From the NCBI GenBank assembly GCA_017417055.1, contig JAFPZX010000021.1, positions 1-64,000 on the forward strand: DNA of 64,000 nucleotides, written 5' to 3'. A program made the position numbers and the translations under genes. Numbering within the stretch: the first letter of the stretch is position 1; each line of letters begins with the position of its first letter. The notes under the pieces are model-generated. The model was not told the DNA's origin and searched no databases. It worked only from the letters and a program-made list of their open reading frames with translations. Below are positions 1 through 64,000 of this stretch, piece by piece. Origin of the DNA: Anaerolineaceae bacterium (GTDB taxonomy: Bacteria; Chloroflexota; Anaerolineae; Anaerolineales; Anaerolineaceae).

Positions 1-2
1 AC

Positions 3-131
3 CTGATCCGTGCCTTCGGCTGTTTCCGATCAGCAAAGGAGAAAGTGTATGAAGGGGAACTTTGCGTGGCAGGAAACTGGCTGACGGAAAGTTATTCTAC
101 GGATCGCACTTTCAAGCAGGAATTCAGATAA
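3..131 (+). CDS. C-terminal end of an unidentified protein (partial)
   Basis: An open frame enters from the left edge and gives 42 residues before a TAA that lies one base ahead of the next start codon. The residues include no motif I can name. The tight spacing to two sugar-transporter permeases suggests it is the last part of a gene in the same operon, possibly a carbohydrate-active enzyme, but that is only context. Confidence is for the existence of a coding end, not a function. Confidence 0.55.
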   Translation: MIRAFGCFRSAKEKVYEGELCVAGNWLTESYSTDRTFKQEFR

Positions 132-132
132 A

Positions 133-1083
133 ATGATGAGGAAAAAGACGACGAAAACAAGAAAATGGAACAGCAGTGATACAGGTCTTACGATCCTGAC
201 GCTGCCAACGGTGATATGGTATGTGCTTTTCTGCTATCTGCCCCTGTTCGGTATTATTATCGCGTTTAAAAAATATCGCCTGATCCCGGGAAAAGGTTTC
301 ATTTACAGCCTGTTTTCAGGGAGCAAATGGGTTGGTCTGGAAAATTTCAAGTTTCTGTTTCTGAATCCGCAGATGCCGAGGGTCGTCCGCAACACGCTGC
401 TCTATAATATTGTCTTTCTCATTATTGACACAATCCTTCCGGTAGTACTGGCGATCCTGCTTTCGTACCTCTTTTCAAAGCAGCTTCGGGGATTCACGCA
501 GACAGCATCCATGCTGCCGCATTTTCTTTCCTGGGTTGTTGTCAGTTATCTGCTTTTCGCGTTCCTTTCCACAGATAAAGGCATATTGAACGGTCTGCTG
601 AAAAGATTTGGATCCGATCCCATAAAATGGTACCAGGAACCGGGAGCGTGGCCGCTCATTTTGATCATTACACACACATGGAAGGCATATGGCTATTCCA
701 TGGTCATGTTTGGCGCGTATCTTACAGCAATTGATCCGGAGCTGTATGACAGCGCTCTGGTAGATGGAGCCACTGTTTTTCAGCAGGTCCGCTATATCAC
801 GCTGCCCAAACTCCGTCCTGTGATCATAATGCTTTTGATTTTGAATCTGGGGCATATTCTCAACACGGATTTTGGCCTGTTTTATCTGGCGACCCGCAAT
901 TCCGGCTCGATTTTACCCGTAACGGAGACCATAGACGTGTATATCTACAAAGCGCTTATGGAGCAGGCGAACTATGGCTTCAGCGCCGCAGCAAGCCTGC
1001 TGCAGAATGGCATTGGCTGCCTGCTGCTGCTTGCGGCGAACTTCATCTCGAAAAAGGTGAATCCGGATGAAGGTCTTTTATGA
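133..1083 (+). CDS. Carbohydrate ABC transporter permease, LplB/YtcP-like
   Basis: An inner-membrane permease of about 316 residues, a normal length for LplB-type subunits that import oligosaccharides such as aldouronates. About six hydrophobic segments are visible, starting at residues 20-45. The cytoplasmic EAA loop that contacts the ATPase is clear near residues 205-225 (DSALVDGATVFQQ followed by LPKLRP). The start gives MMRKK; the upstream ribosome site is weak, which fits coupling to the preceding reading frame that ends one base earlier. Its stop overlaps the next permease start as ATGA. No ATPase is encoded here; such importers commonly share a distant MsmK-like ATPase. The transported sugar cannot be read from the sequence. 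Confidence 0.9.
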   Translation: MMRKKTTKTRKWNSSDTGLTILTLPTVIWYVLFCYLPLFGIIIAFKKYRLIPGKGFIYSLFSGSKWVGLENFKFLFLNPQMPRVVRNTLLYNIVFLIIDTILPVVLAILLSYLFSKQLRGFTQTASMLPHFLSWVVVSYLLFAFLSTDKGILNGLLKRFGSDPIKWYQEPGAWPLILIITHTWKAYGYSMVMFGAYLTAIDPELYDSALVDGATVFQQVRYITLPKLRPVIIMLLILNLGHILNTDFGLFYLATRNSGSILPVTETIDVYIYKALMEQANYGFSAAASLLQNGIGCLLLLAANFISKKVNPDEGLL

Positions 1084-2006
1084 GCATGAAAAACGGGAAC
1101 ACAACAGAATTGCAAAGCGGCCGCTGGAACCGTGTAAATCCGGCAGCAAACATCCTCTTCAGCATTGTGGCTGCCGCTATGGTTTTGTTTACGCTGCTTC
1201 CGTTGATATTGGTCATCATCATCTCCTTTTCATCGGAGCAGTCCGTTGTGGAAAAAGGATACAGTTTTTTCCCAACATCCTGGTCGCTTGACGCATATCG
1301 GTATCTGTGGAAGAGCATAGACTATATCGGTCACTCATTTCTGCTCAGTCTGGTCGTTATGATAGTTGGAACACTGCTCTCGCTGTGGCTCATCAGCACG
1401 ATGGCCTATGCGCTAAGCCGGTCAAAATTCAAGCTGCGGAAGTTCTACACCATATTGATCCTGATCCCCATGTTCTTTGGCGGTGGACTTGTGGCCTCAT
1501 ATGTCGTGAACACCCAGCTGCTGGGCTTGCGAAATTCTGTCCTCGCACTCATACTGCCCTCTGCCTGTTCCAGCTGGTATATATTTGTCATGAGGACGTA
1601 TTTCCAGAACAATATCCCTTCAGATATTTATGATGCGGCGGAATTGGACGGAGCCGGAGCGTTCCTGACGTTTTTCCGGATCGTCATCCCTTTGTCCGGA
1701 CCGATCCTCGTAACGATCGGTCTGTTTCAGGCCTTTTCCTATTGGAACAGCTGGTATTACGCCATGCTCTATATCAGTCCGAACAACAAAGAGCTGTTCC
1801 CGCTGCAGTATGTGCTGTATTCCATACAGAAAAATGTGGAATTTATGGCGACGAATGAAAACATTTCCGGCGCGGTTGTGATGCAGCTGCCTTCCGAAAC
1901 GTTCCGCATGGCTGTTGTCGTGATAATTATCGTACCGATTTTGATGACTTATCCGTTTTTCCAGAAGTATTTTGTAAAAGGAATGACGGTGGGATCGATC
2001 AAGTAG
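1080..2006 (+). CDS. Carbohydrate ABC transporter permease, LplC/YtcP-like
   Basis: The second permease of the importer, 308 residues. It starts inside the stop of the first permease (ATGA overlap), so the two subunits are probably translated in equal amounts. The N-terminal cytoplasmic stretch is followed by about six membrane segments, and an EAA loop (DAAELDGAGAFLTFF) sits near residues 183-197. The C-terminus VKGMTVGSIK is typical of the LplC group. Together with the preceding permease and the binding protein 146 bp downstream it makes a CUT1-type sugar importer lacking its own ATPase. Downstream lies a block of 7-bp repeats rather than an obvious terminator. Confidence 0.9.
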   Translation: MSMKNGNTTELQSGRWNRVNPAANILFSIVAAAMVLFTLLPLILVIIISFSSEQSVVEKGYSFFPTSWSLDAYRYLWKSIDYIGHSFLLSLVVMIVGTLLSLWLISTMAYALSRSKFKLRKFYTILILIPMFFGGGLVASYVVNTQLLGLRNSVLALILPSACSSWYIFVMRTYFQNNIPSDIYDAAELDGAGAFLTFFRIVIPLSGPILVTIGLFQAFSYWNSWYYAMLYISPNNKELFPLQYVLYSIQKNVEFMATNENISGAVVMQLPSETFRMAVVVIIIVPILMTYPFFQKYFVKGMTVGSIK

Positions 2007-2027
2007 CGGCAGATGACCAAAGTAAGG

Positions 2028-2130
2028 AGTAAGAAGTAAGGTGTAAGGAGTAAGGAATAAAAATCGGGTGTCGAAGGAAGATATCACTATCCGCTAACTA
2101 CTAACTCCTAACTACTAACTACTAACTAAT
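2028..2130 (+). repeat. Degenerate 7-bp tandem repeats in opposed orientation
   Basis: Between the permease and binding-protein genes, five units of the type AGTAAGG lie at 2030-2062 and about five units of the complementary type CTAACTA at 2094-2127. The two arms could fold back on each other across a roughly 30-base loop that is not repetitive. The same kind of 7-base periodic DNA occurs between many genes of this window. Confidence 0.8.
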
Positions 2131-2151
2131 ATTATAAAAAAGGAGTTATCA

Positions 2152-3621
2152 ATGAAAAAATCAATCATGCATATGTCAATCATGACAATTTTTGTTTTTC
2201 TGTGCTGCATGGGTGCCGTGCTGTCAGTTTCCGCTGAAGAGAAACCCATTCAGTTGATTTGGTGGGTTTACTCCACCGGAGATACACCTAATGACCTGAA
2301 ACCGGTGCTGGAAAAAGCCAACGAAATCAGTGCGGAAAAGATCGGTGTAACAGTCGATATGCAGTTCAAAACGGAGGAGCAGTTTTCACTGGATATGACA
2401 ATCGGTGAATATTATGATATGACGTTTTCCTGTGACTGGGCCAATGATTTTGATGACAACGCCAGACTGGGTTATTATTACGATCTGACTGACCTGGTAC
2501 GGGAATCCACGCCGGATCTCTATGCAGCCATCGATCCCTGGTGGGGAATCGGTACACTGAATGAACGGATCTACGGCGTTCCCATGCTGAAGGACCTGGG
2601 GGCAGAGGTTTTCTTCCGATTGAACAGTGATTATTTTGAGGATGAAAAAGGCCTGACGATCCCGGAGGCAATGAAATTTGAAGATCTGGAACCGATGCTG
2701 GCGATGTATAAAGAAGATCATCCCGATCAATATCCGCTTCACATGAGTCAGAGTGGCCTTTCCGGTATGTTTCAGGTACACGAGCGCATTGTATCCAACT
2801 ATCTTGTCATCCCCTACAGCAAAGCAGGGACGCAAGACGGCACGACCATTATTCCTGTCTGGGAAGATGAGGAATATATGGACATGCTGCGCTGTCTCCA
2901 TCGCTGGTATGAAGCCGGATACATCAACCCGGATGCCGCCACAACCACGGATCTGCCCTATTCCCTGCATAACCCCGTACGGTCGGGAACGGCGTGGACC
3001 GGATATAAAGGCTGGTCCAACCCCGAAACCGTTGGCTTCAATGTAAAGCTGTCCCGTTACATAGGCCCTAATATGTCTCGTGCCACACAGCAGGGGTCAC
3101 TGATTGCCATCAACGCGGCCGCTTCAGAAGAGAACGCCAAAGCCTGCCTGAAGTATATGGAACTTCTCTACACCGATCGTGAATTCAGAGATTTGCTTGC
3201 CTACGGTATCGAGGGAGTGCATTTCCGTTATTATGAGGGAACCGTGATTCGCACGTCCAAAGGCGCAGATGATTACCTGATGGATACGTTTGTAACAGGT
3301 CCCGCGGTCAGCGCTTCCGTTGTTTCGGCCGGTGAAAATAACCTGGCGGACCCGGATCAATGGAAAAAGGTATACGAAGCTTATGCCGATGCCAAAGTAA
3401 GTGATACGCAGGGCTTCAGCTATGACGGTGAGGAAACAGAGTCTGTACGTGCAGCGTTGTATGCCATTTGGGAAAATTATTACCATGAGTTGGTAACAGG
3501 AACTTCGGATCCGGATGTAATCATGCCGGAAATGGCCGAACTCATGTATGCCGCCGGGCTTCAGGATTTGATTGACGACGCACAAAGTCAGCTCGATCTC
3601 TACCTGGAGTCAATTAAATAA
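2152..3621 (+). CDS. Extracellular sugar-binding protein of ABC importer (LplA-like)
   Basis: A 489-residue secreted solute-binding protein, the usual size for the LplA-type group (bacterial extracellular solute-binding family 1). Residues 1-29 form a signal peptide ending SVSA before EEK; there are cysteines in its core, but no clear lipobox at the cleavage site, so it may be released or held by the uncleaved peptide rather than lipidated. A strong ribosome site (AAAGGAG) precedes the ATG. The IGEYYDMTFS and DLTDLV segments in the N-terminal lobe resemble family members. It delivers sugar to the two upstream permeases. The repeat block upstream may separate its expression from theirs, since binding proteins are usually made in excess. 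Confidence 0.9.
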   Translation: MKKSIMHMSIMTIFVFLCCMGAVLSVSAEEKPIQLIWWVYSTGDTPNDLKPVLEKANEISAEKIGVTVDMQFKTEEQFSLDMTIGEYYDMTFSCDWANDFDDNARLGYYYDLTDLVRESTPDLYAAIDPWWGIGTLNERIYGVPMLKDLGAEVFFRLNSDYFEDEKGLTIPEAMKFEDLEPMLAMYKEDHPDQYPLHMSQSGLSGMFQVHERIVSNYLVIPYSKAGTQDGTTIIPVWEDEEYMDMLRCLHRWYEAGYINPDAATTTDLPYSLHNPVRSGTAWTGYKGWSNPETVGFNVKLSRYIGPNMSRATQQGSLIAINAAASEENAKACLKYMELLYTDREFRDLLAYGIEGVHFRYYEGTVIRTSKGADDYLMDTFVTGPAVSASVVSAGENNLADPDQWKKVYEAYADAKVSDTQGFSYDGEETESVRAALYAIWENYYHELVTGTSDPDVIMPEMAELMYAAGLQDLIDDAQSQLDLYLESIK

Positions 3622-3625
3622 AAGG

Positions 3626-3729
3626 GTATCTATTCAGTACCCGGCAGCGCAACACGCAGTGCAGTCTTTTTGTGTCGGCAGAGCGACAGCAAAAAGGCAG
3701 ACCTGGTGTGCTCCATTCTGAATAGATAC
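3626..3729. repeat. MITE-like palindromic element with 12-bp perfect terminal inverted repeats
   Basis: The ends GTATCTATTCAG (3626-3637) and CTGAATAGATAC (3718-3729) are perfect inverted copies. Inside is a hairpin core with TCTTTTTGTGTCGGC facing GCGACAGCAAAAAGGCAGA, the core also found at 36.8, 42.1 and 50.7 kb. No coding capacity is present. The element may also work as a transcript-end hairpin for the sugar importer. Confidence 0.75.
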
Positions 3730-3747
3730 ATAAAAGGTATATAACAT

Positions 3748-4980
3748 ATGGATTACAGATCATTAGTCAACCCAACTTATCTTACGGCGAAGAGCACATT
3801 GCTCATGCTTGCCGGTGCGGGAAATGAAGACGCGAAAAAAATGATTGCGGCATTGGGAACGCAGGATGATGTATCGCGGAATGCACAAAAGAACGGTTCC
3901 CGTCAAATCATCTCGGAGAGTGAATTAAAAGCTCTGATGGCCGGTTCGAGCCTGGCGGTAGAAGCGCGATATGCAGCTTTGTCCCGGTTTATGAAGACAG
4001 AAGGCTATACCAACCTCTTGGATGTCGCCTGTGGCTATACGCCGCGGGCAGTTTATTGCAGCACGGCAGGAATCGATTATGTCGGGCTGGATGTTCCGGT
4101 TGTCGCGGAAGAATTGCAGGCAATGGCAAAAAAACTCGGATTTGTGAAGGATCATCCTTTCTATGTGAGCGGTGATGCAACCAATGCCGCTTCTTTGATG
4201 GCTGCTGCTAATTTGCTGAAGGGAAAAATAGTTATCTCTTGCGAAGGCCTTTCCCAATATCTCTCCGCAGATGAATTTGAGCAGTTTATCGGTGGGATCC
4301 GGAAAGTTCTTGCTCAGCATGGCGGAGTATGGGTGACATCGGACATGGGAGTCAATTATGAAGCCTTTGCCACTGCCGCTATGAGCAGCGCTGATGCCGT
4401 TGAAATTTATAATAAAGCACGAATGAAGGCAATGGAGTCATCAAATATTTATGGCGATGGCGTGGGCTATTGGAGCAGTGAAAAGAAGCAGAAATTAATT
4501 GAAGCACACGGATTTAAAGTGGAGCAGATCCCATTCTATCATGGGGACGAAGAGCTAAACTTGCTGAAAGCCATTCCAGATGCCTGGCGTACCGCTTTCC
4601 TAAAGGAATTGAGAAATTCAAGGCTGTGGAAAATGACATTGTCGGAAAACGTTTTGGCAGAAAAGATTGAAGGTGCAAAACAGGTCGATAATTTGAAGAT
4701 CGACTTTGAAAAAAAGGACGGGCTGCTTCTCTGTAGGGTAACAGGCCGCATTGATACCATCAGCGCGCCTGCATTACTTCAGGTCTTTGAGAATAACTAT
4801 GATGGAATCAGTGAAATAAAGGTAGATGCGAAGGATCTTGAATATATTTCCTCTGCCGGTCTTCGTGTGCTGCTGATGGCTGTGAAAAAGACAGGCAATG
4901 TCAGCGTTGTGAATGCGTCGGAGGCGGTGAAGGAAATCTTTGAAACTACCGGATTTGACCAGATGGTCAAAATAGAATAA
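3748..4980 (+). CDS. SAM-dependent methyltransferase fused to a C-terminal STAS domain
   Basis: A 410-residue protein. Residues about 60-300 form a class I methyltransferase with motif I LDVACGYTPR and a following GLDVP acidic strand end; the pattern resembles the leucine carboxyl methyltransferase-like family (PPM1/TcmP type). Residues about 310-410 form a STAS domain like anti-sigma-factor antagonists, with DLEYISSAGLRVL near residues 364-376, where the second Ser of ISSAGLR corresponds to the phosphorylated Ser of SpoIIAA. No kinase or sigma factor lies next to it. The start has only a weak ribosome site (AAAGG). The substrate of the methyltransferase is unknown; the fusion suggests that methylation is controlled by, or reports to, a partner-switching system, which is an inference. 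Confidence 0.82.
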   Translation: MDYRSLVNPTYLTAKSTLLMLAGAGNEDAKKMIAALGTQDDVSRNAQKNGSRQIISESELKALMAGSSLAVEARYAALSRFMKTEGYTNLLDVACGYTPRAVYCSTAGIDYVGLDVPVVAEELQAMAKKLGFVKDHPFYVSGDATNAASLMAAANLLKGKIVISCEGLSQYLSADEFEQFIGGIRKVLAQHGGVWVTSDMGVNYEAFATAAMSSADAVEIYNKARMKAMESSNIYGDGVGYWSSEKKQKLIEAHGFKVEQIPFYHGDEELNLLKAIPDAWRTAFLKELRNSRLWKMTLSENVLAEKIEGAKQVDNLKIDFEKKDGLLLCRVTGRIDTISAPALLQVFENNYDGISEIKVDAKDLEYISSAGLRVLLMAVKKTGNVSVVNASEAVKEIFETTGFDQMVKIE

Positions 4981-4985
4981 CAAAG

Positions 4986-5023
4986 TCAGAGTGGCATCGG
5001 TATGGTTTCCGGTGCCACTCTGA
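4986..5023. terminator. Hairpin between converging genes
   Basis: A stem TCAGAGTGGCA with CGG faces CCG with TGCCACTCTGA around an 8-base loop, between the stops of two converging genes. There is no strong T run after it, so it may act as a transcript-end hairpin in either direction rather than a textbook intrinsic terminator. Confidence 0.6.
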
Positions 5024-5033
5024 TCGTCAATAA

Positions 5034-5738
5034 TTATTCAGCAGAAAAAGTAATACTCACAGTTGCGTTTACGATCAATTTCGCCGCCTGGACTACTGTT
5101 CCCGCGTCCTCTTTAGCTTCTGCGGTATCCATGCGCATGGCATTTACGTTCCCGATGCTGTTTTCATAGTTGTACACACCACCTTCGTTGATTGTCAGAA
5201 TTCCGGTGATCTTCAATCCGGAAGCCTGTGCCAGGACCTCAGCTTTCTTTTGTGCGTCCTCGACAGCTTTACGCATAGCTTCGCTTTCAGCTTCTTCTGT
5301 GTCTGAAGCAGAGAAGGAGATGCCGTTCAGTGTGTTGGCTCCGGCTGCGAATGCTGAATCGATCAGCGTGCCGACACTCTCCATATCCGTAACTTTGATG
5401 GCGAGTGTGGAACTGGCGTTGTAAGCGGCAAGCATCTCTTCGCCGTTTTGATAATCATATGCCGCATAGATGTTAATGAACTCTGTATTGATGTTCTCTT
5501 CTTTCACGCCCTGCCCAATCAATGCTGTGCGTATGGCGGCAATGGATTCATTCACCTTCTGCTGGGCTTTCAGCACATCTTTATCGCGGGCATTGACGCC
5601 CAGAGAGATGACGGCTGTGTCTGCGCTGATCCGAATCTCACCGGTTCCGTTGACAGTAATTGTGGATTCAGCCATTGCTGAAGCAGCGGCTGTCAGTGTC
5701 AGGATCAATGCAATAAACAAAACAAATAATCTTTTCAT
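5034..5738 (-). CDS. Secreted SIMPL-domain (DUF541) protein
   Basis: A 234-residue exported protein of the SIMPL/DUF541 family (YggE-like). The chosen ATG gives MKRLFVLFIAL, a clean signal peptide ending AMA before ES, and is preceded by a good ribosome site (AGGAAAGGAAC); a longer frame adds 20 residues that look non-coding. The mature part has the family pattern ITVNGTGEIRISADTAVISLGV at its start, with GTGE as the core, and a C-terminal VNATVSITF strand. The family forms oligomeric rings and has been linked to oxidative stress or outer surface functions, but its biochemical role is unsettled. It is monocistronic, with a TGTGA-type palindrome just upstream. Confidence 0.85.
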   Translation of the reverse strand: MKRLFVLFIALILTLTAAASAMAESTITVNGTGEIRISADTAVISLGVNARDKDVLKAQQKVNESIAAIRTALIGQGVKEENINTEFINIYAAYDYQNGEEMLAAYNASSTLAIKVTDMESVGTLIDSAFAAGANTLNGISFSASDTEEAESEAMRKAVEDAQKKAEVLAQASGLKITGILTINEGGVYNYENSIGNVNAMRMDTAEAKEDAGTVVQAAKLIVNATVSITFSAE

Positions 5739-5757
5739 AATCAATGTTCCTTTCCTG

Positions 5758-5772
5758 TGTGATTTTATCACA
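5758..5772. promoter_or_regulatory. Palindrome TGTGAT-TTT-ATCACA, possible CRP/FNR-family site
   Basis: Six-base perfect arms around three bases lie 20 bases upstream of the SIMPL gene start. The half sites match the CRP half site TGTGA, but the spacing is 5 rather than 6 between TGTGA and TCACA. It could be an operator in the divergent region or in the leader; no regulator of this family is in the window. Confidence 0.35.
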
Positions 5773-5886
5773 TTCATTTGGACGAAGACCGGAAACAAAA
5801 AGTTTCGTTGATTGTGGAACGTAAAAACGAATACATCAGATTCAATGAAAGATATTGGAAAAGTCCGCTGATCTGAACGGGTGGCA

Positions 5887-5897
5887 TATAATATAAT
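5887..5897 (+). promoter_or_regulatory. Two overlapping TATAAT -10 hexamers ahead of the GH94 gene
   Basis: TATAATATAAT gives two perfect -10 hexamers 38 to 43 bases before the phosphorylase start. I see no good -35 element at 16-18 bases, so this may need an activator or rely on extended contacts. Confidence 0.4.
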
Positions 5898-5929
5898 TAG
5901 TAGAGTAAATCCGGCGCAGGAGGTAAAAC

Positions 5930-8341
5930 ATGCAATACGGATATTTTGATGAAAGCAATCATGAATATGTGATCACACGCCCCGACACGCCAATGCCTTG
6001 GGCAAACTATCTGGGTTCGCCGGAATACGGCGCGATCATTTCCGCCAATGCAGGCGGTTACAGTTTTAAAAAATCCGGGGCGAATGGGCGCATCCTCCGT
6101 TATGTCTTTAACCAGTTTGACCAGCCCGGACGTTATATTTACATCCGCGATAATGCTTCCGGTGACTTTTGGTCTGCCTCCTGGCAGCCGGTCGGAAAAC
6201 CGCTGGATGTTTATAACGCTGAGACCCGTCATGGCATGGGGTATACGCGTATTTCAGCGGATTACAGCGGGATCCACAGCCGGGTGAGTTATTATGTACC
6301 TTTGGGCCGGGAATATGAGGTGTGGGCTGTTACTGTGACCAATGAAAGTAATCAGGGGCGAAAGCTGACAATAACCGGTTACGCGGAGTTTACCAGCCAT
6401 GGCAACTATGAGCAGGATCAGATCAATTTGCAGTATTCCCAGTTTGTCACCCGTACGCTCTATGAAGAGGGCATCCTTCGTCAACAGCTTCATGGAAATC
6501 TGGCTGCGCTGCAGCAGGACGAAGCAATCGATGATAAGAATGTCACGGAACGCTTTTTTGCGCTGACGGCTGCTCCGGTTTCGTCCTATTGCGGAGACAA
6601 GGCCAGATTCCTGGGAAATGGACGAACCTATGCGGCTCCTATTGGCGTAGAAAAGGGTGATCTGGGTGATATTCTGAATTACTGCGGGAACAGCTGCGGT
6701 GCGCTCTCAACAGAAATAGCTCTGTCTCCGGGTGAGTCAAAAACCTTTGCTTTCCTGCTGGGAGAAACCGGTCCTGCGGAACAAAAAGCGCTTATCTCTG
6801 CTTATGCAGATCCGGAAAAGACATGCGAAACAGAAATTCAACAGCTGAAAACCCTGTGGCATGACCGCTTCCATGCGCTGCAAATCCACACGCCCTGTCC
6901 GGAATTTGATACCATGATCAACACCTGGAATGCCTACAACTGCTATATGACCTTCATCTGGTCACGGGCTGCTTCTTTCACTTACTGCGGCCTGCGCAAT
7001 GGGTATGGCTACCGCGATACGGTTCAGGATATTCAGGGTATTATCCATCTTGCACCGGAAATGGCAGCTGAAAAGATCCGTTTTATGCTTTCCGCTCAAG
7101 TGCATCATGGCGGCGGGCTGCCGCTGGTGAAATTCACACACAATGCGGGACATGAGAATACGCCGGAGGATGAGTCCTACGTGAAGGAAACCGGCCATCC
7201 CGCCTACCGCGCGGACGATGCGCTGTGGCTGTTCCCGACGGTTTATAAATATATTGCCGAGACCGGGAACATAGCTTTTTTGGATGAGGTGATCCCCTTT
7301 GCCGATAAAGAAGAAGGAACCGTGTATGAGCATTTGAGACGTGCCATTGAATTCTCCGAAAATCACATGGGACCGCACGGGATGCCTGCCGGTCTTTATG
7401 CGGATTGGAATGACTGCCTGCGTCTGGGTGCCAATGGAGAATCCTCTTTTGTCGCTCTCCAATTTTATTATGCTCTCCGAATCATGAAAGCTTTCGCTGA
7501 GGAAAAGAAGGACACGGAGTATATCAGCCGGCTGGAGAAAGACGCCGCTGTGATGAAGGAACGGATCAATCAGCTTTGCTGGAATCAGGACCGTTTTATT
7601 CGCGGATTTACGGAAGATGGAGAAACGATTGGTGAGCGGACTGCTCCTGAGGCAAATATGTGGCTCAACCCGCAGAGCTGGGCGGTGATCAGTGGTTTGG
7701 CGGACGATGAGCAGGCTGAAAAAGCCATGGAACAGGTGCATCAGCGTCTGAACTCCGCATATGGCGCGGTTCTGATGGATCCGCCTTATTACGCTCACGC
7801 TTTTGATGGGGCATTAGCCGTGATTTACAATCAGGGCGTGAAAGAAAATGCCGGGATCTTTTCCCAGTCTCAGGGTTGGCTGGTTTTGGCAGAAGCGCTG
7901 CTTGGGCACGGTAACCGGGCGTTTGAATACTATCTTGAAAATTCACCCGCTGCGCAAAACGACCGTGCAGAGATCCGCTGCATTGAGCCTTACAGCTATG
8001 GTCAATTTACAGAAGGACCTGCCAGCCCGAATTTCGGACGTTCCCATGTGCATTGGCTTACAGGAACCGCTTCCACCATGATGGTCGGCAGCGTCGAGGG
8101 AATTCTTGGATTGCGGCCGGACCTGCACGGCATCAAAATTGCTCCATCCATCCCCTCGGATTGGAAATCCCTGGATATTCAGAAGACCTTCCGTGGAAAA
8201 CAATTGAATATTCATATCTGCAATCCGGATGGCAGGGAAAGCGGCGGTAAATCTGTAAAAGTCAATGGAAACGAGATCTCGGAAAATTATATCCTGGAGA
8301 GTATGCTGACGGAAGTAACTGAAATCGAAATAGTTTTATAA
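5930..8341 (+). CDS. GH94 disaccharide phosphorylase (cellobiose/chitobiose phosphorylase-like)
   Basis: An intracellular 803-residue inverting phosphorylase that splits a beta-linked disaccharide with phosphate into glycosyl-1-phosphate and free sugar. The N-terminus MQYGYFDESNHEYVITRPDT and the AGGYSF segment are hallmarks of the cellobiose/chitobiose phosphorylase subgroup, and the length fits this subgroup rather than the much longer cellodextrin or oligoglucan forms. The ADWNDC motif at residues 491-496 carries the general-acid Asp of characterised members; EPYSYGQF and HWLTGTAS near the end form the phosphate-binding region. A near-perfect ribosome site (GCAGGAGG) sets the start. The sugar importer upstream may supply its substrate. 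Whether it prefers cellobiose, chitobiose or another sugar cannot be told by eye. Confidence 0.9.
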   Translation: MQYGYFDESNHEYVITRPDTPMPWANYLGSPEYGAIISANAGGYSFKKSGANGRILRYVFNQFDQPGRYIYIRDNASGDFWSASWQPVGKPLDVYNAETRHGMGYTRISADYSGIHSRVSYYVPLGREYEVWAVTVTNESNQGRKLTITGYAEFTSHGNYEQDQINLQYSQFVTRTLYEEGILRQQLHGNLAALQQDEAIDDKNVTERFFALTAAPVSSYCGDKARFLGNGRTYAAPIGVEKGDLGDILNYCGNSCGALSTEIALSPGESKTFAFLLGETGPAEQKALISAYADPEKTCETEIQQLKTLWHDRFHALQIHTPCPEFDTMINTWNAYNCYMTFIWSRAASFTYCGLRNGYGYRDTVQDIQGIIHLAPEMAAEKIRFMLSAQVHHGGGLPLVKFTHNAGHENTPEDESYVKETGHPAYRADDALWLFPTVYKYIAETGNIAFLDEVIPFADKEEGTVYEHLRRAIEFSENHMGPHGMPAGLYADWNDCLRLGANGESSFVALQFYYALRIMKAFAEEKKDTEYISRLEKDAAVMKERINQLCWNQDRFIRGFTEDGETIGERTAPEANMWLNPQSWAVISGLADDEQAEKAMEQVHQRLNSAYGAVLMDPPYYAHAFDGALAVIYNQGVKENAGIFSQSQGWLVLAEALLGHGNRAFEYYLENSPAAQNDRAEIRCIEPYSYGQFTEGPASPNFGRSHVHWLTGTASTMMVGSVEGILGLRPDLHGIKIAPSIPSDWKSLDIQKTFRGKQLNIHICNPDGRESGGKSVKVNGNEISENYILESMLTEVTEIEIVL

Positions 8342-8376
8342 ACTGATTTCTGTGTTACTTACTATTCGAAAAATTA

Positions 8377-8409
8377 TCGGGGACTGTCCCTTTATGGGAT
8401 AGTCCCCGA
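8377..8409. terminator. Bidirectional hairpin, copy 1 of a 30-bp palindromic repeat
   Basis: TCGGGGACTGTCCC faces GGGATAGTCCCCGA across a TTTAT loop between two converging genes, with A/T-rich flanks on both sides. A nearly identical palindrome is at 39172-39202. Confidence 0.7.
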
Positions 8410-8416
8410 ACCATAA

Positions 8417-9469
8417 TTACTCGGCGTTGGTGAGTTTTTGTAAGTCATTCAAAAAGGAGTTTACAGCTTCCTCTGATGTTGCCCAGCTGGTGACAATGCG
8501 GGTGATGGAGTGCTGTGGGTCCGTCCGTCCCCAATCCCAGTAGGAACAGGAATACTTCTCCTCGAGCTGATGGATCAGTTCATCCGGGAAGACCGGGAAG
8601 ATCTGGTTCGTCGGGCTTTTGAGCATGAACGGATAACCCAGTTCTTCAATGCACTTCTGCAGCCTCTGTGCAAGGGTAACCGCATGACGGGCAAGATCAA
8701 AATAGAGGTCATCCCGGAACAGTTCAGCGAATTGGATCCCCAGCAGCCGTCCTTTGGCGAGCATGCCGCCCTTTTGCTTGATCATATAGCGGAAATAAGG
8801 CGTCAATTCCGGAGAGGCAATAACTACCGCTTCGCCGAAAAGCGCACCGTTTTTGGTGCCGCCGATGTAAAAAACATCTGCCAGTTCTTCCAGATCGGCG
8901 ATGGTGAGGTCATTTTCCGCGCAGACTAAAGCGGCTCCCAGACGGGCACCGTCAATGAAGAGCGGCAGATGGAACTTGCGGCAGACTGCGGAAATGGCCT
9001 GTAATTCGGCTTTGCTGTAGATAGTTCCGTATTCAGTCGGCTGTGAGATGTAAACCATTCCCGGTTGGACCTGGTGTTCAAAGCTTTCGGAATCAAAGTG
9101 GGCACGGACCAGCCGTTCGATTTGACCGGCATTGATTTTGCCCTCATGGTGCGGCAGCGTCAGCACTTTGTGCCCGGTGGCTTCAATAGCGCCGGACTCA
9201 TGGACTGCGATGTGCCCGGTATCGGCGGCGATCACTCCCTGCCAGGGCTTCAGGATGGATGCGATCACGGTAGTGTTCGTCTGCGTCCCGCCGACGAGAA
9301 AGTGAATTTCTGTCTCCGATTTGCGCAGATGGCGGCGGATGAGCGTTTTAGCTTCTTCACAGTATTCATCTTCTCCGTACCCGCCGCTCTGCAGCCGGTT
9401 GGTGCGGATCAACGCGTCTAAAATGCGCTCATGTGCGCCTTCGGAATAATCATTGTAAAAACTGATCAT
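8417..9469 (-). CDS. ltaE: Low-specificity L-threonine aldolase family enzyme
   Basis: A 350-residue PLP-dependent fold-type I enzyme of the beta-eliminating lyase/threonine aldolase family. It would cleave L-threonine or L-allo-threonine to glycine and acetaldehyde in the cytoplasm. The family is seen in the N-terminal MISFYNDYSEGAHERIL (the usual start is FxSDNxxGxHPxIL), in HIAVHESGAIEATGHK, and in the PLP-Lys segment FYIGGTKNGALFGEAVV near residue 205. A GGAG ribosome site sits 7 bases before the ATG. It stands alone between a terminator hairpin and the DUF2442/DUF4160 pair. Related family members act on other beta-hydroxy amino acids, so the exact substrate is open. Confidence 0.87.
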   Translation of the reverse strand: MISFYNDYSEGAHERILDALIRTNRLQSGGYGEDEYCEEAKTLIRRHLRKSETEIHFLVGGTQTNTTVIASILKPWQGVIAADTGHIAVHESGAIEATGHKVLTLPHHEGKINAGQIERLVRAHFDSESFEHQVQPGMVYISQPTEYGTIYSKAELQAISAVCRKFHLPLFIDGARLGAALVCAENDLTIADLEELADVFYIGGTKNGALFGEAVVIASPELTPYFRYMIKQKGGMLAKGRLLGIQFAELFRDDLYFDLARHAVTLAQRLQKCIEELGYPFMLKSPTNQIFPVFPDELIHQLEEKYSCSYWDWGRTDPQHSITRIVTSWATSEEAVNSFLNDLQKLTNAE

Positions 9470-9519
9470 AATAACTCCAGGTGAGTGGAATAAAAATATT
9501 GCTGGGTTAGGGTTTATAT

Positions 9520-9804
9520 TCAGAGAGATTTTTCTTCAACAGCATCCAAATCATATAAAGTTTCGGGATCAATATCGATACAAGCAGAAGCGTCTCCGTT
9601 ATTGATATCCCATGCCAGTGTATCGTTCATAATTGTGCAGCTGTCTATAAATGTTTTCTCATCTTTTAAAGATTGAAATACCCCATCGTTTAAATATGGA
9701 TTGACGTCGTAACATACAATTTTCCCATCAGAAAAATATATGGAAACGGTATGGTCATTATGTGGAACTACCTGAACAATTTCTGGAAAATAATCTGTTC
9801 TCAT
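9520..9804 (-). CDS. DUF2442 domain protein
   Basis: A 94-residue protein matching the DUF2442 pattern: a short beta-rich domain with VVPHNDHTVSIYFSDGK, DVNPYL and a TLAWDIN segment, ending in an acidic tail. A good ribosome site (AAAGGAGAT) precedes it. DUF2442 genes are very often paired with DUF4160 genes, as here, where the partner lies 11 bases upstream on the same strand. Such pairs have been suspected of being toxin-antitoxin-like modules; no activity is established, so I call only the domain. Confidence 0.85.
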   Translation of the reverse strand: MRTDYFPEIVQVVPHNDHTVSIYFSDGKIVCYDVNPYLNDGVFQSLKDEKTFIDSCTIMNDTLAWDINNGDASACIDIDPETLYDLDAVEEKSL

Positions 9805-9815
9805 GAATATCTCCT

Positions 9816-10037
9816 TTACATTAATGGCGCTATTCGATTCAGTGGTTTTCTAATTCTGGATAATTCCCAGTTTTCCATTAATTCATCCTGATGAATAATG
9901 GTCCAGGCAAGAACCAGTTTCAATTGTTTCGATGGCAGAGCTCCTTTTATTACCCTGCTTTTCAAAAAATCAATAATTGCCTTTTCATCATTATACTCTG
10001 CATGAAAATGCGGCGGTAAATGGCCATTGTAATACAT
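9816..10037 (-). CDS. DUF4160 domain protein, main part
   Basis: The 73-residue open frame from an internal ATG holds the core of DUF4160, MYYNGHLPPHFHAEYND, with the HxPPHFHA signature, and a conserved C-terminal half. Family members normally carry 14-16 more residues at the N-terminus (M-P-E-I-S-x-F-F-G-I type). Those residues exist just upstream but in another frame (see the next entry), so this gene is either frameshifted or translated from the internal ATG, which lacks an obvious ribosome site. Confidence 0.75.
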   Translation of the reverse strand: MYYNGHLPPHFHAEYNDEKAIIDFLKSRVIKGALPSKQLKLVLAWTIIHQDELMENWELSRIRKPLNRIAPLM

Positions 10038-10078
10038 AATACTGACTTTGATTCTAAAAAAACAGATATTTCAGCCAT
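10038..10078 (-). other. Out-of-frame 5' end of the DUF4160 gene (T7 run frameshift)
   Basis: On the minus strand ATG at 10078 encodes M-A-E-I-S-V-F, then reaches a run of seven T. With eight T the frame would continue F-R-I-K-V-S-I and join the main open frame exactly, restoring the full family N-terminus. This can be a real mutation, phase-variable slippage at the T run, or an assembly error. Confidence 0.7.
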
Positions 10079-10094
10079 TTTGATTTTTCTAAAT

Positions 10095-11765
10095 TTAGTT
10101 ACTCAGCCAATCGTCTTCTTCATCTGGAAGTTCATCAGTTAGAGAAAGACCGGATTTGTCGTTTTTCAGCAATTGGTTCCAGAATTCATTGTCATAGAGC
10201 CGAGAACGGATCGGAAGCGGCATGGGAACGCCGTACCCAAGCAGCAGCACTTCCTGCTTGGGCTGGAGTCTCGAGAGCATTCCCCGCAGGGAATCTTTGC
10301 CGGAAAGTCCGGAGAGTACCGCGGCGATGTCCAGCTCGTCCCCCAGCCAGCCGGAAACGCGTGTCCCCAGCTGCGACATGATCTCATCATCAATCTGCGA
10401 TGGCCGCTGGTCGATCACCAGCAGCGTGACGGAATATTTGCGCATTTCCCGTGCGATCAGGGAAAATGCTGTCTGGGAGGCCATCTCGCGGTTGAGCAGT
10501 TTGTGAGCTTCCTCGATGGCGACAACCAACGGTGTGGGTCTCGAACCCTTTCCCGCGAAATACTCCTCCGAACGCCGCTCCCATTCCGCGCGCACTTTGC
10601 GCGTTAGGATGTTCGCCACGAGCAGATAATCCAGATCAGTCTGGTATTTTCCAAAAGATAATATAACTGAGATCCCATTTTCCAGTGCATTAATGATCTG
10701 ACTGACCACGTTGTAAGGCGTTTTGTCGATCATGTAGTCGCTGTTATACAGGCGTTTCAGTTTGGATTGCAGGCTTTCCGCCGCGGACACATTGATGTTA
10801 TTGGCATCCGCCCATTCTTCGACGGTTCCGTACTCAGAACCGGGCTTCATTTCCATAAATGTCTGCAGCCATTTTTCTTTGAAACTCTTCTCCAGAGCGT
10901 GCAGTGTTGTGGCTGTAGTTTCACGCAGGTTGAGTTCCTTTGTCAGCATCAGGACATCCGTCTGTGTCACGTCGCTGTATTCGATCATCAGGTCAAAGTC
11001 CGGCATCATGCCGTTCACCCGGGCCCCGCGTCCTAATGCGCAGACCTTTACGCGGTCCGGCAATTTCTGTTTCAGCCCCGGAACCTGTTTGTTGGCGTTT
11101 CCGCTGTCTACGGAAGCGGTGCCAAACGCGTATTCATTGTGCATGTCAAAAACCAGTGCGGAGGCTTGCCTTGAACGGATCAGCCCCGCTAAGATCATGC
11201 GGGTCAGGTAGGATTTCCCTGTTCCCGTGGAGCCGAAGATTCCGGAGGAACGTTCGACAAATTTTTCCATGTTGATGGCGACCGGATGCCCCTGTTCGCG
11301 TGTGGAACCGATCTCAAAGTGTTTGGGATCGTCCGGAGAACCGAAAATGGCGGCAACATCAAAAGCCTCTGCGGCCCGCAGTGGGGAATGGTGCGGCGGG
11401 ACCATCTTCACCGGAAGTGGATTGGGATCAACATTTTTGTCAAATGGATCATAACCGGGTGTTCCGGGAGCATAACCGATGTTCTGCATCAGTGCGGGCA
11501 TGATCTCCACTTCCGTATACAGCGTGTGGGCTGCCAGTTGATCTCGCAGCGCGGTTGGAAAACGGTTCATGGTGTGCGCGTCGGTGAAACGTTCGTTGCT
11601 TGCGCATAGTTTTATATTTGTGACAAGTCCATAGAAAACACGGGGACCGTCTTCAACCACCACAAAACTGCCTTCCTGAACGATTTCCGGTGGAACGGTC
11701 AGACGCGCAATAAAGCCCTCTTTGAGACTTCCTCCTGTGATGTATCCTATTTGATTGCTGTTCAT
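10095..11765 (-). CDS. HerA-like ATPase (DUF87, FtsK/HerA superfamily)
   Basis: A 556-residue hexameric-type ATPase. An N-terminal HAS-barrel region (residues about 1-60, IGYITGGSLKEGF) is followed by Walker A GIFGSTGTGKSYLTR near residues 177-191 and Walker B LVVAIEEAHKLL near residue 395, then an R-finger region SQLGTRVSGWLGDE. HerA family members pump or unwind DNA, usually with the NurA nuclease in end resection; no NurA is nearby. Its start overlaps the stop of the upstream thiol-transport gene (ATGA), so both are co-translated, an odd pairing. A role in DNA processing is inferred from the family. Confidence 0.85.
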   Translation of the reverse strand: MNSNQIGYITGGSLKEGFIARLTVPPEIVQEGSFVVVEDGPRVFYGLVTNIKLCASNERFTDAHTMNRFPTALRDQLAAHTLYTEVEIMPALMQNIGYAPGTPGYDPFDKNVDPNPLPVKMVPPHHSPLRAAEAFDVAAIFGSPDDPKHFEIGSTREQGHPVAINMEKFVERSSGIFGSTGTGKSYLTRMILAGLIRSRQASALVFDMHNEYAFGTASVDSGNANKQVPGLKQKLPDRVKVCALGRGARVNGMMPDFDLMIEYSDVTQTDVLMLTKELNLRETTATTLHALEKSFKEKWLQTFMEMKPGSEYGTVEEWADANNINVSAAESLQSKLKRLYNSDYMIDKTPYNVVSQIINALENGISVILSFGKYQTDLDYLLVANILTRKVRAEWERRSEEYFAGKGSRPTPLVVAIEEAHKLLNREMASQTAFSLIAREMRKYSVTLLVIDQRPSQIDDEIMSQLGTRVSGWLGDELDIAAVLSGLSGKDSLRGMLSRLQPKQEVLLLGYGVPMPLPIRSRLYDNEFWNQLLKNDKSGLSLTDELPDEEDDWLSN

Positions 11766-13468
11766 TTTTTATTTTTATTTTTTATTTCTTTCATATGTCC
11801 GATGTAGATGCCGAATTTGGGCAGGATCACACCGGTGATGAGGAGAATGAGAAGCGTCGCGATGATGGCGCTGCCGAATATGATCAGGGTGGATTTCAGG
11901 TCATTCATCAGGGTGGGGTTGAAAATCATGACCGCGGAAAGGGTGACCATCAGACAGCCGCTGAACAGTTTGAGCACCTGTCCGTGCTTTTCTTCCATTT
12001 TCTTCGATTTCATGGTGATCACAACGACCAGGAAAATGATCAATTCGTCCAGCTGGTACAGCAGCATATACAGCAGCAGATGGCCCGCGAACTCTAATTT
12101 TGTCACGCCATGTGAAGCAAGGATATTTGACCAGATCACCGGGAATGCTGCGGTACAGGAAAACTCTACCAGTGAAACGCCTGCTGCCAGGACAACGGTA
12201 GCACCGATCATCGCCCAGACGTTGTTTGTGTTTTTCAGAACGTTGCGCATTTTTTTGTAGAGACCGGGCTTTTTCTCATCATCAATGGTCAGCGACACAC
12301 CCTGTTTGTAGAAAAAATAATCCTTGAGGTTGATGAGTCCCAGAATCAGTGTGATAACGGCAACCACGATCCGGATCCACTTCATAAAGCGGACGTAGCT
12401 GAGCAGAGAGAATACGCCGAGAATGAAAAGCGCGTATATCGCGGCAGTCTCGAACAGGTAAACAAAACCGATGATGAGCGTCTTTTTGCGGGAATCCGTG
12501 TGGATCACCATTGCCAGCAGCATGGTGAGAACCCACAGGGAACAAGGATTGACACCGTCAACCAGACCGATGATGGTTGTGGTAAGGAGCAGACTTTTGT
12601 TTTTCAGGTCAACTTCCCCGACAATCGGGACGTTGATTACGGTACGCTGATCTTCATTTTTTTTTTGCTCGCGGGATTCTATCACCTTCTCAATCGTGAT
12701 GTTCCCGTTGACAATGTCCAGCGGATTGACAGGACCTTCTTTCAGTTCCTCATCAATAGCGGAAGTGAAAAGCTCCTGGTAGCTTGCGTCGAATCCGGTG
12801 TAAAAATGCGTTCCGATAAAGGTCATCGGTACGCCGGCCATTTCTGTGCCATAAGCCTTTGCGAACATGTCGGCAAGAGCGGCGTTGTTGTCGTCGTACC
12901 AGACTTCATATTCGTGAACGACAATCTTTGGACCATAAACATCGTCGATCAAATGCTGCAGAAAAGGCTCTTCCTCGGCGCAATGGGAGCAGCCTTCGCC
13001 GCGGAAGAAATAGACATTGACAACTTCATCCGCGGGAATGCGTCCGCGGGTCATTTTGCCGTTGACGATGTCCATCGGGTCTACAGGTCCGTTTGACAGT
13101 TCATCGTCGATAGCTGCGCGGAAGTCGAATTGCATCGAGTCATTATATCCGGAAAGGAAATGCGTTCCGATAAAGGTCATCGGTACGCCGGTGGATGTTT
13201 CTCCATAGGCTTTGCAGAAGGTCTCTGCCAGGGCAGCGTTTTCTTCATTATTCCAGATTTCGTATTTGTGGATGTTCAGCTTCCCTTTATAAATTTCATC
13301 CTGAAGGTATTGCAGGTAAGGTGCTTCCTGTTGGCAATGCGGACAGCCGTCGCCGTGGAAAAAATAAATGTCGACGGTATCCTTTGCCGCCCATGCAATG
13401 TTGATTCCTGTAAAAATGCAGATAAGAATTGCCAGTAAGGCGATAAGTGCTGTTCTTTGTTTTGTCAT
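11762..13468 (-). CDS. Tandem thioredoxin domains fused to a CcdA/DsbD-like membrane domain
   Basis: A 568-residue envelope protein. A signal anchor (residues 8-27) is followed by two thioredoxin-like domains with CPHC near residue 42 and CSHC near residue 160, each carrying a GVPMTFIGTHF segment with the cis-Pro. From about residue 285 there are about six to eight membrane segments with the CcdA/DsbD cysteines in GVNPCSLWVL and VEFSCTAAFP. This layout would move electrons from cytoplasmic thioredoxin across the membrane to the outer thioredoxin domains. The two thioredoxin units share near-identical DNA (for example around 12811 and 13159), so the duplication is recent or kept similar by gene conversion. 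It heads a two-gene unit with the HerA-like ATPase. Confidence 0.85.
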   Translation of the reverse strand: MTKQRTALIALLAILICIFTGINIAWAAKDTVDIYFFHGDGCPHCQQEAPYLQYLQDEIYKGKLNIHKYEIWNNEENAALAETFCKAYGETSTGVPMTFIGTHFLSGYNDSMQFDFRAAIDDELSNGPVDPMDIVNGKMTRGRIPADEVVNVYFFRGEGCSHCAEEEPFLQHLIDDVYGPKIVVHEYEVWYDDNNAALADMFAKAYGTEMAGVPMTFIGTHFYTGFDASYQELFTSAIDEELKEGPVNPLDIVNGNITIEKVIESREQKKNEDQRTVINVPIVGEVDLKNKSLLLTTTIIGLVDGVNPCSLWVLTMLLAMVIHTDSRKKTLIIGFVYLFETAAIYALFILGVFSLLSYVRFMKWIRIVVAVITLILGLINLKDYFFYKQGVSLTIDDEKKPGLYKKMRNVLKNTNNVWAMIGATVVLAAGVSLVEFSCTAAFPVIWSNILASHGVTKLEFAGHLLLYMLLYQLDELIIFLVVVITMKSKKMEEKHGQVLKLFSGCLMVTLSAVMIFNPTLMNDLKSTLIIFGSAIIATLLILLITGVILPKFGIYIGHMKEIKNKNKK

Positions 13469-13523
13469 GTTTTCTCTCCGCTTCCAACCGCTTTTTTTCG
13501 CAGTTCGGCATTGTATCCTGAAT

Positions 13524-13583
13524 GTAACTGTTCAGTACCCAGTCAAATTGACCTGTTTTCGTTGCCTCATTCTGAATAGTTAC
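13524..13583. repeat. 60-bp MITE-like element with near-perfect terminal inverted repeats
   Basis: GTAACTGTTCAG at the left end and CTGAATAGTTAC at the right end are inverted copies with one mismatch. The centre carries AGTCAAATTGACCTGTTTTC, part of the core also seen at 18.7, 35.8 and 44.6 kb. It lies in the upstream region of the thiol-transport gene. Confidence 0.7.
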
Positions 13584-13626
13584 TTCTGAATAATAAATTT
13601 CATTTTACCTTAAAATTTGTTAAATG

Positions 13627-14178
13627 TTAGGAATTTATCCCGCTGATGATAACATTTCCCGAATCATCAAAGAAATATTCCATCACCGGCAGGTTCCTAA
13701 AATCATTTTCAGTATAACGTTCTGATAATAAAACAAGTTCCTGATTACCGGATGAGCAGAATCTTTCATATACCGGGGGTGTTTTTCTGTCATAGGGTCC
13801 ACAGATCAACGCATCAATGAATGGCAGACAGGCTGCAGAAACAGGGTTGTTTCTTAGCTCATTATAGGAATAACCACTGAAAACCAGAATTGGCGGCGCC
13901 TTTTGCTTTTGCAGTTCCTGCAGAAGGTTCAGAAGTGCTTCTGCCTGCTGAAAGGGCTCTCCGCCGCTGATGGTAATACCGTCGCAGGGATGAAATGGCG
14001 AGAGCAGCCGGTCACACAATTCTTCGACATTAATTGATTGTCCGCCATGGGGAGCGTGTGTCTGTGGATTAAAACAACCGGGACAACGCAGCGTACAGCC
14101 CTGGAACCAGACAACATTCCGGATACCGGGACCGTTCGCGCGGCTTCCCGTTAATATTCTGTGGATTCTGACTTCCAT
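13627..14178 (-). CDS. Radical SAM activating protein, NrdG-like 4Fe-4S single-cluster family
   Basis: A 183-residue radical SAM protein of the short activase type. WFQGCTLRCPGCFNP near residues 24-38 gives the CxxxCxxC ligands for the 4Fe-4S cluster, and TISGGEPFQQ near residue 70 is the SAM-binding GGE motif. Anaerobic ribonucleotide reductase activases look like this, but no reductase is adjacent; instead the gene starts directly after the stop of a DUF2997 gene (TAA then ATG). Radical SAM activases next to DUF2997 occur with AAA+ ATPase clusters in other bacteria, where their substrate is unknown, so NrdG activity is not certain. Confidence 0.82.
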   Translation of the reverse strand: MEVRIHRILTGSRANGPGIRNVVWFQGCTLRCPGCFNPQTHAPHGGQSINVEELCDRLLSPFHPCDGITISGGEPFQQAEALLNLLQELQKQKAPPILVFSGYSYNELRNNPVSAACLPFIDALICGPYDRKTPPVYERFCSSGNQELVLLSERYTENDFRNLPVMEYFFDDSGNVIISGINS

Positions 14179-14385
14179 TTAGCGGTGAATTTTCACCTTT
14201 TCCGATGTTTTTACAGGTGATTGCTGATAAATTTCGCTTGTTTCTTCTCGCTTCAGGATTTGATTTCCGAGTAATTCTTCTATTTCCCGGGTCGCTTCCA
14301 GACAATCTTCTCCTGAAAACCCGGTTGTTTGCAATCGAACCTTCCCGTCTGATCCGATGGTTATTTCAATCTGTTCAACCTTCAT
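14179..14385 (-). CDS. DUF2997 domain protein
   Basis: A 68-residue protein with the DUF2997 pattern: an N-terminal strand IEITIGSDGKV, then GFSGEDCLEATREIEELLG, in which the single Cys (residue 28) and the Thr/Glu helix are conserved in the family. The C-terminal 20 residues are variable and basic. It sits directly upstream of the radical SAM gene with no gap, so a functional link is likely. The biochemical role of DUF2997 is not known. Confidence 0.8.
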   Translation of the reverse strand: MKVEQIEITIGSDGKVRLQTTGFSGEDCLEATREIEELLGNQILKREETSEIYQQSPVKTSEKVKIHR

Positions 14386-14446
14386 GATGTGTGCTCCGGT
14401 TCGATTGCATCCGGTCTTCTTAACTTATGTTTGAGAATACACGATT

Positions 14447-14707
14447 TTAGTTGTAATCGTCTTCTTCGTCTTCCTCATCCATCCAGGGATCTTCATCATC
14501 ACCCTCATCAATGAGTTCTTCATCTTCTCCGTCTTCCCATTCGTTGATGTTATCGATTTCATCAAGATTTTCATCTATCGGAAGATCATCGTTTGACTGA
14601 TAGGTTAAACACCCTTTGTCGGAGTCCAGGTCAATTTGAGCGGAAATGCAATAGCCCTCATCGAGGAACGCGCAGTCTAAATATTTGCATCGAATTTTTG
14701 TGGCCAT
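14447..14707 (-). CDS. Small acidic protein with an N-terminal Cys cluster
   Basis: An 86-residue protein starting MATKIRCKYLDC after a strong GGAGG ribosome site; a longer frame has 15 poor extra residues. Four cysteines in the first 35 residues (C-x4-C-x7-C-x13-C) could bind a metal ion. The rest, from about residue 36, is extremely acidic with runs of Asp and Glu and almost no hydrophobic residues, so it is likely disordered. I do not recognise a named family. It lies 61 bp upstream of the DUF2997 gene on the same strand and may belong with it. Confidence 0.7.
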   Translation of the reverse strand: MATKIRCKYLDCAFLDEGYCISAQIDLDSDKGCLTYQSNDDLPIDENLDEIDNINEWEDGEDEELIDEGDDEDPWMDEEDEEDDYN

Positions 14708-14810
14708 TAAAAACCTCCAGTAATAGGGACATAAATATGTCCGGATAAACATGCCACATTTTACAACAAATGTGAAATCGTGTAAAGGAAAAACGGGAAT
14801 AGATGTTAGT

Positions 14811-14880
14811 AGTCAGTGGTCGGTTGCTGGTGGTCGGTTGCTGGTGACTGGTAGCTTGTGATTGGTGATCTGTGGTAATG
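14811..14880. repeat. Degenerate 7-bp repeats (GGTCGGTTGCTGG type)
   Basis: TTAGTAGTCAGTGGTCGGTT and similar units, with GTTGCTGGTGGTCG repeated, fill the gap upstream of the acidic Cys protein. Unit spacing is 7 bases as in the other intergenic blocks. Confidence 0.65.
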
Positions 14881-14937
14881 GTGTAGAGATGTGTTCCCAT
14901 TTTCGTGACTTAAATTCACTCTCCACACTTCACACTT

Positions 14938-16014
14938 TTACATTACCACCCGGTTGCGGCCGGCGACCTTGCCCATGTAGAGTTTTTTGTCGGCTCTTTC
15001 CAGTATTGTGTCAATAGAAGAATGAAAGTCGTTTTCCTCAATACCGATTGTGATCGTGATGGAAAACCGGTTCCCTTCGTATTCCAGTTCCAGTTTCCGA
15101 ACGCTTTCGCACAATTCAAACATATTGGCCCAGGCTTCATCAATGTTTTTCCCGGGGAGGAAAAAGCAGAATTCTTCCCCGCCCCATCGGCAGACGCGAT
15201 AGTCGGTACCGGCTTTTTCACGGAAAAGCTCCGCCAGTTTTTGCAGGGTAAAGTCTCCGCAGTTGTGCCCGTAGGTATCATTGACTTTTTTGAAAAAGTC
15301 AATATCGCCAATCGCAACGGCAAAGGTCGGATCCGGTGCGGTATCGCAGAAATTTTGAATATAATCAAGCATCGCGCGGCGGTTAGGCAGCTGGGTGAGC
15401 GGATCAGTGTCCGCTTCTTTGTGTAGTTCCTGATTATTGATGCGAAGCTCGCGTTCGGTATCCTGAATACTTGAGCTGAAGATGATGAAATCGATTGCCA
15501 GAATGATGAAAAGCGTGAGACTGTTAATAGTTTGATAAATAATGGCTGTAGTCTGATCCATCGCGTAGATCGGTGTATGGTTAAGTGAATAGGCATACAG
15601 CAGCATGCGATAACAGATGGTTAATAGCCAGTTGAAGATTTTTACTCCCGGAGACTCGTAAATATTGAAGAAAACCAGTACCAGCATCGGAAGCAGAATA
15701 TGCTGCCCTCCGATTGACCAGCCGAAGGAGTATATATACCAACCTGTCCAGAAAACCGTTGTGAGAGAATAAGCTGCGACGTTCATACGCATGCTCATCT
15801 TTTTCGTGTTGAACGCGCAAAGAAACATCAATACGGCCAAAACGATTGGAACAATGAGGATTTGTTTTTCCCGCCAATAGAAGAGCCCAAAGCTGATCAG
15901 GAAGTAAACAGCAAGCACCTTTTCACTGGAAACCAAAGCACTGCGATAATACGCAGGAATTTCGTTCCCGGACTTCGGAACTTTTTGGTGAAAAAAATCC
16001 AACAAATACTTCAC
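14938..16014 (-). CDS. Membrane-bound diguanylate cyclase (GGDEF)
   Basis: A 358-residue protein. About six membrane segments between residues 25 and 185 form a sensor region without a named family that I can be sure of. The C-terminal GGDEF domain begins at TDPLTQLPNRRAMLDYI and has the active-site motif as GGEEF (RWGGEEFCFF), which is competent in known cyclases, with DIDFFKKVNDTYGHNCGD as the Mg/GTP loop. It should make cyclic di-GMP. A 10-bp palindrome overlapping a -10-like TATAAT lies 45 bases upstream of its start. No phosphodiesterase is adjacent, but a bifunctional protein lies at 42 kb. Confidence 0.9.
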   Translation of the reverse strand: MKYLLDFFHQKVPKSGNEIPAYYRSALVSSEKVLAVYFLISFGLFYWREKQILIVPIVLAVLMFLCAFNTKKMSMRMNVAAYSLTTVFWTGWYIYSFGWSIGGQHILLPMLVLVFFNIYESPGVKIFNWLLTICYRMLLYAYSLNHTPIYAMDQTTAIIYQTINSLTLFIILAIDFIIFSSSIQDTERELRINNQELHKEADTDPLTQLPNRRAMLDYIQNFCDTAPDPTFAVAIGDIDFFKKVNDTYGHNCGDFTLQKLAELFREKAGTDYRVCRWGGEEFCFFLPGKNIDEAWANMFELCESVRKLELEYEGNRFSITITIGIEENDFHSSIDTILERADKKLYMGKVAGRNRVVM

Positions 16015-16041
16015 GCTAATCCTCGTTATTTTTGCGGCAGA

Positions 16042-16073
16042 TAACCCTATTCTTTTTCATTATAATAGGGTTA
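16042..16073 (-). promoter_or_regulatory. Palindromic operator-like site over the -10 region of the cyclase gene
   Basis: TAACCCTATT and AATAGGGTTA are perfect 10-bp inverted repeats around 12 bases. On the minus strand a TATAAT (16064-16059) overlaps one arm, 45 bases before the start codon. A dimeric repressor bound here would block the promoter; no matching regulator is adjacent. I saw no convincing -35. Confidence 0.45.
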
Positions 16074-16405
16074 GCGGAATTTAGGGGAAACTTGCCCAAT
16101 TTTTAAAAAATTTTTAGTTTTATTTACGGAGCACTTACGGGACTGGTACCAAGTGCCGCGAAGCCGGCACGAGTGTGCCTGTCCCCATGTGCGTCGATAA
16201 AAGCAACAGAACACCGCCGTCGCATGTGCAGCTCAGTATTATTGGCGAGCGCGTGAATTGTAACTTATTATTCACGGAGCACACGCGTGGCCTGTCTTCG
16301 TGTGCATAACAGCAAAATAGGCTGAGCGTGAACAGTAACGAATGTCCTGGGACAGTCTGTTGAAGGCCCAGTTCCCAGTGGTTCTCTCACGATTTTCCGG
16401 TTTTC
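16074..16405. other. Gene-free interval with palindromic repeats
   Basis: No credible coding frame. The left part is A/T-rich upstream DNA of the cyclase gene. 16127-16196 is a 70-bp repeat element (separate entry). 16210-16345 is mostly unrecognised, with scattered pieces related to the same ends (GGAGCACACG). CTGGGACAGTC at about 16359 resembles other hairpin repeats of the window. Confidence 0.6.
16127..16196. repeat. 70-bp palindromic repeat, second copy near 52.6 kb
   Basis: CGGAGCACTTACGGGACTGG at the left end and CCTGTCCCCATGTGCG at the right can pair, with an inner hairpin around GTGCCGCGAAGCCGGCAC. The reverse complement of 52563-52632 matches it over most positions. Confidence 0.65.
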
Positions 16406-18610
16406 CTATCCCGGATTTCTCCGGTAAGCCTCTACGACGTTCGGAAGCGCTTCCAGTTTATTGAGCAGGCGGCTGAGCTGGGAAATATCCTGAACGTCGA
16501 CCACGATATCGGTATTGACATAGTTGTGCTGAGTCTTGACGTTGATGTTTTCCAGGTTGATGGACTCGCTGACCAGAAGATTGGTGATGTCATTGATAAG
16601 CCCCTGACGGTCATATGCCTTAATCGTGATCGGTACGGAATATACCTGCTTTGGTTCACCCCAGGAAACATTGATCAGGCGCTCAGTATTTCGGATCCGT
16701 TGAATGTTCGGACAGTTCGCTTTATGGATCGTGCAGCCGCGTCCCACTGTGATATAGCCGATAATGTCATCGCCCGGCGCCGGATTGCAGCATTTCCCAA
16801 AGGTTGTATATATATTCCCGACACCTAAAACCGTAATATCGGAGTCTGTATGCTGCGGACGAGGACGCGGTTCCAAAACAGGAGCCAGGTTCATCGCCTT
16901 GATTTCATCATTGATCTTGTTGACCACGCGGACCGGCGAAAGGTCTCCACAGCCAATGGCGACGTACATGTCATCTAAGGATTTGTAATCCAGTTTTTGA
17001 GCGATATCGTTGAGGTCTGCATCCATCAGTCCGAGCCGGATCAGCTCATGGCGCAGGATATCGCGGCCCTGGGCAAGGTTTTGTTCGCGGTCCTGCCATT
17101 TGAACCAGGCACGGATCTTGGAACGGGCACGCTGTGTGTGTACCAGTCCGGTGTTGGGGTTCAGCCAGTCTCGGCTGGGGCCGCCCTGCTTAGCGGTTGT
17201 GACGGAAACCTGATCGCCATCCTTCAAAATATAATTCAGCGGAACAATTTTACCGTTGACTTTTGCCCCGCGGCAGCGGTGACCAACTTCGGTGTGCACG
17301 GCATAGGCAAAATCAATTGGCGTGGAGCCGGCGGGAAGGTCGAGAACGTCGCGGTGGGGCGTGAAGACATACACCCGGTTTTCAAACACATCGGATTTCA
17401 TCCCGTCGATAAAGTCGTTCGCGTCGGAAACATCCTGCTGCCAGTCCATCGCTGTGCGCAGCCATTCGATTCGTTTATTGAACAGCGGGTCATTCACTGC
17501 ACCCTTGTAGCGCCAGTGAGCGGCAACACCGTATTCCGCATTCTGGTGCATTTCGAACGTGCGAATCTGGACTTCGAGCGGTTTGTTGTCATCATACATG
17601 ACCGCGGTATGGAGGGACTGATAAAAATTATCCTTCGGGTTGGCGATGTAGTCATCAAATTCGTTGGGAATCGGGCGCCAATGCGTATGGATCTGTCCAA
17701 GTGCAGCGTAACAGTCCGCGACGGTGTTCACGATCACGCGGACACCGCGCAGGTCGCGCAGCAGCTCGAAAGGTTTGTTCCGGTTCAGCATTTTTCCATA
17801 AATGGAATAAAGATGTTTGGGACGGCCGGTGATCTCGCAGTCGATATGAACACTTTCCATGATGTCCTTCAAGCGTTCGATGATCTCATTGATTTCCCGT
17901 TCGCGCAGCTGGTGGGTCGCGGCAAGATTTTCAGCGATTTGGGCGTATTCATTTGGATGAATATAGCGGAATGCCAGGTCTTCCAGTTCCCATTTGATGC
18001 GCCAGATACCAAGGACGTTGGCAATCGGCGCGTAGATGTCCAGCGTTTCCCTCGCGATACGCTCCTGTTTTTCCCGGGATGTGTAGCTGAGTGTGCGCAT
18101 GTTGTGCAGCCGGTCTGCCAGTTTGATGATCATCACACGGATGTCTTTGGTCATGGCGACCAGCGTTTTGCGCAGTGTGGCGTTTTTCAGCTCCTGTTTC
18201 TGCTGGGCTTTTTCTGCCGGATTCAATGGCTTGGGCGGTTGTTCCTCAGATGCTTCTTTGGACGTTACCGGCCCCCCGATGCGGTTGGTATTAGGGAGAT
18301 GCGTCAGTTTGGTAACACCATCGACCAGCGTCATAATCTCAGTACCAAATTCACGTTTGATATCGTCTGTGGTGACAGGAGTATCTTCAACGGTATCATG
18401 CAGCAGTGCGGCTGCAACGACCATGCTCTGAACTTTCATTTCGCATAGAATAAGCGCGACGGCGACGCAGTGCGTGAAATATGGTTCCCCGGAGGCTCTT
18501 TTTTGGCCTTCATGGGCTTTTTCCGCAAAGTAATATGCTTTTTCAATCAGGTCTTTGTCTGCCTGTGTGTAAGATTCCGGTATGTTTGCAAAAATGTCGT
18601 CTAAAAGCAT
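16406..18610 (-). CDS. rel: Bifunctional (p)ppGpp synthetase/hydrolase, RelA/SpoT family
   Basis: A 734-residue long RSH protein, the normal size. The order is complete: HD hydrolase domain with HDTVED at residues 71-76, synthetase domain with the HTAVMYD and EVQIRTFEMHQNAE segments near residue 350, TGS domain with VFTPHRDVLDLPAGSTPIDFAY, a Cys-containing middle region (FGKCCNPAPGDDI), and a C-terminal ACT domain. Both active sites look intact, so it should make and destroy the alarmone pppGpp/ppGpp for the stringent response. A strong ribosome site (GAGGTGAATT) sets the start. A hairpin-forming inverted repeat lies in its leader. It appears monocistronic. Confidence 0.95.
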   Translation of the reverse strand: MLLDDIFANIPESYTQADKDLIEKAYYFAEKAHEGQKRASGEPYFTHCVAVALILCEMKVQSMVVAAALLHDTVEDTPVTTDDIKREFGTEIMTLVDGVTKLTHLPNTNRIGGPVTSKEASEEQPPKPLNPAEKAQQKQELKNATLRKTLVAMTKDIRVMIIKLADRLHNMRTLSYTSREKQERIARETLDIYAPIANVLGIWRIKWELEDLAFRYIHPNEYAQIAENLAATHQLREREINEIIERLKDIMESVHIDCEITGRPKHLYSIYGKMLNRNKPFELLRDLRGVRVIVNTVADCYAALGQIHTHWRPIPNEFDDYIANPKDNFYQSLHTAVMYDDNKPLEVQIRTFEMHQNAEYGVAAHWRYKGAVNDPLFNKRIEWLRTAMDWQQDVSDANDFIDGMKSDVFENRVYVFTPHRDVLDLPAGSTPIDFAYAVHTEVGHRCRGAKVNGKIVPLNYILKDGDQVSVTTAKQGGPSRDWLNPNTGLVHTQRARSKIRAWFKWQDREQNLAQGRDILRHELIRLGLMDADLNDIAQKLDYKSLDDMYVAIGCGDLSPVRVVNKINDEIKAMNLAPVLEPRPRPQHTDSDITVLGVGNIYTTFGKCCNPAPGDDIIGYITVGRGCTIHKANCPNIQRIRNTERLINVSWGEPKQVYSVPITIKAYDRQGLINDITNLLVSESINLENINVKTQHNYVNTDIVVDVQDISQLSRLLNKLEALPNVVEAYRRNPG

Positions 18611-18625
18611 AATTCACCTCAATCG

Positions 18626-18653
18626 CGTAAGCAAGGGTCGTTATTTGCTTACG
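18626..18653 (-). promoter_or_regulatory. Inverted repeat in the rel leader
   Basis: CGTAAGCAA and TTGCTTACG form 9-bp perfect arms around 10 bases, 16 bases upstream of the rel start. It may be an operator or a 5' leader hairpin that affects translation. Confidence 0.4.
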
Positions 18654-18723
18654 ATTCGTTCTTTAACGATATCGTTTTTTCTGAAATTTTCTCCTGCAAT
18701 TTATGATACCGCGATTATAAATT

Positions 18724-18809
18724 TTCAGAACCGAGTCAAAGTGACCTGTTTTCGTTGACTCAGGCTTGAGTCAACAGAACAGGTTGCATTGCTCATTCCG
18801 AATCGTTAC
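18724..18809. repeat. MITE-like element with strong internal hairpin
   Basis: The core ACCTGTTTTCGTTGACTCA pairs with TGAGTCAACAGAACAGGT across a 4-base loop. Flanks TTCAGAACC and CATTCCGAATCGTTAC match the common ends of the family. The right end encodes the last five residues and stop of the HAD gene. A near-identical core is at 35.8 kb and a part at 44.6 kb. Confidence 0.75.
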
Positions 18810-19497
18810 CCGCAATGATTTTCAGTAATTCAGCCGGGTCACACAAATCCCGGAACAGAAAATCCGGAGCATATTCGGCAAGCTGCTCCATGGAAAACCT
18901 CCCCGTCGCGACGGCCAAAACAGCAGCTCCAACCGCGCGGGCACAGGCAATGTCGTTTGGTGTGTCGCCGATGATCAATGCACGGGAAGGCTCGACTTCA
19001 TGACCAAAGAAATCACTTGCTGAGGCGAGTGCCTTTTTTGCCGCATCGACTCGTTTCGGACAGTGGTCGCCAAAACCGCCATAGGGGAAGTCTTCCCTGC
19101 GGAATCCTGCCGCTTCCAGTTTGGGACCGACGATCATTTCCATGTTGCCGGTCAACAGTCCGGGCTGGACACCATGAGCTAAAAGTTCTTTGATCAATTC
19201 CCGTGTCCCGGGCAGAGCGTTCAGCCCCTGTTTTTTCACGTTTTCGATGACGATTTGCCTGACGTCAGCTGCTATTTTTTCCTTCAGCGGTTCTTTTTCC
19301 GCATCAGAAATTTCGGGAAACTCCTTGAGATAGCGGTCCATAACTTCCCAGTCTGTGCAGCCGCTGGCTTTCCATGGTTCCGTTTCTATATGCAGTCCGT
19401 GCCTGGCAAAGCCCTGCTGAAATCCACCGGGCATCAAAACGCCGTTTTCCACCAAAGTTCCGTCCATATCAAAAAATAACGCGTCAAATCGTGCCAT
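18793..19497 (-). CDS. HAD-superfamily phosphatase
   Basis: A 234-residue haloacid-dehalogenase-type hydrolase starting MARFDALFFDMDGTLVENG after a GGGAG ribosome site; a longer frame adds 10 poor residues. The nucleophile motif I is DMDGT (Asp11), motif II is LLTGN near residue 118, and motif IV is ALIIGDTPNDIACARA near residue 180. A helical cap follows motif I, as in phosphoglycolate-phosphatase-like members. The substrate is unknown. The last residues GNDSE and the stop are encoded by the end of a repeat element, so the natural C-terminus has been replaced or trimmed. An intrinsic terminator sits just upstream on the same strand. Confidence 0.85.
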   Translation of the reverse strand: MARFDALFFDMDGTLVENGVLMPGGFQQGFARHGLHIETEPWKASGCTDWEVMDRYLKEFPEISDAEKEPLKEKIAADVRQIVIENVKKQGLNALPGTRELIKELLAHGVQPGLLTGNMEMIVGPKLEAAGFRREDFPYGGFGDHCPKRVDAAKKALASASDFFGHEVEPSRALIIGDTPNDIACARAVGAAVLAVATGRFSMEQLAEYAPDFLFRDLCDPAELLKIIAGNDSE

Positions 19498-19525
19498 CTG
19501 TGCTCCCTTTTTGTAAAAAATGTGC

Positions 19526-19555
19526 AAAAAGACCGGGATTGCCTTTCCCGGTCTT
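19526..19555 (-). terminator. Intrinsic terminator upstream of the HAD gene
   Basis: On the minus strand AAGACCGGGA pairs with TCCCGGTCTT around six bases and is followed by TTTTT. It must end a transcript that begins upstream on the minus strand, or act as an attenuator for the HAD gene 29 bases further on. Confidence 0.75.
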
Positions 19556-19573
19556 CATTTCCACTTTATTCTT

Positions 19574-19702
19574 TCACTTCAGTCCATCATTCTGCATTCG
19601 GACAGCATTCCATGCGGCAGCCTTATGCATCCGTTCAACAAACAGACAGCAGATATGAATCATTTTGTCGTAGTGCTGAATGTTGTTTTTCAAAAAAATC
19701 AT
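19574..19702 (-). CDS. Possible 42-residue peptide gene ahead of the terminator
   Basis: An ATG at 19702 opens 42 codons on the minus strand that end 19 bases before the intrinsic terminator. The product has a mixed composition (MIFLKNNIQHYDKMIHICCL at the start, then VERMHKAAAWNAV) and matches nothing I know. A purine stretch GGAAAGATAA lies a little too far upstream to be a good ribosome site. The main support is the terminator, which shows that some transcript is made here; a small RNA is an equal alternative. Confidence 0.35.
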   Translation of the reverse strand: MIFLKNNIQHYDKMIHICCLFVERMHKAAAWNAVRMQNDGLK

Positions 19703-19914
19703 GCCGCTTATCTTTCCGTACCCGGCGGTCTATCTGAAAAGATGGAAATCTGCCGCTGTCATTCCTGTTTTTTATAAGTATATAAAATACTACCACAAAT
19801 TTGCGATAAACAGATAAAAAATGATTTTTGTCAGCGATTCAGGTTGCTTTGACTCGGTATTGAACAGTTACGATTTTTGAGATTTACAACAGAACGGGTT
19901 ATAATTAGAAGACT
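19703..19914. other. Divergent upstream region with a strong plus-strand promoter
   Basis: No gene seen. TTGAGA (19877-19882) and TATAAT (19900-19905) are separated by exactly 17 bases and read toward the SH3-like gene. On the minus strand, A/T-rich DNA with TATACTTATAAA could start the short transcript that ends at the terminator. The piece AGGTTGCTTTGACTCGG and TGAACAGTTAC is a decayed end of the MITE-like family. Confidence 0.6.
19877..19905 (+). promoter_or_regulatory. Sigma-70-like promoter (TTGAGA-17-TATAAT)
   Basis: A consensus -10 and a five-of-six type -35 with ideal spacing. Transcription would start near 19912, only about three bases before the ATG of the next gene, so that message may be leaderless. 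Confidence 0.6.
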
Positions 19915-20397
19915 ATGGATCAATATGACCAGCCGCGTGTATTCAGTCTTACTTCCTGCCTGACGATTATTGTATTTGGAATGATGATTTTTGTCGGGTT
20001 GTTTTTCTATTTCGCAGTTCGTCCCACAAAGAGTCCGGTACCGGTGTATGACGAAAAGGCGCGTGCGCTGATGACAGTTATTCCGGCTCCCACATTAACG
20101 CCTACCGTTTATGCGACCCGGGTGCCGCAGACCCTGGAGATCCATTATGTTTCGGAAGACGGGCTCTCTGTCGGAACAGTTGTACAGGTTTATGATACCG
20201 GCAGCACGGGGCTGAGTGTACGTCCGCAGCCGGGTACCGGTGGATATTTGAATTTTGTCGCAAGCGAAGGGGAACGGTTTAAAATCATTGACGGCCCTGA
20301 TTCACGGAATAACTACATCTGGTGGAAAATCGAATCTGTAAATAATCCGGATCGTAACGGCTGGGCAGCATCTGATTTTCTGCGGGCTGTTCAGTAA
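19915..20397 (+). CDS. Single-pass membrane protein with SH3-like extracellular domain
   Basis: A 160-residue protein with a short N-terminal tail, one membrane segment at about residues 17-37, a Pro/Thr-rich linker (PAPTLTPTVYATRVP) and a C-terminal domain of about 75 residues with the bacterial SH3 pattern TGLSVRPQPGTGGYL ... WWKIES ... NGWAASDFL. Such domains often bind cell-wall peptides. There is no ribosome site before the ATG, consistent with the promoter placed almost at the start codon. It is followed 105 bp later by an orphan response regulator, on the same strand. Function beyond surface binding is unknown. Confidence 0.75.
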   Translation: MDQYDQPRVFSLTSCLTIIVFGMMIFVGLFFYFAVRPTKSPVPVYDEKARALMTVIPAPTLTPTVYATRVPQTLEIHYVSEDGLSVGTVVQVYDTGSTGLSVRPQPGTGGYLNFVASEGERFKIIDGPDSRNNYIWWKIESVNNPDRNGWAASDFLRAVQ

Positions 20398-20502
20398 TAT
20401 TACAGTTGGCTTTCTGCCGGACGGTTTATAAGTAATAGTGATGTTTTCGTTTTCTGAAAAATTACGAGAGAAAATCGATTAGCGATAAGCAGGAAATAAA
20501 AA

Positions 20503-21246
20503 ATGGATGAGTTAAATTCGCATAAAAGGTATTTGATTTTGGTGGTCGATGATGAGACCCGTATTGCCCGTATGATCCGCATGAACCTGGAACATGATGG
20601 ATACGAAGTCATTGAAGCTTATTCCGGTCAGCAGGCTTTGGATATGGTTCGTTCCCGTATGCCGAACCTGGTGATCATGGATGTGATGATGCCGGGGTTG
20701 GACGGCTTTGAGACCCTGCAGATCCTGCGGGAAATCAGCCAGGTGCCGGTGATCATGCTGACTGCGAAGGGCGAGGAAGAAGACCGTATTCATGGGCTGG
20801 AGCTGGGTGCGGATGATTATGTCACCAAACCTTTTAGTCCGCGGGAACTGATGAGCCGCGTGAAAGCTGTGCTGCGACGGACGGAAGGCACCGGTGCCGG
20901 CGGAAACGGCGGGGATGACATCATTCAGGTGGACGAACGGCTGAAACTCGATTTCGGAAAACGCGAAGTCTGGGTGGATGGTGAACTGGTCAAGCTGCGC
21001 CCGACGGAATACCGGCTGCTGTATCACCTGGTTCAGAATGCCGGTTGGGTGATGACCTATGACCAGCTGCTGACAAAGGTCTGGGGATATGAGTACCGCG
21101 ATGAGACCCATTATGTCCGGCTGTACATCAATTATCTGCGTCAGAAAATAGAAAAAGACCCATCCAATCCGGAATACATCCTGACGGAACGCGGCGTCGG
21201 TTACCGCTTTGTGGACTATAAACGGAAAAATGCCCCGCAGGGATAA
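20503..21246 (+). CDS. OmpR/PhoB-family response regulator
   Basis: A 247-residue transcription factor. The receiver domain (residues about 8-125) has the acidic pair VVDDE, the phospho-acceptor Asp in [13 protein letters not shown] near residue 60, the Thr in MLTAKGEE and the Lys in [11 protein letters not shown]. The C-terminal winged helix has [11 protein letters not shown] and [17 protein letters not shown], typical of PhoB-type DNA binding. No histidine kinase is next to it, so its partner is encoded elsewhere. A 30-base leader with AGCAGGAAAT as ribosome site precedes it and an intrinsic terminator follows. Target genes cannot be inferred. Confidence 0.92.
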
Positions 21247-21266
21247 TTGAAATGTGTCGAAATAAG

Positions 21267-21315
21267 GAACGCACAGTTTTTGCAGATGAAATGTAAATCT
21301 GTGCGTTCTTTATTT
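21267..21315 (+). terminator. Intrinsic terminator of the response regulator gene
   Basis: GAACGCACAG pairs with CTGTGCGTTC around a 22-base A/T-rich loop and is followed by TTTATTTATT. Confidence 0.7.
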
Positions 21316-21612
21316 ATTATTTTCCGAAAAGAGTTTGTCCGTTTCTTCTTCAGAAATCCAACTGCGCGTTCTTCAACTCTGTGTAGGTCTGACATGAGTT
21401 TTGAAAAGGCTATGTCAGCTGGTCACTGAACACATACCACTGACCGCTGATATTTTGTTAATTTATTACAGATTTCTTTCTGATATTCTGCCTTCAGAAT
21501 TCTTATATTTTCCATTTATTATAATAAACGTAAGCCGATGAGAGAGAATCTCACGGAGAAAAAATAAAAAATAAACGAAGCCGGAAGGCTCACGAGAATT
21601 TTGGAGGAAATT
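21316..21612. other. Upstream region of the Hsp20 gene
   Basis: No gene seen. A perfect TATAAT is at 21520-21525 without a good -35 at standard spacing. A short hairpin TGAGAGAGAATCTCA lies at about 21539-21553 in the presumed leader. No CIRCE element is present. The ribosome site TTGGAGGAAATT ends the interval. Confidence 0.55.
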
Positions 21613-22062
21613 ATGACACTTGTACGTTACAACCCGAACAGAAGTTATCTGAGCATGCAGGACACCATGAACAGCCTGGTCAATGCACTTTTCAACAGTG
21701 AATTATCTGATACAGCAGCCGATAACGGAGAATACGCTCCGCGGATGGACATGAAAGAAACTGAAGATGCCTTCTGCGTAAAACTTACGATGCCCGGCAT
21801 CGACAAAGATAACATTGACATTTCACTTACCGATGGTGTTCTGACCGTAAAGGGCGAGACCAAAGAAGATGATGAAAATGAAGGCGGAAAATGGCTCGTC
21901 CGGGAACACAAACACTTCACTTATTACCGCTCTGTGCGGCTTCCTTCCGAAGTCCAGGCTGACAAGGCCGAAGCGGAATATAAGAATGGCGTTCTTCTTC
22001 TGACACTGCCGAAGGCGGAAGAAGTAAAGCCGAAGTCGATCCCTGTGAAAATCAGCGACTGA
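21613..22062 (+). CDS. Small heat-shock protein, Hsp20/alpha-crystallin family
   Basis: A 149-residue ATP-independent chaperone that holds unfolding proteins. The alpha-crystallin domain runs from about residue 40 (YAPRMDMKETEDAFCVKLTM) to residue 145, with the GVLTVKGE strand and the conserved C-terminal part YKNGVLLLTLPK. A C-terminal IPVKI motif gives the I-x-I-type tail used in oligomer assembly. The ATG at 21613 follows a GGAGG ribosome site; a TTG four codons upstream is inside that site and is rejected. It is monocistronic and ends in a long hairpin. Confidence 0.93.
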   Translation: MTLVRYNPNRSYLSMQDTMNSLVNALFNSELSDTAADNGEYAPRMDMKETEDAFCVKLTMPGIDKDNIDISLTDGVLTVKGETKEDDENEGGKWLVREHKHFTYYRSVRLPSEVQADKAEAEYKNGVLLLTLPKAEEVKPKSIPVKISD

Positions 22063-22095
22063 CATTACACACCTCCTAACCATTGTTATTAAACT

Positions 22096-22125
22096 CATAG
22101 AGCAGCGCGGACGCGCTGCTCTATG
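22096..22125. terminator. GC-rich hairpin after the Hsp20 gene
   Basis: CATAGAGCAGCGCG faces CGCGCTGCTCTATG with only two bases between, 34 bases after the stop. There is no T run on the plus strand beyond AATTT, so it may stabilise the 3' end rather than terminate alone. Confidence 0.55.
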
Positions 22126-22130
22126 AATTT

Positions 22131-22264
22131 AAATAGTGAGAAGTAAGAAGTGGGTAAGTTTCAAGGTTATTTTGTGTCTATTTTGGGTATCTGTTAGTTG
22201 GTAGATGGTATCCGATGACCGCTCAATTCATACTTCTTATTCCTTACTACTTACTTCTTACTCC
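22131..22264. repeat. Degenerate 7-bp repeats in opposed orientation
   Basis: GTGAGAAGTAAGAAGTGGG at the left and TTACTACTTACTTCTTACTC at the right are inverted versions of the same 7-base unit around a less regular centre. Confidence 0.7.
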
Positions 22265-22331
22265 TAACAACAGACATCAAAAAAAGCCCCCAAAAATCAT
22301 TTTTGGGGGCTTTTTTTGATGTCTGTTGTTA
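22265..22331. terminator. Perfect 67-bp palindrome acting as a bidirectional terminator
   Basis: Two perfect 32-bp arms surround a TCA loop. The inner stem GCCCCC-AAAAA with T7 tracts on both sides is a textbook intrinsic terminator in both directions. The outer 14 bp, TAACAACAGACATC and its mirror, include the tpiA stop codon on the right side. It separates hsp20 and tpiA. Confidence 0.9.
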
Positions 22332-23087
22332 GGCCGCAGCGGCTTTGACGATTTCGGTGAAATCCGGAGCCTTGAGGCTGGCGCCGCCGACGAGAGCACC
22401 GTCGATATCGGGCTGGCCGAAGAATTCAGCAGCATTGGAACCCTTCACGGAACCGCCGTAGAGAACACGGATCGCCTGGGCAGCTTCTTCACCATACATG
22501 GAAGCGTACGGTTTGCGGATGTAGTCAGCGATGACTTTGTTTGCATCCGGGCCGGTGGCAGCAAGGCCGGTGCCGATTGCCCAAACAGGTTCATAAGCGA
22601 CGATGATCTTTGCGGCTTCTTCAGCGCTCAGACCTTTGAGACCTTCAAGAATCTGACCGGAGACAACTGCTTCTGTCTTTCCACCCTGGTTTTCTTCGAG
22701 GGTTTCACCGACGCAGACGATCGGGGTCAAACCGTGCTTGAGTGCGGCAAGTGTCTTTTTGTTTACGGTTTCATTGGTTTCACCAAAGTAGGTGCGGCGT
22801 TCGCTGTGTCCGATGATGACATACTGACCGAGTTCTGCAACCATGTTCGGAGCTACTTCACCGGTGTAAGCACCTTTTTCTTCCCAGAAAAGATCCTGGG
22901 CACCGCAGCCAATTTCAGAACCCTTGAGGGTTTCGGAAACACAATAAAGGGCGGTGAAAGGCGGGCAGACCACACGGTCAACACTGCTGATTCCATTGAT
23001 CATCGGGATCAGTTCTTCCATTAATTTAACACCTTCAGCAACGGTCTTGTTCATCTTCCAGTTGCCGGCGACCATCGGTTTACGCAT
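22329..23087 (-). CDS. tpiA: Triosephosphate isomerase
   Basis: A 252-residue cytoplasmic TIM-barrel enzyme that interconverts dihydroxyacetone phosphate and glyceraldehyde 3-phosphate in glycolysis. The start MRKPMVAGNWKMNKT contains the substrate Lys in NWKMN; the catalytic His is in IGHSERRTYFGE near residue 96 and the catalytic Glu in VAYEPVWAIGTG near residue 168. The phosphate loop GGSVKGSNAAEF is present. The length is standard. The AGGAG ribosome site is about 13 bases from the ATG, slightly far. It is monocistronic and its stop codon forms part of a long perfect palindrome. Confidence 0.97.
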   Translation of the reverse strand: MRKPMVAGNWKMNKTVAEGVKLMEELIPMINGISSVDRVVCPPFTALYCVSETLKGSEIGCGAQDLFWEEKGAYTGEVAPNMVAELGQYVIIGHSERRTYFGETNETVNKKTLAALKHGLTPIVCVGETLEENQGGKTEAVVSGQILEGLKGLSAEEAAKIIVAYEPVWAIGTGLAATGPDANKVIADYIRKPYASMYGEEAAQAIRVLYGGSVKGSNAAEFFGQPDIDGALVGGASLKAPDFTEIVKAAAA

Positions 23088-23159
23088 AGTTTATATTTCT
23101 CCTTATTTACAAAAAGGGATAAAATCCCTTGATTTCACTATTACCATTATATATCAATT

Positions 23160-23305
23160 TTATTAGTTAGCAGTTATTAGTTAGCAGTTAGTGGTTAGTG
23201 GTCAGTGGCCAGTTATTAGTTATCAGTGGCCTCTGATTAGAGATAAATTCCTGATACCCTAACCTAATTAACTTCACTCTGCACACTTCACACTTCTTAC
23301 TTCCT
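23160..23305. repeat. Degenerate 7-bp repeats upstream of tpiA
   Basis: TTAGTTAGCAGTTATTAG and GTTAGTGGTCAGTGGCC units run across most of the gap between the LPXTG gene and tpiA; the right part has ACTTCACACTTCTTACTTCC in the opposite sense. No coding frame is credible here. Confidence 0.7.
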
Positions 23306-23311
23306 ATTTCT

Positions 23312-25045
23312 CTATTCTCTGCTGCGCAGACGGCGGACACCGATGATAACGAGCAGCAGACCTGCGAGCAAGCCCAGCATGGAAGGAATGTTCCAGCCTT
23401 CCGCCATACCTGTTTGCGGCAGCTCTTTGGCTTCTGTCTGTGCAGTGGGCTGTACAGTGGAATCCGTTTCATCAAGAACGACGACTTCAATTTTTTCCGG
23501 TGCCGCTTTGGTAGGAACCAGCGTGGGTTTTACCGTTGGTGTGACTGACTGATCTGTCTTATTCGCATCTGAAACGGTATCTGCTGTCTCCTGATTTCTT
23601 TCGGTTGTGTTGACAACATCCGTGCCGTCAAGTTTGACGGGGCCCTGTTGTGTGGGCACAACAGCCGCCATTTGAATGACGATCGGTGTAGCGGTGGGCT
23701 GAACCGGTGCGGGTGTCGGAGACAGAGCGATAACAGTGACTTGCGGAGTTGGTGTGTTAGTCGGGCTGCTGCCAAAAAAACCTGTAAACATATTCGTGAA
23801 CCAGTTCCCGCCTTGTGTCTCTTCAACTGTCTGAGTCGGTTCTTCTGTTGAAATAATGATTGTCTCAGTTTCCGGTGTTTCTTCCGTTTCGAAATCAGTC
23901 CCAAAGCGTTCCTGCTGCAGCGCTGCCGTTTGTTCGGAAGAAAGCGGATTCAGGCTGACTTCAATGACCGGTTCAGCGTCGGCAGATTCCTCTTTTGAAG
24001 ACAGGATGACTTCCAGAGGGGTTTTGTCAAGCCACACGATGGAAGCAGAACTGTCGGGAATCTCATCCGGGGCAACTTCTTCCATTGACAGAATGTATTC
24101 CTTCCCGTCGATAGTAAAATTGTTGTTTATCGTTTCTTTCTTTGTTTCTCTACTGTCTTCCGATGTGTCTTCTGATATATTATCAATGATCGGTTGACCT
24201 GCGGATGCTTTATCCTGCGGTTTTACAGTTACAGCATAGGGTTTTGAATCGAGCCAGGCGACAGCCGGCTGGTCCTCTGCCCCGGTTTTCTCTTCAGTGC
24301 TCATGTTTTTATCGGAAACCGGAGCCGAATCGGCAGCATGGATCATTTCAGATGGCTGTGTTGGTGTCGGTTCGGCAGCCGCAGTTTCTGTAGATACAGT
24401 TTTGGTCATTCGGAGCAAGTAGTCCTGATTTCCGATATGAACAACACTGCTTTGGTCTGCCTGAGACAGCTGACTGATATCTGTTTCACTGATCGGGTCG
24501 AGATGTACATCGTATGGCTGGTCATTCAGCCAATAGACAGAGGTAACAGACTGTGGCTGTGCGGCATCGCCGATCGCTTCTATTGACAGCGCAAACGGCT
24601 TTCCCTCGATCCAGACGATAGAAGAGGTGCTTTCCGATTGCGGAGAAGCAGGATTGCCGCTGCTGTCAATTGTCAGCGGTTCCAGATCCATATTGATTCC
24701 CTGTTGTGATCCGTTTGTTTGAACCGGTACAATGTATTGCGCATTGGCTTTGGAGAGGAATCGTGCTTCCAGTTCAGCAGAATCAGCCTGTTGATCGTTG
24801 ATCGCGGTTATTGACGCTGCCTGCTCAGCCACTGCCGGCTGGTTTGTGGGCAGGGTTATGGATGTTTTGGTTGTATTTTCCACCGGGCGCAGTGAAGGCT
24901 GACGGGCAGCTATTACACCGCCGATGACGGCAACGCCGGCCAGGATCAGCAGCCAGGACGGAAATTTCCCGCGGCTGCTGCCCTTTTTTTTCTTTTTGTT
25001 CTCCATACGGAATTCTTTGTCAAAAGTATCACCTTTTCGATTCAT
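23312..25045 (-). CDS. LPXTG-type surface protein with repeated WLDxxPY units
   Basis: A 577-residue protein, last gene of the seven-gene locus. A basic cytoplasmic N-terminus (KKKKKGSS) leads to a membrane segment at about residues 30-46. The outer part has about six short repeats of a strand-rich unit, such as IVWIEGKPFALSIEAI, VYWLNDQPYDVHLDPI, VAWLDSKPYAVTVKP and IVWLDKTPLEVIL, separated by acidic Ser/Thr-rich linkers. After a Pro/Thr-rich stretch the C-terminus has LPQTGMAEGW, a hydrophobic helix and RRLRSRE: a sortase sorting signal. Thus both ends carry membrane signals. Sortase itself is not in the window. The start has an AAGGAGAG ribosome site. Role unknown; likely attached to the envelope. 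Confidence 0.72.
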   Translation of the reverse strand: MNRKGDTFDKEFRMENKKKKKGSSRGKFPSWLLILAGVAVIGGVIAARQPSLRPVENTTKTSITLPTNQPAVAEQAASITAINDQQADSAELEARFLSKANAQYIVPVQTNGSQQGINMDLEPLTIDSSGNPASPQSESTSSIVWIEGKPFALSIEAIGDAAQPQSVTSVYWLNDQPYDVHLDPISETDISQLSQADQSSVVHIGNQDYLLRMTKTVSTETAAAEPTPTQPSEMIHAADSAPVSDKNMSTEEKTGAEDQPAVAWLDSKPYAVTVKPQDKASAGQPIIDNISEDTSEDSRETKKETINNNFTIDGKEYILSMEEVAPDEIPDSSASIVWLDKTPLEVILSSKEESADAEPVIEVSLNPLSSEQTAALQQERFGTDFETEETPETETIIISTEEPTQTVEETQGGNWFTNMFTGFFGSSPTNTPTPQVTVIALSPTPAPVQPTATPIVIQMAAVVPTQQGPVKLDGTDVVNTTERNQETADTVSDANKTDQSVTPTVKPTLVPTKAAPEKIEVVVLDETDSTVQPTAQTEAKELPQTGMAEGWNIPSMLGLLAGLLLVIIGVRRLRSRE

Positions 25046-25062
25046 GATCGCTCTCTCCTTAC

Positions 25063-26154
25063 TCAGCGGTTCAACCGGGGTTTTTCGTCTTGCAGTAATT
25101 CAATATTATTGACTGGCAATGTAATGATCGTGTCAGCGTCGATGCAGATATGAACCTGATCTCCAATTGGTTCTGTTTCCCCGTCACCGCTGCTCTCCTG
25201 TGGCAAAAGCTCGGTTACAAAACCGATTTCTCCGGCATAATAACCGTCCAGGATCCGCACGCGGCTGTTGATGGAAATATCTGCAAGCATGCTGTTTTTG
25301 TCAGCAGTATATTCTTCCTGTGGAATGATGATTTCCGCTGTCTGCGGCATGTTTCCACGCGCAGGAGCGGAATAAAGATAGGCGCATTTGATGATATTTT
25401 CGCCTAACAGGTTGTAAACGGGATCCGAAAGCCTTCCGGATCCGATGATGTCCGTGACGATAACCGGGAAGGGCAGCTGTTCCGCGATTGGGAGCAGTGC
25501 GGAGGGCAGTGATCCGAAGATCAGGCCGCCCGGTGAAAGGCGTGCAGTTGATTGCAGAACTTCCGGGTCATAACAGGTGTTCGCGAACACGACTGAACCG
25601 GCCATAGCCATGGAGAGACTTTGTGTGTTGAAAATTCCTTCTTTCGCGATGTCGTTTACCGTAAGCAGGATGCCCTGTCCGGTGCGGTTATTTCCCCAAA
25701 CGCCGGCGGCATAAGCTCCGATGGTTTCAATCACAGCGCCGCGGTTCGGAATGATTTCCGTGACCGTTCCGGGAAAACCTGCGGATACGGATTCAAGATT
25801 TTCCGCATCTGCCTCAAAAATAAGATTTTCGGAACAGACACCCAAAAAACGTCCGCTGTATAAAGCATTCAGTGTTCGTGTTTTACGATCGGAACGGCGG
25901 GCGATCGGTTCATTGACGGAAACAAAATCGCCCTCATTGATAAGCAGATAATCCTGAACGCTGCTGCTGCGCGGAAGCTCAAGTGCTTCATAAAGATTGA
26001 CTGAAAAATGCGTTTTCCAAACCTTACGCCAGGCAACGGGCATGGTTGGATCCGTGATTTGTCCCGGAAATACCATGACTGTTCCGTTGCGCGTAAGTTT
26101 TCTCGCAATTCGGACCGGTCCTGAATAAATTATTTTTGCAGCAGCAGTCTGCAT
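25063..26154 (-). CDS. Unknown protein with barrel-sandwich-like and KOW-like regions
   Basis: A 363-residue cytoplasmic-looking protein without signal peptide or membrane segment. Near residues 70-80 is INEGDFVSVNEPIARR, similar to a lipoyl/biotinyl-type hammerhead edge but with no modified Lys motif; the middle part contains GGLIFGSLPSALLPIAEQ; residues about 295-320 read SRVRILDGYYAGEIGFVTEL, a KOW-like fold segment. It lies immediately after the GlmL-like ATPase gene and 17 bp before the LPXTG gene, with a good AGGAGAG ribosome site. I cannot name the family. Position suggests that it works with the ATPase. Confidence 0.65.
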   Translation of the reverse strand: MQTAAAKIIYSGPVRIARKLTRNGTVMVFPGQITDPTMPVAWRKVWKTHFSVNLYEALELPRSSSVQDYLLINEGDFVSVNEPIARRSDRKTRTLNALYSGRFLGVCSENLIFEADAENLESVSAGFPGTVTEIIPNRGAVIETIGAYAAGVWGNNRTGQGILLTVNDIAKEGIFNTQSLSMAMAGSVVFANTCYDPEVLQSTARLSPGGLIFGSLPSALLPIAEQLPFPVIVTDIIGSGRLSDPVYNLLGENIIKCAYLYSAPARGNMPQTAEIIIPQEEYTADKNSMLADISINSRVRILDGYYAGEIGFVTELLPQESSGDGETEPIGDQVHICIDADTIITLPVNNIELLQDEKPRLNR

Positions 26155-26162
26155 CGTCTCTC

Positions 26163-26271
26163 TCCTTAGTTAGCAGCCAGTGGTCAGTAGTCAGTGGTCA
26201 GTGGTCAGTGGTCAGTGGTCAGTGGTTACTCCTCACTTCTTACTTCTTACTCCTTACTCCCGCCATTCGCC
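26163..26271. repeat. Degenerate 7-bp repeats (GTGGTCA units)
   Basis: At least six GTGGTCA units in direct order at 26175-26227 are followed by CTTCTTACTCC units. The stop codon of the GlmL-like gene (26254-26256) lies inside the block. Confidence 0.8.
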
Positions 26272-28005
26272 TAATTCATTTTTCCAGCGTTCCAGCAGGT
26301 GAATCTGTGCTGTCCGGTCTTTTGGCATTTCAAGCGTCTCTCCCCGCATATCAAACACCAGACCAAAACAGCCTGCTTTGAACCCGATGGACGTCCATGT
26401 CGGAATTCCCGGCAGTGTGACGGATTTGCTGACATTGAACCAGTCTAATTCATAATAACGTCCATATTCCAGCGGGATCCGTTTGATCCCTCCCTGGATG
26501 ATGTCCACCTTTTCGATATTTCCGCCTTCATCCCGCAGCGATACGCTGAACACACGTTTCCCTTCTTTGACAGCAGAATGTGGGGTGATCACGCGTCCCA
26601 GGTTCAGGAACATAGCCGGTGAAGTGACCTGCGCTGCCAGTTCGCGGTTGACTCCAGCCAGGCCGCCTACCGCGGAAGCCAGGCCATTCATGTCCAGATA
26701 GTAATCATTCAGACCGAATGGATGCAGACTATTCATCCCGATCCGCAGGGCATCGCCGGGGTCTTCTACATTCCGCAAAACGGATCCGCCCAGCAGAACC
26801 ATACCCAATGTTCCATCGGTGAGTTGGGCTTTCGCCGGATTTTGATCAATGGCGGCACGAATCAGGAACTGCGCTAATATCTGTTCAATTTCCGCCGAAT
26901 AACTGTTAGCGGGGATCAATTCCGGATGGACGGATTTGTTCATGATGTAATCCGTCAGTTCACTTTCCTTCAGTTGAAAACTGATCCAGGGTAGAATCTC
27001 ATTCACGGAGTATTTTTCCAATAATTCGGGTAGAGTCCGTCCAATCCCCCCGTCAAATTTGCTCATTTCCAGATCAAGATTTGCACCGAAAGCTGAAAGT
27101 GTGCGGTTGGCTCCGACTTCAATACCCAATACAGAATGGTTGGCACGGTTGATGCGGCTCAACAGACGGATGCAGCGTCCATAGGCGAAATCTCCGGAGA
27201 TAGCGGCACATTTCGTCTCCCGCTGAAGCTGAGCGATTGCCGGATTTTTCTCTTTTCCAAAATGCAGCATGACCTTTTGGAAGGCTGTTGTCGGAGAAAG
27301 CCGGGCTTCTTGTGCCCCCATGATGTTGTCGGAGAAGGTGATATCCGCCATTTGATGGAAGACCCGTTCAAACTGAGCACGTGCTTCCGAGTTGCCCATG
27401 TATAGGATCGAAGGACGATTCTGTTCATCGATACTCTTGCAGGCCATCAAAAGGATTTCTCCCAGCCGGTAGAGCGCATGTTCCGCACCTTTTTCTGTCC
27501 CGCCGCTGACCAGAACAATATCCGGATCAGAGGCAATCAGGGTGCCGATGTTGTCGGTTAGTGATTTTCCATCCATTGCGCATATAGAGGCAGAAGCTGT
27601 CAGACCATTTTTCCGCAGCAGATTTTCCATTGCTTTTATTGAGGTATCATTCGTGAGTCCCATCAGAACCACGCGGGGCATTTCACCACCGCTCCAGGTG
27701 AGTACGACCTGATCAGCTCCGATCATGCCAAGCTTTTGAGGAATGACGATTTTACCGGTATCATCCAGAAAATGCCGTTCCAACGCGGATTCCAGTTTTT
27801 GAACAGCACCGGAAATGGATTGGTATTCAACTTCTCCGCTGTCAGAATAAACGGTCCGGTTTGAGGCTGTACCGGTAAACTGGTAACGTCCGTTTTCCCG
27901 TTCAAACAGGCTTACACGCGTGTTGACCGTACCGATATCGATCGTTAACACGATATCGACAGTTTCCTCATTTGTTTGGAGCGGTTTTTCCTGTTTTTTT
28001 GCCAT
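26254..28005 (-). CDS. GlmL/MutL-like ASKHA ATPase
   Basis: A 583-residue protein of the glutamate-mutase-L family, part of the actin/Hsp70/sugar-kinase fold. The phosphate-1 loop is LTIDIGTVNTRVSLFE near residues 19-34; other conserved blocks are LVSGGTEKGAEHAL near residue 160 and a phosphate-2-like segment LGIEVGANRTLSAFG near residue 290, with LVLLGGS-type MVLLGGSVLRN near residue 415. In clostridia GlmL is encoded with glutamate mutase and is thought to protect or reactivate the B12 enzyme. No mutase subunit lies here; the gene is set among membrane, zinc-ribbon and surface proteins, so another role in that locus is likely. Its stop codon is supplied by a 7-bp repeat block. Confidence 0.78.
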   Translation of the reverse strand: MAKKQEKPLQTNEETVDIVLTIDIGTVNTRVSLFERENGRYQFTGTASNRTVYSDSGEVEYQSISGAVQKLESALERHFLDDTGKIVIPQKLGMIGADQVVLTWSGGEMPRVVLMGLTNDTSIKAMENLLRKNGLTASASICAMDGKSLTDNIGTLIASDPDIVLVSGGTEKGAEHALYRLGEILLMACKSIDEQNRPSILYMGNSEARAQFERVFHQMADITFSDNIMGAQEARLSPTTAFQKVMLHFGKEKNPAIAQLQRETKCAAISGDFAYGRCIRLLSRINRANHSVLGIEVGANRTLSAFGANLDLEMSKFDGGIGRTLPELLEKYSVNEILPWISFQLKESELTDYIMNKSVHPELIPANSYSAEIEQILAQFLIRAAIDQNPAKAQLTDGTLGMVLLGGSVLRNVEDPGDALRIGMNSLHPFGLNDYYLDMNGLASAVGGLAGVNRELAAQVTSPAMFLNLGRVITPHSAVKEGKRVFSVSLRDEGGNIEKVDIIQGGIKRIPLEYGRYYELDWFNVSKSVTLPGIPTWTSIGFKAGCFGLVFDMRGETLEMPKDRTAQIHLLERWKNELGEWRE

Positions 28006-28019
28006 TTGATTGATGTCCT

Positions 28020-28700
28020 TTATCTGCCAAGAGCACGGAACGAGTCTAACAGTTCGGAAATGTGATTTACCAGAATGTTTGCCGCGGTAATGAATACCGC
28101 AGCTGCGATAGCACCAAAGGTAAATCCGATGAGTATATTTCCGAATACTGATTCAGTTTTATTTCCTGCCGTTTTTTTCCGGGAGATATCATAGTGTCGG
28201 GTAAACAATAATGCGGTGATTGCGCTGACCAGGACGGTGACTGCTTTCACCCAATACCAGACATTTGATTTTTCTTCAGAGGGGATCGCTGCCAGTCGGA
28301 ACTGTCCGGCGATTGACCGGACAAATGCCGGAATTGTGCCGCCAGCGGCTCCAATCACGAGAACAACCGCGCTGATGCTCATCAGAATTATAAAAATGAT
28401 TTTTCCGCCGCTTTTTGAACCGGTATAAATCTTCATAAACAGCAGGATGACCCCGATGGTTACGAGAGCCAGCCGCAGGATCTGTGCTGTGGTGAGATTT
28501 GCTCTCCCGTTGATGATGTCAAGGATCAGCGGGTAAAAATAACTTTCAGTAAGTAAAACACAAATATATGCGGAAACGGCGCCGCTCAATATCGCCGTAC
28601 CGAGACGGAATAGATAATTGTCCCCGAAAATGAGGCTGAAAGCACTGAGGCTGAGGAAAAGCCCGCCGATAACAAATGCAAGTTCATAGCCTTCAGTCAT
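28020..28700 (-). CDS. Multi-pass membrane protein of unknown function
   Basis: A 226-residue protein with about six to seven hydrophobic segments spread over the whole length, and no enzyme motif. The start chosen, MTEGYELAFVIGG, follows a GGAGACGGAG ribosome site; a longer frame adds nine basic residues. The start overlaps the stop of the upstream zinc-ribbon gene by eight bases (ATGACTGA), so the two are co-translated. The GlmL-like gene starts 14 bp downstream. It is probably the membrane part of the complex built by this locus. Confidence 0.72.
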   Translation of the reverse strand: MTEGYELAFVIGGLFLSLSAFSLIFGDNYLFRLGTAILSGAVSAYICVLLTESYFYPLILDIINGRANLTTAQILRLALVTIGVILLFMKIYTGSKSGGKIIFIILMSISAVVLVIGAAGGTIPAFVRSIAGQFRLAAIPSEEKSNVWYWVKAVTVLVSAITALLFTRHYDISRKKTAGNKTESVFGNILIGFTFGAIAAAVFITAANILVNHISELLDSFRALGR

Positions 28701-31077
28701 TATTCTCCGTCTCCTTTTCGGATTCATTTTCAGAAAATTGCTGTGTTTTTTCAGCGGCGTTCTTTTTATTGTATTTTGGTTCCGTTTTCATGGTCTTGCT
28801 GATGATGCCGCCCAGCCATGCAAGCGGAACGAGTGCGCATAAATACCAGACTGCAGCCTGTGTCCGCCCGGCAAAGTGGACGGTTTCACCGTAATGGTTC
28901 AGATCTATGTCCCGGCTGAGGAAGCTGGAGACCATCCCTGATTGGAGATATGGTTTCAAAACAGGTTCCAGCTGTCCCGGTCCCATCACGTGCAGCAGAC
29001 GGTTGCCGCCTGTTACGGAGATCTGTTCGGCCCAGCTGCGGACGGATGTGATTTCGGATGTAAGCAGCCATACATTTTCCGGGATGGTTCCATTTGCGAG
29101 TCTGCTGCGGATGGAAATCACTCCTGAAGGCCACCAGCCTGCAAATTCAACTACTCCATCATATTGGCTGAGGATTTGCTGTGTTTCGGGCATGGCGGCA
29201 GGATTGAGCACGGAAAGGTAGACATGGTCTGCGTGTCCTGTCAGCGATTGGATCACCATTTCAGCGGCGGTGTGCATTTCTGAGCTGTAAGCAGGCGTGT
29301 AATCCATGACTACCAGCGCGTCTCCTGTATGATTATCTGTATGTTGATAAAAATCCAGTGTTTCATCAGCGGCCGGAATCATTGGGATGTTCAGGTTGTC
29401 TGCAATATCGCTGACAAGCAGCAGGATGATACCGCAAAGCGCCAGAGCAAGCCACAAGATTCTTGCACCAAAGCTGATTTCCCGGTTGTTTTTTTCTTTG
29501 ACCGGCTGAACATAATTCTCAGCCTGAATGATTTTCCCCAGAATGGATGAGATCATCCGCTGCTGGTAACTTGTACTGCCGGGATCATCCGGGATGCTGC
29601 TGCGTGAAAAGGTCCGAAAAGCCGGATCTTCCGGTGACTGCGGCAATGCCATATCCGCAGCGCCGAAGAGATCCCAGGGAATATCCTGATCATCGGGAAA
29701 TTCACTGCTGTCGTACATATTCTGCCCGTTCAGATCATCGGAATCAACATCCTTGCTGTCCAGTTCATCTTCATCGTCATTTTCAGGAAGAATCAGCGGA
29801 TTGTCGATCACTTGCGGAATGTAAAAACCGTGAACAGGTTTCAGAACCTCGGGAGTGCTGCTTTCCGAATCTGTTTTTTCTGCTTTATCCGGAACATTGC
29901 CGGTGGTGTCCGATGACTTTGAGTCATTCTTATCCGGTTTTGCTGCCGGGCTTTTTTCAGGCTGCGGAGTACCTTCGACTTCATAGCCGATATTGCGGAG
30001 AATGCGGTCAAGCACCTCTGCGTTGGGGCCAGTATTGTCTTCCGGTATGGTGATTTCAGAATAATCCGGTTCAGGTATTTCATTATCTTCCGGATGGTTC
30101 CCGGAATAAAACATTGTGCCGGAGCGGTTTTCAGCCTGTTCAGCCGGCGTCAGTGAACCGGAGCTGCTGTTCATGTCGTTCAGTAAATCAGAAATCAAAC
30201 TGCCGCTTTCCGGTTTGTATTCATCGTAATGGATATTTGAAGTTTGTGGATTTTCAGCTTTATCCGGTTCAGCTGTGCTGGATGATGCTGCAGCGAAAAT
30301 TTCCTGTGCATCTATGACTTTTGTCGGTGATGCGCTGTTTTCCAATGCAGGGTCATCATATTCAGCGGATTTCAGCTCCTGTGTGTTTTCATCTTCTTCC
30401 ACCAGCGGAGAATCCTGCTGCCACCAGAGCGGCAGCTGAGAGATTCCATCATCCTCATTTGCGCTGTTTTCTTCATCCGCGGGGTGGCGGTCATCCCATT
30501 TCCGTGCCGGCCGTTCGGTTTTGAAATCGTCAAGCAGGGAAACACTTGTGCCTTTATATTCGGCCGCAACAGCTTCGGGTTTTTTGTCTTCCCATTTCCG
30601 GGCAGGGCGCTGGATGGAAAAATCCGCTATGCCGGGAATGTTTTCTTCGAGAGTTTTCGGTGTATTTTCGTCCGGCTCAATGAGCGGCGGTTCGATCATA
30701 CTTTGGAACATCGGCTGGTAAACCTGATCCTGTTTTTTCTGCTTTGGGGTCCGGAAGGTTTTATTGGGTGAAGAAGACTTGGATGAATCCGGTGTACCGA
30801 ATAACCAATTGGTGTATGAATCAAAATCCATCGGTTTCTTTTCCGCGGGTTTCAATTTATCTTTGAGCCATTCGGGTACAGGACTGTCGAGATCGGGTTC
30901 ATCATTTTGAATTGCTTGCGGAGCAGTTTCCACCGGTTTTTCCGGTTCTGCCGGGTTTAGCTCATCCCGGAAGATTTCACTTGGCAGGGTCTTGAGGTTT
31001 GCCTTGCAGACCTGGCAGAATTCACTTCCTTCAGGGTTTTCGCTGCCGCAAATCGGACAAATGATGGTGTGATTCAT
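28693..31077 (-). CDS. Zinc-ribbon protein with long acidic region and extracytoplasmic domain
   Basis: A 794-residue protein. It starts with a zinc ribbon (CPICGSENPEGSEFCQVC at residues 7-24). Residues about 40-525 are acidic, rich in Pro, Ser, Asp and Glu and probably disordered, with the motif RPARKW occurring twice (followed by EDK and DDR). A membrane segment at about 545-565 leads to an outer domain of about 190 residues, and a second membrane segment near 745 returns the chain to a charged tail. The outer domain contains ALVVMDYTPAYSSEM, which resembles a Rossmann-like strand, but I cannot place it. The gene is ATGA-coupled to the preceding membrane protein gene. Confidence 0.7.
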   Translation of the reverse strand: MNHTIICPICGSENPEGSEFCQVCKANLKTLPSEIFRDELNPAEPEKPVETAPQAIQNDEPDLDSPVPEWLKDKLKPAEKKPMDFDSYTNWLFGTPDSSKSSSPNKTFRTPKQKKQDQVYQPMFQSMIEPPLIEPDENTPKTLEENIPGIADFSIQRPARKWEDKKPEAVAAEYKGTSVSLLDDFKTERPARKWDDRHPADEENSANEDDGISQLPLWWQQDSPLVEEDENTQELKSAEYDDPALENSASPTKVIDAQEIFAAASSSTAEPDKAENPQTSNIHYDEYKPESGSLISDLLNDMNSSSGSLTPAEQAENRSGTMFYSGNHPEDNEIPEPDYSEITIPEDNTGPNAEVLDRILRNIGYEVEGTPQPEKSPAAKPDKNDSKSSDTTGNVPDKAEKTDSESSTPEVLKPVHGFYIPQVIDNPLILPENDDEDELDSKDVDSDDLNGQNMYDSSEFPDDQDIPWDLFGAADMALPQSPEDPAFRTFSRSSIPDDPGSTSYQQRMISSILGKIIQAENYVQPVKEKNNREISFGARILWLALALCGIILLLVSDIADNLNIPMIPAADETLDFYQHTDNHTGDALVVMDYTPAYSSEMHTAAEMVIQSLTGHADHVYLSVLNPAAMPETQQILSQYDGVVEFAGWWPSGVISIRSRLANGTIPENVWLLTSEITSVRSWAEQISVTGGNRLLHVMGPGQLEPVLKPYLQSGMVSSFLSRDIDLNHYGETVHFAGRTQAAVWYLCALVPLAWLGGIISKTMKTEPKYNKKNAAEKTQQFSENESEKETENND

Positions 31078-31703
31078 TTATCCTCCTTGGAAGGCAGTTT
31101 TCCGGAAAACAGAAAACGCAGACCGGTAATTGCCCCACCGATAGCGATACCCAGCAGCAGACCCATGATGCAGCCCTGTGGGATGCTTTCGATCCAGCTG
31201 ATGAGGTTGTTCATTGTATCGGATGTGTTGAATACTTTTGGGAGCCCGCAGTAAATCGCGAGAAAGACGATCATACCGACAAAAAAAGCTGCTTTCATTG
31301 CGGAAGGTGTCTGTGATGGCAGACGGTAGACCGCATAAATCAGACTGAGACATACAAGACCGGCTAAGGCGGATTCGAGCGTCTTCTGAACGAAAAATAT
31401 TACTCTGTTCAGTTCGGTGGATTCGGGCCCTTTGATGAGTCCGAGCAGCAGAACTGCAATGAATACACCGAAACCGATGATGCGGATTACACGCATTCCG
31501 CCGTCGTCGCCTGCTTTTCTTATCTGTAAAATAGCGGTATCGGCGATGGTGAAGAAAAGAATCGCCGCGAACAGACGTTCCGCCCACAGGAAGGTTTCTG
31601 AACTCACTGTCTGGAGAAATGAATTGTCAACAAAAAAGGATGCGAAAAGAAATCCTCCGACGAGGATCGAAAGAATCGCAAACAGGGTTCGTGACCTTTT
31701 CAT
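31074..31703 (-). CDS. Multi-pass membrane protein of unknown function
   Basis: A 209-residue protein with about six membrane segments; the loops are short and contain no catalytic pattern I recognise. The ATG giving MKRSRTLFAILS follows a GGGAGAG ribosome site; a TTG six codons earlier lies in that site and is rejected. Its stop overlaps the start of the zinc-ribbon gene (ATGA), and the first gene of the locus ends 31 bp upstream. The C-terminal segment IMGLLLGIAIGGAITGLRFL is glycine-rich, as in packed helix bundles. No function can be assigned. Confidence 0.72.
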   Translation of the reverse strand: MKRSRTLFAILSILVGGFLFASFFVDNSFLQTVSSETFLWAERLFAAILFFTIADTAILQIRKAGDDGGMRVIRIIGFGVFIAVLLLGLIKGPESTELNRVIFFVQKTLESALAGLVCLSLIYAVYRLPSQTPSAMKAAFFVGMIVFLAIYCGLPKVFNTSDTMNNLISWIESIPQGCIMGLLLGIAIGGAITGLRFLFSGKLPSKEDK

Positions 31704-31734
31704 TTCTTTTCTCTCTCCCAATTTATATATTATA

Positions 31735-32478
31735 TCAAATTCCTGTCAAACCGACACCGGCAAATATAACAATTGCTGCAATAATTAACAGGCGCATGAC
31801 ATCCATCGCCAAAAGGGAAGAATTTGTTTTTTCTGTATGGTCTAATGAATCTGGAATTTCCGTGTATTGTTCTCCGACAAAAACCGCGTCTGCATTGACC
31901 GCTGCAACAGCCTGTGATATCAAATCATCACCACCTACACACAGCACTTCACCTTTGCTGCAGAGTGTATCATTGAGCGCGGTGGACGGGCCGAATGAGC
32001 CGATGGAAAGATGCAGCGCGCTTGGTTCTTTTTCCAGTGACGCGGCATTGCCTGCTGTGTGTTCGAATGGTGCGGCGGCGGAAAACACAGCGCAGTTGGG
32101 ATCGTAAGAATTTCCGTAGTTGGCCGCTTCCATGCCTGAACGGACAGCGTCTTTTGCAATATTGACAGGGAATCCGCCCGGAGCGGTGATTGCCCAGGGC
32201 TCGTCGGCAAAGGCCATTTGTGCGGAAACGGTTTCCGCGGTTTTGGCTGCCGCCAGAACCGCGCCGCTGCTGAGCGCGGCTTCTCCGCCGTCATTGATGT
32301 CAAGATGGATAGGGGCTGATTCTTCAAGGCTTTTTGCGATTTGTGAACGGATCAGACGGTCTTTGGAGCGGGTGTATGCCCGGCTTGATAACCTTATCCT
32401 GTTCCCAATTAATCTGCTGATTATGTATATGACTGCCATAATCAGGATAATAACCGCAGCTAATCTTGAAGTTTGCAT
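31735..32478 (-). CDS. DUF6754-like membrane protein, first gene of the locus
   Basis: A 247-residue protein with one membrane segment at each end (residues about 5-25 and 225-245) and a soluble domain between. The domain has THLDINDGGEAALSSG-like text (HLDINDGGEAALSSGAVLA), then ALHLSIGSFGPSTALND and CVGGDDLISQAVAAVNADAVFVGEQ, which I tentatively match to DUF6754 proteins of Chloroflexota. A good ribosome site (AAGGAAGG) and a palindrome overlapping a -10-like TATACT precede it, making this the likely promoter-proximal gene of the seven-gene locus. Function unknown. Confidence 0.68.
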   Translation of the reverse strand: MQTSRLAAVIILIMAVIYIISRLIGNRIRLSSRAYTRSKDRLIRSQIAKSLEESAPIHLDINDGGEAALSSGAVLAAAKTAETVSAQMAFADEPWAITAPGGFPVNIAKDAVRSGMEAANYGNSYDPNCAVFSAAAPFEHTAGNAASLEKEPSALHLSIGSFGPSTALNDTLCSKGEVLCVGGDDLISQAVAAVNADAVFVGEQYTEIPDSLDHTEKTNSSLLAMDVMRLLIIAAIVIFAGVGLTGI

Positions 32479-32520
32479 TTCAGCCTTCCTTAAAATTTCA
32501 TATCCTTAAATAAATCTATT

Positions 32521-32537
32521 AAAGTATAGCATACTTT
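32521..32537 (-). promoter_or_regulatory. Palindrome AAAGTAT-AGC-ATACTTT at the head of the seven-gene locus
   Basis: Perfect 7-bp arms around three bases, 43 bases upstream of the first gene. On the minus strand TATACT inside it can be a -10 hexamer, so a repressor bound here would cover the promoter. I found no convincing -35. Confidence 0.45.
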
Positions 32538-32765
32538 CCGTGATTTGGTATGAAAATTGCATATATTAAATTTTTTTAATTTTACTTCTTTTTTATATTA
32601 AAAAATTATGAATACTAAATATACGTATCATTAACAAATCGGGCGCTATATTTGTTTTAAGTAAGAAATAAGAATTGATGTGTTAGTGCTTCGATGAAAA
32701 ATGATATTGGTAACGCAGGCTTGTCTTTGCTCGGGTGTTCAGTGATATTCCGAAATGTTATTATT
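32538..32765. other. A/T-rich gene-free interval
   Basis: No gene seen. The DNA at 32560-32640 is extremely A/T-rich (TTAAATTTTTTTAATTTTAC and similar), as expected for a strong promoter region or curved DNA upstream of the seven-gene locus. The rest shows nothing I recognise. Confidence 0.55.
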
Positions 32766-32815
32766 AATTAAAAAAGGAGTGGAAGCGCTCGGATCTTATG
32801 CAGCTTCTCACTCCT
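32766..32815 (-). terminator. Intrinsic terminator of the PAP2 gene
   Basis: On the minus strand AGGAGTGAGAAGC pairs with GCTTCCACTCCT around a loop and is followed by TTTTT. The 5' arm is itself made of 7-bp repeat units, so the repeat has been recruited as one arm of the terminator. Confidence 0.7.
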
Positions 32816-32828
32816 AACGTCTAACGTC

Positions 32829-33494
32829 TTACTTCTTACTTTCTGCTTTCCTGCTTGCGGCGTAGCGGTACCAGGCGATCAGCATGTCGCCGATAATCAT
32901 GCCGCCGATGATGTCGGTGAGCCAGTGCACACCGGCGAGCATACGGGTGACGATCACGATAAATAGTACGATGAGGGAACAGGCTGTTGCGGCTGTTTTC
33001 AGTTTTTCATTCCTAATATAGATATTCCACTGGTCAATTGCGGAAACCATCACCACCCAGGCGATGACGGTATGCGTGGAGGGGTAGGATGATTCCAGAC
33101 CCTTATCACGCAGGATCGGACGGTAATTGATGATCAGGACCTTGTCAAACAGGAGATAAAGTGCCGCGGTGAGGATATAGAGCATGATCAATATCGACAG
33201 ATTGCGGTCTACTTTTGACAGGGATTTCCGGTCGATCAGCTGTTTCAGGAAAAACAATCCAAACCCCGCGGCAGTCACAAAACATACAATTCCCGCGGCC
33301 GAGCTGATCTTGTAAAATGTATCATTTTGTCCGAATCGGGCAAAAAATTGGGTGTTGATGGTGGCAAAACCTAAATTGGTTCCCTGGACACCCACCGGCT
33401 GAACATCAACGGTTGCGACCAGGATCGTCGCAGCAATTGCAAGCACAGTCATGATGATAACTGTCTTCATGGTTTCTTTTGGAATTTGTTTCAT
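32829..33494 (-). CDS. PAP2-family membrane phosphatase
   Basis: A 221-residue integral membrane protein with about six membrane segments and the three PAP2 phosphatase motifs: KVLIINYRPI (K-x5-RP form) near residue 120, SSYPSTHTV (PSxxH) near residue 143, and SRMLAGVHWLTDIIGG (SRxxxGxHxxxD) near residue 190. Such enzymes dephosphorylate lipid phosphates such as undecaprenyl pyrophosphate or phosphatidate on the outer face of the membrane. The AGAGGT ribosome site is good. The stop codon is inside a 7-bp repeat block and the last residues (AESKK) are partly encoded by it. Exact lipid substrate unknown. Confidence 0.87.
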   Translation of the reverse strand: MKQIPKETMKTVIIMTVLAIAATILVATVDVQPVGVQGTNLGFATINTQFFARFGQNDTFYKISSAAGIVCFVTAAGFGLFFLKQLIDRKSLSKVDRNLSILIMLYILTAALYLLFDKVLIINYRPILRDKGLESSYPSTHTVIAWVVMVSAIDQWNIYIRNEKLKTAATACSLIVLFIVIVTRMLAGVHWLTDIIGGMIIGDMLIAWYRYAASRKAESKK

Positions 33495-33557
33495 TATGAT
33501 TTACCTCTGTTACAAAAAATATTTCAGCTATGCTGATCAATGACTTTCAAAGTTTAT

Positions 33558-33887
33558 CTATGCATCAGCCTGGTCAGCATCTTCATCCAATGCTTCAATC
33601 AAAAAACTGACCGGGCGGAATCCGTCATTGCAGGAGATCATGGCGGAGCGGGGATTTTTCATCCATCCGTTATAGATATTGGTGCCGCCGTGAGAAAGCG
33701 CCAGCACAAAGGAGGACATGGAATCCCAGGCGCTTTGACAAAATCTTTCGGGTTTTTCCCATCCGTTGGCAATGAATACTTCTCCTTCTTCATGGCAGCA
33801 GGGGTGTTCGATTGGATTTTCATATTTTTCGGAAAGATCCGGATAATCAGCTTTCCGCATGACGGTTATTCTGCACTTTTTCGCCAT
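33558..33887 (-). CDS. TIGR04076-family protein
   Basis: A 109-residue soluble protein starting MAKKCRITVMRK after an AGAGGA ribosome site. It has the TIGR04076 pattern: an N-terminal CRITV(M/L)RK strand, C-C-H residues in IEHPCCHEEGEVF, W/C residues in PERFCQSAWDSM, and C-terminal ISCNDGFRPVSFLIEAL. Conserved cysteines suggest metal or cofactor binding, but the family function is unknown. A longer frame would add 59 residues of non-coding character and is rejected. It is probably monocistronic. Confidence 0.82.
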   Translation of the reverse strand: MAKKCRITVMRKADYPDLSEKYENPIEHPCCHEEGEVFIANGWEKPERFCQSAWDSMSSFVLALSHGGTNIYNGWMKNPRSAMISCNDGFRPVSFLIEALDEDADQADA

Positions 33888-34326
33888 CCATTCCTCTTTT
33901 TTAGGTGCCAATATACACTTATTATGATTATACACACAATTGAGGAAAAACAATATATAAAGGGGACATGACGGATATTTGAATTTTGCCGAGGTGTTAT
34001 AATCCACGCGTTTTCCAATATTGCTGAGCCGCACATGGTGACTGATACAAGAGGTCATAGTCATGTTATTTTTTGATTCTTATTTTTTTCTTATTTATTT
34101 CAGTTATGATAATTAGCGTTAGAAAATGAAATGTTTTTCAGCAGCTTGTTTTATGCGCTGGATCTTTTTCCTTTCGTTGAAAAGTCATTTTCAAATGAAT
34201 AGATGTCTGTTTGGAAAAAGCGGAATTATGGAATAATTCGCAGAACCGCTGAAAATGTACGGTTTCTGTCCGGTATGTTCTGAACAAATTCGTGTAATAT
34301 AAAAAACATAATCAAAGGATAAAAAC
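33888..34326. other. Gene-free divergent interval
   Basis: No gene seen on either strand. A TATAAT at about 33998 on the plus strand has no good -35. T-rich DNA at 34068-34110 and a TAATAT at 34295-34300, 27 bases before the permease start, suggest a promoter for the amino-acid importer. I recognise no riboswitch or RNA fold. Confidence 0.5.
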
Positions 34327-35001
34327 ATGGGCAGCAATTGGCTTTCTTTGTTTATTGAATCATTCCCGAAAATACTGATCCCCGGACTGACGCGGACGAT
34401 CCCGCTGGCGGCGATATCTTTTGCGATTGCGATGGTCATCGCGATCCTGACCGCCATGGCGCAGTACGCCAAAATTCCTGTGCTGACACAGATCATCCGG
34501 TTTTATATCTGGATCTTCCGCGGAACTCCTCCGCTGGTTCAGCTCTTTGTGGTGTTTTACGGGCTGCCCCGCGCGGGGATCCTGATCGATCCCTTCCCGG
34601 CTGCGGTGATCGTTTTCTCTTTGAACGAAGGCGCTTATTCCTCAGAAATTGTCCGTGCGGCGCTGGAATCGGTGCCGGTGGGACAGATGGAAGCCAGTTA
34701 CTGTGTGGGAATGACCTATATGCAGACCATGCGCCGCATCATCCTGCCGCAGGCCATGCGGACGGCCTTCCCTTCGCTTTCCAATTCCCTGATCGCGCTG
34801 GTGAAGAACACTTCCCTGGCAGCGAACATCACGGTGACGGAAATGTTCATGACTACTCAGCGCATCGTGGCGCGGACGTATGAACCGCTGCTCCTTTATC
34901 TTGAAGTCGGCCTGATTTATCTTATTTTTTCGACGCTTTTGACCTTCCTGCAGAGCTGGGGAGAAAAACGTCTGGGCGCTTATATGGAAAAGGAGGCTTG
35001 A
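34327..35001 (+). CDS. Polar amino-acid ABC transporter permease
   Basis: A 224-residue inner-membrane subunit of the HisM/GlnP type. It has about five membrane segments; FRGTPPLVQLFVVFYGLP near residues 61-78 is the family hallmark, and the EAA loop ASYCVGMTYMQTMRRIILPQ lies near residue 125. The AAAGGATAA ribosome site is acceptable. The ATPase gene starts three bases after its stop and the binding protein follows, forming a complete importer for a polar or branched amino acid. With one permease gene the pore would be a homodimer. Confidence 0.92.
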   Translation: MGSNWLSLFIESFPKILIPGLTRTIPLAAISFAIAMVIAILTAMAQYAKIPVLTQIIRFYIWIFRGTPPLVQLFVVFYGLPRAGILIDPFPAAVIVFSLNEGAYSSEIVRAALESVPVGQMEASYCVGMTYMQTMRRIILPQAMRTAFPSLSNSLIALVKNTSLAANITVTEMFMTTQRIVARTYEPLLLYLEVGLIYLIFSTLLTFLQSWGEKRLGAYMEKEA

Positions 35002-35004
35002 GGT

Positions 35005-35751
35005 ATGCTGCTGGAAGCAAAAAACGTAAACAAAGGTTTTCGGAACCAGAGTATTCTGAAAGGGATCGATCTTTCCGTTGATACCGGCGAGGCAGCTGTG
35101 ATCCTGGGTCCCTCCGGCGCCGGAAAGACGACACTGCTGCGCTGTCTGAATTTCCTTGAGACGCCGGATGAGGGTGAATTGATCTTTAATGGCAAGACCT
35201 ACCGGATGAACCGTATGTCACGGAAGGAGATCCGGGAATATCGTCTGCAGACAGCTTTTGTTTTTCAGAGTTTCAATTTGTTTCTGAACAAAACGTCACT
35301 GCAAAATGTCACCGAAGGCTTGATCATCGCCCGGGGAATGGACAAAACCACTGCCGAAAAAAAAGGCATGGATGCACTGGAACGTGTCGGACTTGCCTCT
35401 CATCGGGATTATTATCCCCATCAGCTTTCCGGCGGACAGCAGCAGCGGGTTGCGATTGCCCGTGCTTTGGCTGCAGATCCGAAAATTATATTCTTTGATG
35501 AGCCGACCAGCGCGCTGGATCCGGAACTGACCTATGAAGTTCTTTCAGTGATGCGCTCTCTTGCGGACGATGGCATGACGATGCTGATCGTGACGCATGA
35601 AATCGAATTCGCCCGGACGGTTTCCAACCGCATCATCTTTATGGAAAACGGTGTGGTGGTAGAATCGGGATTGACAAAAGATGTTTTTACCCATCCGCAA
35701 AAGGTACGTACTGCGGAATTCCTGAAAATTGAGTCAGGAGATAGGTTTTAG
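35005..35751 (+). CDS. Polar amino-acid ABC transporter ATPase
   Basis: A 248-residue nucleotide-binding subunit of the GlnQ/HisP group. Walker A is GPSGAGKTT near residue 34, the Q-loop is FVFQSFNLF, the signature is LSGGQQQRVAIARAL near residue 140, Walker B is IIFFDEPTSALD, and the switch His is in IVTHEIEFA. It powers uptake through the preceding permease. A GGAGG ribosome site overlaps the end of that gene. The stop codon TAG is the first part of a 7-bp repeat block (GTTTTAG units). Confidence 0.95.
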   Translation: MLLEAKNVNKGFRNQSILKGIDLSVDTGEAAVILGPSGAGKTTLLRCLNFLETPDEGELIFNGKTYRMNRMSRKEIREYRLQTAFVFQSFNLFLNKTSLQNVTEGLIIARGMDKTTAEKKGMDALERVGLASHRDYYPHQLSGGQQQRVAIARALAADPKIIFFDEPTSALDPELTYEVLSVMRSLADDGMTMLIVTHEIEFARTVSNRIIFMENGVVVESGLTKDVFTHPQKVRTAEFLKIESGDRF

Positions 35752-35784
35752 GTGTTAGGTTTCAGGTTTTAGGTTTTAGAAAAA
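35748..35784. repeat. 7-bp repeats of type GTTTTAG
   Basis: Five GTTTTAG or GTGTTAG units in direct order start at the stop codon of the ATPase gene. Confidence 0.7.
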
Positions 35785-35797
35785 TGCTGATCAATTC

Positions 35798-35872
35798 ATT
35801 CTGAGTCAAAAGTGACCTGTTTTCGTTGACTCAGACTTGAGTCAACAGAACAGGCTGCATTGACTCATTTAC
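35798..35872. repeat. MITE-like element copy with strong internal hairpin
   Basis: GACCTGTTTTCGTTGACTCA pairs with TGAGTCAACAGAACAGG; the same core is at 18.7 kb with a few changes. It lies between the ATPase and binding-protein genes and may attenuate or stabilise the transcript. Confidence 0.75.
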
Positions 35873-35917
35873 TGTGAAATGGACAATAATCAGCGTTTCC
35901 ATACAGAAGGAGTTTTT

Positions 35918-36709
35918 ATGAAGAAAAATTATTTGTTATCCGTTTTGATTTGTGTTATTGCCGTGATGGCTGTGACAAGTGTTGTTTCTGCTGCGGATCT
36001 GTTGGACCAGATCAAGGAAAAGGGCAGCATCACCATTGCGATGGAAGGTACCTGGGCACCGTGGACCTACCATAATGAAGCCGATGAATTGGTCGGTTAT
36101 GATGTGGAAGTCGGGAAAAATATTGCCGAACGTCTGGGTGTTGAAGCGGAATTCGTTGAAGGTCCCTGGGACGGTCTGCTTGCCGGTTTGGAAGTTGGAC
36201 GTTATGACATCATGATCAACGGTGTCGGGATCACTCCGGATCGCCAGAAAAAGTATGATTTCTCCACACCCTATGCTTATAATACGCCTGTTGTGATAGT
36301 CCGCGGCGACAATGGCAGCATTCAGTCCATGGAAGACCTGAAGGGCAAACGCACGGCCAATACCATTACATCCACTTTTGCCGAAACCGCTGAAAAATTT
36401 GGTGCGGAAGTAATCGGTGTGGATGATCTGAATCAGACACTGGAACTGGTGCTGAGCGGCCGTATCGATGCCACCCTGAACACCGAAGTCACCTATTTTG
36501 ATTACATGAAAGCACATCCGGATTCCGGTCTGAAGATCGCTGCTTATGGCGACGATGTGACTGAAATCGGTATCCCGGTCCGCAAGGGCGAAGATTCCGC
36601 ATCCCTGCTGGAAGCCGTGAACGCTGCGCTTGAGGACATGGCGAAGGAAGGCGTTTTGACCGAGCTTTCTGAAAAGTATTTTGCGACGGATATTTCTGTT
36701 TTGAAATAA
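35918..36709 (+). CDS. Polar amino-acid substrate-binding protein
   Basis: A 263-residue secreted binding protein of family 3 (HisJ/GlnH type). The ATG giving MKKNYLLSVLICV follows AGAAGGAG; 13 extra upstream codons are rejected. The signal peptide ends VVSA before AD, with no lipobox Cys, unusual for a Gram-positive-like envelope. The family motifs GYDVEVGKNIAERLG near residue 55 and DIMINGVGITPDRQKKYDFS near residue 90 contact the amino acid. It serves the permease and ATPase upstream. The ligand is not readable, though the Glu/Asp-binding or cystine-binding groups are closest by eye. A terminator follows. Confidence 0.92.
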   Translation: MKKNYLLSVLICVIAVMAVTSVVSAADLLDQIKEKGSITIAMEGTWAPWTYHNEADELVGYDVEVGKNIAERLGVEAEFVEGPWDGLLAGLEVGRYDIMINGVGITPDRQKKYDFSTPYAYNTPVVIVRGDNGSIQSMEDLKGKRTANTITSTFAETAEKFGAEVIGVDDLNQTLELVLSGRIDATLNTEVTYFDYMKAHPDSGLKIAAYGDDVTEIGIPVRKGEDSASLLEAVNAALEDMAKEGVLTELSEKYFATDISVLK

Positions 36710-36730
36710 AGCCTTTACTTTATTAAAAAT

Positions 36731-36771
36731 AAGGGTGACTGTTTCACAAATTGGGACAGTCTCCCTTTTTT
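36731..36771 (+). terminator. Intrinsic terminator of the amino-acid importer operon
   Basis: AAGGGTGACTGT pairs with ACAGTCTCCCTT (one mismatch) and is followed by TTTT. Confidence 0.75.
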
Positions 36772-36777
36772 AATTGA

Positions 36778-36904
36778 AAACGCTGATTAATCCAACATGC
36801 TATCACAGACGCTGCGATGAATGAATTTAGGAGCTTGCACACAAAGTGCAGTCTTTTTGTGTCGGCTGCGCGACAACAAAAAGGCAGACCTCGATGTGCT
36901 TTTC
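36778..36904. repeat. About 125-bp interspersed repeat with hairpin core, copy 2
   Basis: From ACGCTGATTAATCCAACATG to CCTCGATGTGCTTTT it aligns in the same orientation with 50658-50783. The core TGCAGTCTTTTTGTGTCGGC faces GCGACAACAAAAAGGCAGA. It has no coding frame and ends a few bases from the stop of the following minus-strand gene. Confidence 0.75.
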
Positions 36905-36910
36905 TCCCGT

Positions 36911-38290
36911 TTAATCATCCGCTTTTTTGGATGTGGAAAACAGCGCTGAGATCCCGAGCCAGAGCATCAGCCGCAGCGCCAGCACCCCGCCGAACACATG
37001 CCGCCAGATGGAACGGACTTCGCCGAGATAAGCGATCGACATCATCAATCCGCCGCCAAGGAAGAGGAGCAGGAGTGTCCAAAAAGAACGGATATCCGCA
37101 GCTTCTCCGGATTTGACGGCTTTTACCGCCACCAAAATCAACAGTAGGAAATCAATCAGGATCACCGCAGATGAAAGCGGATGCATCAGGTTGCCGGGTT
37201 TTTCCGCCCAGTGCGGACGCTGCTGGTTGGACCCATAGAAAAACGGCTGGCGGTTTTCCTCAAAAAACGAATCCAGATTGTTATAAACCTGGAGCACGCT
37301 CCACAGCGGCATGGATAGCAGAAACCGCTGATATGTCTGCAGACCAAAGCGGCGTACCCAGTGAATGAACTTTTCATTTTCGTATATATTGTTATACTCA
37401 GCCGACCCGGTGAGGGAAAGTACATCACCTTCTGTTGGCATTTCCCGGTCTGTGAAAAATTGAACCCGGGTCTCATAGGGGAAGACATTTTCCGTCATGT
37501 TGTTCAGCAGCGGCAGCAGCCAGCGTTCACTGACGCGGAAGGTTCCCTGGTGAAAGAAAAATATTCCGACAAGCAGGAATCCGCTGAGAATCGCTGAAAC
37601 CCGCTGCCCTTTGCGCTGGACCCAGTAAATGATGCCGGTAACGATCAGAACCAGTGCTTCAACCGCGATGAAATAGGCGTTGGTGTCCCGGGTGAAGATC
37701 CAGAAAAACGAGACGACAGACAGACCTGCCGCAGCAAGCCAGGTGACGAGTCTGTCGCCTTTCCCGTCGGGGATAACCTTGAACAGCAGACCAATCATCA
37801 GGATAAAGAGGGATATGCTGAGCGATTCACTGCTCAGGATGCTGTCCCAGTCCGCGATTTGCGGTACAAATCCGCATCCAAGCACCAAAAACGCGGAAAG
37901 CGCTTTGGCAAACCAGCCATTGAATGAAGAGGTGATCAGTAAAGCCGCAGCTGACCAGCATAGGATGGAGATGACGGTCTGATTGCGGACGAGCGTCTCT
38001 GTTCTGGGCTGAACTGCCAGTCTTGATTCCGTGCCGAAATATGGTTCCGAGAGCTGTGTCAATTCGTGTTCAAGCGTTGGATTGCTGATTTTGATCAAAA
38101 GCGGATACGAAGGAGAACGCTGCTGTTCAAAAAATTCGAGCGAAAACGGGTTTCCTTTTGCCGCGGCAAAATATGATTCTGTGTCCTGGACCGCGACAGA
38201 ATCATTCATCGGTCCGTAACAGACGATGCGTCCGTATATGAAAATCAATACAAACAGGATCGGAAGCAGCCATTCCAAGATTTTTTTCAT
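36911..38290 (-). CDS. Multi-pass membrane protein, GT-C-like
   Basis: A 459-residue protein with about 10 membrane segments. After the first segment an outer loop carries QDTESYFAAAKGN and QQRSPSYPLLIK, a pattern like the Asp-containing first loop of GT-C glycosyltransferases of the ArnT/PMT group, which use lipid-linked sugars. There is no further proof of catalysis. The start overlaps by one base the stop of the YhfC-type protease gene (TAATG), so both are co-translated. A second GT-C-like protein lies at 55 kb. Confidence 0.6.
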   Translation of the reverse strand: MKKILEWLLPILFVLIFIYGRIVCYGPMNDSVAVQDTESYFAAAKGNPFSLEFFEQQRSPSYPLLIKISNPTLEHELTQLSEPYFGTESRLAVQPRTETLVRNQTVISILCWSAAALLITSSFNGWFAKALSAFLVLGCGFVPQIADWDSILSSESLSISLFILMIGLLFKVIPDGKGDRLVTWLAAAGLSVVSFFWIFTRDTNAYFIAVEALVLIVTGIIYWVQRKGQRVSAILSGFLLVGIFFFHQGTFRVSERWLLPLLNNMTENVFPYETRVQFFTDREMPTEGDVLSLTGSAEYNNIYENEKFIHWVRRFGLQTYQRFLLSMPLWSVLQVYNNLDSFFEENRQPFFYGSNQQRPHWAEKPGNLMHPLSSAVILIDFLLLILVAVKAVKSGEAADIRSFWTLLLLFLGGGLMMSIAYLGEVRSIWRHVFGGVLALRLMLWLGISALFSTSKKADD

Positions 38291-39036
38291 TATTTATCCC
38301 CCATTTTTTTATAAAGCGTAATGCCCAATGCCAGAATCCCGGCGCCGCAGATGAAAGCAATGATTTCTACGAGAATGACATTGTTTAGAAGCTTGACCTG
38401 GTACATTCCCACAGCGAAATTTGCGAGTGCGTGCAGCACGATCGCGAGAACGTAAAAACCAATTTTGTTTTTCCGGTTGGCGGCGATAAAAACGATGATT
38501 GAGAGTCCAATGTGTATCATCATTGCGGAGACACGTTCCAGCATGGCAAGCCCCATTTCTCCGGCAGACGTGTTTTGAATGGATTCCCTGATGGCGGATT
38601 GTGCTGCGGGATCACCGAAATTGACGCCCAGACTTGCCAATGTCAGCATCCCGTAGGTCAGACCGAGTGTCATGATAGTTTCAATGCCGCCATGTCCGAT
38701 CCCGTAGGCAACGGAGATCTCCTTTTCTTTGTAGTTCCGCAGCAGAAATTTAAAACCAAACAAACGTCCGGTTTCTTCAAAAAGCCCGGCAGCCAGACAG
38801 CCGTACAGGACGTAGAGCCAGGGATTCGCCTGGATCGCGCGGGAAACCGGATTGTCTGTCCCGATGCAGAACATGTGAAGGATCTGCTCCAGTCCCATGG
38901 CAAACAAAAGAAAACACAAAGCGCCGGTGACGAACGGGAACATGGACAGTTTATGACGGTTTTTCCAGTAAATCAGCAGCCCGATCGGCATCGCGAACGA
39001 GAAAATTGTTGTTATGATCATCAATGCAGTCTGCAT
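38290..39036 (-). CDS. YhfC-family intramembrane protease-like protein
   Basis: A 248-residue membrane protein with about seven segments. The motifs GLFEETGRLFGF near residue 86 and YGIGHGGIETIM near residue 110 match the YhfC family, which is related to the CPBP glutamic proteases where E-E and H residues form the active site. The start MQTALMIITTIF lacks a strong ribosome site. It forms a two-gene unit with the GT-C-like protein. The substrate is unknown. Confidence 0.78.
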   Translation of the reverse strand: MQTALMIITTIFSFAMPIGLLIYWKNRHKLSMFPFVTGALCFLLFAMGLEQILHMFCIGTDNPVSRAIQANPWLYVLYGCLAAGLFEETGRLFGFKFLLRNYKEKEISVAYGIGHGGIETIMTLGLTYGMLTLASLGVNFGDPAAQSAIRESIQNTSAGEMGLAMLERVSAMMIHIGLSIIVFIAANRKNKIGFYVLAIVLHALANFAVGMYQVKLLNNVILVEIIAFICGAGILALGITLYKKMGDK

Positions 39037-39171
39037 CAGCGATACTCCGTTTTTATGAGTCTTTAGTCATTATTATATTATAATTTACAGACAGTGTACC
39101 GAATGGAGACGGAAGAGTGTTCCCATGTTATCTACGGGGACTGTCCCCGCCACTGCGGTTTGTTACGAGAT

Positions 39172-39202
39172 GGGGACAGTCCCATAAAGGGACAGTCCCC
39201 GG
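39172..39202. repeat. 30-bp palindromic repeat, copy 2
   Basis: GGGGACAGTCCC-ATAAA-GGGACAGTCCCC is a long hairpin. It differs by one or two bases from the reverse complement of the terminator at 8377-8409. A half copy GGGGACTGTCCCC lies at about 39137. Confidence 0.75.
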
Positions 39203-39271
39203 TAGTTTTCTGTCTAATTCGGCTAAATGAGGAAAGGATAAGCGGCTGAAACAGCCGATAAAATATAGCAT

Positions 39272-40321
39272 ATGGAACGAATCAGAGTGATGGTGACGGG
39301 CGTTGGCGGCGGCGGAAACGGCGAACAGCTGGTGAAGGCGCTGAAAATGTCCGAAAAGAATTATTATTTGATCGGCGCCGATATCACGCCGGTATCGAAG
39401 GGATTGTTTTTAGTTGACAAAAAGCGGATCCTGCCGCCGGCTTCCGCCCCGGACTACATTGATACGCTGCTCAAAGTCTGCAAAGAAGAAGGCGTGCAGG
39501 CGCTTTTCACCGGTTCGGAACCGGAATTGAAAAAAATCAGCGCGGTTCAGGATGAAGTCCGTGCCGCGGGAATTTTCCTGCCGATGAACCCGAAAGAAGT
39601 GATCGATACCTGTATGGACAAATCCCGCACGATGGCATGGCTGGATGCGCATGGGTTTGCCCATCCCGCTTCCGTTACGATCCGCGATACGGCAGATTTG
39701 GAAAAAATCACGAAATTCCCGGTGGTGCTCAAGCCTTCCATTGGCGGAGGCGGTTCAGCCAATGCCTATATCGCCCAGGATCGGGAGGAACTTCAACTGT
39801 TCGGGACCTGGATGCTGCACGTTTATCCGGAGTTTATCATTCAGGAATATGTCGGAAACGCGGAATGTGAATACACCGTCGGTGTCCTGAATGATATGGA
39901 AGGAAACCTGATCAACTCCATCGCGGTGAAGAAAAACATTATGACCGCACTTTCCAACCGGCTGAAGATCCGCAGCCGCTATTCGGATGAAATGCTGGTG
40001 ATCTCCAACGGCATTTCACAAGGCCAGATCGGCCGCTTCCCGGAGGTGACAAGCCAGTGTGAGCAGATCGCGCTTCAGCTGGGCTGCCGCAGTGCGGTGA
40101 ATATCCAGCTGCGTTTTGTCGATGGAAAATGCTTTGTCTTCGAGATCAACCCCCGCTATTCCGGGACTTCTTCTTTCCGGGCGATGGTGGGCTATAATGA
40201 ACCGGATATCATGATCCGCAAGTATCTGCTTGGGGAATCCATCGAGCCGCATTTTGCCTATAAAGAGGGCTATATCATGCGCGGTCTGGATGAAACGTTC
40301 ATGGAAGGTCAGGAGCTTTGA
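39272..40321 (+). CDS. ATP-grasp ligase-like protein
   Basis: A 349-residue enzyme of the ATP-grasp superfamily, similar to carbamoyl-phosphate synthase large-chain-like ligases. A Rossmann-like N-terminus (VMVTGVGGGGNGEQLV) is followed by ATP-binding PVVLKPSIGGGGSANAY near residue 150 and the Mg-binding FEINPRYSGTSSFRAMV near residue 290. Such enzymes join a carboxylate to an amine or thiol. A purine-rich AGGAAAGGATAA lies 30 bases upstream with a small hairpin (CGGCT-GAAAC-AGCCG) between it and the ATG. It starts a four-gene set with a deacetylase and an acyltransferase; a role in surface sugar or lipid modification is inferred. Confidence 0.82.
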   Translation: MERIRVMVTGVGGGGNGEQLVKALKMSEKNYYLIGADITPVSKGLFLVDKKRILPPASAPDYIDTLLKVCKEEGVQALFTGSEPELKKISAVQDEVRAAGIFLPMNPKEVIDTCMDKSRTMAWLDAHGFAHPASVTIRDTADLEKITKFPVVLKPSIGGGGSANAYIAQDREELQLFGTWMLHVYPEFIIQEYVGNAECEYTVGVLNDMEGNLINSIAVKKNIMTALSNRLKIRSRYSDEMLVISNGISQGQIGRFPEVTSQCEQIALQLGCRSAVNIQLRFVDGKCFVFEINPRYSGTSSFRAMVGYNEPDIMIRKYLLGESIEPHFAYKEGYIMRGLDETFMEGQEL

Positions 40322-40328
40322 CAAACGA

Positions 40329-41045
40329 ATGAATAAGACCGTTTATGTCACGATGGATATGGACTGGGCCAATGATGGTGTTCTGACAGATACCATTGCG
40401 CTGGTGGAAAAGCTGGAGCTCCCCGTTTGTTTTTTTGTCACTAATGCTACACCGCTGCTGGAGAAACTGCGCTCTCATCCGCTGTTTACGCTTGGAATTC
40501 ATCCGAATTTTCTTCCTCAGATGAACGGGCAGACAGGGAAAAACTATCGTGAGACCCTGGAAGAAATGACAGCATTGGTTCCTGAGGCGAAAGTGATCCG
40601 CTGTCATGCGCTGGTGGACGCCACACCCATTCTGGTTGCTTCGCGGGAAATGGGTTTTGAGGCGGATATGAATCTGTTCATCCCCTTCTCGTCCGGGATC
40701 CATTTAAAACCATTCACCCACTTCAGCGGGCTCAGGCGTCTGCCGTTTTTCTTTGAAGATGATGCCTGGGCGCAGGAAGCGAATCATCCGTCTGTTGAAG
40801 AGCATATGCTGCGTGATGATGATTCTTTGAAAATCTTCAATTTCCATCCGATCCATTTGTATCTGAATATGGAGACGATGGAGCGGTATAACCGGGCGAA
40901 ACCCTATTATCATGAGTTTGACCGGCTCGCGCCTTTCGTCAACCATGGTCCGGAAACCGGTGCCCGGGATTTTCTGCTCCGTATGAAACAAATCGGGGAT
41001 GAGCATGGAATCCGCTTTGGAAAGGTCAGTGAGTTATGGGCCTGA
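40329..41045 (+). CDS. Polysaccharide-deacetylase-like protein
   Basis: A 238-residue protein that starts MNKTVYVTMDMDWANDGVL; the upstream codons that overlap the ATP-grasp gene are rejected. The DMDW motif (residues 9-12) provides the Asp pair of NodB-like hydrolases, LGIHPNFLPQ near residue 55 the first His, and IRCHALVD near residue 92 another His; this matches the divergent WbmS/polysaccharide deacetylase-like families found beside ATP-grasp genes in O-antigen and capsule clusters. It would remove an acyl group from a sugar. It overlaps the next gene by 10 bases. Confidence 0.75.
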   Translation: MNKTVYVTMDMDWANDGVLTDTIALVEKLELPVCFFVTNATPLLEKLRSHPLFTLGIHPNFLPQMNGQTGKNYRETLEEMTALVPEAKVIRCHALVDATPILVASREMGFEADMNLFIPFSSGIHLKPFTHFSGLRRLPFFFEDDAWAQEANHPSVEEHMLRDDDSLKIFNFHPIHLYLNMETMERYNRAKPYYHEFDRLAPFVNHGPETGARDFLLRMKQIGDEHGIRFGKVSELWA

Positions 41046-41965
41046 TTCGTTTATCGGAAGTCAGTAAAGATGACTGGAAAATTATCCGTGATGGTGAATT
41101 TGCCTCGCTTGGGTTATGTACGGCAAAGGCGGGGCTGCCGCTGCTGACCTTTTGCGGAAATGCAAAATTTTTGCGGATGGCGCTGAAAAATCCGGATGTT
41201 TCCTGCCTGATGGTTCCGTTTGACCTGGCTCAGCAGGCTATGGAAGCGGATCAGACCCGGGGAATCTGCGCAGTGCCAAACCTTCGTATTGATTTCTTTG
41301 AGCTGCATAACCGCCTCTGTGCCCCGGATTGGGCGGAGCGTTATGTCGGAAAAGATGAAGAGACGGTCATTGACCCGTCGGCGCATATTGATCCGCGCGC
41401 TGTTATTGCTCCGCAGAATGTTTCCATCGGTCCCAACACTGTTGTGGAAGCCGGTGCGGTGATTTACGGGCGGACAAAGATCGGTTCAGACTGCATCATC
41501 CGTTCCGGATCTGTGCTTGGGGGCAGCGGATTGGAGTTTATGCGTATAGGCACTGAAGGCATACTGGGTGTTGAACATTGCGGTAACTTGATAATTGACG
41601 ACCGTGTGGAAATACAATATAATTGTAATGTATCCCGTTCTCTGTTCCCATGGCATGAGACCCATATCGGAGATGATACCAAGATCGAAAGTCTTGTTCA
41701 CATCGCGCACGGTTCACATATCGGAAAACGGGTTTTGATTGCCGCTTCTGCCTGTGTGTGCGGATCCGCGGAGATCGGTGATGATGTCTGGATCGGTCCG
41801 AATGCCACGGTCTCCAGTGAAGTGCGTGTCGGGAATAATGCCCGGATTACCCTTGGTGCGGTTGCGGCGGCAGATGTACCTGCCGGTGTGACAGTGAGCG
41901 GCAACTTCGCGGTGGAGCATGAGCTGTTTATGCTTGACCATCTGCGGAAAATGCGCGGTGTATAG
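41036..41965 (+). CDS. Left-handed beta-helix acyltransferase, LpxD-like
   Basis: A 309-residue protein. Residues about 1-110 form a small alpha/beta domain and residues about 115-300 contain many hexapeptide repeats ([LIV]-G-x4 type; for example IDPRAVIAPQNVSIGPNTVV and IGDDVWIGPNATVSSEVRVG), the left-handed beta-helix of acyl- and acetyltransferases. The catalytic-type His is in LVHIAHGSHIGKRV. The layout recalls LpxD, but no other lipid A genes are visible, so it more likely acylates a nucleotide sugar in a surface polysaccharide pathway. It is translated from an overlap with the deacetylase gene. Confidence 0.82.
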   Translation: MGLIRLSEVSKDDWKIIRDGEFASLGLCTAKAGLPLLTFCGNAKFLRMALKNPDVSCLMVPFDLAQQAMEADQTRGICAVPNLRIDFFELHNRLCAPDWAERYVGKDEETVIDPSAHIDPRAVIAPQNVSIGPNTVVEAGAVIYGRTKIGSDCIIRSGSVLGGSGLEFMRIGTEGILGVEHCGNLIIDDRVEIQYNCNVSRSLFPWHETHIGDDTKIESLVHIAHGSHIGKRVLIAASACVCGSAEIGDDVWIGPNATVSSEVRVGNNARITLGAVAAADVPAGVTVSGNFAVEHELFMLDHLRKMRGV

Positions 41966-41967
41966 GG

Positions 41968-42120
41968 ATGCTGAAGGAAGTTATTGTCCTGTTTTTATTT
42001 CTGATTGTGTTAGCCGCGGCGGTATATGCGGGCGGTAAAGGTCTGCTTTCCGATGATTTGAAGCGGGAAGATAAATGGGCTGCGTACGAGCACAGAAATG
42101 TGAAAAAGAAAAGTAACTGA
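41968..42120 (+). CDS. 50-residue single-pass membrane protein
   Basis: Starting two bases after the stop of the acyltransferase gene, this frame encodes a membrane helix (residues 3-21, VIVLFLFLIVLAAAVY), a Gly-rich turn and a charged tail ending VKKKSN. The close spacing, coding-like codon use and clear bitopic design support it as the last gene of the set. It resembles no family I know. It may hold the soluble enzymes at the membrane. Confidence 0.6.
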   Translation: MLKEVIVLFLFLIVLAAAVYAGGKGLLSDDLKREDKWAAYEHRNVKKKSN

Positions 42121-42196
42121 TCAGACAGGTCTGCCTTTTTGCTGCTGCTTCGCCGGCACAAAAAGACTGCACTGTATGTTGTTGAATTATGAATTT
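42121..42196. repeat. Hairpin-core repeat in reverse orientation
   Basis: AGGTCTGCCTTTTTGCTGCT and CGCCGGCACAAAAAGACTGC are the reverse complement of the core at 3.7, 36.8 and 50.7 kb. It begins directly after the stop of the small membrane protein gene. Confidence 0.7.
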
Positions 42197-42212
42197 ATAG
42201 GAGAACAGGGCG

Positions 42213-44591
42213 ATGGTTGATTGGATCATTATTGTGGACGACGACGCAGCCATTTTGGAATCAGCGGGCAGTATCCTGACCAAAGCGGGCAAGCGTGTTA
42301 CCTCGCTGCACTCCGGGAAAGAACTTTTGGAATATGTTCGGGAAAACAGCTTCCCGGATATGATCCTGATGGCTATCAACATGCCTGGGCTGAACGGCTT
42401 TGAAACCCTGCACATCCTGAAGAAAGAAATGACTCCAGGCAAAGAAGTTCCCGTCATCTTCCTGACTGACGATGAGCGTCAGGCACTCGAAAAAGACGGT
42501 CAGGAATCGGGCGCTATGGATTTTATCCAAAAGCCCTTTGATCCCGAAGTTCTGGTGAACCGTGTCCAAAGAAGTCTTGATATTCAGAACAGACTGCGGG
42601 ATTATGCACGGGAAGCGGAAACGGACCCGCTCACCGGTTTCCTGAACAAGACTGCGGCGGAAGCAAAAATTTCCGATATTTGTCAAAAAGACAGCGGTCT
42701 TTTTTGCGCATTAGATCTGGATGCTTTCAAATCGATCAACGATATTTTCGGCCATGATATCGGAGACCGCATCCTGATCATGTTTGCCCGTGTGTTGAGC
42801 GGTAATCTGGAAAAATATGATGCGGTATATGGACGTATCGGCGGTGATGAGTTCATCGCTTTTGTGCGGAACATGTCGACGGAAGATGACCTGATCCGTT
42901 TCACAAAAAAACTCAATGCGGATTTTGTGACGGAAGCACAGAAAATCATCGGAGACCATCTCCCGCTGCCCATCGGGATATCGGTCGGTGCGGTGGCTGT
43001 TCCGGAATATGGCCGGGATTATGACAAACTTTTCCACCTTGCTGACCAGGCGCTTTATTTTGTGAAACAAAACGGAAAGCATGGCTGCAAGCTTTATTCT
43101 CATGCCGGCACGCGTGTAAAAGATATCCATCATTACCTGGATCTTGAAACGATTACGGCCATCCTTGAGGAACGCAACGCTTCTCCAAATGCCATGTGGA
43201 TGGGGAATGAAGTGTTCGGCAGCATTTACCGCTATATGGTCCGTTATATGGACCGCTACCATTCCATCGCCTACCGCGTGCTGTTCACGGTCAGGACGGC
43301 TGATGACATCAGCGATATTGAAAATACGGAAATTATGGTTCAGTTCCGCAAACTGATGCAGAATTCCCTGCGCAACAGCGATGTGATGATGGAATGCGGC
43401 GAAAACCAGTTGTTCCTGTTGCTCCCGGAGATTCAGGAATATGATATCGATCCTGTCATTTCCCGTCTGCTGCGGAATTGGAATAATTCAGAATATGCCT
43501 CTAAGGCAGAAGTGCTCTTTGAAGCCGGTCAGGTTCATCAGAAAAAGTATCAGGAACCTGAACAGGTGCAGGAGACGATGGTGCAGCAGGTCTTTGTTGC
43601 CGATGGTGATGAAGATGTGCTGAAGACTGTCGGACAATCTCTTTTGGGACAAAAAACAGAAGTCACCGGACTCAAGTCGGGACAGGAACTGCTGGACCTG
43701 ATGAAGACAAAAAGGCCGGATCTTATTCTTTTGGATGTTTCCCTGCCGGAGACTGACGGTTTTGAGACGCTGCTGCGCATGCGGCGGATCTATGACCCGG
43801 AACGTGAGATTCCTGTGATTTTCCTGGCGGCAGATGAAACCCGTGAAATTGAATCCCGCAGCGTTCAGTTGGGAGCGATGGATCTTATCAGGAAGCCCAT
43901 CGTCCCGGAAATTCTTTCACTCCGGGTGAAGCATACGCTGGAGCTTGTTCAGCTGAAGTGGAATATGTCGGAAGCAGTCCGGCGGAAGGTTCATGAGCAG
44001 GAAAAAATGGCGCTGCATGTGGTCCAGACGCTTGCGGAAACCATTGATGCCAAAGACAAATATGCCGACGGTCACTCTACACGGGTGGCGGATTATGCCC
44101 GGGAGATCGGCCGCAGGCATGGGTATACCATAAAACAGCAGGATGAGATTTATATGATGGGTCTCCTCCATGATATCGGAAGGGTCCAATTGCCGGATGA
44201 GATCATCAACAAACCGGGTAAATTGACGGATGCGGAGTTCGAGACGGTCAAGTCTCATACGGTCATTGGAGCGAATATCCTCGGAAAAATCGAGGAGCAG
44301 CCTTCTCTTTATGCCGGCGCACGGTGGCATCATGAACGCTTTGACGGCAAAGGATATCCGGACGGACTGATTGGGCTTGAAATTCCCGAAGAATGCCGCA
44401 TCCTTGCCGTGGCAGATGCCTATGACGCCATGACCAGCCGCAGAAGTTATCGGGATGCCCTGCCGCAAAGCGCCGCAAGGGAAGAGATTCGGAAGAACAG
44501 CGGAACACAGTTCGATTCGAAATTCGCTGAGATCATGCTCGGCATGATCGATGAAGACAGTGAATTCAGTATGCGGGAAATACCGGAATGA
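42213..44591 (+). CDS. REC-GGDEF-REC-HD-GYP cyclic di-GMP protein
   Basis: A 792-residue soluble regulator with four domains. REC1 (residues 1-125) has its acidic pocket (VDDD), the Thr in FLTDD and the Lys in IQKP, but Ala54 (codon GCT) replaces the phospho-acceptor Asp in MILMAINMP. The GGDEF domain (about 135-305) has intact GGDEF (GRIGGDEFIAF), but EKYD replaces the RxxD inhibitory site. REC2 (about 460-580) has the Asp in LILLDVSLP. The HD-GYP domain (about 600-780) has LLHDIGRVQLP, HHERFDGKGYPDGL and DAYDAMTSRRSYR, all intact. It could both make and degrade cyclic di-GMP, controlled through REC2. The stop TGA belongs to a repeat element. Confidence 0.92.
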   Translation: MVDWIIIVDDDAAILESAGSILTKAGKRVTSLHSGKELLEYVRENSFPDMILMAINMPGLNGFETLHILKKEMTPGKEVPVIFLTDDERQALEKDGQESGAMDFIQKPFDPEVLVNRVQRSLDIQNRLRDYAREAETDPLTGFLNKTAAEAKISDICQKDSGLFCALDLDAFKSINDIFGHDIGDRILIMFARVLSGNLEKYDAVYGRIGGDEFIAFVRNMSTEDDLIRFTKKLNADFVTEAQKIIGDHLPLPIGISVGAVAVPEYGRDYDKLFHLADQALYFVKQNGKHGCKLYSHAGTRVKDIHHYLDLETITAILEERNASPNAMWMGNEVFGSIYRYMVRYMDRYHSIAYRVLFTVRTADDISDIENTEIMVQFRKLMQNSLRNSDVMMECGENQLFLLLPEIQEYDIDPVISRLLRNWNNSEYASKAEVLFEAGQVHQKKYQEPEQVQETMVQQVFVADGDEDVLKTVGQSLLGQKTEVTGLKSGQELLDLMKTKRPDLILLDVSLPETDGFETLLRMRRIYDPEREIPVIFLAADETREIESRSVQLGAMDLIRKPIVPEILSLRVKHTLELVQLKWNMSEAVRRKVHEQEKMALHVVQTLAETIDAKDKYADGHSTRVADYAREIGRRHGYTIKQQDEIYMMGLLHDIGRVQLPDEIINKPGKLTDAEFETVKSHTVIGANILGKIEEQPSLYAGARWHHERFDGKGYPDGLIGLEIPEECRILAVADAYDAMTSRRSYRDALPQSAAREEIRKNSGTQFDSKFAEIMLGMIDEDSEFSMREIPE

Positions 44592-44664
44592 GTCAAAGCG
44601 ACCTGTTTTCATTGACTCATTCAACGGGAAATGGCCATTAATCAGCGTCTCCTTAAGTCTATTA
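44588..44664. repeat. Partial MITE-like element
   Basis: TGAGTCAAAGCGACCTGTTT and TTGACTCATT match the 18.7 and 35.8 kb elements, followed by AAATGGCCATTAATCAGCGT as at 35.87 kb. It begins at the stop codon of the REC-GGDEF-REC-HD-GYP gene. Confidence 0.65.
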
Positions 44665-44711
44665 CATGCCGCGAAGCCGACACAGACGTGTCACAGGAAA
44701 GGAAATTTATC

Positions 44712-45194
44712 ATGGATTCTGAACAAAAGCATGAGATTTATGATTTACTGGTCCGTCAGGCGGAATCCCTGACGGAAGATGAACGTCTTCCCATTCCAAA
44801 CTTGGCAAATACCGCTGCACTGCTGGGCGAATCATTAGAGGAAATCAACTGGGCGGGGTATTACCTGATGGTTGAGGGTGCCCTGGTGCTCGGTCCGTTT
44901 TGGGGACGCCCTGCGTGTATCCGTATACCGGTTGGGAAAGGTGTCTGCGGAACGGCGGTGGCTGCTGACGCGGTGCAGTGCGTGCAGGATGTCCATGCGT
45001 TTCCGGGGCATATTGCCTGCGACAGCCGGTCCCGCTCAGAAATCGTCATTCCGCTCCATCATGAGGGCAAAGTGGTCGGCGTCCTCGACATTGACAGCCC
45101 CATCCCCGCCCGTTTTGATGAGATTGATGTGGCAGGCCTCACCCGCTTCGCGCAGGTTCTGGAACGAAACTGTGACTGGAAAAGAAGGAGTTAG
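44712..45194 (+). CDS. Free methionine-(R)-sulfoxide reductase (GAF domain)
   Basis: A 160-residue cytoplasmic GAF-domain enzyme of the fRMsr (YebR/MsrC) family, which reduces free L-methionine-R-sulfoxide with thioredoxin. The three conserved cysteines are present: Cys69 in RPACIRIP, Cys79 in GKGVCGTA and Cys103 in HAFPGHIACDSRSRSE. The start MDSEQKHEIY follows GGAAAGGAAATTT; a longer upstream frame is not supported. The last residues RRS and the TAG stop are encoded by the first unit of a 7-bp repeat block. The protein is probably active and monocistronic. Confidence 0.9.
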   Translation: MDSEQKHEIYDLLVRQAESLTEDERLPIPNLANTAALLGESLEEINWAGYYLMVEGALVLGPFWGRPACIRIPVGKGVCGTAVAADAVQCVQDVHAFPGHIACDSRSRSEIVIPLHHEGKVVGVLDIDSPIPARFDEIDVAGLTRFAQVLERNCDWKRRS

Positions 45195-45276
45195 GAATTA
45201 GGAGTGAGAAATGAGGAATGAAAAGTAAGGAGTAAGGAGTAAGAAGTGACTCCTAACTCCTAACTCCTAACTTATT
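45187..45276. repeat. 7-bp repeats in opposed orientation
   Basis: GGAGTTAGGAATTAGGAGTG and AAGGAGTAAGGAGTAAGAAG are followed by the inverted CTCCTAACTCCTAACTCCTA, which could fold into a long imperfect hairpin. The block provides the stop codon of the sulfoxide reductase gene. Confidence 0.8.
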
Positions 45277-45290
45277 TACCGGAGGAAGTT

Positions 45291-45575
45291 ATGATCAATA
45301 CGGAAGTGATGACAAATAATACGGTTTTGAAAGATACAATTGATATGCTCTTTGATTTGAGTGTTGATGATTTGCTGGAGATACAGTCATTTATCAAAGG
45401 GAATCGTTCCCGAAATATGAAAGATGCCGCGGCGGATATAGCTGAATTCTATAAACCGCTCACCGAGGCTGAACTGATTGAAAGAATCGATAAAGGTATT
45501 GCAGAAGCAGATGCGGGTATGTTTATTGATTCTGAAACTATGGAAAAGGAGCTTATTGCGGAGTTTGGACTGTGA
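45291..45575 (+). CDS. Antitoxin-like protein of a RelE-type pair
   Basis: A 94-residue acidic helical protein. Residues about 14-40 (VLKDTIDMLFDLSVDDLLEI) are a helical segment; the C-terminal half, from LTEAELIERIDKG, resembles the toxin-binding region of antitoxins that come with RelE/ParE toxins. There is a strong ribosome site (CCGGAGGAAG). Its stop overlaps the start of the following toxin-like gene (GTGA). The DNA-binding class is not clear to me, so only the operon position supports the antitoxin call. Confidence 0.7.
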   Translation: MINTEVMTNNTVLKDTIDMLFDLSVDDLLEIQSFIKGNRSRNMKDAAADIAEFYKPLTEAELIERIDKGIAEADAGMFIDSETMEKELIAEFGL

Positions 45576-45889
45576 AGAAGTATAAAGTTGTCGTTACTCC
45601 TGAAGCATATGCAAATTTCAGAAGGATTCTTGCGTATCTTTCCCGAAATAAGAAGAATAAACAAGCCGCGGGAAATGTTATGAGTGATTATCAGAAAACA
45701 AAAAAGATTCTATCTGATATTGCAGGAAGTATTCGTGAACCGGAGAGCGAAGCGCTGAAATCCAGGAATCTGAAGCGCATGAATTTCGGAAACCATGATT
45801 ATTTCCTTCTGTTCCGTATCGATGGTGACAAAGCCATTGTTACGAACATCTTCCACGCATCTGAAGACTTTGAATTAAAATTATTTTGA
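45572..45889 (+). CDS. RelE/ParE-family toxin-like protein
   Basis: A 105-residue basic protein starting with GTG inside the stop of the antitoxin gene. YKVVVTPEAYANFRRILAYL and the C-terminal YFLLFRIDGDKAIVTNIFHA are the RelE/ParE pattern: an N-terminal strand and helical hairpin and C-terminal strands with Arg and His. RelE members cut mRNA in the ribosome while ParE members poison gyrase; which applies here cannot be read. The pair stands alone beside a tRNA gene. Confidence 0.8.
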   Translation: MKKYKVVVTPEAYANFRRILAYLSRNKKNKQAAGNVMSDYQKTKKILSDIAGSIREPESEALKSRNLKRMNFGNHDYFLLFRIDGDKAIVTNIFHASEDFELKLF

Positions 45890-45969
45890 ACCACTGACTG
45901 CTTAGTCATTAACTCCTGTCCACTGCCCACTGTCCACTGACAGAAAAATCACAAAATTCACGAATTTCC

Positions 45970-45997
45970 TTTACAAATAACTGAGTGGTGTTACAAT
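45970..45997 (+). promoter_or_regulatory. Promoter of tRNA-Gln (TTTACA-16-TACAAT)
   Basis: A sigma-70-like pair 18 bases upstream of the tRNA 5' end. Confidence 0.55.
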
Positions 45998-46014
45998 AGT
46001 GACTGTTCATGAGA

Positions 46015-46085
46015 TGGGCACTCGTCTAATGGCAGGACAGCAGACTCTGAATCTGTATGTAGAGGTTCGACTCCTTTGTGCCCAG
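46015..46085 (+). tRNA. tRNA-Gln, anticodon CTG
   Basis: The acceptor arms TGGGCAC and GTGCCCA pair in seven of seven positions. The anticodon stem GCAGA/TCTGT encloses the loop CTCTGAA, with anticodon CTG at 46047-46049 reading the codon CAG. The T arm contains GGTTCGACTCC. CCA is not encoded; a T-rich stretch directly after (CTTTTTTTATTT) can end the transcript. Confidence 0.95.
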
Positions 46086-46182
46086 CTTTTTTTATTTAAG
46101 AAACTAATGAATTATTTGAGGCTTGGAGACAATTTTCTATTTCGCACAAACAAAAATGTCCCCGTCCAAAAATAATCACTGT

Positions 46183-46230
46183 AATTATAAAAAGGGATTG
46201 TTACATCAGCAGCAATCCCTTTTTATAATT
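46183..46230. terminator. Perfect 18-bp inverted repeat
   Basis: AATTATAAAAAGGGATTG and its exact inverse are separated by 12 bases. The T5 tract follows the stem core in both directions, so it can terminate transcripts from both sides: the tRNA gene on the left and the phosphoesterase operon on the right. It could also be the remains of a small mobile element. Confidence 0.65.
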
Positions 46231-46244
46231 CATACTTCTTTCTA

Positions 46245-46340
46245 TGTCGCAGGTTGTCCGCCACATTCATCATTCATCATTTCTTATCGATCATCCATCA
46301 TACGTCATCCATCATCCATCATCCATCTTTCTTCTTACTT
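46245..46340. repeat. 7-bp repeats of type ATCCATC
   Basis: CATTCATCATTCATCATTTC and then CATCCATCATCCATCATCCA lie just downstream of the phosphoesterase stop. Confidence 0.75.
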
Positions 46341-46348
46341 CTTCTTCC

Positions 46349-47020
46349 CTATCGCCGGAGGGCATCCAGCACGCTTTCGTGGACGACTCCGGAAAGTGAA
46401 AGCAGCGGGGTGATATCGGCATTGACCCTGTGGAGCGACACGCTGCCGGAGTCCGTATCAAACAGCGCCCAGGCGGGTTTGCTGCCGCCGCCCTCATCCC
46501 GCGGCAGTCCGACAGATCCCACATTCACCATCAGCGTGTGCGGATTCTGCTTTATCCAGGGACGGTGCGTATGTCCGCAGAAAACGATATCTTCCGCGGG
46601 GTTGTCGTAAAGTGCCAGTTCGCTGTCGATGTAGGCATATCCTTTCAGATGGTTCAGCGGGGATCCATGGACAAAGGTGATACGCTTTCCGTTGAAGGTT
46701 TCATGAATAATTTCCGGCCAGGATTTGACAAAGGCCAGCTCTTCCGGTGAGATTTCTGCCATGGTTTTGCGGAGCTGATAAACCGGTTCATGTTTTTCGG
46801 GAATCGGAAATTCGCCGCGCAGCATAGAATCATGATTCCCTTCCACGCAAAGCGCTCCGATTTCACGGAGTTTCCGGATCACCTGCACGCCGAACGGATA
46901 ATAAGAGACGCTGTCGCCCAGGAAGATATATTTTTCAACATGTTCCGCTTCAGCGTCCCGTAAAAATTCTTCAAAAAAAGAGATATTGCCGTGAATATCG
47001 GAAAAAACAGCGATTCTCAT
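46349..47020 (-). CDS. Calcineurin-like metallophosphoesterase, YfcE/MJ0936 type
   Basis: A 223-residue cytoplasmic phosphoesterase. The dinuclear metal motifs are all visible: FSDIHGN (residues 5-11), FLGDSVSYYP near residue 34, VEGNHDSML near residue 60, and later FVHGSPLNH and FCGHTHRPW near residue 152. Family members cut phosphodiesters of varied small molecules. It is the last gene of the kinase operon and its start overlaps the stop of the flavoprotein gene (ATGA). Confidence 0.88.
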   Translation of the reverse strand: MRIAVFSDIHGNISFFEEFLRDAEAEHVEKYIFLGDSVSYYPFGVQVIRKLREIGALCVEGNHDSMLRGEFPIPEKHEPVYQLRKTMAEISPEELAFVKSWPEIIHETFNGKRITFVHGSPLNHLKGYAYIDSELALYDNPAEDIVFCGHTHRPWIKQNPHTLMVNVGSVGLPRDEGGGSKPAWALFDTDSGSVSLHRVNADITPLLSLSGVVHESVLDALRR

Positions 47021-48351
47021 GATTCAGCCGCTGCACTTCCTGATGGAAATTCATTGATGATGTCCCGGGCGAGGTCATTTGCCCAGCGGACGGCGAAGTT
47101 CATGCCGCGGTCCCAGGGGTAAATCTGACTCATCGAGATAAAATAAAGCCCGGGAAGCGGTGTTTTCATTGCCGGAATAGCTTTGGAATGGTTCAGGAAC
47201 GGGACCGGCTGGGCATAATCCGCGGCAAATTTGGTTGCGTTGATGATCCAATCTTCTGAAAACGCCGGGTTGATCTTTTTGAATCCCGGTTTCAGTTTTT
47301 CCAGAAGCTCCTCAGCGGATAAATCAAAATATTCATGCCCGCGCGGCAGGTAGTCGCCGGCATAAATGATCGTTTCATTGTTATAGCGCTCTTTTGGGAT
47401 AAAGTTGGTGTGTTCAACGAGCGCGAGGAACGGATAACCCTCATTTTTCGGCAGGTTGTACCAGTAATATCCCTGTGGGGAGAGCGGCTGTTTGAGCCGG
47501 ACGCAGAGCACCACTGCTCCGAGGTGTTTCAGCGCTGCCAATTGGGATCGGTAAGCTTCGGGCAGCTGAGCGCACAAGCCGAGCATGGACTGCGGTGATG
47601 TGGTGACAATCACTTTGTCGTAACCTTCAAGCGTCTCACCGCTGCCGAGAATCAGACGATAATATTTTTTTGACTCATCCTGTTCGATCTGCTTTACATC
47701 CGTATTCAGCCGTATGGATACTCCGGCTTTCCGGAGTTGTTCGGAGAAGAGATCAAAAAGGTCCTGCATTCCGCCATCAAATGTGCCGAGCGAGGTGGTG
47801 CGGGAGTAGATGCGTGCCCACAGCCAGGACATTGGTACCTGATTGGCATATTCTTCCCCGAATTTGCCGATCATCATCGGTTCCCACATGGTTTTGTAGG
47901 CAAACTCTCCCGCGTATTTTGTCATCCAGTCCTTCGCGGTTATTTTTTCCAGCTCCTGCCAGTTTTTTGTCAGCCGCAGATAAACACCTGCAAGCCCGAA
48001 CCGGATCTTATGGATCCCGAACCCCAGACCTGGGTAGGCGAGGGCGGCGGGGATGGAATCAAAGGGGTAAAACTTTCCCTTGTGATACATGACTGTTGTC
48101 GGCGTGCGGAATTTTACCCGGTCCCGGAATCCGAGTTCTGCTATTAATCCAAGCAGGTCGTCATCTTTTTGGAACCAGTGATGGTAAAAGAATTCGACGG
48201 AATCTTTCCATCCTTCCGCTTTGAATCCGCGGGCGATGCCGCCAGGTGCGCTTTCCTTTTCGAAGATTTCCACTTCAAAACCGGTGTCCCGCAGCCTTTT
48301 GGCAAGTGTCATTCCGCTGATTCCACAGCCAATGATCGCGATTTTACTCAT
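47017..48351 (-). CDS. FAD-dependent amine-oxidase-like oxidoreductase
   Basis: A 444-residue flavoprotein. The N-terminus IAIIGCGISGMTLAKRL with FEKE near residue 35 is the dinucleotide-binding fold. The rest has the amine oxidase/protoporphyrinogen oxidase/UDP-galactopyranose mutase layout, with substrate region WLWARIYSRTTSLGTFDGGM and the C-terminal FAD contact MNFAVRWANDLARDI. Similar genes occur in surface polysaccharide or lipid pathways, but the substrate is unknown. It sits 16 bp after the repeat protein gene and overlaps the phosphoesterase gene. Confidence 0.8.
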   Translation of the reverse strand: MSKIAIIGCGISGMTLAKRLRDTGFEVEIFEKESAPGGIARGFKAEGWKDSVEFFYHHWFQKDDDLLGLIAELGFRDRVKFRTPTTVMYHKGKFYPFDSIPAALAYPGLGFGIHKIRFGLAGVYLRLTKNWQELEKITAKDWMTKYAGEFAYKTMWEPMMIGKFGEEYANQVPMSWLWARIYSRTTSLGTFDGGMQDLFDLFSEQLRKAGVSIRLNTDVKQIEQDESKKYYRLILGSGETLEGYDKVIVTTSPQSMLGLCAQLPEAYRSQLAALKHLGAVVLCVRLKQPLSPQGYYWYNLPKNEGYPFLALVEHTNFIPKERYNNETIIYAGDYLPRGHEYFDLSAEELLEKLKPGFKKINPAFSEDWIINATKFAADYAQPVPFLNHSKAIPAMKTPLPGLYFISMSQIYPWDRGMNFAVRWANDLARDIINEFPSGSAAAES

Positions 48352-48367
48352 AGAAAATTTCCGCCGT

Positions 48368-48856
48368 TCAGAAGATGACGATCAAAGCTCCGACAACACC
48401 CAAAACACCCAGTGCGAAGGGGAGCAGGCAGCAGCCGCCGGACTTTTTCGATACTGGATTTGAAACAGGTTGGGATGGTGTCACTCTTGAGCTTGGCTGC
48501 GGCGGTATCGGGGCTGACGGTCTTTCGGGAGCAGCGGCAGGCCTTGAGGGAATTTTCCGTGAGATTTCATCGACCTTACTGGAGGGTTTTACCCGCGCGG
48601 GCATGGAGTCTGATGGCCCGGATGACGGGGTGTTGATTTTCCGTGAAATATCATCCACTTTGCTGGATGGGCGCACACGTGCTGAAGATGCGGGTTTGGA
48701 TGATGGGGTGTTGATTTTCCGTGAAATATCATCCACTTTGCTGGACGGTCTGACCCGCGTTGAAGTGGTGGGTCTGGATGCCGAATTGTTGACTTTTCTT
48801 GAAACGTCATCCGCCTTGCTGACGCGGTTTCGTCCTGTTCTTTCTTTCATAGCCAT
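48368..48856 (-). CDS. Repeat protein with C-terminal membrane tail
   Basis: A 162-residue protein built from four 26-28-residue repeats with the core SKVDDISRKI followed by Ser/Pro/Arg-rich linkers (for example NTPSSKPASSARVRPS). The last 30 residues contain KKSGGCCLLPFALGVLGVVGALIVIF, a Cys pair and a membrane helix, a tail-anchor design. Two repeats are nearly identical over 78 bases of DNA, a sign of recent duplication. It lies 18 bp after the Ser/Thr kinase gene, and the Ser-rich repeats could be kinase targets; that is an inference. No family recognised. Confidence 0.72.
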   Translation of the reverse strand: MAMKERTGRNRVSKADDVSRKVNNSASRPTTSTRVRPSSKVDDISRKINTPSSKPASSARVRPSSKVDDISRKINTPSSGPSDSMPARVKPSSKVDEISRKIPSRPAAAPERPSAPIPPQPSSRVTPSQPVSNPVSKKSGGCCLLPFALGVLGVVGALIVIF

Positions 48857-48874
48857 AAGTCTCTCCTTTTTCTT

Positions 48875-50605
48875 TTACTGTCCGTCTGCGACATAAAAGT
48901 TTCCATCATCCGGGATAGATGTCCAGGTTGGTGTGATGGCTCCTTCCGGGAGCGGGGTGGGTGTCAATACGCCGTCGATTGCATTGATTGTGATGGAAAG
49001 GCTGATGTTTGGAATCTCGTTGCCATTTTCGTCTTCTATATGCCAGACCATTGAGTAAGTCCCGTTCATCTGCGGAGCGATGCAGGGCAGTGTAATTCCG
49101 GATGCCCCGTTCGGCCAGATGTATGTGCCGATGTATTTTTCAGTGATATTGCCGACAGTGAAGTTGGTTCCTCCGTCAAATTTGATTTTGAAGGAATCAG
49201 TCCAGTCTGTGGTACCGGTATTTTCAATTGTCCACACCACGTTAAAAGCTTCGCCTTTGATGAAGTTTGCTCCGTCAACCGGGGTTTGGCTCTGGAATCG
49301 GCCGGTTGACTGTGCGACGGCAGTCGGGATAGAAGCGGCGGGAATGGTCGGAATCATGAATGGTTCCGGGGTTGGGGTTGCTGCCAATGCAGCAGCGGCA
49401 GCGGCATCCTTTTCAGCGATTTGCGTTTGACGTGCAAATTCCTCTTCCGCGGCTGCTGTTTGCTGGTGCAGTTTTTCAACATTAGCCAGCACGGCGTTTT
49501 GTGTTTCTACCTGTTGGATCGCCTGTTGTGTTGAGGCAGCATTCATCTCCTGGATCTTCCTGTTATTTCCCGCAACAATGGCAATCACGATTCCTGCCAG
49601 AACCAGTACGCCGAGCGCAATCGCGATATATTTCGCGTTTTTGTTTTTCCGGAATGTTCCGACCGCAGCACCGAATTTTTCACGGAAACTTCCATCGTCA
49701 TCATCCTCATCTTCATTTGGAACGTTCTGGTTGTAGTAAGATGCTGGAGGATAATAGGCGCCTGCTGCGGAAGGGGTAGAGAGGCTGCGCAGGATCATGG
49801 CAGCTTCGCTCATGGAACTGATGCGCTGTGCCGGGTTCTTGGCGGTTGCCTGGTAGATAAATTGTTCAGCCTGTTGGGATATGTTCGGTGCGAAGTTCCG
49901 CGGGGACTGGATCTGGTCGGAAACCTGACGTGCCATTGTCTCTAACGGGGATATTGCCGCGAAGGGGCGGCGCCCGGTGACCAGTTCGTAAAACATGATG
50001 CCGAGGGAATAAACATCCGAGCGGGCATCCATCATGCCGCCCTGTGCCTGTTCCGGGGAAAGATATTCCGGTGAACCGATGCCGGCATTCGCCTCGAACT
50101 GCCCGTATCCGTGTCCGTTTTCGCTCAGCCACTGGGTCAGACCGAAGTCAGTCAGGACCGGATTCTGATTATTGTCGATAAGGATATTGGACGGTTTCAG
50201 ATTCCCATGGAACATGCCGTAATTATGCGCGTAGGTAAGTGCGTCTGCGACCGGGATCAGCAGGTTGGCAGCCTGTTCAACAGTCATTTGTTTTCCTGTG
50301 TACTGCGCATAACTTGCTCCTGAATAGAGATCCATCGTCCATGCGGGTACACCGTTCAGAGATGTGAAATCGTATGTCTTGATGATCGATGGGTTATTCA
50401 GTTTTGCCAGCATTGTGATGTATTGTGCATAGCGTGTGGAAAAATACTGAAGAAATTCCGGCGATGCGGTTTCTTTCCGGATCATTTTCAGGGCTACTTC
50501 CCGGCGGAAGAAGTTATCCGAAGCCCGGTAGACGTCACCCATTCGTCCTTTTCCGATCAGCCCCATGAATTGGTATCGGTTATTGAGATTAAATTGTTCA
50601 CTCAT
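48875..50605 (-). CDS. Membrane Ser/Thr kinase-like protein with NBR1-type Ig domain
   Basis: A 576-residue protein. The N-terminal PknB-like kinase domain (residues 1-270) has GKGRMGDVY, Lys40 in VALKMIR, TDFG and GSPEYLSPEQ, but the catalytic loop reads HGNLKPSN: Asn135 (AAT) replaces the catalytic Asp. A membrane segment lies at about 327-347, then a coiled-coil-like Gln/Ala/Glu-rich stretch and a Pro linker. The outer C-terminal domain (about 430-545) fits the NBR1 Ig-like pattern (VVWTIENTGTTDW and MVWHIEDENGN). It may be a weak kinase or a pseudokinase that senses outside signals. It heads the four-gene operon. Confidence 0.85.
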   Translation of the reverse strand: MSEQFNLNNRYQFMGLIGKGRMGDVYRASDNFFRREVALKMIRKETASPEFLQYFSTRYAQYITMLAKLNNPSIIKTYDFTSLNGVPAWTMDLYSGASYAQYTGKQMTVEQAANLLIPVADALTYAHNYGMFHGNLKPSNILIDNNQNPVLTDFGLTQWLSENGHGYGQFEANAGIGSPEYLSPEQAQGGMMDARSDVYSLGIMFYELVTGRRPFAAISPLETMARQVSDQIQSPRNFAPNISQQAEQFIYQATAKNPAQRISSMSEAAMILRSLSTPSAAGAYYPPASYYNQNVPNEDEDDDDGSFREKFGAAVGTFRKNKNAKYIAIALGVLVLAGIVIAIVAGNNRKIQEMNAASTQQAIQQVETQNAVLANVEKLHQQTAAAEEEFARQTQIAEKDAAAAAALAATPTPEPFMIPTIPAASIPTAVAQSTGRFQSQTPVDGANFIKGEAFNVVWTIENTGTTDWTDSFKIKFDGGTNFTVGNITEKYIGTYIWPNGASGITLPCIAPQMNGTYSMVWHIEDENGNEIPNISLSITINAIDGVLTPTPLPEGAITPTWTSIPDDGNFYVADGQ

Positions 50606-50657
50606 ATTATTTCCTGTTTCTTAAATCACGGACTGGTTTCCGTTTAGCTTTTTTATA

Positions 50658-50783
50658 GAAAACACTGATTGATTAACATGCCTTCACAGGCACCATGATA
50701 AATGAATTCAGGAGCCGACACACAAAGTTCAGTCCTTTTGTGCCGGCTGCGCGACAACAAAAAGGCAGACCTCAGTGTGCTTT
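50658..50783. repeat. About 125-bp interspersed repeat with hairpin core, copy 3
   Basis: AACACTGATTGATTAACATG to CTCAGTGTGCTTTT aligns along its length with 36778-36904 in the same orientation, with the hairpin GTCCTTTTGTGCCGGC / GCGACAACAAAAAGGCAGA. Confidence 0.75.
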
Positions 50784-50820
50784 TAAACTCACAGTAATTC
50801 CCGAGAAGACGTGAGGACAG

Positions 50821-50855
50821 TACTGCGCTTCGCGCAAAACCGTCCCCGCCCCCCA
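50821..50855. repeat. GGGACGGTTTTGCGCGAA element, copy 1
   Basis: Its reverse complement GGGGACGGTTTTGCGCGAAG with CGCAGTACTGTC matches 56885-56921 at most positions. Confidence 0.55.
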
Positions 50856-50914
50856 TTTCACCAGTATTTCCTTAGGCTCTATTATAAAAGCTTTTTTAAG
50901 AAACGGATAAATAT

Positions 50915-51092
50915 TAGGAGTGAGGAGTTAGAAGTTAGGAGTGAGAAGTTAGGAGTGAGAAGTGTGGAGTGAGGAGTTAGGAGTGTGGAGTGTGGAGTGT
51001 GGAGTGAGAAGTGTGGAGTGAGAAGTGAGGAGTGTAAAGGCATTGACCACTCCTCACTCCTAATTCCTAATTCCTCACTCCTTACTTCTCCC
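50915..51092. repeat. Longest 7-bp repeat block, opposed arms
   Basis: About 16 units of RGTGAGG, GTTAGRA or GTGTGGA in direct order up to 51035, then ACTCCTCACTCCTAATTCCT in inverted order. It encodes the last residues and the stop codon of the aspartase gene. Confidence 0.85.
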
Positions 51093-52508
51093 TTCCAGCA
51101 GTTCTTCACCGGAAATGCCGGGTTTGGTCATGTTCCAGGGGTCGAGGATGATGTCCAGTTCCTTTTCTGTCAGCAGTTTTTCCTGCAGGATCAGCTCGCG
51201 GACCGGCTGACCGGTCTTGATGGCTTTCTTGGCGATATCGGCTGCGTGCTGATACCCAATGTGCGGGACCAGCGTGGTGATAATGCCGACGCTGTTGTGG
51301 ACCATGTCGTAACAGTGTTCTTTGTTGGCAGTGATGCCGTTGATGCAGTTGACGATGAGCGTATGAATGGAGTTCGTCAGCACTTCCATTGAGGAGAAAA
51401 GGCAGTAGAACGTGATGGGTTCAAACGCGTTCAATTCCATCTGCCCGGCTTCTGCCGCCATGGAAACGGTCACATCGTTGCCGATGCACAGGAACGCAGC
51501 CTGGTTAACGACTTCAGGGATAACAGGGTTGACCTTTCCGGGCATGATGGAAGAGCCGTTTTGTTTGGCGGGCAGGTTGATTTCGCCGAAGCCGCAGCGG
51601 GGACCGGAAGAAAGCAGCCGTAGGTCGTTGCACATCTTGGAAAGGGCGACCGCGCAGGTGCGGACAGCACCGGAAACGGCGGGGAAGCAGTCGATGTGTT
51701 GTGTACCGTCAATCGTATCTTCTGCCTGATACAGCTCCATCCCGGTCACTTTGCTCAGTTCACGGGCGACGATCTGATAGAAATAGGTATCCGCGTTGAT
51801 GCCGGTTCCGATAGCGGTTCCGCCCATGTTGATGTAATGCAGATCGTCCAGGACGTGACCGATATTTACGGTCGTGCGTTTCACGGCGGTGGCATAGGCT
51901 TTGAATTCCTGCCCGAGAAGGATCGGCACCGCATCCTGCAGCTGCGTGCGGCCCATTTTGATGACATCATTAAATTCATCGGCTTTGCGCATCAGCGCGT
52001 CATAAAGTGCGTTCAGTTCTTTGATGAGGTTGTTGGCAAATTTGATGATGGTGATTTTCCCGGCGGTAGGAATGACGTCATTGGTAGATTGTCCGTAATT
52101 GACATGGTCGTTTGGGTGAACAATGCTATAGTCGCCTTTTTGTCCGCCGAGGATCTCAATGGCGCGGTTCGCGATCACTTCATTAGCGTTCATGTTCATT
52201 GAAGTTCCCGCGCTGCCCTGGACCGGGTCGACGATGAATTCCTTGTGCAGTTTGCCTTCCAGAATTTCATCGCAGGCCTGTTCGATAGCCATAGCTACAT
52301 TTTCCGGCAGTTGTCCCGCTTTCAAATTTGCAATAGCGCAGGCTTTTTTGACCTGAGCCAGGCTGTTGATCATCTCCGGCCGCATGGTGTAGCCGGTGAT
52401 CATAAAGTTTTCATGAGCGCGTAAAGATTGCACCCCGTAATACGCATCGATCGGAATGTTCATCTCTCCGATTGAGTCTCGTTCGACTCTTGTCTTTTTT
52501 TCGGACAT
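51075..52508 (-). CDS. aspA: Aspartate ammonia-lyase
   Basis: A 477-residue enzyme that reversibly converts L-aspartate to fumarate and ammonia. The start MSEKKTRVERDSIGEMNIP and YYGVQSLRAHENFMITG are aspartase-type (class II fumarases have WGAQTQRS here). The superfamily signature [15 protein letters not shown] near residue 318 carries the catalytic Ser loop, and TNDVIPTAGK and GSAGTSMNMNANEVI complete the active site. AAGGGGAAT is the ribosome site. The last residues RSKE and TGA are made of 7-bp repeat units. With the fumarase downstream of the shared direction it links aspartate to malate. Confidence 0.94.
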   Translation of the reverse strand: MSEKKTRVERDSIGEMNIPIDAYYGVQSLRAHENFMITGYTMRPEMINSLAQVKKACAIANLKAGQLPENVAMAIEQACDEILEGKLHKEFIVDPVQGSAGTSMNMNANEVIANRAIEILGGQKGDYSIVHPNDHVNYGQSTNDVIPTAGKITIIKFANNLIKELNALYDALMRKADEFNDVIKMGRTQLQDAVPILLGQEFKAYATAVKRTTVNIGHVLDDLHYINMGGTAIGTGINADTYFYQIVARELSKVTGMELYQAEDTIDGTQHIDCFPAVSGAVRTCAVALSKMCNDLRLLSSGPRCGFGEINLPAKQNGSSIMPGKVNPVIPEVVNQAAFLCIGNDVTVSMAAEAGQMELNAFEPITFYCLFSSMEVLTNSIHTLIVNCINGITANKEHCYDMVHNSVGIITTLVPHIGYQHAADIAKKAIKTGQPVRELILQEKLLTEKELDIILDPWNMTKPGISGEELLEGRSKE

Positions 52509-52559
52509 TTTGATTCCCCTTTTCCCTTATTTTTTTTGAATTTTGCGGCTATACAAAAA

Positions 52560-52640
52560 TTTAGCGGCGCACATAGGGACGGGCATGTTTATGTCGACTG
52601 CGCGGCACAAGATACCAGTCCCGCATGTGCTCCGTTCTGA
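52560..52640. repeat. 70-bp palindromic repeat, copy 2, with common right end
   Basis: GCGCACATAGGGACGGGCAT to CCAGTCCCGCATGTGC forms a long hairpin and matches 16127-16196 in reverse. It ends with GCTCCGTTCTGAACAG, almost the end of the 3.6 kb element, showing shared ends with different cores. Confidence 0.65.
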
Positions 52641-52648
52641 ACAGTTTC

Positions 52649-54013
52649 TTATATCATTTCTTCCGGATGGAAGATCTCATCAAATTTCTCCGCTGTCAGA
52701 AAACCCAGTTTTACACAGGCATCTTTGAGCGAAATATCTTCCTTGAAAGCCAGTTTGGCGGTTTTTGCCGCGTTCTCATATCCAATATAGGGATTGAGTG
52801 CTGTGACGAGCATCAGCGAATGATACAGGTTATAGCGCATCTTTTCCTTATTGGCGGTTATGCCGGAGACGCAGTGAATGTTGAAGGATTCGATCCCTTC
52901 CGCCAACAGACGAACCGACTGCAGGAAGTTGTAAATGAGCACGGGCATAAAAACGTTGAGTTCAAAATTACCCTGAGAGGCAGCAAAGGCAACTGCCGTG
53001 TCATTGGCGATCACCTGAACGGCGACCATCGTCATGGATTCGCACTGTGTCGGGTTCACTTTTCCGGGCATGATGGAGCTGCCGGGTTCATTGGCCGGAA
53101 TGTTGATCTCGCCCAAGCCATCTCGGGGACCGCTGGCCAGCCAGCGGATATCATTTGCGATTTTCATAAGGTTGGCGGCAAGCCCTTTCAGCGCTCCGTG
53201 CATGAACACCAGTTCATCTTTTGATGTGAGTGCGTGGAATTTGTTCGGCGCGGTTTGAAAGCTGTACCCCGTGAGCTCGGAGACCGCTTTGGCAGCTTCC
53301 TCCGCGAAGCCTTTCGGTGCGTTCAGTCCGGTTCCTACTGCGGTGCCTCCCAGCGCCAGACGGGAAAGGCCCGGCAGCGCGGTTTTGATTTGTTCCAGGC
53401 TGATTTCCAGCATGCTGCGCCATCCGCTGATCTCCTGTGAAAAGGTGATCGGTGTGGCATCCTGCAGGTGGGTGCGTCCGGATTTGACGATACCCTGGTT
53501 TTCTCTTTCCAGCCTTTTGAATGTTTTGATGAGGGATTCAATAGACGGGATCAGCTTTTGACGGATCTCGAAAACAGCCGCGATGTGCATGGCCGTTGGA
53601 AATGTGTCATTGGAACTTTGAGATTTGTTCACATCATCATTCGGATGCAGCAGATGCTTTCCGGCAATGGCGTTGCCCCGATTGGCAATCACTTCATTGA
53701 CGTTCATATTGGATTGGGTACCGGAACCGGTCTGCCAGACTACCAGCGGAAAGTTGTCGTCTAATTTGCCGGCAAGAATTTCATCCGCGGCTGCGCTGAT
53801 GGCATTCAGTTTTTCTTCATCCAGCTTGCCGAGGCGGAAATTGGCGATTGCGGCAGCCTTTTTGAGAAAGGCAAATGCGGTTATGATTTCCTTCGGCATT
53901 TTTTCCGTACCGATCCGGAAATTCTGATAACTGCGCTGGGTTTGCGCTCCCCAGTATTTTTCAGCAGGAACCTGTATTTCTCCCATTGAGTCATGTTCTG
54001 TTCTGTATTCCAT
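52649..54013 (-). CDS. fumC: Fumarate hydratase class II
   Basis: A 454-residue oxygen-stable fumarase (fumarate plus water to L-malate). The start [20 protein letters not shown] is preceded by AGGACGGGG; a 22-residue extension is rejected. The [16 protein letters not shown] segment, [10 protein letters not shown], the SS-containing loop [20 protein letters not shown] near residue 316 and the N-terminal [18 protein letters not shown] are class II fumarase type. It is a paralogue of the aspartase upstream on the same strand, separated by a repeat element. Role: reductive or oxidative partial TCA branch. Confidence 0.95.
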
Positions 54014-54039
54014 TTTCCCCGTCCTATTTTTCGTAATGA

Positions 54040-54112
54040 AACATCGGATATTTGGCATGAGGCATATATCATGCGGCATACGTCATGTGTCATATGTCGT
54101 AAATTATCTGTC
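54040..54112. repeat. 7-bp repeats of type GTCATAT
   Basis: GGCATGAGGCATATATCATG and ATACGTCATGTGTCATATGT show a 7-base period between fumC and the C39 peptidase gene. Confidence 0.6.
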
Positions 54113-54141
54113 TGATTAATTCCGACACATTCCATTATACC

Positions 54142-54921
54142 TTAAGGTTGGTTATTCGGATAGATAATGAAATAAACCCGTCTGACCACATTTCCACTGT
54201 AATCTTTGTCGCCGGCATAATTCAGTCCCCAGATGCCGTCGAAGGATTCCCAGGACCAGGTGACCGTACTGCCATAAAACGGATCATTGAGTGTGACTGT
54301 ATCAGTGGCTTCATCGTAGGCTGTCAGGACAACAGCGTGATTCATCGTCGTCGGCACCCAATTGGTTTTTACCAGCACACCCACGGGACCATGCGCTTCG
54401 AAGGCTTCCAATAATTCCTCTTTTGAGGTGTTCAGTTCCATTTTATGAGAATATCCGATTTCCATGAGCTCATCAGCCGCACTCATGGAAGACATGCCTC
54501 TCCCTGCCACATAAGTTCCCTGTTCCGCATTGCGGTCGATGATTTGCTGTGCACTGAGTACCGGATAGCGGCTGTCCAGTTGATTCCAGTAGGATGTCAT
54601 CATTTCAATGCATACCGGAACGCAGCCAACACCGGTTGGTGCTCCGTTCAACAGCAGTCCGTCCTGGGAAAGCACCGGCACATCATATCCGAGGATGACC
54701 GGTGTTTTGGTGGGTTCCATGGGGATAGCTGTCGGAGTGGGAACAGCTTTTGGCTGTGCTGTTTGGGTGTCAGGCGGAATGGTCTGGGGCGTTTTCGTGA
54801 CGGTGATGACGGGACCGGGTAATATCTGCGGGTCGGGGAGCTTTTTTCCGCCGCATCCGCTAAGGATAGCGCAGCTTAGCAGAGTTAATAAAGTATTTTG
54901 AAAAAAGCGTAACAGTTTCAT
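54142..54921 (-). CDS. C39-like cysteine peptidase lipoprotein
   Basis: A 259-residue lipoprotein. The signal peptide ends in the lipobox LSGC (Cys23), followed by a Pro/Thr-rich linker to about residue 80. The papain-like peptidase C39-family domain has the catalytic Cys in VGCVPVCIEMMTSYW near residue 103, the His in MNHAVVLTAYD near residue 203 and the Asp/Asn in LNDPFYGS near residue 220. Members cut peptide bonds in exported proteins or the cell wall; the target is unknown. The ribosome site is weak. It is convergent with nothing and stands between fumC and the GT-C gene on the minus strand. Confidence 0.82.
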   Translation of the reverse strand: MKLLRFFQNTLLTLLSCAILSGCGGKKLPDPQILPGPVITVTKTPQTIPPDTQTAQPKAVPTPTAIPMEPTKTPVILGYDVPVLSQDGLLLNGAPTGVGCVPVCIEMMTSYWNQLDSRYPVLSAQQIIDRNAEQGTYVAGRGMSSMSAADELMEIGYSHKMELNTSKEELLEAFEAHGPVGVLVKTNWVPTTMNHAVVLTAYDEATDTVTLNDPFYGSTVTWSWESFDGIWGLNYAGDKDYSGNVVRRVYFIIYPNNQP

Positions 54922-54982
54922 TATGATTTTATGACACTCAACTTATCTCTAAAAAACATCTCGGACTGTCCCATTACTGAAT

Positions 54983-56839
54983 TTATTGTTTCGGTGTGAA
55001 ATAATGGAAATAATATAATTCCTTATCCTGCCAGGAGGGAATCACCCCCTGATGCTCGTAGGTTTCAATTTCCTGCCAGGTGTAGGGAGATGTGGACTGC
55101 TCTAAAACATAATCCACGCAGTGTTCTTCCAGGCATTGCAGCTGCTGTTCCAGCGTTTCTGTCAGATGGTCATTGTTATAATAGCAGAAATATTTCATAT
55201 TCGGGATCAGCCCAGCGGCGGTATTAACACCCATATCAAGAATTCTGAAATGAAGGATGGAAGGATCTTCAATTCCGGATTTTTCAATGATGTCCTTCAT
55301 CCGGAACGGCAGCAATTCGTTTTTGGGAATCTCCAGTGAAGGCAGATTTTTTGAAACCAGGCATACCATGATGACAGCGGTGAACAGGAGCGGTGCGGAT
55401 ATTTTCTTTGAATCCACAGCCGGTTTCTTTATAAAGCCGAACAGATTTGAGAACAAATCCGTGAAGAAACATAAACCGGTTATGGAGAATATGCTGAAAA
55501 TAAAACAATAATAGAAATGATAATTACCGCTGATATAGACAAAATGATAGGTCGGCAGGAAGGTTATTATCAAAAATGCCGCTGTTTTGCATTGATTTTT
55601 GATGATCATATAAAAACATCCGATGATGGAAAGTCCCATAGGAATCAAAGCATTCGTCCGGTAAGACATCATTGAATAACGCAGTTTTTTGGCGTATGAC
55701 CAGTTCCTGTAGGCCGGATAATACACCAGATTGTTGTAAAAATACGCCTGATACAGGTCCTTCAGCGCAGAATTGAACAGGAAATACAGGAATACCGGGA
55801 GTGTTATGACAAGAATTCCAGCCGCGATCAAAAGGATCCCGCTCAGCAGGTCTTTCATTTGACGTCTGCTGATGGCATAAAACAAAAAACATGCGATCCA
55901 GCCGAAATAAAAGCCAACCATGGAATATTTGATCCAGAAAACAGCCCCGGAGGTGAGCCCGATAAAGAAAAATTCCTTTGCGGACAGAAAACTGTCATTT
56001 TTGAGTGCCTTGATGCCCACATAAAAAGCGTATGCCATTAATGGCAGTGCAAACTCTTCTGCGGAGTCTCCCATACCAAAGGCAGGAGCGCTGTAAATTA
56101 CCGCAGCAAATAACGGGATGAACGGCAGAGCTCTGTTGTCAACAAAAATTTCGGTTGTTTTGTATGTTATCAGGAGAAAGAAAAAACAGCAGATGATTTC
56201 AAGCAGCCAGATGCCTTCAAAGCCGAAGTAGTTGCAAGCAGCTCCGAAAGAGTGAATAAAGATCAGCAGCGGTCCCTTTTGTTCGTAAAGGTCTCGATAG
56301 GGAACATATCCTTTTAATACCCCTTTCCCGACAGTAAACATTGTGTTCTGGTCATTCCCATCCTGAAAGGGATATAGAGGAGAACATTTGGAATTAATGA
56401 ACAGGATCAGAACAGAAATAAAGAACAAGTAGAATATGAGAAACAATTTACCGGGTTGTTTTTTATTTGCATCCCGGGGAGGGAGCAGCAGCTGAACAGT
56501 TGTGATCATCAGGTCGATCCCGAACAACGAAAACAACGCAAGCAGGAATGCGATGAGCATGCAGCACTGTTTTACTGGCATATTCAGAAATTCGGCGAAA
56601 GAGTTCATTCGGCCGGAAAATCCCCAGCGGTAAAAAAATAAAAGTGCCAGGATGGTACTGATCGCAGTATCGATTATCGGATGCTGAATTTCGGGGCGGA
56701 ACGGGCGGTTCCGGTCTTTTCGTATAACCATCACACTGGCGAGAATTGCAAAAAACAAAACGCTGCTTATCAAAAACTGCGTCTTCCCCTTTCCCGCAGT
56801 CAGGAGAAATACCGGTATTTCTGCGATTAATATGCCCAT
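54983..56839 (-). CDS. GT-C-fold membrane glycosyltransferase-like protein
   Basis: A 618-residue protein with about 12-13 membrane segments and a soluble C-terminal region of about 130 residues. The outer loop GYVPYRDLYEQKGPLLIFIH near residue 190 carries the Asp and Glu typical of GT39/ArnT-like enzymes that use polyprenyl-phosphate sugars. The chosen ATG (MGILIAEIPV) follows a GAGG site; an ATG 12 bases upstream is the alternative. The gene is divergent from the exopolysaccharide cluster that follows and probably glycosylates surface polymer or proteins. The sugar is unknown. Confidence 0.72.
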   Translation of the reverse strand: MGILIAEIPVFLLTAGKGKTQFLISSVLFFAILASVMVIRKDRNRPFRPEIQHPIIDTAISTILALLFFYRWGFSGRMNSFAEFLNMPVKQCCMLIAFLLALFSLFGIDLMITTVQLLLPPRDANKKQPGKLFLIFYLFFISVLILFINSKCSPLYPFQDGNDQNTMFTVGKGVLKGYVPYRDLYEQKGPLLIFIHSFGAACNYFGFEGIWLLEIICCFFFLLITYKTTEIFVDNRALPFIPLFAAVIYSAPAFGMGDSAEEFALPLMAYAFYVGIKALKNDSFLSAKEFFFIGLTSGAVFWIKYSMVGFYFGWIACFLFYAISRRQMKDLLSGILLIAAGILVITLPVFLYFLFNSALKDLYQAYFYNNLVYYPAYRNWSYAKKLRYSMMSYRTNALIPMGLSIIGCFYMIIKNQCKTAAFLIITFLPTYHFVYISGNYHFYYCFIFSIFSITGLCFFTDLFSNLFGFIKKPAVDSKKISAPLLFTAVIMVCLVSKNLPSLEIPKNELLPFRMKDIIEKSGIEDPSILHFRILDMGVNTAAGLIPNMKYFCYYNNDHLTETLEQQLQCLEEHCVDYVLEQSTSPYTWQEIETYEHQGVIPSWQDKELYYFHYFTPKQ

Positions 56840-57236
56840 TATTGACCTCATATCGTTATTTTTCTAAGGAAGGACTGATTAATTGGGGGTAGGGACGGTT
56901 TTGCGCGAATCGCAGAACTGTCATTTCGCCTTCACCGGAATTAAACAGCGTTTTCTTAAAATTTGATTATACCTGTTTTCACCGGATTATCATAGGTACT
57001 GCGTAAAAGGTACTGTGAGAGGGGCTGTGCGGTTCTTTTTTTTGAATATGACAATAGAGAAGGCTAATTCTCTTTTGCAGTTATAATTAGTGAAAGAATA
57101 ATTGTCATTGTAATATGGCAAAAATATTCATCTTAAAAAATAGAAACCGTTTAGCGATTATCGTGTAATTGTGTTATGATTATCATTTGTTAATTTCCTT
57201 TCCGGGAATGGAAATGGAATACCGGTGAAAATAAAT
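56840..57236. other. Gene-free divergent interval before the polysaccharide cluster
   Basis: No gene seen. 56885-56921 is the second copy of the GGGACGGTTTTGCGCGAA element. Toward the plus strand TTAGCG and TATGAT at 18-base spacing (about 57151-57180) could be the promoter of the sugar transferase gene; further A/T-rich hexamers (TATAAT at about 57082) lie upstream. Confidence 0.55.
56885..56921. repeat. GGGACGGTTTTGCGCGAA element, copy 2
   Basis: GTAGGGACGGTTTTGCGCGA with CGCAGAACTGTC matches the reverse complement of 50821-50855. Confidence 0.55.
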
Positions 57237-58667
57237 ATGGAATCGTCCAACAACTCATTTCGAACAACGCTCAAACAGCGGCTGACCCCACGGGAACGGA
57301 AGTTTATCCTGATATTCGGTCATGTCGTCGCGGTTCTCTTGGCATTGGCGGTTTCTCTGCTTGCCTGGGCTAATGAGGATGACTGGCTCGGTTTTTCTGT
57401 CTCCTTCCTGATGGAACGTCCGGATCCCTGGTTTTATCTGCTGCCAATTTTGTGGCTGATCCTGATGGTTCCCTTATATAACGTCCGGGAAGTTCATCAG
57501 TTCCAAAAAGCACTTCGAATCATTCTGATTTCTGCTTTTTCCTGTGTGGCGATTTATTTGCTGATATTCTTTTTAGCCCCTGCAAAAACGCTGCCGCGCA
57601 GGGGTGTGATTGTATTTTTTATCGCCGCCGCTGTTTTTACGCTATTGTGGCGGCGTATTTTTGCACATCTGTTCTTTGTAAAAAATGCGTTTATCAATAC
57701 GGTCATTGTCGGTGCGGGAAAGGCGGGGCGCAAAATCGCGGAGATCATCAACACCACCGAAGGCGTCCCATATAAGGTGATCGGTTTTATTGATGATGAT
57801 CCATCCAAGCGTGATACGAAAATTGAAGGTTATCCGGTCCTCGGTGGTACGGATCAATATTTTGATATCATATCAGCCCATCAGGTGACGCAGGTGATCA
57901 TGGCAATCAGCAACCATCTGAATGACCAGCTCCTGGATGAGCTGACGCAGTCAGAAGAAAAAGGCATAACCGTGACGACCATGCCGATGATTTACGAAGA
58001 GCTGCTTGGACGGGTTCCGGTACATTTGCTGAACACGGACTGGCTTTTGCGATCGTTTTATGATATGTCGCATACCAGCCTGTTTTTTGAGATCGCCAAG
58101 CGGTTTTTTGACCTTATCGGCGGTGTGGTCGGCTTGGCCGCATTGGGAATCGTGACGCCTATTGCCGCTCTGGCTACGCTCATCGACACGGGCCGTCCGA
58201 TTTTTTATGTACAGGAACGTCTGGGACTGCGCGGTTCCACCTTTAATATCATCAAATTCCGTACCATGATCCAGAACGCGGAAATGGACGGGGTTGCCAG
58301 GCCGGCATCGGAGCATGATGACAGAATTACGAAGGTCGGGTCGATCCTGCGCCGTTCTCATCTGGATGAAATGCCGCAGTTTATCAATGTTCTGCGCGGT
58401 GAGCTGAGTCTTGTCGGCCCGCGTGCGGAAAGACCGGAAATTGTTAAGGATTTACAGCGTGATGTGCCGTTTTACCGGGCACGTCTTCTCGTCCGTCCGG
58501 GAATTACCGGATGGGCTCAGGTCAATCAAAATTATGCTGCAGGGACGGAAGAAAACACGGTAAAATTGGAATATGACCTTTATTATATTAAACACCGCAG
58601 TCTGCTCATGGATCTGTCGATCCTTTTCCATACCTTCAAGACTATCTTTGGGCTGAAAGGACGCTGA
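57237..58667 (+). CDS. Undecaprenyl-phosphate sugar phosphotransferase (exopolysaccharide initiation)
   Basis: A 476-residue membrane enzyme of the WbaP/WcaJ type that loads the first sugar-1-phosphate on undecaprenyl phosphate. Four membrane segments at about residues 25-140 are followed by a CoA-binding-like Rossmann domain (VIVGAGKAGRKIAE near residue 160) and, after a fifth membrane helix (LIGGVVGLAALGIVTPIAAL), the catalytic domain with KFRTMIQNAE, RRSHLDEMPQFINVLRGELSLVGPR and VRPGITGWAQV. ATG with GGTGAA upstream is preferred; a GTG four codons earlier is possible. It begins a + strand cluster with CapD-like and FemAB genes. Confidence 0.92.
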   Translation: MESSNNSFRTTLKQRLTPRERKFILIFGHVVAVLLALAVSLLAWANEDDWLGFSVSFLMERPDPWFYLLPILWLILMVPLYNVREVHQFQKALRIILISAFSCVAIYLLIFFLAPAKTLPRRGVIVFFIAAAVFTLLWRRIFAHLFFVKNAFINTVIVGAGKAGRKIAEIINTTEGVPYKVIGFIDDDPSKRDTKIEGYPVLGGTDQYFDIISAHQVTQVIMAISNHLNDQLLDELTQSEEKGITVTTMPMIYEELLGRVPVHLLNTDWLLRSFYDMSHTSLFFEIAKRFFDLIGGVVGLAALGIVTPIAALATLIDTGRPIFYVQERLGLRGSTFNIIKFRTMIQNAEMDGVARPASEHDDRITKVGSILRRSHLDEMPQFINVLRGELSLVGPRAERPEIVKDLQRDVPFYRARLLVRPGITGWAQVNQNYAAGTEENTVKLEYDLYYIKHRSLLMDLSILFHTFKTIFGLKGR

Positions 58668-58669
58668 TC

Positions 58670-60541
58670 TTGGCACTACGCATCAAACAGGGAATTCGAA
58701 ACCGATATGTCTTCATCTTTGATATGGTGATGATCGTCGTCTGTGTCGTTTTCAGTTATTTGCTTCGTTTTGAGTTTGAGCCGGAACAGATAACGGTGTA
58801 CCTGCCTTCCGCTTATTGGATGCTGGGGCTGTGTCTGGTCATCAAGCCGCTGATTTACATCCGCTTTGGATTGTACCGGCACCTTTGGGCTTATGCCAGC
58901 GTGGATGAAGTCAGGCTGATCCTGCTGGCTGTGGTTTCCGGATCTGTGAGCGTAGCGTTGTTGATGATGGTGCTGTACCATCTGAAAGTGTTCAGCGCCT
59001 TTCCCCGTTCTGTTCTGATTATTGACTTTATTCTTTCACTGCTGCTTGTGGGTGGGATACGTTTCGGCATTCGGTTCTTTGCGGCTAATAAAACCAAAAG
59101 GACGGCCCGTTCTTCTCATAAAAACATGCGCCGCGTCTTGATTATCGGCGCCGGTGAAGCAGGCGTGATGGTTTGTAAGGAAATGATCAAAAATCCGCAG
59201 CTTCTTCTCCGTCCGATTGGTTTTCTGGATGATGATAAAAACAAGCTCAACCAGGAGGTTCAAAACGTCCGTGTGCTGGGTTTGATCTCCAGTGTAGATA
59301 TCATGATTGACCGGTATTATGTTGATATGGTGATGTTTGCGATTCCGAGCGCTCCGGGTCGGGTGCTGCGTCTGGTTTCAGATGTGTGCCGGAAAAAGAA
59401 TGTTCCCTTCCAGACGATGCCGGGTATTTATGAGCTCATCGGCGGCGCGGTCAACATCAACAGACTGAGGGAAGTGGAAATTACCGACCTGCTGCGGCGC
59501 GACCCGGTCAAGCTGGACCAGGACAACGTTGGACCGATCCTGCGCGGCAAGGTAGTTCTCATCACCGGTGCGGGCGGTTCCATCGGTCAGGAGATCGCAC
59601 GGCAGACTGCGCGATGGAACCCGAAAAAAGTCCTGCTGCTTGGTCATGGAGAAAACAGTATCTTCGGAACCATGCTGCGCATGAGTTCGGAGTTTCCGGG
59701 TCTTGATGTACAGCCTGTGATCGTTGATGTACGGGACCTGAAGCGTATACGCTGGGTATTTGAGACGTATCATCCGCAGATCGTATTTCATGCTGCCGCG
59801 CACAAACATGTTCATCTGATGGAAACCAATATCTCCGAAGCTGTGACGAATAACATTATCGGGACGCAGAATGTTGTACGTACAGCCAAGGAATTCAACG
59901 TGGAACGTTTTGTGATGATTTCAACGGACAAAGCTGTCCGCCCAATCAACATCATGGGCGCTTCCAAACGTGTGGCTGAAAATATTGTGCTGAATGAGTC
60001 CATCGGGACCGATGCGAATTATACGGTGGTCCGTTTCGGAAATGTACTGGGCAGCCGCGGGAGTGTGGTGCCGATTTTCCAGGAACAGATCCGACGCGGC
60101 GGCCCGGTCACGGTTACCGATCCACAGATGGAACGTTACTTTATGACCATCCCGGAAGCGGTTTATCTGGTGCTTGAATCCGCGGGTTTGAGCAAAAACC
60201 GTGAGACCTTTGTACTGGATATGGGAAAACAGGTGCGTATTCTTGACCTCGCCGAAGACCTGATTCGCTTATCGGGACTCGAGCCCGGACGGGATATTGA
60301 GATCCAGTTTACAGGTGTTCGTCCCGGAGAAAAGCTCAGTGAAGACCTGTGGAATAAAGGTCAGGTCCTGGAGCCGACCATGCACCCTGATATTTACAAG
60401 CTCGAGCGTCACGATTTGATTCCTGCGGAAAAGCTGGAACCGCTGGTTGAGCGGCTGTATACGCTGGCAATTGAAGAAAAAGAAGACGAGATCCGCAAGC
60501 TGCTGAACGGAATCATCCCGGACGCCAAGCTGCTGGATTGA
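58670..60541 (+). CDS. CapD-like membrane nucleotide-sugar 4,6-dehydratase/epimerase
   Basis: A 623-residue protein of the polysaccharide biosynthesis CapD/WbpM/PglF family. Four membrane helices (residues about 15-130) precede a CoA-binding-like Rossmann domain (VLIIGAGEAGVMVCKE near residue 160) and an SDR domain with VVLITGAGGSIGQEIARQ near residue 300. The active-site segment FVMISTDKAVRPINIMGASK contains the Asp-Lys and the M-x3-K form that marks 4,6-dehydratases of UDP-GlcNAc in place of Y-x3-K. The start is TTG with an AAAGGA site, two bases after the previous stop. Product: a keto-deoxy sugar for surface glycans. Confidence 0.92.
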   Translation: MALRIKQGIRNRYVFIFDMVMIVVCVVFSYLLRFEFEPEQITVYLPSAYWMLGLCLVIKPLIYIRFGLYRHLWAYASVDEVRLILLAVVSGSVSVALLMMVLYHLKVFSAFPRSVLIIDFILSLLLVGGIRFGIRFFAANKTKRTARSSHKNMRRVLIIGAGEAGVMVCKEMIKNPQLLLRPIGFLDDDKNKLNQEVQNVRVLGLISSVDIMIDRYYVDMVMFAIPSAPGRVLRLVSDVCRKKNVPFQTMPGIYELIGGAVNINRLREVEITDLLRRDPVKLDQDNVGPILRGKVVLITGAGGSIGQEIARQTARWNPKKVLLLGHGENSIFGTMLRMSSEFPGLDVQPVIVDVRDLKRIRWVFETYHPQIVFHAAAHKHVHLMETNISEAVTNNIIGTQNVVRTAKEFNVERFVMISTDKAVRPINIMGASKRVAENIVLNESIGTDANYTVVRFGNVLGSRGSVVPIFQEQIRRGGPVTVTDPQMERYFMTIPEAVYLVLESAGLSKNRETFVLDMGKQVRILDLAEDLIRLSGLEPGRDIEIQFTGVRPGEKLSEDLWNKGQVLEPTMHPDIYKLERHDLIPAEKLEPLVERLYTLAIEEKEDEIRKLLNGIIPDAKLLD

Positions 60542-60556
60542 TTGACTGGAAAAAAT

Positions 60557-61561
60557 ATGGCAATTCTCACGAAAGAACAATGGCAGGAGTTCTGCCGTCA
60601 GCATCCGGAACATTCGCTGCTGCAGAATGCGGAATGGGGTGAATTGAAGTCCGGATTTGGATGGTCACCCGCTTATGTCGGGAATGGAACAGCCGGTGCG
60701 ATGGTTTTGTTCCGCTCCCTGCCGGCAGGTCTGAAGATCGCTTATATTCCCCGCGGGCCGGTTGGAACGGATTTCGCGGGATTGTGGCCTGAGGTTCATT
60801 CTCTCTGCCGCAGCCGCCATGCGGTTTTCCTGCGGGTGGAGCCGGATTTTTGGCAAGGAACTGCGGAAGCCGGTGCTTTGGAATATTCCATGGAAGGGTT
60901 TATCCCATCCTTCGCGACGGTCCAGCCCCCGCGGACGATCCTCGTTTCGCTGGATGGAACACCGGAAGACTGGCTTGCGCGGATGAATCAGAAGACACGT
61001 TACAATATCCGTCTTTCGCAAAAAAAAGATCTCACAGTAGTAGAGAGTACAGACACTGCGGTGTTTCACGCTCTCATGGAAACTACCGGCAGCCGGGATG
61101 CATTTGGGGTTCATGCGGAAGCTTATTACCGGAAGTGCCTTGACTGCTTCGGGAAAGACAAAAAAGGCCGCATCATTCTGGTGAGCTATCAGGGAAAACC
61201 GCTGAGCGCCTTGATGCTTTTTATCGAAGGAAAGCGCGGCTATTATCTGTATGGCGCCTCATCCAATGAAGAGCGGAACCGGATGCCGAATTATCTGGCA
61301 CAGTGGACGGCTATGAACATCTGTAAAGAGGCCGGCTGCACGGAATATGACCTGTGGGGCATCCCTGACGAAGATGAGGAAACGCTTGAGGCTCAGTTTA
61401 TGGATCGCCATGACGGGTTGTGGCAGGTATATCGATTTAAACGCGGCTTTGGCGGAACGGTGCTGCGGACGATGGGATCCTTTGATTACGTCTACTCCTC
61501 CCTGCTTTACAAGGGTATAAAATTTGCGGATACAGAACGCAGAAAGCGTCATGCATCATGA
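60557..61561 (+). CDS. FemAB/FemX-like aminoacyltransferase 1
   Basis: A 334-residue protein of the FemABX group with two GNAT-like subdomains. SLLQNAEWGELKSGFGW near the start and YIPRGPVG near residue 60 are family features; RMNQKTRYNIRLSQKKDL near residue 140 is the central conserved block, followed by YGASSNEERNRMPNYLAQWTA and DLWGIPD. These enzymes add amino acids from aminoacyl-tRNA to the peptide of lipid II to build cross-bridges. The ATG at 60557 is preferred over a TTG directly after the previous stop. It overlaps the next paralogue (ATGA). Confidence 0.9.
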   Translation: MAILTKEQWQEFCRQHPEHSLLQNAEWGELKSGFGWSPAYVGNGTAGAMVLFRSLPAGLKIAYIPRGPVGTDFAGLWPEVHSLCRSRHAVFLRVEPDFWQGTAEAGALEYSMEGFIPSFATVQPPRTILVSLDGTPEDWLARMNQKTRYNIRLSQKKDLTVVESTDTAVFHALMETTGSRDAFGVHAEAYYRKCLDCFGKDKKGRIILVSYQGKPLSALMLFIEGKRGYYLYGASSNEERNRMPNYLAQWTAMNICKEAGCTEYDLWGIPDEDEETLEAQFMDRHDGLWQVYRFKRGFGGTVLRTMGSFDYVYSSLLYKGIKFADTERRKRHAS

Positions 61562-62631
61562 TCCCGGAAAACTGGAACGAAATCATCGCTCATCTGCCCG
61601 GCGCTTCCCTGCTGCAGACTTCCCAGTGGGCGGAAGTCAAAGCGCGCATGGGCTGGGAAGCTTTCCCGAAGCTGTGGATAAATGATGCGGGAGAGGTCGA
61701 AGCGGCAGCACTTATCCTCAAACGTCCGATCAATCTTGGTCCGCTGCCGACCGGGACCTGTTTCCTTTATGTCCCGCGCGGTCCGCTGATGGACTGGTCC
61801 GATGAAAAGCTGCGGGATCGGGTGATGGCGGATCTGGCTGATTTCGGTGCCCAACAGCACGCGCTTTTTGTGAAGATCGATCCGGATATACCGGAGTCGT
61901 TCGGTGAACCGGGCACGGATGAATTTGTGGAAAATCCGGCGGGACAGTCCCTGCGGCGTTATTACGAATCCCATGGCTGGCGTTTTTCTCCCCAGCAGAT
62001 CCAGTTTGCCAATTCGGTCTGGATCAATACGGAGCCTTCTTTGGATGAGCTGCTTGCAGCCATGAAGCAGCGCACCCGCTACAAAGTCCGTTTGGCGGAA
62101 AAAAAGGGTGTTGCTGTCCGCCGGGGCAGCCCGTCTGATTTTGAAGCAATCGCGGATCTTTATGCGGAGACTTCGGCTCGCGACGGTTTTTTGATCCGCG
62201 AAAAAGATTATTATCTGGATGTCTGGACGCGGTTTTATGCCGCAGGGATGCTCACTCCGCTGATCGCGGAAGTGGAAGGACAGATGGTGGCTGCGGTGAT
62301 GATTTTTGTCACCGGAGACACAGCCCGTTATGTTTACGGTATGTCAGGCCCGGAACATAGGGAAAAGATGCCGAATTATCTGCTGCAGTGGGAAGCGGTC
62401 AAGCTTGCCAAAGAAAAAGGCTGCAGAACCTATGATTTGTGGGGCGCTCCGGATGAATTTGTCGAATCCGACCGCATGTGGGGTGTTTATCAGTTCAAAC
62501 GCGGGTTGGGCGGATCCGTGGTGATCACTCCCGGAGCCTGGGACCTGCCGCTGAATAAAGCTGGTTATAATCTTTTTATCCATGCCCTGCCGAAGTTCAT
62601 CGCTTACCTGAAATCTTTGCGGAAAAAATAA
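61558..62631 (+). CDS. FemAB/FemX-like aminoacyltransferase 2
   Basis: A 357-residue paralogue of the preceding gene, co-translated through an ATGA overlap. It shows the same blocks: SLLQTSQWAEVKARMGW, YVPRGPLMDW, AMKQRTRYKVRLAEKKGV near residue 170, YGMSGPEHREKMPNYLLQWEA and DLWGAPDEFVESDRMWGVYQFKRGLGG at the end. Two tandem enzymes would add two successive residues to the peptidoglycan side chain. Being fused to a glycan operon suggests that wall and surface polymer synthesis are coordinated. Substrate amino acids are unknown. Confidence 0.9.
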   Translation: MIPENWNEIIAHLPGASLLQTSQWAEVKARMGWEAFPKLWINDAGEVEAAALILKRPINLGPLPTGTCFLYVPRGPLMDWSDEKLRDRVMADLADFGAQQHALFVKIDPDIPESFGEPGTDEFVENPAGQSLRRYYESHGWRFSPQQIQFANSVWINTEPSLDELLAAMKQRTRYKVRLAEKKGVAVRRGSPSDFEAIADLYAETSARDGFLIREKDYYLDVWTRFYAAGMLTPLIAEVEGQMVAAVMIFVTGDTARYVYGMSGPEHREKMPNYLLQWEAVKLAKEKGCRTYDLWGAPDEFVESDRMWGVYQFKRGLGGSVVITPGAWDLPLNKAGYNLFIHALPKFIAYLKSLRKK

Positions 62632-62807
62632 TTAGCGTCATTGTAAAGAAAATAATTTTACAAATTCAAGGAAATCCTGAAAATATTATCATTGATTATC
62701 TTAAATTTTATTATTTATGATATACTTACACTGCTGTATGGATCAATGAATTTATAATATCGTTTTATAACAGTAAGAAAAATTTATTATATTCGTTAGA
62801 GGCCTTT
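62632..62807. other. A/T-rich promoter region
   Basis: No gene or hairpin terminator seen after the FemAB pair. The A/T-rich stretch with TATGATATACTTACAC at about 62716 could hold the promoter of the following GGDEF gene. Confidence 0.4.
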
Positions 62808-64000
62808 GTGAGAGTTGCGTTCTCATTGATTTTTATTTCTTTAATTGCGGCGTTAGGCATATGCCGTTTCTTTGCGTGCCGCTCTCACAAGTCGATCGCT
62901 CCTGCGGTAGCGATGCTTCTCGGTGCACTGATACCTCCTGTAAGCGGGAATTTACTGATTATCGCTTACACAAATCAACATGTAGCCACACTCGGGTATT
63001 ACATCTATTTCCTGGGTATGAACTATGTAATGTTCGCCCTTCTGCGGTTTACTTTTGATTATTGTTTGATCAAGTGGCGTGGAAATAAGCTTAAAAATCT
63101 GGTATATGGGCTGATGCTGATCGACACCATACAATATGCGCTCAATCCATTTTTCAAACAAGCCTTTGAAACAAAAGAGATCATCGTGGATAGCGCTCCT
63201 TATTTCAGCCTCCTCGCTCATTGGGGGCAGACTTTCCACCGGATCGTGGACTATGGTATATTTTTCGCGGTGCTGCTTATTTTCATCGTCAAAGTGATCG
63301 ACAGCCCGCGTATTTATTCCGAACGCTACTCCACGCTTCTCATCGCCATGATTGTGATTGGATTGTGGGAGACTTTTTATATCTTTTCCAACAACCCGAT
63401 CGACCGTTCGATGATCGGGTTCGGCGTTTTCGGGCTGCTGGTGTATTACTTTGCGCTGCATTACCGGCCGATGCGCCTTCTTGACCGGATGCTGGCGAAT
63501 ATCGTTTCGGATATGTCAGATGCGTTGTTTTTCTTTGATGCTGTCGGCCGCTGCATTTGGGTGAATTCCCGCGGGATTGAATTGCTTGACATTGAAAATG
63601 AAGATTTTGAGCATGTTACGGACCGTCTCTGCCAACGTTTTGATCTCAACGGACTGATGAACCTGGACAATACTTTCCATGTAAAGCGGACTGTGCATGG
63701 GGATGACGGTGACCGGTACTATGTGATTGAAAAACGCAGCACTTCAGATGACCGCGGTCATCTTGCCGGAACTTATATCACTGTCCGTGATAATACTGAA
63801 GAGCAGCGTGCCTTTGAGAAAGAAAAATTCATTGCCCATCACGATGAACTGACCGGTCTGTATACCCGTGAGTATTTATACAAGCGCATCCGGGACAGAC
63901 TGCTTGCGAATCAAAACGGTGATTACTGCGTCGTTTTTGTGGATGCGAATAATTTCAAAGTCATCAATGATATTTACGGCAATGAGTTTGGTGATTACGC
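62808..64000 (+). CDS. Membrane 7TM-PAS-GGDEF protein (3' end beyond window)
   Basis: A frame open from a GTG start (62808, ribosome site TTAGAGG) to the window edge, 397 codons so far. Seven hydrophobic segments to about residue 225 resemble the N-terminal 7TM region of sensor proteins. A PAS-like domain follows (LFFFDAVGRCIWVNSRGIELL near residue 240). The GGDEF domain begins at HHDELTGLYTREYL near residue 342 and includes VVFVDANNFKVINDIYGNEFGD; the GGDEF signature itself lies outside the window. It probably makes cyclic di-GMP. Membrane sensing suggests an unknown small ligand. Confidence 0.85.
   Translation, partial: MRVAFSLIFISLIAALGICRFFACRSHKSIAPAVAMLLGALIPPVSGNLLIIAYTNQHVATLGYYIYFLGMNYVMFALLRFTFDYCLIKWRGNKLKNLVYGLMLIDTIQYALNPFFKQAFETKEIIVDSAPYFSLLAHWGQTFHRIVDYGIFFAVLLIFIVKVIDSPRIYSERYSTLLIAMIVIGLWETFYIFSNNPIDRSMIGFGVFGLLVYYFALHYRPMRLLDRMLANIVSDMSDALFFFDAVGRCIWVNSRGIELLDIENEDFEHVTDRLCQRFDLNGLMNLDNTFHVKRTVHGDDGDRYYVIEKRSTSDDRGHLAGTYITVRDNTEEQRAFEKEKFIAHHDELTGLYTREYLYKRIRDRLLANQNGDYCVVFVDANNFKVINDIYGNEFGDY

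Follow-up and report, generated by a model that had tools for sequence, protein, structure and literature searches.

The locus described here may well encode a so far undescribed complex of Chloroflexota that is associated with the membrane and contains an ATPase of the ASKHA (actin/Hsp70) fold; judged from sequence, we give this reading an even chance. It lies on the minus strand of a 64,000-nucleotide stretch of DNA from an Anaerolineaceae bacterium, referred to below as the window. A preliminary description had proposed seven minus-strand open reading frames between positions 23312 and 32478, all of which were found in place (Table 1), and its central proposal is supported by the comparisons presented here: the genes form a conserved, uncharacterised locus, and the GlmL-like ASKHA ATPase at its centre has a role other than serving glutamate mutase. 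The envelope-spanning machine or secretion/assembly system that it also suggested is a possible reading. No published study of the locus was found. Its first gene in Chloroflexus aurantiacus would be approximately Caur_0251. Literature searches on DUF6754 and on Caur_0251-0256 found no papers, a search on Caur_0245-0250 found two, of which one reports the genome and the other is unrelated, and among the matches listed for GlmL, ASKHA, MutL and Chloroflexota signatures no title concerned the locus.

Table 1. Genes of the locus in the window, in gene order (TM, transmembrane helix; TM counts by hydropathy)
Gene	Coordinates	Strand	Product	TM	Spacing to next gene	Evidence
c2	31735..32478	-	DUF6754-like, 247 aa; TM helices (6-24, 222-240) flank the domain	2	13-bp gap	Pfam, BLAST family, topology
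c4	31074..31721	-	Membrane protein without known family, 215 aa	6	4-bp overlap	BLAST family c4, 13/21 loci
c0	28693..31077	-	794 aa; N-terminal zinc ribbon, long acidic region, TM 540-558, outer domain, TM 741-759	2	35-bp overlap as listed	BLAST family, 20/21 loci
c3	28020..28727	-	Membrane protein without known family, 235 aa	6	14-bp gap	BLAST family c3, 13/21 loci
c1	26254..28005	-	MutL/GlmL-like ASKHA ATPase, 583 aa	0	99-bp gap	Pfam MutL; BLAST family c1, 20/21 loci
c5	25063..26154	-	Soluble protein, 363 aa	0	17-bp gap	BLAST family c5, 12/21 loci
LPXTG gene	23312..25045	-	LPXTG protein, 577 aa	2		TIGR01167, LPQTG, hydropathy

The homologous part of c3 begins at the ATG at 28700, and if this codon is taken as the start, the overlap with c0 shrinks to 8 bp. 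The assignment of c2 as DUF6754-like was retained: the window copy scores 23.4 bits against a Pfam cut-off of 27, the match is clear in relatives, and c2 joins their DUF6754 genes in one BLAST family (links at E < 1e-5). According to the positive-inside rule, the DUF6754 domain of c2 is predicted to be cytoplasmic, which corrects an earlier reading, and the C-terminal domain of c0 is predicted to lie outside. When the profiles of c0, c1, c2, c3, c4, c5 and c9 (a small upstream gene of relatives) were compared using hhalign, no pair proved related; kinship of c2 with the c0 outer domain and of c3 with c4, both considered, thus received no support. No matches at E ≤ 0.01 were obtained with PADLOC models for the seven proteins or with PHROGs models for six of them (the LPXTG protein was not included), and a defence or phage origin was rejected on this basis. 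Solved structures searched with the profiles of c5, c1, c0 and c2 yielded nothing convincing; the top match aligned 27 residues of c5 with a binding repeat of lysozyme (5i8l, E 0.0001), and fragments of NusG and SPT5 came next (E 0.08-0.09).

The ATPase, classed earlier as GlmL/MutL-like, matches Pfam MutL (PF13941) with 110 bits against a cut-off of 27, and the match spans residues 19-461 of c1 and profile positions 1-446 of 450. Beyond it lies an extra C-terminal region of ~120 amino acids with the family motif GxVIDARGRPL, which reads GLVFDMRGETL in the window copy. Over 119 ATPase rows, which hold a few duplicates, the ATP-site residues are largely kept (phosphate-1 Asp in 102, phosphate-2 Asp in 99, adenosine Gly in 117). 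The phosphate-2 Asp is replaced in 20 of the 119, the window's among them: its c1 is eroded, with Glu in place of this Asp and RGET in place of RGRP.

The preliminary description of c0 as a zinc-ribbon protein with an acidic region agrees with CxxC motifs at residues 7 and 21 and with an N-terminal part that is 22% acidic. In many relatives this protein contains WL motifs far in excess of shuffled sequences (for example, 48 versus a mean of 2.05 in L077); the window's c0 has one, versus a shuffled mean of 0.20. Because the window's copy of c1 is eroded and its c0 has few WL motifs, ATP hydrolysis in this species is uncertain. For c5, described previously as a soluble KOW-like protein, solubility was upheld, whereas KOW was matched only weakly (14.4 bits versus a cut-off of 22.3). 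Its architecture comprises a barrel-sandwich-like N-terminal part, a middle part and a KOW-like C-terminus. Of 62 c5 members, 49 (the window's own copy not among them) matched RnfC_N, weakly, and 6 matched NQRA_N, both at E ≤ 0.5; KOW was matched by 15.

The last gene had been taken to encode an LPXTG-anchored repeat protein, and this is supported by LPQTG at residue 542 and by TIGR01167 (19 bits, cut-off 15.9); the Pfam LPXTG model stayed below its cut-off (10.6 versus 20 bits). The protein consists of an N-terminal TM helix, three short repeats, a P/T-rich linker, LPQTG and a C-terminal TM helix. In position and architecture it is like c7, the LPXTG-type gene of relatives; the c7 HMM does not match it. 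Relatives of the protein occur in 7 of the 14 genomes of the genus, itself included, and the window's genome has 26 sortase matches.

The preliminary description had proposed checking whether the neighbours are conserved together in related genomes, and they are: in all 81 loci compared (the window plus the best 80 of 373, which lean to Anaerolineae), all detected members occur in one order and on one strand. Two of these named loci, L082 and L157, are identical in DNA to L067 and L065, from which the HMMs were built; the HMMs also contain the window's own proteins. In each of the 55 fetched loci with enough flank, c2, both six-TM genes, c0, c1 and c5 are present; c9 and c7 each occur in 54 of these 55. 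Over the 81 loci, c9 is found upstream in 64, and it is absent from the window's locus. The alignments A2, A3 and A4 comprise 62, 63 and 64 rows drawn from the window and the 80 named loci; left out were 16 loci that were short or near-duplicates, together with those covering ≤85% of the profile, and L152 and L153 were removed by hand from A2, L151 from A3 and L152 from A4. The flanks of distant lineages differ, with PFK and KorAB in L077, RadA/Sms in L076 and TIM in the window. A gene outside the set, c8, on the opposite strand, is found close by in 30 of these 80 (the best of 373), so some synteny there is simply inherited.

A sample of 251 Chloroflexota genomes was also surveyed. DUF6754 was found in 56 of them and the c0 outer domain in 59, including all 56 with DUF6754. 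In 44 of the 56, DUF6754 and a MutL-like gene lie on the same contig and strand with a gap of 2.2-6.3 kb; in 11 they are on different contigs, and one (G105) has no MutL match. Carriers include genomes that we take to be Chloroflexus, Roseiflexus and Herpetosiphon. The partner c5 is found in 138 of the 251 genomes. Among the matches listed, which cover 127 of these 138, a MutL match is also present in 90; the two genes are ≤2 kb apart in 65 of the 90, and on the same strand in all 65. The 25 genomes in which they are not adjacent belong mostly (22/25) to families f23, f33, f59 and f62, which we take to be Chloroflexia and in which c5 lies away from the locus. Signalling genes adjoin c5 in these presumed Chloroflexia: one for a histidine kinase in both L185 and L200, and one for a response regulator in L184.

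Other Chloroflexota families have a reduced core, the ATPase gene and c5, mostly after a zinc-ribbon gene, and no membrane genes at the locus. In these core-only loci, the zinc-ribbon partner has a TM helix close to its end in L165 and L173, and its end is a basic, aromatic tail in L166, L172 and L183. The most widely shared pair is c1 and c5, mostly with a zinc-ribbon protein; in Anaerolineae, presumed Chloroflexia and some others c1 is joined to c0, c2, c3 and c4, followed by an LPXTG-type gene in the named loci, which are mostly Anaerolineae. Since core-only loci lack the membrane genes, the ATPase would act without the membrane set in many lineages; the set would therefore be an add-on, or have been lost there. 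Most likely the locus represents a membrane-tethered ATPase module to which some lineages have coupled a transmembrane complex, and given the core-only lineages there may be two linked systems.

GlmL is a natural point of comparison: the locus ATPase shares with the GlmL/MutL family the ASKHA core and the phosphate and adenosine motifs, and its score above the Pfam MutL cut-off would fit a true GlmL, a helper of glutamate mutase. That it is one, however, is almost certainly wrong, and this candidate was rejected. On the GlmL model NF040745 the window's ATPase reaches 36.9 bits against a cut-off of 475, and on TIGR01319 25.4 against 204; a typical relative (L067) reaches 101.7 on NF040745. The control GlmL proteins of L002, L003 and L004 score 563.6-598 on NF040745 and pass both models, and L005 passes TIGR01319 only (437 versus 475 on NF040745). 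In a tree of 52 ATPase rows, in which 11 named loci out of the 80 are represented and three duplicate rows are omitted, a branch with 100/100 support separates these four GlmL-type proteins from all others. The family also differs from the locus ATPase in lacking the VIDARGRPL region and membrane and zinc-ribbon neighbours. The absence of a mutase gene, noted previously for the neighbourhood, extends to the window's genome (85% complete), where no match was found. Glutamate mutase (PF06368) is above cut-off in only 4 of the 251 genomes, with weaker matches below it in 13 more, and co-occurrence with the locus is far from constant: a single genome (G176) of the 59 with the c0 outer domain has the mutase above cut-off. 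This genome, of the same genus as the window, carries a true GlmL beside the mutase and, elsewhere, the locus described here; the locus ATPase is therefore not a mutase helper.

ASKHA proteins of the GlmL and diol-dehydratase-reactivase types presumably act as chaperones or reactivases, and the locus ATPase could do so for another enzyme, perhaps a membrane one, with the membrane genes encoding its client or docking site. The closest named families, GlmL and GlmL-related, and the lineages without the membrane set at the locus fit this explanation, which we nevertheless regard as unlikely. The rarity of glutamate mutase speaks against it, and no enzyme gene recurs inside the operon among the loci compared. 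A methylmalonyl-CoA mutase gene does lie upstream in L191 (same strand, other genes between), as does a fragment of the same mutase BLAST family in L198. This mutase occurs in 194 of the 251 genomes, but no match turned up in five carriers (G176, G072, G010, G023 and G033) or in the 85% complete genome of the window, and a role as its helper was rejected in spite of the two near neighbours. A further candidate is a complex for sensing or scaffolding, whose ASKHA protein would bind nucleotide, turn over little of it and, as FtsA does, bring partners to the membrane. Replacement of the phosphate-2 Asp, the basic tails or TM anchors, the repeated WL motifs, which fit multivalent docking, and the signalling genes beside c5 agree with such a complex; most ATPase members, however, keep both Asp residues, and we hold it to be rather improbable. 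FtsA and PilM-type proteins are membrane-tethered actin-fold proteins, and the locus ATPase shares their ASKHA fold and, possibly, a tether, which could be either a basic tail or the TM helix of a partner. As a replacement for FtsA it was rejected, since FtsA coexists in 235 of the 251 genomes, the window's included (one match). In Pfam scans at E ≤ 1 the ATPase did not match the FtsA family, and FtsA, PilM, PilN and PilO were absent from the matches of all seven proteins.

That functionally unrelated genes are kept together by chance is highly improbable. The unlinked c5 of the presumed Chloroflexia, the core-only lineages lacking four genes at the locus and the recurrence of c8 would suit such an explanation, but the loci are colinear throughout although the flanks of distant lineages differ, and the two marker proteins, DUF6754 and the c0 outer domain, co-occur in 56 of 56 genomes. 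Rnf/Nqr complexes resemble the locus in having two six-TM proteins, and the weak matches of c5 suggest that its N-terminal part may be like the barrel-sandwich domain of RnfC/NqrA; they differ in having redox subunits where the locus has an ATPase. Their paired six-TM subunits have conserved cysteines, whereas cysteine is absent from the consensus of c3 and c4, neither of which matched an Rnf family in Pfam. Envelope structures of filamentous Chloroflexota were also considered. One study (PMC7332563) describes septal channel structures without known genes, finds no sepJ, fraC or fraD homologues, treats Tad pili as no more than a proposed candidate for gliding, and reports no clear septal channels in C. 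aggregans. Septal channels share with the locus an envelope location and the phylum. As products of the locus they fit poorly with C. aggregans, which we take G238 to be and which would thus carry the locus.

For the membrane-associated ATPase complex that we favour, WL motifs, topology and gene order were counted as evidence, together with the genome survey, the kept ATP-site residues and the ends of the zinc-ribbon partners in core-only loci. Counted against it were the core-only lineages, the distant c5 of the presumed Chloroflexia, the eroded window copy and the unrelated profiles. The zinc-ribbon/WL-motif protein c0 would tether c1 and c5 to the cytoplasmic membrane; a nucleotide-driven change in the ATPase would pass through the DUF6754 domain and the six-TM proteins to the c0 outer domain, and the complex might thereby assemble, move or gate something in the envelope. 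This task may be export or assembly of envelope material, or a filament or gliding function. More tentatively, and possible rather than probable, the locus would encode a machine of the Chloroflexota envelope that runs on ATP through an actin/Hsp70-fold ATPase, itself recruited from the GlmL family. A widely shared core of zinc-ribbon scaffold, ATPase and c5 would be coupled in Anaerolineae and Chloroflexia to a four-protein transmembrane complex, and the machine could fill a gap in what is understood of filaments, gliding or surface assembly in these lineages. Roughly one in four of the sampled genomes carries the locus (59/251 by the c0 outer domain) and about half have the core partner c5. 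If the reading is true, the fold of a cofactor-enzyme helper would have been taken over for another role, and bacteria whose septal channels lack known genes would gain a defined list of further envelope genes.

The seven ORFs described for the locus are all present (see the table below). Family labels denote BLAST clusters, to which the window proteins, the LPXTG protein excepted, were assigned by links at E<1e-5; c9 is absent from the window. The proposed membership of the ATPase in the glutamate-mutase-L family was upheld by Pfam MutL (110 bits, cut-off 27) but not by the curated GlmL models, on which it falls far under cut-off. Family matches of the remaining six proteins were weak or none (Pfam, NCBIfam).

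Genes at the window's locus and related features (TM helices by hydropathy)
Feature	Coordinates	Strand	TM helices	Description
PAP2-family phosphatase gene	window 32829-33494	minus		immediately upstream of the locus
c9				small gene, upstream
c2	window 31735-32478	minus	2	DUF6754 family
c4	window 31074-31721	minus	6	6-TM family
c0	window 28693-31077	minus	2	zinc-ribbon/outer-domain family
c3	window 28020-28727	minus	6	6-TM family
c1	window 26254-28005	minus	0	ATPase family
c5	window 25063-26154	minus	0	barrel/KOW family
LPXTG protein	window 23312-25045	minus	2	
c7				LPXTG-type gene of relatives
Triosephosphate isomerase	window 22329-23087			immediately downstream of the locus
L003	G176:C1:1242388-1245214			GlmL directly beside glutamate mutase gene
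L200 (presumed Roseiflexus)	L200:156-8241			c5 upstream of hybrid histidine kinase, response regulator and ATP synthase genes

Named genomes were scanned with an ATPase alignment (first row L067), which gave 373 confirmed stretches; the best 80 of the 373 were taken, all titled Chloroflexota except one, Chthonomonas. Family HMMs were built from 21 loci (the window and L062-L081, L numbers denoting loci fetched from other genomes), and two of the 80, L082 and L157, duplicate the DNA of training loci. In 81/81 loci (the window and the best 80 of 373) every detected member follows the order c9-c2-c4-c0-c3-c1-c5-c7 on one strand, all eight families being detected in 59; the neighbours are conserved together in related genomes, contrary to the first refuting condition of the preliminary description. 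In the 55 loci fetched with flanks of over 6.6 kb on the upstream and 3 kb on the downstream side, c2, c4, c0, c3, c1 and c5 each occur in all 55, and each of c9 and c7 in 54. Common descent accounts for part of the synteny within Anaerolineae, since c8, an unrelated gene on the opposite strand, turns up near 30 of the 80 named loci as well.

The likeness to GlmL made the locus ATPase a candidate helper of glutamate mutase, a role that we reject on the mutase's distribution, the GlmL scores and the tree. Among 251 surveyed Chloroflexota genomes (G numbers), glutamate mutase scored above cut-off in only four (G176, G089, G137 and G178), with weaker, sub-cut-off matches in 13 others, and hence does not always co-occur with this ATPase. 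The earlier observation that no mutase gene is present extends to the window's genome (85% complete), which gave no match. G176, from the same genus as the window, has a GlmL of its own, adjoining the mutase at 1.24 Mb, and carries the studied locus at 0.76 Mb. This GlmL (L003) scores 563.6 on the curated model (cut-off 475), against 101.7 for L067, a typical locus ATPase; L002 and L004 also pass, and L005 passes the wider model only. In a 52-row tree a 100/100 branch separates these four GlmL-type proteins from all other rows. The locus ATPase represents a new branch within a known superfamily. The window's genome (85% complete) gave no methylmalonyl-CoA mutase match either, although the enzyme occurs in 194/251 genomes. 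L191 holds a same-strand run of methylmalonyl-CoA mutase, further genes, a GlmL-like ATPase, c5, tsaE and two TsaD-family genes; in L198 a fragment belonging to that mutase family lies upstream of the ATPase. FtsA, found in 235/251 genomes, had no match in four nearly complete genomes of family f54 (G126, G174, G182, G190).

DUF6754 was found in 56 of the 251 genomes and the c0 outer domain in 59, including 56/56 with DUF6754. The outer domain lacks a DUF6754 match in G176, whose locus (L080) carries c2, c4, c0, c3, c1 and c5, in G136 (c4, c0, c3 and c1 present) and in G184, where a contig has c0 and c3. DUF6754 and a MutL-like gene share contig and strand in 44/56 genomes and lie on separate contigs in 11; in the carrier G105 no MutL match was found. 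The 'full' operon label requires 5 changes on the 52-row tree, and the membrane set may have been either gained or lost.

A smaller core occurs at loci without the membrane set. Among 20 loci with a MutL-like gene but without DUF6754 (L081 and L164-L183 minus L178), 14 have the ATPase and then c5 on the same strand; their fetched stretches contain no c2, c3, c4 or c0 outer domain at E<=1, and none of their genomes has DUF6754 or the outer domain, the two of these four that were searched genome-wide. L081 and L164 (weak, 81 bits) have the ATPase alone, no c5; L179-L181 have membrane genes, c5 not being found; and L182 is the GlmL region of G176. L164 (G184:C45) encodes a different MutL-like protein, weakly like the locus ATPase family, in a 1268-aa open frame. 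c5 was found in 138/251 genomes. In families f23, f33, f59 and f62, which we take to be Chloroflexia, ATPase and c5 are split, c5 lying elsewhere in the genome; in L185 and L200 its neighbour is a histidine kinase gene, and in L200 ATP synthase genes are close by. Outside these families, 13 c5 genomes had no listed MutL match; a wider HMM finds an ATPase in 12 of the 13 stretches (in G137 at only 30 bits) and none in that fetched from G241. With c5 behind the ATPase in 14 of the 20 loci and an ATPase in 12 of the 13 stretches, the ATPase-c5 pair is the most widely shared part. Directly upstream of the ATPase, on the same strand, a gene with zinc-ribbon CxxC pairs near its start was seen in 11 of 15 loci examined and not in L167, L168, L169 or L175. 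Seven of these proteins have repeated WL motifs (L081, L166, L170, L171, L172, L177, L183); in some, the C-terminus lies close to a TM helix or forms a basic aromatic tail.

In most of the 21 loci c0 has a WL-rich N-terminal part (48 motifs in L077 against a shuffled mean of 2.05, 41 against 1.63 in L076, 13 against 0.40 in L067), but the window has 1 motif against 0.20, L080 has 1 against 0.25, and L073 has none. Mean K+R counts are 3.0 before TM1, 0.7 after TM1 and 3.3 after TM2 (92/95 c0 proteins usable), and by the positive-inside rule the C-terminal domain is predicted to lie outside. For c2 (0.3 before and 4.1 after TM1; 85/86 proteins usable) the DUF6754 domain is predicted to be cytoplasmic. 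Across 119 ATPase rows the phosphate-1 Asp is kept in 102, the phosphate-2 Asp in 99 and the adenosine Gly in 117, and the Asp and first Arg of a DARGRP motif in 118 each; the window protein keeps the phosphate-1 Asp, has Glu at phosphate-2 and RGET in place of RGRP. c5 matched the RnfC barrel-sandwich domain in 49/62 members (E<=0.5, best 5e-6) and KOW in 15/62 (E<=0.5, best 7e-4). Sortase-domain matches ranged from 2 to 47 in the window's genus (47 in G261) and from 1 to 15 in other genomes searched.

In G118, presumably C. aurantiacus, KorA/KorB genes adjoin the ATPase gene near 0.32 Mb. The published genome description lists two such pairs for C. aurantiacus, korA Caur_0249/korB Caur_0250 and Caur_0952/Caur_0953 (PMC3150298). 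As the ~0.32 Mb position fits the pair Caur_0249/Caur_0250, we infer an operon start near Caur_0251. Neither Caur_0251-0256 nor DUF6754 is mentioned in the open-licence PubMed Central papers searched, though either may appear in print elsewhere. Searches of Pfam, NCBIfam, PADLOC and PHROGs and of solved structures yielded no known system of this make-up, and these missing matches suggest that the system is new. In a possible mechanism, the zinc-ribbon/WL protein would bring the ATPase together with c5 at the membrane, and in full-operon lineages the ATP cycle would be passed on to the 6-TM pair and to the outer domain. The outermost part would be the LPXTG protein; sortases are abundant in the window's genome (26 matches).
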